From Candidatus Syntropharchaeum sp. (GTDB taxonomy: Archaea; Halobacteriota; Syntropharchaeia; Alkanophagales; Methanospirareceae): DNA of 11,578 nucleotides. Each line of letters opens with the position of its first letter. Within the stretch, counting starts at the first letter, position 1. The notes under the pieces are model-generated. The model searched no databases. It worked only from the letters and a program-made list of their open reading frames with translations, and had not been told where the DNA came from. Of this stretch, positions 1 through 11,578 are shown piece by piece. Where the stretch lies: assembly GCA_016782355.1 (NCBI GenBank), contig JADHYP010000028.1:1-11578 (forward strand), in the 5' to 3' direction. The position numbers and the translations under genes were made by a program.

Positions 1-1
1 A

Positions 2-1117
2 GAATCTCGTGAAGCCGACATTGTTATCGTGAATACCTGCACCGTAACGAAAAGAACGGAATTAAACGTGATAAAGCGACTGAAGGAATTGAAAGAGCAG
101 GGTAAAGAAGTAGTTGTTGCAGGTTGCATGGCGGCGGCACAGCCCGAGCTGGTAAAAAGCATTTTAGGCGATGATGTAAAAATGATAACGCCCGGGGATA
201 TTTGTAATGAGGAACAAGCGCTTGACTTTGATGGTGTGATTGCCGTAATCCCGATAGCAATGGGTTGCGTAGGAACATGCTCTTATTGTATCGTGAAGCA
301 AGCGAGGGGCGAGCTGAGAAGTTACGAGCCTGAAAAGATATGCGAGGCAGTGAAAAGTGCGGTGGAACGAGGTGCGAGAGAGATAAGGATTACTTCGCAG
401 GACTGCAGTGCCTACGGCTGGGACAGCTTCGGTATAAAACTTCCTGAGTTGTTAGAACTGATAACCTCTGTAAAAGGAGATTTCAGAATAAGAGTGGGTA
501 TGCTGAACCCATTTACGGTAATTCGCATCTTAGATGAACTCCTTGAAGCGTTTGAGTCCGAAAAAACATTCAAATTCTTTCACGTGCCGGTGCAATCGGG
601 CTCTGATAAGGTGCTCGGCGATATGAGTAGGAATTACAAAGCTGCTGATTTCGTTGAGATAGTAAAAAGCATAAGGAAGCGATTCGAATATAGCACGATA
701 TGCACGGATTTCATCATTGGTTTCCCAACCGAGACGGAAGGGGATTTCTTTTCATCGCTGAATCTGTTGGAGACGGTGAAGCCGGAAAAAGTGAACATAA
801 CGAGGTTCTCTCCAAGACCTGCGACGGAAGCATCAAAACTAAAGGATTTGGTGGAGCGAGAGAAGAAAAGGAGGTCGAGAATTTTCTCCGCCGTTTATCA
901 CAGGCTGGTTTTCGCAAAGAACAAAGAATTGGAGGGTAGAAAGATTCCTGTTTTAGTGACGGAGAAGGGTAAGAAGGGAGGAGTAATTGCCCGGGACACT
1001 TCGTATAGAACCATCGTAATAAAGAATGATTTGCCACTCGGTGCTACTTGTAAGGTGCAGGTGAAGGATGCGAAGAGCACTTATTTGGTGGGTGGGGTTC
1101 AAAACATTGACGCATAG
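2..1117 (+). CDS. Archaeal MiaB-like tRNA t6A37 methylthiotransferase, 5' end cut by window edge
   Basis: Radical-SAM enzyme expected to add a methylthio group to N6-threonylcarbamoyladenosine at tRNA position 37 (the e-MtaB/CDKAL1 group). The frame is open from base 2, so the N-terminus (roughly 40-50 residues, with the first cluster cysteine) lies outside the window. Visible are the N-terminal MTTase-domain cysteines in NTC (bases 38-40) and GCM (125-127). The radical-SAM CX3CX2C motif follows, with cysteines at bases 266, 278 and 287 in MGCVGTCSYC. The tail from about base 930 has the length and basic/glycine character of a TRAM RNA-binding domain. Family assignment is strong. The exact substrate (t6A rather than i6A) is inferred from the archaeal family. 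The next gene has its own promoter, so this looks like the end of a transcription unit. Confidence 0.9.
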   Translation, partial: ESREADIVIVNTCTVTKRTELNVIKRLKELKEQGKEVVVAGCMAAAQPELVKSILGDDVKMITPGDICNEEQALDFDGVIAVIPIAMGCVGTCSYCIVKQARGELRSYEPEKICEAVKSAVERGAREIRITSQDCSAYGWDSFGIKLPELLELITSVKGDFRIRVGMLNPFTVIRILDELLEAFESEKTFKFFHVPVQSGSDKVLGDMSRNYKAADFVEIVKSIRKRFEYSTICTDFIIGFPTETEGDFFSSLNLLETVKPEKVNITRFSPRPATEASKLKDLVEREKKRRSRIFSAVYHRLVFAKNKELEGRKIPVLVTEKGKKGGVIARDTSYRTIVIKNDLPLGATCKVQVKDAKSTYLVGGVQNIDA

Positions 1118-1181
1118 AAAAATAGAACTTATAGCCATGTCATTAAAAGAAGAAGATTGGGAAGTTGTGGAAGGAGAGTAA
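1092..1181 (+). CDS. Possible 29-residue acidic-tailed small ORF overlapping the end of the methylthiotransferase gene
   Basis: A GTG-initiated frame begins inside the last codons of the methylthiotransferase gene and ends at TAA 1179-1181. It encodes a peptide with a basic middle (THRKIELIA) and an acidic end (LKEEDWEVVEGE). An internal ATG at 1137 would give only 14 residues. No ribosome-binding site stands out and I do not recognise a family. It could be a real overlapping small protein, a decayed gene end, or chance. It is listed because the overlap and the clean acidic C-terminus are at least compatible with coding. Confidence 0.15.
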   Translation: MGFKTLTHRKIELIAMSLKEEDWEVVEGE

Positions 1182-1233
1182 AGTGAGAATTTCAAAATTC
1201 ACAAAAATGGTCTGCAGTATTTGAAACGATAGC

Positions 1234-1247
1234 AAGCTTTAAATATA
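1234..1247 (+). promoter_or_regulatory. BRE/TATA promoter of the rhomboid gene (leaderless)
   Basis: AAGC followed by TTTAAATATA (1238-1247) is a good archaeal BRE/TATA pair. Its centre is about 26 bp before the ATG at 1268, which predicts transcription starting at or next to the start codon and therefore a leaderless mRNA. No Shine-Dalgarno sequence precedes the ATG, in agreement. Confidence 0.6.
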
Positions 1248-1267
1248 ATTCATCCTTTCCCTAATAC

Positions 1268-2038
1268 ATGGCACGCACACAATGCACCGTCTGTGGCAAA
1301 CAGGCATTGTATAGATGCAAGTACTGCGGCGATGCCCTTTGCAAGGAGCATCTTGCACCCGAAATGCACTGGTGCGTTGCCCCTGATAAATATAAGCGAG
1401 CCCCGGAAGAAGAGGAAACTGCACCCATGGCGAAGCCAACCGAGAAAAGGCAAAAGAAATATGATACTAACATCTCTGGCATTTTTTCTCATAACTATTC
1501 CTATTTACTCCTGTTCCTCATTTCCATCTCTTTTGTCTTACAATTACTCATTCCACGCTATACCGGGCAGTTAATCCTGATTCCGGCACTTGTAATGGAA
1601 AGACCCTGGACACTGGTGACACATATCTTTCTCCACTCTACACGACGTTTCGATCATTTCCTCATCAACATGTTCGTATTTTTCTTATTCGCTCCTATGC
1701 TGGAGAGAAAGATAGGGAGTTCAAAATTTCTACTCATCTTTTTCCTCGCCGGGATTTTTGCAGGCATTGGCTGGAGTTTGACTTCTGCTAACCCCGTACT
1801 GGGTGCAAGTGGTGCAATATGCGGTATTCTTGGAGCTCTTGCGGTGTTAATGCCAAAAATGAAAGTATATTTATTCCTTTTAATACCAATGGAGCTGTGG
1901 ATGGTAGTTATTCTCTTCGCTCTCTTCTTTGATGTCTTACCAATTATAATGGGTTCACCAGATGGAATTGCGCACACAGCACATTTATCAGGTCTACTTT
2001 TCGGATTGCTCGCAGGCTTGCGTTTAAGGAAAACGTAA
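1268..2038 (+). CDS. Rhomboid-family intramembrane serine protease with N-terminal AN1 zinc finger
   Basis: A 256-residue membrane protein that would cleave transmembrane substrates within the bilayer. Residues 6-36 form an AN1-type zinc finger (C6, C9, C17, C20, C25, H28, H34, C36), followed by an acidic/basic linker to about residue 70. The rhomboid core follows with about six hydrophobic segments. The HxxxN motif is H130-N134, the nucleophile is S181 in GASG, and the catalytic histidine is H239 in AHLSGLLFG. All hallmark catalytic residues are present, so it should be active. The finger lies on the side expected to be cytoplasmic and could recruit a partner or substrate. The start is supported by the TATA box 26 bp upstream. 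Its substrate is unknown and its neighbours give no clue. Confidence 0.9.
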   Translation: MARTQCTVCGKQALYRCKYCGDALCKEHLAPEMHWCVAPDKYKRAPEEEETAPMAKPTEKRQKKYDTNISGIFSHNYSYLLLFLISISFVLQLLIPRYTGQLILIPALVMERPWTLVTHIFLHSTRRFDHFLINMFVFFLFAPMLERKIGSSKFLLIFFLAGIFAGIGWSLTSANPVLGASGAICGILGALAVLMPKMKVYLFLLIPMELWMVVILFALFFDVLPIIMGSPDGIAHTAHLSGLLFGLLAGLRLRKT

Positions 2039-2217
2039 TCGTATGGTTGTGGTGAAGTTGTGTCTATGATTTTCACGCATGACGAAAGAAACACGCTTTC
2101 GACAGTTTTATAGTCAAAAATGTCCTTGGTTTTTATCAAGATTAACCCCTAAACGGTGGGGCTCTGCACCATAACCCTGCAAGTCCTGTAATGGCTTAAT
2201 TCAAAGCTCAAAAGAAG

Positions 2218-2598
2218 ATGCATCCACTTGCTTATAAACACCTGAAAAAGGTATTGGAAGAGAAGAAGCTCGTAGGACCTGACGAAACGTGTGAATATTA
2301 TCCATGCCATTTCGTGGGTCAGGATTGCACGTGGTGTTTCTGCCCTTTTTATCCCTGCGAAGACGAGCAAACCGGCGGTGAATGGGTGAAGACGAAGGAA
2401 GGTGGACGTATTTGGAGCTGCTCAGGTTGTTACTGGATACACAAATCGGAAGTTGCGAAGGAATTGCTGGAGGAGTTCAAGAAGTTTGGAATAGACGATG
2501 TTGAAGAGATTGAAAAAAGAAAGGAAGAAATAAAGAAGATATTTTCAATTTTAAAAGAGAAACATCCACCACCTAATGAGTCCAAAAAGCAGTCCTGA
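2218..2598 (+). CDS. Cysteine-rich small-domain (zf-like, PF04071-type) protein
   Basis: A 126-residue soluble protein. The N-terminal two thirds match the cysteine-rich small domain known mainly from archaea and anaerobic bacteria: C25, C30, C37, C40, C42 and C47 in CEYYPCHF...DCTWCFCPFYPC, then GGEW, then C68, C71 and H75 in WSCSGCYWIH. The clustered cysteines suggest metal or Fe-S binding, but no biochemical role is established for the family. The C-terminal third is a charged helix, probably coiled coil, ending in a basic tail. Family members are sometimes found near cobamide genes. Here cobT and cobY are 6-8 kb away, so that link is weak. The gene ends 5 bp before the convergent dockerin gene. 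No clear promoter or ribosome-binding site was seen upstream. Confidence 0.75.
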   Translation: MHPLAYKHLKKVLEEKKLVGPDETCEYYPCHFVGQDCTWCFCPFYPCEDEQTGGEWVKTKEGGRIWSCSGCYWIHKSEVAKELLEEFKKFGIDDVEEIEKRKEEIKKIFSILKEKHPPPNESKKQS

Positions 2599-2603
2599 AA
2601 ATT

Positions 2604-3443
2604 TTATTTCTCCCTGAATTCACCTATCCGGTACTCCGCTTTATAAGGGTCATAAACCAAATTATGCTGATAATCTACTGATAAATGAATTGCCCAATAG
2701 CCATGGCGCCCTTCGTCCAGGAAGATTTTTATCGTATGTGTATCATGATAGCCCATTGCAGTTGAGAGGTCTTCAAAATCATACAATTTCCAGAACGGGT
2801 CAATTATAAACCAATTAGACAAATCTCGCCAGTTACCGCCCGTATATACTATTCCGTATGCGTGAACGCCGGAAGAGCCCCAGGCTATCGTCTTCGGTCC
2901 TAAACTTTTGTATGCCAACCGGCAGAGGTCACGAGCGTAATGAACGCATACTGCACTGTCGTTCTTTGGCGATTCCAGACTCGTGTAATGCTTTACCCAT
3001 ATAGCAGTTCGGTTTGGATTCTGCGGATAAATAACCTCGCCAAGAATAACCGCAGGCTCTTCGCCTCGCTCCATCGTATAATTGGACAGGTTCCAAACCG
3101 AAATATTTACCGCCACTTGATACCGGTAATTCAAAGGAACGTGGTCTGCGAAATAATAAAAATCCTTGTAATCGCACCGGAAATCTGCGTTCAAATCCCA
3201 TGGCACATAACTGCTATATCTGTCGTTGAAGTGCGACTTAAGAATATCTAAGTCCAACTGATTGATGTACCCATCGTCATTAAAATCGAGGTCTGTCAAT
3301 CCAGCGACTTTTTGTTCCTGCTGTCCAGCACAAGCTCCGGTCGTGAACCCGTAGAAATAGAAAAACAAAATCAACAAGCTCAAATTCAATACTTTGGAAT
3401 GCCTCGCAGTCCTGTAAATTTTTATCAGCTTGTTTCGTCCCAT
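2604..3443 (-). CDS. Secreted dockerin-type protein with transglutaminase-like cysteine-peptidase domain
   Basis: A 279-residue exported protein. A basic N-terminus precedes a hydrophobic segment at residues 19-36 (signal peptide or anchor). Two dockerin type I calcium loops follow: D53-x-N55-x-D57-G...N61..D64 and D83-x-N85-x-D87...D91..D94. The C-terminal half carries a spaced Cys-His-Asp set, C166 in AVCVHYARDL, H194 in SGVHAYGIVY and D215 in WFIIDPFW. This is the order and local context of transglutaminase-like cysteine-peptidase triads. NxS/T sequons would allow N-glycosylation. The dockerin could tether it to a cohesin-bearing surface scaffold; the substrate is unknown. It starts 2 bp after the trpC stop with no obvious ribosome-binding site, so it is probably co-transcribed with trpC. 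Dockerin recognition is firm; the transglutaminase fold is inferred from motifs. Confidence 0.75.
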   Translation of the reverse strand: MGRNKLIKIYRTARHSKVLNLSLLILFFYFYGFTTGACAGQQEQKVAGLTDLDFNDDGYINQLDLDILKSHFNDRYSSYVPWDLNADFRCDYKDFYYFADHVPLNYRYQVAVNISVWNLSNYTMERGEEPAVILGEVIYPQNPNRTAIWVKHYTSLESPKNDSAVCVHYARDLCRLAYKSLGPKTIAWGSSGVHAYGIVYTGGNWRDLSNWFIIDPFWKLYDFEDLSTAMGYHDTHTIKIFLDEGRHGYWAIHLSVDYQHNLVYDPYKAEYRIGEFREK

Positions 3444-3445
3444 TT

Positions 3446-4198
3446 TTATTCAATCACAAAATCTTTTACTTTACGCTCTATATCCGCTGCATTCATTATG
3501 GAAGTCCCGATAAGCAAAGCATCTGCACCTGCATCGAACATTCTCCTTGCGTCTTCTTTACTATTAATTCCACTCATCGCCACCAAAAGAATGCTCCCTG
3601 GTAGCTCAGGCTTAACCTCCGGTGCAATCTCCTCAAAAGTTGCTAAATTTACTTCAAACGTCTCCAGGTCCCGGTTGTTTATACCGACTAACGATGCTAT
3701 TCCTGAAACTTCGTGATTCAAAATCTTGTCCTTCGATTCTCTATCTATCTCGATAAGTGCTTCCATACCAAGCGAGTGAGCCTTCTTTATCAGCTCCTTC
3801 AATCTTTCGGCACTTAGAAATCTCGCTATTAGCAATATCGCATTCGCACCATACGCATACGATTCGTGCACTTGAAACTCGTCGAAGATGAAGTCCTTTC
3901 TCAATACTGGCAGTTCAACGGAAAGTTTAACGGTTTTTAAATCTTCTAAACTACCGGAAAAAGCCGCGTCGGTTAGAACTGATATTGCACATGCACCGCC
4001 TGTTTTCATCCGGTTCGCTGCTTCCGCGGCTTCTATTTTTATTTCTTCTTCTCCCTCTTTTAAGCCTCTTCTTTTTACTTCTGCGATTACAGCTCTTTTT
4101 CCTGCTTTTTTTCGCTCTAATATCGCTTCTTTTATGCTTCTTCGTTCTTTTAACTTATCAATAGTCTCGTGTTTCCTTTTTAGTATTTCTTCTACCAT
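3446..4198 (-). CDS. trpC: Indole-3-glycerol-phosphate synthase (TrpC) with diverged active-site loop
   Basis: A (beta/alpha)8-barrel enzyme converting CdRP to indole-3-glycerol phosphate in tryptophan synthesis; 250 residues, normal length. Landmarks in order are AEVKR (E40, K42), LTDAAFSGSLEDL, VLRKDFIFDEFQVHES (K101), LIEID (E150), GINNRDLETFE (N174, R176), AMSGI (S209) and DALLIGTSIM (phosphate site). Most catalytic residues of the Sulfolobus enzyme are conserved. Three active-site positions differ: the usual SPS after the lysine motif is GLK (45-47), and the usual Glu of AESGI is Met208. No other trp gene is in the window. The only same-strand neighbour is the secreted dockerin gene 2 bp downstream. 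It is most likely a functional or specialised IGPS paralogue. Confidence 0.85.
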   Translation of the reverse strand: MVEEILKRKHETIDKLKERRSIKEAILERKKAGKRAVIAEVKRRGLKEGEEEIKIEAAEAANRMKTGGACAISVLTDAAFSGSLEDLKTVKLSVELPVLRKDFIFDEFQVHESYAYGANAILLIARFLSAERLKELIKKAHSLGMEALIEIDRESKDKILNHEVSGIASLVGINNRDLETFEVNLATFEEIAPEVKPELPGSILLVAMSGINSKEDARRMFDAGADALLIGTSIMNAADIERKVKDFVIE

Positions 4199-4217
4199 TT
4201 TTTCGATATTTTATATA

Positions 4218-4228
4218 GATTATAAGTA
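4218..4228 (-). promoter_or_regulatory. Candidate TATA box for trpC
   Basis: On the minus strand ACTTATAATC is centred about 25 bp upstream of the trpC ATG at 4198, the spacing for a leaderless start. A second AT-rich run, TATATAAAAT, lies too close (16 bp) to serve this start. The whole 4199-4260 stretch is AT-rich, so the choice is tentative. Confidence 0.4.
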
Positions 4229-4241
4229 AGCGTAAGCAATA

Positions 4242-4252
4242 ATTTATATATT
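4242..4252 (+). promoter_or_regulatory. Candidate TATA box for nadE
   Basis: ATTTATATATT on the plus strand would place transcription initiation near 4273, giving a leader of roughly 37 bases before the ATG at 4310. This argues against the in-frame TTG at 4253, which would lie upstream of the transcript. Confidence 0.35.
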
Positions 4253-4309
4253 TTGTATAACATATCCGATTCAGTAAAGGTCTTTAGAACCAAAACAAAA
4301 ACTGTAAAA

Positions 4310-5074
4310 ATGAATGAACTATCATCGAGAATAAGCGAATGGATAAGAGAAAGAGTAATGGAAGCAGGTGCTAAAGGCGTGGTCCTGGGAATGAGTGGTG
4401 GACTCGACTCCTCTGTCACTGCGGTATTATGCAAAAACGCCTTTCCTGATGCCACGCTTGGTTTGATATTACCCTGCTTCTCCTCGAACGAAGACGTAGA
4501 GCATGCGAAAATGGTTGCGAAGAAATTTGGAATAGAAACGAAGGAAATAGAACTCTCTTCTGTTTTTAAAACTTTGTTCGGCGTGTTAGAAGAGCGAGAA
4601 TACGATGTAGATTTAAAAAGAGAAGGAAAAGAAGAAATGGATATTGCAGTTGCTAACCTGAAACCTCGTCTCCGGATGATCTGTCTTTATTACTTCGCGA
4701 ACAAGCTCAATTATCTCGTAGTTGGCACTGGAAACAAGAGCGAGCTTTCTATTGGCTATTTTACCAAATACGGCGATGGTGCTGCGGACATACTACCGCT
4801 TGGCGATTTGCTGAAAACAGAAGAGAGGAGCCTGGCAGAGGAGCTTGACATTCCAAAAGAAATAATAGCGAAGGTGCCGAGTGCAGACCTGTGGAAGGGT
4901 CAAACAGACGAATCCGAGATAGGAATGAGTTACGATGTGCTGGATAAAATCATCTTAGCATTAGAAAGTGGCGCTTTTAGCGGTTGCGACCCGGGATTAG
5001 TGGCAATAGTAAAAAGGATGATGGAAGCTTCGAGGCATAAAAGAGAATTAATACCCGTTTTTAAAAAGGTTTAA
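4310..5074 (+). CDS. nadE: Ammonia-dependent NAD+ synthetase
   Basis: Converts nicotinate adenine dinucleotide, ATP and ammonia to NAD+, the last step of NAD synthesis, in the cytosol. From the ATG at 4310 it is 254 residues, close to other archaeal single-domain NadE proteins. There is no N-terminal nitrilase-type glutaminase domain, so it should use free ammonia. The ATP-pyrophosphatase loop is SGGLDSS (29-35). Also visible are GTGNKSELSIGYFTKYGDG (139-157) and the segment LPLGDLLKTEE to VPSADLWKGQTDE, which carry typical nucleotide and substrate contacts. An upstream TTG at 4253 would add 19 unlike residues and lies before the predicted transcription start. The gene is divergent from trpC. 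Its stop codon overlaps the stop of nmd3 on the other strand. Confidence 0.93.
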   Translation: MNELSSRISEWIRERVMEAGAKGVVLGMSGGLDSSVTAVLCKNAFPDATLGLILPCFSSNEDVEHAKMVAKKFGIETKEIELSSVFKTLFGVLEEREYDVDLKREGKEEMDIAVANLKPRLRMICLYYFANKLNYLVVGTGNKSELSIGYFTKYGDGAADILPLGDLLKTEERSLAEELDIPKEIIAKVPSADLWKGQTDESEIGMSYDVLDKIILALESGAFSGCDPGLVAIVKRMMEASRHKRELIPVFKKV

Positions 5075-5958
5075 CAAAGAACTACTATTTTTCTTTTCGC
5101 ATTCTTCGTTTCTTTCTTCCTCAAGAACACTCGCTCGCCCGTGTTCATATCCACGCATTCCATTCCTTTTCCTTTTATCACCTTCTCTACGGAAACTACT
5201 TTATCCTCTATTTCCAACAACGTTCCTTCCCCGAACCCCAGTAGCCGGACAGAAAAGGACACACGGTATATATTCCTGCCGTCTTTCCTGCCATACAATT
5301 TTCGACTCTCTGAAAAACTCCCGCCTAATTTCTTCACTATCCACCTTGAAATCCTGCGACCACAATCCATGCTGCTGACGTATATATCCAGCCCCTCCTT
5401 CAACGTCCTCTCTTCAGAAACAAAATCCTCCTCTCCTAACGAGGAATACGCAATCTCTTCTGCCATAGCGAGTTCTTCATCCGTTGGAATCCTATCCTCC
5501 GCTCTTATTTGCACTATACCCACGTAGTATCCCCCGGCTATCTTACTGCATCTATCACAGGTCTCTTTTTTAAATATAACTTCTACTTCCCCTCTTTCCT
5601 CTATTTCTACCCCCTTTATCTCCGCTTTTACGTCCAACGACACACTCGCTCTATTCTCATCAGCTTTTATCTCTTTTCCCAACCCCGCCACTTCTACCCT
5701 ACATTCGTATCCATACCGCTTTCTTATTTCTTTCCTTACCGAATCCACGACCACTTCCTCTATGCTCGTTCTCTCTTTACCTTTACCCTTGAAATAACCA
5801 CCACAATTCTCGCACACGCTTACTCGTATCTCCAATTCCTCCGCTTCTATTAACCTTATCTCCTTCGTGAAGCACTCTTTGCATAAAGAATCAAAAAGTT
5901 CATCTGTTTTTTTACCACACTTCGGGCAAAATCTACTCCATTTCTCTCTCTCGTTCAT
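5071..5958 (-). CDS. nmd3: NMD3 family ribosome-biogenesis factor
   Basis: A 295-residue archaeal NMD3, the homologue of the eukaryotic 60S export adaptor. In archaea it is expected to act in late maturation or quality control of the 50S subunit, probably with aIF6. Zinc-binding CxxC pairs lie at C11/C14, C26/C29, C49/C52 and C134/C137. The motifs GGYYVGIVQIRA (142-153), SSMDCGRRISRW and YGRKDGRNIYRVSFSVRL are typical of the family. The nuclear shuttling tail of eukaryotic NMD3 is absent, as expected. The first 26 bases of the gene overlap the end of an upstream 61-codon gene, suggesting translational coupling. At the 3' end it shares the palindromic TTAA with the convergent nadE stop. Confidence 0.92.
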   Translation of the reverse strand: MNEREKWSRFCPKCGKKTDELFDSLCKECFTKEIRLIEAEELEIRVSVCENCGGYFKGKGKERTSIEEVVVDSVRKEIRKRYGYECRVEVAGLGKEIKADENRASVSLDVKAEIKGVEIEERGEVEVIFKKETCDRCSKIAGGYYVGIVQIRAEDRIPTDEELAMAEEIAYSSLGEEDFVSEERTLKEGLDIYVSSMDCGRRISRWIVKKLGGSFSESRKLYGRKDGRNIYRVSFSVRLLGFGEGTLLEIEDKVVSVEKVIKGKGMECVDMNTGERVFLRKKETKNAKRKIVVLC

Positions 5959-6118
5959 ATCGCTCTGTTATAAAAGCTCGTTTTGCTTTATATTTCACTT
6001 TCGCCTCGTCATAGCCGTATTCTTCCACGAGCTTCCCCAACAATCTCTTTTTACTTCCCCCCTTCAGTCCCAAATCCTCCATTACTCCCTTAACTATCCT
6101 CTCTTTTTCTTCGCTCAT
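5933..6118 (-). CDS. Small highly charged protein coupled to nmd3, unknown function
   Basis: A 61-residue lysine/glutamate-rich protein with no membrane segment. Two amphipathic stretches are visible, KERIVKGVMEDLGLKGG and LLGKLVEEYGYDEAKVKYKA, around a short GGSKKR turn, suggesting a small helical domain able to contact RNA or ribosomal protein. It starts at ATG 6118, about 33 bp after a good minus-strand TATA box. Its last 26 bases overlap the start of nmd3 in another frame, so the two are almost certainly one transcript. Location suggests a role with NMD3 in ribosome biogenesis, which is inference only. I do not recognise the family. Codon choice and residue composition resemble nmd3, supporting real coding. 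Confidence 0.65.
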   Translation of the reverse strand: MSEEKERIVKGVMEDLGLKGGSKKRLLGKLVEEYGYDEAKVKYKAKRAFITERYEREREME

Positions 6119-6146
6119 TCTACGATTATCATTTAAAGATATTCCA

Positions 6147-6158
6147 CATTATAAATTT
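6147..6158 (-). promoter_or_regulatory. TATA box for the 61-aa gene/nmd3 unit
   Basis: On the minus strand the core TTTATAAT (6148-6155) predicts initiation near 6125, a few bases before the ATG at 6118. It stands back to back with the ribK promoter in a 113-bp intergenic region. Confidence 0.5.
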
Positions 6159-6167
6159 TCCCGGTTC

Positions 6168-6183
6168 AAAAGCTTTTTATATA
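6168..6183 (+). promoter_or_regulatory. BRE/TATA promoter of ribK-ribB
   Basis: AAAAGC (BRE-like) followed by TTTTTATATA (6174-6183). The predicted initiation point, about 26 bp from the box centre, is 6204-6206, exactly the middle of the palindrome described in the next entry. Confidence 0.6.
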
Positions 6184-6198
6184 CCCATTTCCTATTTA

Positions 6199-6222
6199 TG
6201 AGATATATCTCAAAATTGAGAT
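6199..6222 (+). promoter_or_regulatory. Triple half-site operator, probable autoregulatory site of the RibK regulator
   Basis: TGAGATATATCTCA (6199-6212) is a perfect 14-bp palindrome. It shares its right half with a second inverted repeat, ATCTCAA-AA-TTGAGAT (6207-6222). The half-site TGAGAT therefore occurs three times: 6199-6204 direct, 6207-6212 inverted, 6217-6222 direct. The array covers the predicted transcription start and lies just before the ATG at 6232. A protein bound here would block initiation. The gene downstream carries its own winged helix, so autoregulation in response to flavin status is the simplest reading. Confidence 0.65.
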
Positions 6223-6231
6223 GCGATAAAG

Positions 6232-6924
6232 ATGAAGATAAAGATGAGCGGGGACATGATGTTCTCGTTAAGGAAACTTGCTTTGTTAGGTGCGGTAGAG
6301 CAACCTGTTAAGTTGTCCTCTGTTCATTTCGCCGAAGCTATTAAATCAAGCGTGCAAACTGCTGGAAGGAGACTCCAGGAGCTTGAGCGTGAAGGTTTCG
6401 TGCATAGAAGAATAACTGCGGATGGGCAGTGGATAATACTAACAAAAAGTGGGATGGAACACCTGAAAGAAGAATGTTACGAATACCAGGAGATATTTTT
6501 TACTACGCAGACTGTCGAACTCGAGTTCGTTGGATGCGTGATTACAGGTTTGGGAGAGGGGGAATATTATACAACGCGGGATGAATATAAAAGGCAGTTC
6601 GAAGTTAAATTAGGTTTCACTCCTTTCCCCGGCACTTTAAATCTCAGATTGGACTCGCAAAGTATAGCAGCGAGGGAGATTCTGGACGTGTGGAAAGGAA
6701 TAGAAATAGCGGGTTTTGAGTCGGAAAAAAGGACTTTTGGCGGTGGCAAGTGCTTCCCGTGTAAAATAATGAACGACGGAGCAGAGGGGATAAAAAGTGC
6801 CGTTATCATTCCTGCACGCACACACTATCCGGAAGACGTGCTGGAGATAATTTCTCCGGTTTACCTGAGATGTGAACTTCAACTAAAGGACGGAGATGAG
6901 ATAAGAGCAAGGGTGATGACATGA
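6232..6924 (+). CDS. ribK: CTP-dependent riboflavin kinase with N-terminal winged-helix domain (RbkR-like)
   Basis: A 230-residue two-domain protein. Residues 1-90 form a winged helix-turn-helix (recognition region AIKSSVQTAGRRLQELEREGFVHRR, split by its turn). Residues 95-229 are the archaeal CTP-dependent riboflavin kinase that makes FMN: GLGEGEYY (107-113), LGFTPFPGTLNLRL (127-140), KRTFGGGKCFP (166-176), RTHYPEDVLEIISP (196-209) and LKDGDEIRARV. Proteins with this architecture are known in archaea as RbkR, a kinase that also represses riboflavin genes. The triple half-site just upstream fits an autoregulatory operator. The stop overlaps the ribB start as ATGA. A second in-frame ATG at 6244 is possible, but the first was chosen because it follows the predicted transcription start. 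Confidence 0.92.
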   Translation: MKIKMSGDMMFSLRKLALLGAVEQPVKLSSVHFAEAIKSSVQTAGRRLQELEREGFVHRRITADGQWIILTKSGMEHLKEECYEYQEIFFTTQTVELEFVGCVITGLGEGEYYTTRDEYKRQFEVKLGFTPFPGTLNLRLDSQSIAAREILDVWKGIEIAGFESEKRTFGGGKCFPCKIMNDGAEGIKSAVIIPARTHYPEDVLEIISPVYLRCELQLKDGDEIRARVMT

Positions 6925-7640
6925 ATATGAGCAGTGTTAACATCCCGGAGTCGGTAAAGAAGGGTATGGAAGATGTAAAAAAGGGCAAGCTCGTGTTAAT
7001 ATACGATGCGGAGGATAGAGAGGGTGAGACTGACTTTGTAATGCCCGCTTCTTTTATGACGTCGAAAAAAGTCGCTTATTTTAGAAAGGAGGCAGGTGGG
7101 CTTATATGCGTTGCCATTCATCCCGTTGCGGCGGAAAAACTTGGTCTTCCCTTCATAAGTGATATTTTAAGAAACGTGAACAGTAGCTTCTCTTCTCTAA
7201 GGAAAATAGTGGAAGAAAAGGGTGACCTTTCATACGATAACCGCTCTTCCTTTTCACTATGGGTGAATCATCGTGATACAGTCACGGGCATAACTGATAG
7301 AGACAGGGCATTGACGATAAAGAAGGTAGGTGAGGCGGTGGAGGGAGTATTAAACGGTAACACTTACGACTTTTACACGGAATTCCGAACCCCCGGGCAT
7401 GTTTCGATATTACGGGCTGCGGATGGGCTACTCGATGAGAGAAGGGGGCAGACCGAACTTTCCGTGGCATTGGCGTTGCTTGCTGGTATATCACCTGCAA
7501 TGGCAATATGCGAAATGCTGGACCGTGAATCGGGAGATGCCCTTTCCAAGGCTAATGCAATAGCTTTCGCATCTGAGCGAGATATGGTTTTTATGGAAGG
7601 AAAAGAGATAGTAGAGGCATGTATATCTTCCCGCATTTGA
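6921..7640 (+). CDS. ribB: 3,4-dihydroxy-2-butanone 4-phosphate synthase (RibB), with Gln at the usual metal-ligand His
   Basis: Converts ribulose 5-phosphate to DHBP plus formate, supplying the four-carbon unit of riboflavin. 239 residues, the single-domain archaeal form without a GTP cyclohydrolase II domain. Motifs are YDAEDREGETDFVMPA (28-43), with the metal and substrate acidic residues, GGLICVAIHP (59-68), TVTGITDRDRALTIKK (120-135), FRTPGHVSILRAADGL (155-170) and ICEMLDRESGDALSK (196-210). In the GHTE motif, whose His ligates Mg2+ in characterised enzymes, this protein has GQTE (Q177, codon CAG). All other key residues are kept, so activity is likely but deserves a check. The start overlaps the ribK stop by four bases (translational coupling), and the unit should respond to the ribK operator. 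Confidence 0.92.
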   Translation: MNMSSVNIPESVKKGMEDVKKGKLVLIYDAEDREGETDFVMPASFMTSKKVAYFRKEAGGLICVAIHPVAAEKLGLPFISDILRNVNSSFSSLRKIVEEKGDLSYDNRSSFSLWVNHRDTVTGITDRDRALTIKKVGEAVEGVLNGNTYDFYTEFRTPGHVSILRAADGLLDERRGQTELSVALALLAGISPAMAICEMLDRESGDALSKANAIAFASERDMVFMEGKEIVEACISSRI

Positions 7641-7712
7641 ATGTTGCTCGAATCAAGCAATATTGCTAAAGTTTGTAACACCCATCTTGTTAATATTATC
7701 ACAAGGTGTATC

Positions 7713-7731
7713 GGCGATAACGCCTTTTATT
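7713..7731 (+). terminator. Possible terminator after ribB
   Basis: A 4-bp GC hairpin, GGCG-ATAA-CGCC, followed by TTTTATT, 73 bp past the ribB stop. The stem is short, but the T-rich tail is the part archaeal termination uses. The surrounding 7641-7857 stretch holds no gene I can support. A 12-bp palindrome, AGCAATATTGCT (7656-7667), lies just after the stop. Confidence 0.3.
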
Positions 7732-7857
7732 ACTCCCTTTATAAAACCCACGCTATGACGATGCCAAAGAAGAAGACGCCTCTGTTTTATCTGCCTACAC
7801 GCTTACACATTCATAGGCATTCGCAGGGGGAAGCATGGTCTGTCGAACGGAAATTGC

Positions 7858-8088
7858 TTATTTAGCGCCCACCAGGAAATGGCTGTTGTTCTTCGCCGTC
7901 AGCGATGCAAGTTCAGTCCCGAGGACGAAAACCGCCTGCTTGTGCTCTTCTTTGCTTCGGTGCACCTGAAAAGGGGAGATGCCCAACTCGTTGTACTTCG
8001 CGAAATCACAGTCCACGCCATTCTCCTCACAATGCTTCTTCAATTGAGCCAATAACAAATGCAAATGTACCAGCTCTTCTTTCTTCAT
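7858..8088 (-). CDS. UPF0058 family small archaeal protein
   Basis: A 76-residue protein matching the archaeal UPF0058 family: MKKEELVHLHLLLAQLKK at the N-terminus, then a short loop with the Cys-x-Phe region, then LGISPFQVHRSKEEHKQAVF and VLGTELASLT. The conserved histidines (HLH, VHRSKEEHK) suggest metal or nucleotide contacts. The family has no assigned function, though its wide distribution in euryarchaea argues for a housekeeping role. It is predicted to be mostly helical and soluble. It stands alone on the minus strand between the riboflavin genes and tRNA-Thr, with its own TATA box about 37 bp before the ATG. Confidence 0.8.
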   Translation of the reverse strand: MKKEELVHLHLLLAQLKKHCEENGVDCDFAKYNELGISPFQVHRSKEEHKQAVFVLGTELASLTAKNNSHFLVGAK

Positions 8089-8118
8089 GTTTTACACATT
8101 TTATGTATGTTTTCTTCT

Positions 8119-8129
8119 TTAATATAAAG
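8119..8129 (-). promoter_or_regulatory. BRE/TATA promoter of the UPF0058 gene
   Basis: On the minus strand GCTTTATATTA predicts a transcript starting near 8099, giving a leader of about 10 bases before the ATG at 8088. Confidence 0.5.
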
Positions 8130-8168
8130 CTTATGGGTGCATTTCCACTGGAATGACATGTAAAAAAA

Positions 8169-8178
8169 CTTAAATAAT
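8169..8178 (+). promoter_or_regulatory. TATA box of tRNA-Thr
   Basis: CTTAAATAAT is centred 26 bp before the first base of the tRNA (8200), the spacing expected for archaeal stable RNA promoters. Confidence 0.6.
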
Positions 8179-8199
8179 ATCACAAAAATATTTTCAAAT

Positions 8200-8271
8200 G
8201 CCGCTGTGGCTTAGAGGTAGAGCGGCTGATTCGTAATCAGCAGGTCGTGGGTTCAAATCCCACCAGCGGCT
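8200..8271 (+). tRNA. tRNA-Thr, anticodon CGT
   Basis: A complete 72-base cloverleaf without intron. The acceptor stem GCCGCTG/CAGCGGC is a perfect 7 bp. The D stem is GCTT/GAGC with a GG-containing loop (AGAGGTA). The anticodon stem is GCTGA/TCAGC with loop TTCGTAA, anticodon CGT, reading ACG (threonine). The variable loop is AGGTC, and the T arm is GTGGG-TTCAAAT-CCCAC. The discriminator is T and CCA is not encoded (TTG follows). It is flanked by a well-placed TATA box and a terminator-like hairpin. Confidence 0.97.
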
Positions 8272-8283
8272 TTGTTTAATCAA

Positions 8284-8312
8284 AGAAACATTTTAGGGCT
8301 GTTTCTCTTTTT
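8284..8312 (+). terminator. Hairpin plus T-run downstream of tRNA-Thr
   Basis: A perfect 7-bp inverted repeat, AGAAACA (8284-8290) and TGTTTCT (8300-8306), with a 9-base loop, is followed by CTTTTT. The layout is that of an intrinsic terminator 13 bases after the tRNA. A TTTGTTT run at 8271-8277 could act earlier. Confidence 0.45.
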
Positions 8313-8341
8313 CGTGTGCCCCAACGCCACAAAAAAGGAAG

Positions 8342-8352
8342 ACTTTAAAAAC
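8342..8352 (+). promoter_or_regulatory. TATA promoter of cobT (leaderless)
   Basis: ACTTTAAAAAC, with its core centred about 26 bp before the ATG at 8374, predicts a leaderless cobT mRNA. It lies about 30 bp after the tRNA terminator-like hairpin. Confidence 0.55.
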
Positions 8353-8373
8353 GGTTGATTTTATGTTTATCTC

Positions 8374-9429
8374 ATGGACAAGATAAAAGAAGTGATGGAA
8401 AAGATAGGGTCGCTTGACCAGGAATCAATGCGACTGGCGAGGGCGCGACAGGATACACTCACAAAACCAGAGCGTAGTTTAGGCATTTTGGAAGACCTTT
8501 CGGTGAAGGTTGCAGGCATTACAGGGAATTTCATGCCGGAGATAAAGGAGAAGGTGATAATAACAATGGCTGGTGACCACGGCGTTGCGGACGAAGGCGT
8601 GAGTGCTTATCCCCGGGAAGTAACACCGCAAATGGTTTATAATTTCTTGAGGGGCGGTGCGGGAATAAACGTTCTCGCAAGGCATATCGGTGCAAGGGTG
8701 GTCGTCGTGGATATGGGCGTAGCGGCAAATATTGAGCCACATCAAAAGCTGGTTGTTAAGAAAATTGCTTACGGCACCGACAATATGACCGGGGGACCTG
8801 CAATGAGCTATGGAGATGCAAAAAGGTCCATAGAAGCGGGAATAGAAGTTCTGGAGCGCGAGATAGAGAAAGGTGTAGATATAGTGGGCACAGGTGACAT
8901 GGGGATAGGAAATACAACACCGAGCAGCGCGGTCGTATCTTTTATAACAGGAGAGAAAGTGGAAAAAGTAACCGGGCGAGGAACGGGTTTAGACGATGAA
9001 GCGCTTAAGAGTAAGATAGGAGTAATAAAACGAGCGTTAGAAGTTAATAAACCAGATAGAGAGGACGCAATTGATATTTTAGCGAAAATAGGTGGATTTG
9101 AGATAGGAGGACTGGCGGGAGTGATGCTCGCCGCCGCATCGCGCAAAATACCGGTTGTTATAGATGGTTTCATTTCCGGCGCCGCCGCGCTTATCGCATA
9201 CGAGTTAAATTCGATGGTAAAGGATTACCTCATCGCATCGCATCTCTCGGTTGAGAGCGGGCATCGTGCCATGTTAGACTATATTGGTCTCGAACCGTTG
9301 TTCGATCTGAAAATGCGTCTGGGAGAGGGGACCGGCGCCGCTCTTGGGATAAGTATCGTAGAAGCTTCTTGTAAAATATTGCGGGAGATGGCTACGTTTG
9401 AAGAAGCAGGTGTCGCGGAGAAGGGATGA
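8374..9429 (+). CDS. cobT: Nicotinate-nucleotide:dimethylbenzimidazole phosphoribosyltransferase, bacterial-type CobT
   Basis: Activates the lower-ligand base of cobamides by transferring ribose phosphate from NaMN, producing the alpha-riboside phosphate used in nucleotide-loop assembly. 351 residues, nearly the length of the Salmonella enzyme (356). Diagnostic motifs are LTKPERSLG (29-37), [15 protein letters not shown] (66-80), [14 protein letters not shown] (171-184), [12 protein letters not shown] (262-273), SHLSVESGH (289-297) and [10 protein letters not shown] (316-325), where E318 corresponds to the catalytic glutamate E317 in Salmonella. Many archaea instead use the distinct MJ1598-type CobT, so this bacterial-type version is notable beside the archaeal-type CobY gene. 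The start is supported by a leaderless promoter. The HEPN gene begins 45 bp downstream. Confidence 0.95.
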
Positions 9430-9434
9430 AAGGG

Positions 9435-9443
9435 ATTTATATG
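9435..9443 (+). promoter_or_regulatory. Candidate TATA box for the HEPN/MNT pair
   Basis: ATTTATATG, just after the cobT stop, would start a transcript near 9464, about 10 bases before the ATG at 9475. This suggests the pair can be expressed independently of cobT. Confidence 0.35.
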
Positions 9444-9474
9444 TTGGAAACGCTAATATTTAACACAAGAAGGG

Positions 9475-9684
9475 ATGAAGAAAAACAAACGCGTTGGAAG
9501 GTCAGGTATATGGATGGATGAGGCTAAATATGATTTTGATACCTGTCTTGAACTTCATAAGCTTGGGAGGTATAACTGGGTTTGCACTTGTTCCCAGCAA
9601 GTGGGAGAAAAAGCCATAAAGTCATTATTCCTTCTTAAAAATGCCAGGAAGTTGCTTGAATGGGCGGAGAAACGGACTCAATAA
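9475..9684 (+). CDS. Shortened HEPN-domain protein of a HEPN/MNT toxin-antitoxin-like pair
   Basis: A 69-residue protein. Residues 13-50, WMDEAKYDFDTCLELHKLGRY then SQQVGEKAIKSLF, are the first helical hairpin of a HEPN domain (W...A..D...A...G.Y...QQ..EKA.K). Residues 57-66, ARKLLEWAEK, resemble the last helix. Full HEPN proteins of this type run about 120-135 residues, with an Rx4-6H RNase motif or HxL segment in between. That middle is missing, as if about 50-60 codons had been deleted in frame. It would lack the usual catalytic motif and may be inactive or a remnant. The stop overlaps the start of the MNT gene by 25 bases. The ATG at 9475 was chosen; ATG 9514 would remove the conserved Trp. 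Confidence 0.7.
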   Translation: MKKNKRVGRSGIWMDEAKYDFDTCLELHKLGRYNWVCTCSQQVGEKAIKSLFLLKNARKLLEWAEKRTQ

Positions 9685-10025
9685 CAGAGCGAGTAATCGA
9701 ATATTGCAGAAGAGTTGACAGGGAGTTTAGATTGAAGCGAGTGGTATTATTTGGTTCGAGGAGCAGGGGTGACTTTTATCCGCACAGCGATATTGACCTT
9801 CTTCTGGTATCTGACGAGTTCCCGGATGACTGGTTCAAGAGGCAGGCAAAACTGTACTTTTTGAAGTTAAAACAAATTGAACCTATTGGCTACACCACGG
9901 CTGAAATACACAAAATGATAGAGAAGGGCAATAAGTTTATAGAGAATGTCTTCCGAGAGGGAAAAGATATTGAACTCAATAAATTTCAGGTAAGAAGCAT
10001 GAAGAACCCTGAAGAGAGGGGATAA
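9660..10025 (+). CDS. Minimal nucleotidyltransferase (MNT/MntA-like), HEPN partner
   Basis: A 121-residue pol-beta-fold nucleotidyltransferase. The core motif is VVLFGSRSRGDFYPHSDIDLLLV (28-50, broken by the family's variable loop), with the G32-S33 pair and the acidic pair D44/D46 of the metal site. The C-terminal half is mostly helical and charged. MNT proteins paired with HEPN toxins act as antitoxins, in studied cases by adding AMP to a HEPN tyrosine. Gene order is HEPN then MNT, overlapping by 25 bases. MNT looks complete while HEPN looks shortened, a state expected after loss of toxin function. A third acidic residue is less obvious; E92 or E96 are possible. The pair separates cobT from cobY and is followed by an inverted repeat. 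Confidence 0.85.
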   Translation: MGGETDSITERVIEYCRRVDREFRLKRVVLFGSRSRGDFYPHSDIDLLLVSDEFPDDWFKRQAKLYFLKLKQIEPIGYTTAEIHKMIEKGNKFIENVFREGKDIELNKFQVRSMKNPEERG

Positions 10026-10042
10026 TTAAAATGTTTGTACTC

Positions 10043-10170
10043 GTTTACCGCTGAGCCCACTGAGAACATAGAGAGTTAAGGAAATCATTTACTGTTGAAT
10101 AATGCTTTCTGTTACCCTGTTGAGTTCTTTTTTCGTCATCTCCGCGCTCTCTGCGTTCTCAGCGGTAAAC
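10043..10170. repeat. Imperfect inverted repeat (MITE-like) downstream of MNT and into the 3' end of cobY
   Basis: The left arm (10043-10075) begins GTTTACCGCTGAG and continues AACATAGAGAG after a 9-base insertion (CCCACTGAG). The right arm (10147-10170), read on the minus strand, is GTTTACCGCTGAG then AACGCAGAGAG. The first 13 bp are identical and the rest differ at two bases. Arms of the type CGCTGAGAACGCAGAGAG resemble dispersed extragenic elements seen in many prokaryotic genomes. The 71-bp centre holds no ORF. The right arm forms the last codons (V-Y-R) and stop of cobY. Confidence 0.7.
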
Positions 10171-10731
10171 AGAGAAAATGCTACTTGCCATTCCCAAATC
10201 ATAACCCGTATTTATATTTACAGCGAGCAAAGGGTCATTGAATACAAAAGGTAAATTCCTTTTCGCGTTAGTAACGACGTTCAAGCCAACTGCAACCAAT
10301 TCCCTATTCTCGTATTCAAACACGTAAGATGGAACCACATAAGAAGGAATTATATCCCGCGGAACCGCGCCCGTAATACTGATGCGCCTACTCTTCTCGT
10401 AATAGAAATCAATAATTGCATCAATATGCTCGCCCTTTATGAAAGGAATATCGCATGCGACGGATACGAATTCCGGATGACGCGAAAGCAAATAGCGTAA
10501 ATCCTCATGATAACCTTCTCCTGGTGTTTCTATTGCATTACACTCTTTCCTCTCGCAGTATTTTCGTGTCATTGGAGCGTTCGTAGAAGTAGCGATGAAA
10601 AAATCTTCCGCTTTTGATTCCCGGACGCTTTCTATGACTATATCTATCATCTTCTTGCCCCCTATCTCTATGACGCCTTTATCTTTACCCAGCCTGCTGC
10701 TCTTTCCCCCTGCAAGGATTATTGCTATCAT
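10159..10731 (-). CDS. cobY: Adenosylcobinamide-phosphate guanylyltransferase, archaeal CobY
   Basis: Transfers GMP from GTP to adenosylcobinamide phosphate, giving AdoCbi-GDP for cobamide assembly; the archaeal non-homologous counterpart of bacterial CobU. 190 residues. The nucleotidyltransferase loop is LAGGKSSRLGKDKG (6-19). The metal aspartate is D94 in VACDIPFI. The C-terminal signature VGLNVV (148-153) and NDPLLAVNINTGYDL (165-179) separates CobY from MobA-type relatives. The final codons, FSVYR-stop, lie within the right arm of an inverted repeat, so the native C-terminus may have been replaced by a few repeat-encoded residues beyond the domain. The asd gene ends 66 bp upstream on the same strand, so co-transcription is possible. 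Confidence 0.9.
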   Translation of the reverse strand: MIAIILAGGKSSRLGKDKGVIEIGGKKMIDIVIESVRESKAEDFFIATSTNAPMTRKYCERKECNAIETPGEGYHEDLRYLLSRHPEFVSVACDIPFIKGEHIDAIIDFYYEKSRRISITGAVPRDIIPSYVVPSYVFEYENRELVAVGLNVVTNAKRNLPFVFNDPLLAVNINTGYDLGMASSIFSVYR

Positions 10732-10797
10732 TCAAACTTTTTTAAAAACAGTTTGATCAAAAATAATGGTTTCTTTTTCAAATTAGGATTGGGGTTT

Positions 10798-11232
10798 TTA
10801 ATGTGATGCAATACTTGTTTTCCTGCACTTTACCCTGTCCCCTTTCTCCGCCAATATCTCAAAACCTTCGGGAATGCTCACGTCCACGCGAGAGCCGAAA
10901 CAAATCTTCCCTATTCTTTCTCCCCGCCTTACTTCCTGCCCTTCTTCCACCTCGCACTTTATTTTCCGCGTAAAAAATCCCGCTATTTGCACTATTTTTA
11001 TATCACCATATTTTGTCTCAAGTTCTATTGTATTTTTCGTGTTGAAATCGCTGCTGCGGAGAAAAGCGGGCTTAAAAAATCCTTTTTCCGGCGTTATTTT
11101 TTTCACTACGCCATCCAACGGTGCGGCGGTGACGTGCACGTTATGGAGATGCATGAATATGGAAATAGTTCTGCTTTCTCCTTCTATCCTTATTACCCTT
11201 CCGCTTGCCGGCGACAGCATCTGTTCGGTCAT
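10798..11232 (-). CDS. asd: Archaetidylserine decarboxylase-like protein (Asd/PSD family), N-terminus lost
   Basis: A pyruvoyl-dependent decarboxylase expected to turn archaetidylserine into archaetidylethanolamine at the membrane. From ATG 11232 it has 144 residues: MLSPASGRVIRIEGE, ISIFMHLHNVHVTAAPLDGVV, IVQIAGFFTRKI, then CFGSRVDV. The Gly-Ser there is the self-cleavage site that forms the pyruvoyl group. The frame is open upstream to a GTG at 11338-11340, but those 36 residues (GSIGIWGLFGSIGIYYDLGF) are a translation of repeat DNA. Family members normally begin with about 50-60 residues carrying one or two membrane segments and an FFRDP-type motif; these are absent. A minus-strand TATA box within the repeat is 26 bp before 11232, supporting this leaderless start. 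It is either a shortened soluble form or a decaying gene. Confidence 0.8.
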   Translation of the reverse strand: MTEQMLSPASGRVIRIEGESRTISIFMHLHNVHVTAAPLDGVVKKITPEKGFFKPAFLRSSDFNTKNTIELETKYGDIKIVQIAGFFTRKIKCEVEEGQEVRRGERIGKICFGSRVDVSIPEGFEILAEKGDRVKCRKTSIASH

Positions 11233-11252
11233 ATCTTTTTGAAATCCCAAAT

Positions 11253-11264
11253 CATAATATATAC
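11253..11264 (-). promoter_or_regulatory. Repeat-borne TATA box for shortened asd
   Basis: On the minus strand GTATATATTATG is centred about 26 bp upstream of ATG 11232. It lies inside the repeat, so the insertion that removed the asd N-terminus may also have supplied a promoter. Confidence 0.4.
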
Positions 11265-11308
11265 CAATACTACCAAACAAACCCCAAATCCCAATACTAC
11301 CAATTTGT

Positions 11309-11464
11309 TCATTTTGTCTTTGTTTTATTAATGATTGCACTCAAGATGTTTATAATCTCCTGAGCTTCCTTTATATCTCCTTCAAGAAGTTCGGTTTTAA
11401 TATACTTTCCCTTCTTTGGGGTTTGGAAATTTGGATTTACTTGGGATTTGGTAGTATTTGTCAT
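11309..11464 (-). pseudogene. Probable C-terminal fragment of a helical (four-helix-bundle-like) protein between repeat arms
   Basis: A 51-codon frame from ATG 11464 to TGA. The first 17 residues (TNTTKSQVNPNFQ...) are encoded by the right repeat arm and look non-natural. The remainder, KYIKTELLEGDIKEAQEII then NILSAIINKTK, is a convincing amphipathic helix resembling the last helix of 23S-rRNA-intervening-sequence (four-helix-bundle) proteins, which often sit in such repeats. A fused gene tail is the likeliest explanation. The family guess is by residue pattern only and is uncertain. Confidence 0.35.
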
Positions 11465-11578
11465 TGGGATTTTTCACGTTTTTGTCACCTCTAACATTTT
11501 ACCGGAATCCGTATCTTCCCACCAGAGGCACGAAAAGAACGTCGCATTTTCTCTCCCTCTCTATTCCATTTCTCTTAT

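Follow-up and report, generated by a model that had tools for sequence, protein, structure and literature searches.

A conserved array of TGAGAT half-sites at archaeal ribK promoters as a probable operator of the riboflavin kinase/regulator RbkR

The closest described system is RbkR, which the study of Rodionova et al. 2017 (Nucleic Acids Res 45:3785) is said to present as a bifunctional riboflavin kinase and regulator of archaea, with DNA binding that CTP reportedly strengthens and FMN weakens. That study is cited in PMC10746257 and PMC8305020, and a table in the latter lists a Haloferax homologue as gene regulator and enzyme. Pyrococcus furiosus LrpA and Archaeoglobus fulgidus MDR1 are described in PMC2995911 as autoregulators that act downstream of the TATA box by blocking RNA polymerase. 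The same source describes archaeal Lrp-type activators, such as Ptr2, that bind just upstream of the BRE, with some acting both ways.

Our analysis concerns an 11,578-nucleotide stretch of DNA (hereafter, the window), which is contig C1 of a 1.009-Mb draft genome that is 61 per cent complete. Its ribK–ribB promoter reads TGAGAT-AT-ATCTCA-AAAT-TGAGAT at positions 6199–6222 of the forward strand, confirming the three TGAGAT half-sites over 24 bp that a first-pass annotation had picked out. The left arm H1 (TGAGAT, 6199–6204) and the right arm H2 (ATCTCA, 6207–6212), joined by the spacer AT (6205–6206), form a perfect 14-bp palindrome (6199–6212) centred at 6205.5. H2 doubles as the shared middle half-site, and the spacer AAAT (6213–6216) separates it by 4 bp from the third half-site, H3 (TGAGAT, 6217–6222). 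A worn fourth half-site, H0 (TTCCTA, 6189–6194, forward strand), matches ATCTCA at 3/6 positions and is placed by register with family f8, introduced below. The TATA box of this promoter, TTTATATA, is read from the sequence at 6176–6183 of the same strand, with its centre at 6179.5. Archaeal transcription typically starts about 26 bp past the centre of the TATA box, which puts the predicted +1 near 6206, within the palindrome, as the annotation had placed it for this window.

The gene downstream, ribK/rbkR (6232–6924, forward strand), encodes an N-terminal winged-helix-type region and a CTP-dependent riboflavin kinase, the latter identified by PF01982 with 148.2 bits against a cut-off of 25. 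The gene perhaps truly starts at the ATG at 6244, the position used by several relatives. NF010762, which covers winged helix and riboflavin kinase together, scores 257.4 bits, below its cut-off of 279, and Pfam at an E-value of 0.001 gives no helix-turn-helix domain in the protein. An alignment with PDB 3cta/5trd (E = 1.8e-37) runs over residues 13–229 and includes both domains, supporting the earlier claim that the kinase has its own winged helix, as in RbkR; S40, T43, A44 and R46 are invariant in the putative recognition helix across 32 sequences (alignment A1). The closest named proteins come from Methanosarcinales archaeon 1244-F3-H4-B6 (96 per cent) and Methanophagales archaeon Hel0.bin107 (89 per cent). 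In one other genome (G011), a second, broken ribK-like copy lies in pieces with an in-frame TGA at C6:3019–3603, and the intact copy is on C11. The 3,4-dihydroxy-2-butanone 4-phosphate synthase gene ribB (6921–7640, forward strand; TIGR00506, 229.4 bits, cut-off 177.45) overlaps ribK by 4 bases. Elsewhere in the window, a divergent 61-residue open reading frame (5933–6118, reverse strand; MSEEKERIVKG...) overlaps the start of an NMD3-like gene and lies between that gene and the promoter of ribK, and a tRNA gene occupies 8200–8271 of the forward strand.

A bare perfect 14-bp palindrome is ordinary by chance: the window contains two, and a palindrome search with up to three mismatches gave 1 match against a mean of 0.69 over 200 shuffles. 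The exact pattern TGAGATNNATCTCA appeared in 1 of 2,000 mononucleotide shuffles of the window and is single in the draft genome. At up to two mismatches, the same genome has 27 places against 7 in the control; the two with one mismatch lie inside an open reading frame (L002) and just past one (L003), as judged from open reading frames alone. A longer pattern, at up to three mismatches, gave no site in this genome besides the known one. It is conservation upstream of ribK that takes the array beyond chance.

We scored the best match to TGAGATNNATCTCA between 130 bases before and 26 bases after the ribK start at 156 Halobacteriota loci, comprising 56 genomes with a match and 100 of 104 picked among the higher-scoring matches listed (G087, G128, G080 and G186 were left out). 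At least 10 of the 12 palindrome positions are kept at 113/156 loci, compared with 0/156 for the reversed control, and at least 9 at 144/156, compared with 5/156. The palindrome is thus conserved upstream of ribK orthologues, which supports the first-pass reading of an operator-like element in the ribK–ribB promoter; a lack of such conservation was one of the outcomes that the annotation had named as refuting it. By family, at least 10/12 positions are found at 36/39 loci of f1, which we take to be ANME-1, 31/32 of f8, taken as Methanosarcinaceae, and 29/36 of f10, presumably Archaeoglobaceae. This level is absent from f16 (0/8 loci), f9 (0/5) and f27 (0/3), with H1 weak in f9 and f16, and five sampled families (f13, f18, f19, f27 and f29) have no good palindrome, their best being 7–8/12; the motif therefore belongs to part of the phylum. 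On a crude reading of the 39 ANME-1 loci, the upstream neighbour of ribK is on the same strand at 24, on the opposite strand at 12 and missing at 3, so the operator accompanies ribK whichever gene lies next to it. That upstream gene varies (for example, L016 as against L019 and L032): the window's genus, together with some others, has a divergent NMD3-like gene there, and many of the same-strand neighbours end like the window's rhomboid gene (1268–2038), to judge from their last residues.

Flanking signals were measured over 144 loci with an anchor built from H1 and H2 only. TGAGAT at the H3 position is the strongest of them (mean 4.76/6 against a background of 1.62, z = 5.9), and the mirrored upstream ATCTCA, H0, is the second (mean 3.40, z = 3.4). 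With one operator drawn from each of 19 families, H3 scores 4.26 against 1.62 and H0 3.11 against 1.58, values that 0 of 2,000 resamplings reached, whereas moving the offsets by two bases yielded counts of 584, 1,078 and 63 of 2,000. Only this one-per-family test discriminates, because resampling within families is also exceeded by two-base-shifted offsets (for example, −12 and 16 in f1). Setting aside 12 loci below 9/12 and 22 identical operators leaves 122 distinct operators from the 156 loci, among which four half-sites are strong in 7, three in 58, two in 47 and one in 10. Among the four, H2 is the best retained, keeping at least 5/6 positions in 107/122, compared with 96/122 for H1.

The outer half-sites differ by lineage. 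H0 reaches at least 5/6 in 19/25 distinct operators of f8, compared with 2/33 in f1 and 2/31 in f10, whereas H3 does so in 31/31 distinct f10 ribK operators and in 12/33 of ANME-1. A perfect H3 occurs at 4/39 ANME-1 loci (G000, G001, G002 and G023), which are the three genomes of the window's genus and one other. The third half-site of the annotation is thus conserved phylum-wide at its exact spacing, yet mostly worn within ANME-1, and the array it belongs to has four half-sites in full, with the upstream one eroded in the window. On the four-half-site pattern across families, the window's triple site is a well-preserved version of an older array.

The position of the palindrome relative to the TATA box also varies. 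The two centres lie 25–28 bp apart in 22 of the 30 ANME-1 operators with a recognised box (33 distinct operators in all) and 25–27 bp apart in 13/13 such operators of f8, where 12 more have no recognised box. The distance is 9–16 bp in 24/26 operators of f10, 14 bp in f5 (2/2), 18 bp in f12 (2/2) and 25 bp in f20 (2/2); no TATA box was recognised in the ribK operators of f16 and f17. The operator is therefore predicted to straddle +1 in both ANME-1 and f8 but to miss it in f10, so that the placement given by the annotation extends to the first two families without being universal.

Beyond ribK, the palindrome lies just upstream of an unlinked ribBA gene in 8/17 genomes of f10, its end lying in 8/8 cases 4 bp short of a T/A-rich, TATA-like stretch; the other 9/17 have no exact site there. 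Its presence at ribBA points to a trans-acting regulator as the likely reader of the motif. H3 is strong at 0/8 of these ribBA sites and H0 at 1/8. Because all 31 distinct f10 ribK operators carry a strong H3, this half-site appears special to the autoregulated promoter, and because ribBA uses H1–H2 alone, the palindrome itself would be the minimal site. A second riboflavin gene thus bears the operator in f10, and in ANME-1 ribB shares the ribK operon.

Genome-wide, the exact palindrome occurs at 31 sites in 59 genomes, compared with 2 in the control: 21 at ribK, 1 at the start of ribBA (G046) and, among the 30/31 inspected, 7 inside open reading frames and 1 between them (L165), where the one neighbouring frame searched (2106–2543) has no family match. 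A looser palindrome gives 69 sites against 4 in the control over the 17 f10 genomes, an excess that we do not use because a bias of coding sequence towards the forward form may contribute to it. Of these sites, 13 are at ribK, 8 at ribBA and 48 elsewhere; 14 of this last group, inspected for open reading frames, divide into 11 inside and 3 marked between them. Three-half-site arrays are also marked between open reading frames at approximately 1488–1511 of L298 (G113) and 1497–1520 of L296 (G134), the latter preceded by a TATA-like stretch; tblastn found no riboflavin gene near either.

The annotation had proposed scanning for the palindrome at further riboflavin genes, and in f10 such sites lie at ribBA. 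In ANME-1, no site within two mismatches turned up at 9 ribH loci or at 4 probable ribC loci, the latter assigned through weak lumazine synthase family matches. Over all families, 19 ribH and 11 probable ribC loci gave nothing within two mismatches except in one genome outside ANME-1 (G047), and also one place each in L132 and L141. In G047, a 10/12 palindrome (L139, 1795–1808) lies 68 bases before the probable ribC match, a possible further target. The window's own genome, at its 61 per cent completeness, has no ribH match, and GTP cyclohydrolase III was matched in 0/22 genomes.

The array is conserved and linked to ribK, its palindrome recurs at ribBA in f10, and the encoded protein is related to 3cta/5trd. 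From these observations we infer RbkR as the binder, repression by its binding and a role for the outer half-sites: the element is probably an RbkR autoregulatory operator, in which a dimer on the palindrome keeps polymerase off and the outer half-sites tune the effect. The dimer would most likely grip H1–H2 through its two winged helices, leaving TBP and TFB in place and keeping RNA polymerase off, since the palindrome covers the predicted start about 26 bp past the TATA box; LrpA and MDR1 offer a precedent for blocking of this kind (PMC2995911). Binding would lower ribK and ribB together, and the outer half-sites (H3 here) may add contacts special to the ribK promoter that tune autoregulation. 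The palindrome-poor families, the weak H1 of f9 and f16, the f10 distance to the TATA box, the lack of a Pfam helix-turn-helix match and the sub-threshold NF010762 score weigh against this reading.

How many dimers the array accommodates is a related question. Two RbkR dimers might compete for H2, pairing H1–H2 against H2–H3 in the stepped or mutually exclusive manner that the annotation had envisaged, or might sit on H0–H1 and H2–H3. The retention of H3 at its fixed 4-bp spacing in the one-per-family test, its strength in every distinct f10 ribK operator against none of the f10 ribBA sites, and the status of H2 as the most kept half-site all fit such an arrangement, as does a negative correlation between H2 and H3 strengths (Spearman −0.28, p = 0.002, 122 operators, uncorrected for kinship). 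The strengths of H1 and H3 show no correlation (0.14, p = 0.13, same operators, likewise uncorrected), which gives no sign of partners that replace one another, and H3 has decayed in most ANME-1 genomes; competition for the middle half-site is possible, but we consider either two-dimer arrangement rather unlikely. Plain repression, combined with the reported effects of CTP and FMN, would raise synthesis when FMN is plentiful, against expectation, and a model in which RbkR is an activator or has a dual role therefore deserves testing. RbkR would then activate ribBA from upstream of its TATA-like box and limit ribK from downstream, which fits those reported effects and the constant 4-bp placement at ribBA. 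Lrp-type activators that bind just upstream of the BRE, some acting both ways, offer a precedent (PMC2995911). Position alone is not proof, as a site near the BRE could equally block TFB, and the ANME-1 site, which covers +1, is a poor spot for an activator; we regard this model as unlikely.

It is more improbable still that a regulator other than RbkR binds the site. Although the palindrome occurs at a few places without a riboflavin gene, the shared targets are riboflavin genes, one of which encodes the candidate binder itself, and a Haloferax relative is called regulator and enzyme in PMC8305020. At the level of RNA, ATCTCA-AAAT-TGAGAT could fold as a 6-bp stem with a 4-base loop, so that leader hairpins H1–H2 and H2–H3 might alternate, or a leaderless frame of 37 codons (MRYISKL...) might begin at 6198. 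Several relatives lack the start codon that precedes H1, and in f10 the distance to the TATA box puts H1 of ribK before the expected start. At f10 ribBA, the palindrome precedes the TATA-like box and should escape transcription, which excludes a transcribed RNA element as the general explanation. Rfam on the window matches only a tRNA, with no FMN riboswitch or other known RNA leader. We rejected the leaderless mini-ORF and the RNA hairpin on the grounds of start-codon loss, TATA positions and Rfam, and give an RNA-level origin hardly any credence. A sigma-70 promoter scan was set aside as irrelevant to archaea.

On comparison of these sequences, the array appears to be a genuine and conserved operator for a regulator of known type, and RbkR as its binder would extend RbkR-type control to uncultured methane-oxidising ANME-1 archaea, for which we know of no earlier report. 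It would also define the operator exactly, together with conserved outer half-sites that belong specifically to the promoter under autoregulation. A literature search found no description of the array, the content of the main RbkR paper lying outside that search; the outer half-sites around the palindrome at the ribK promoter are possibly new. The system lends itself directly to asking whether competing dimers let a metabolic enzyme adjust its own promoter, and whether the operator, placed differently at ribK and at ribBA, represses one of these genes and activates the other. In its fullest and rather speculative form, a symmetric array (ATCTCA-4-TGAGAT-2-ATCTCA-4-TGAGAT) with lineage-specific outer half-sites, on which dimers compete or cooperate, would give stepped autoregulation at the RbkR promoter of Halobacteriota, and the plain ribBA palindrome upstream of the TATA box would have the opposite, activating effect; if true, one enzyme that senses its substrate and product would serve as both brake and accelerator.

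Set beside the described systems, the locus resembles RbkR as reported in its two-part protein and in having its operator at its own gene as well as at riboflavin genes, and departs from that reported picture in its ANME-1 lineage and in the H0 and H3 half-sites around the palindrome. LrpA and MDR1 (PMC2995911) share the proposed blocking of polymerase from a site downstream of the TATA box, but they belong to unrelated protein families, and blocking at ribK is our proposal. Ptr2 and other Lrp-type activators (PMC2995911) parallel the f10 ribBA sites just upstream of a TATA-like box and the extra sites at the regulator's own gene, but they too come from a different protein family, and activation by RbkR would be hypothetical.
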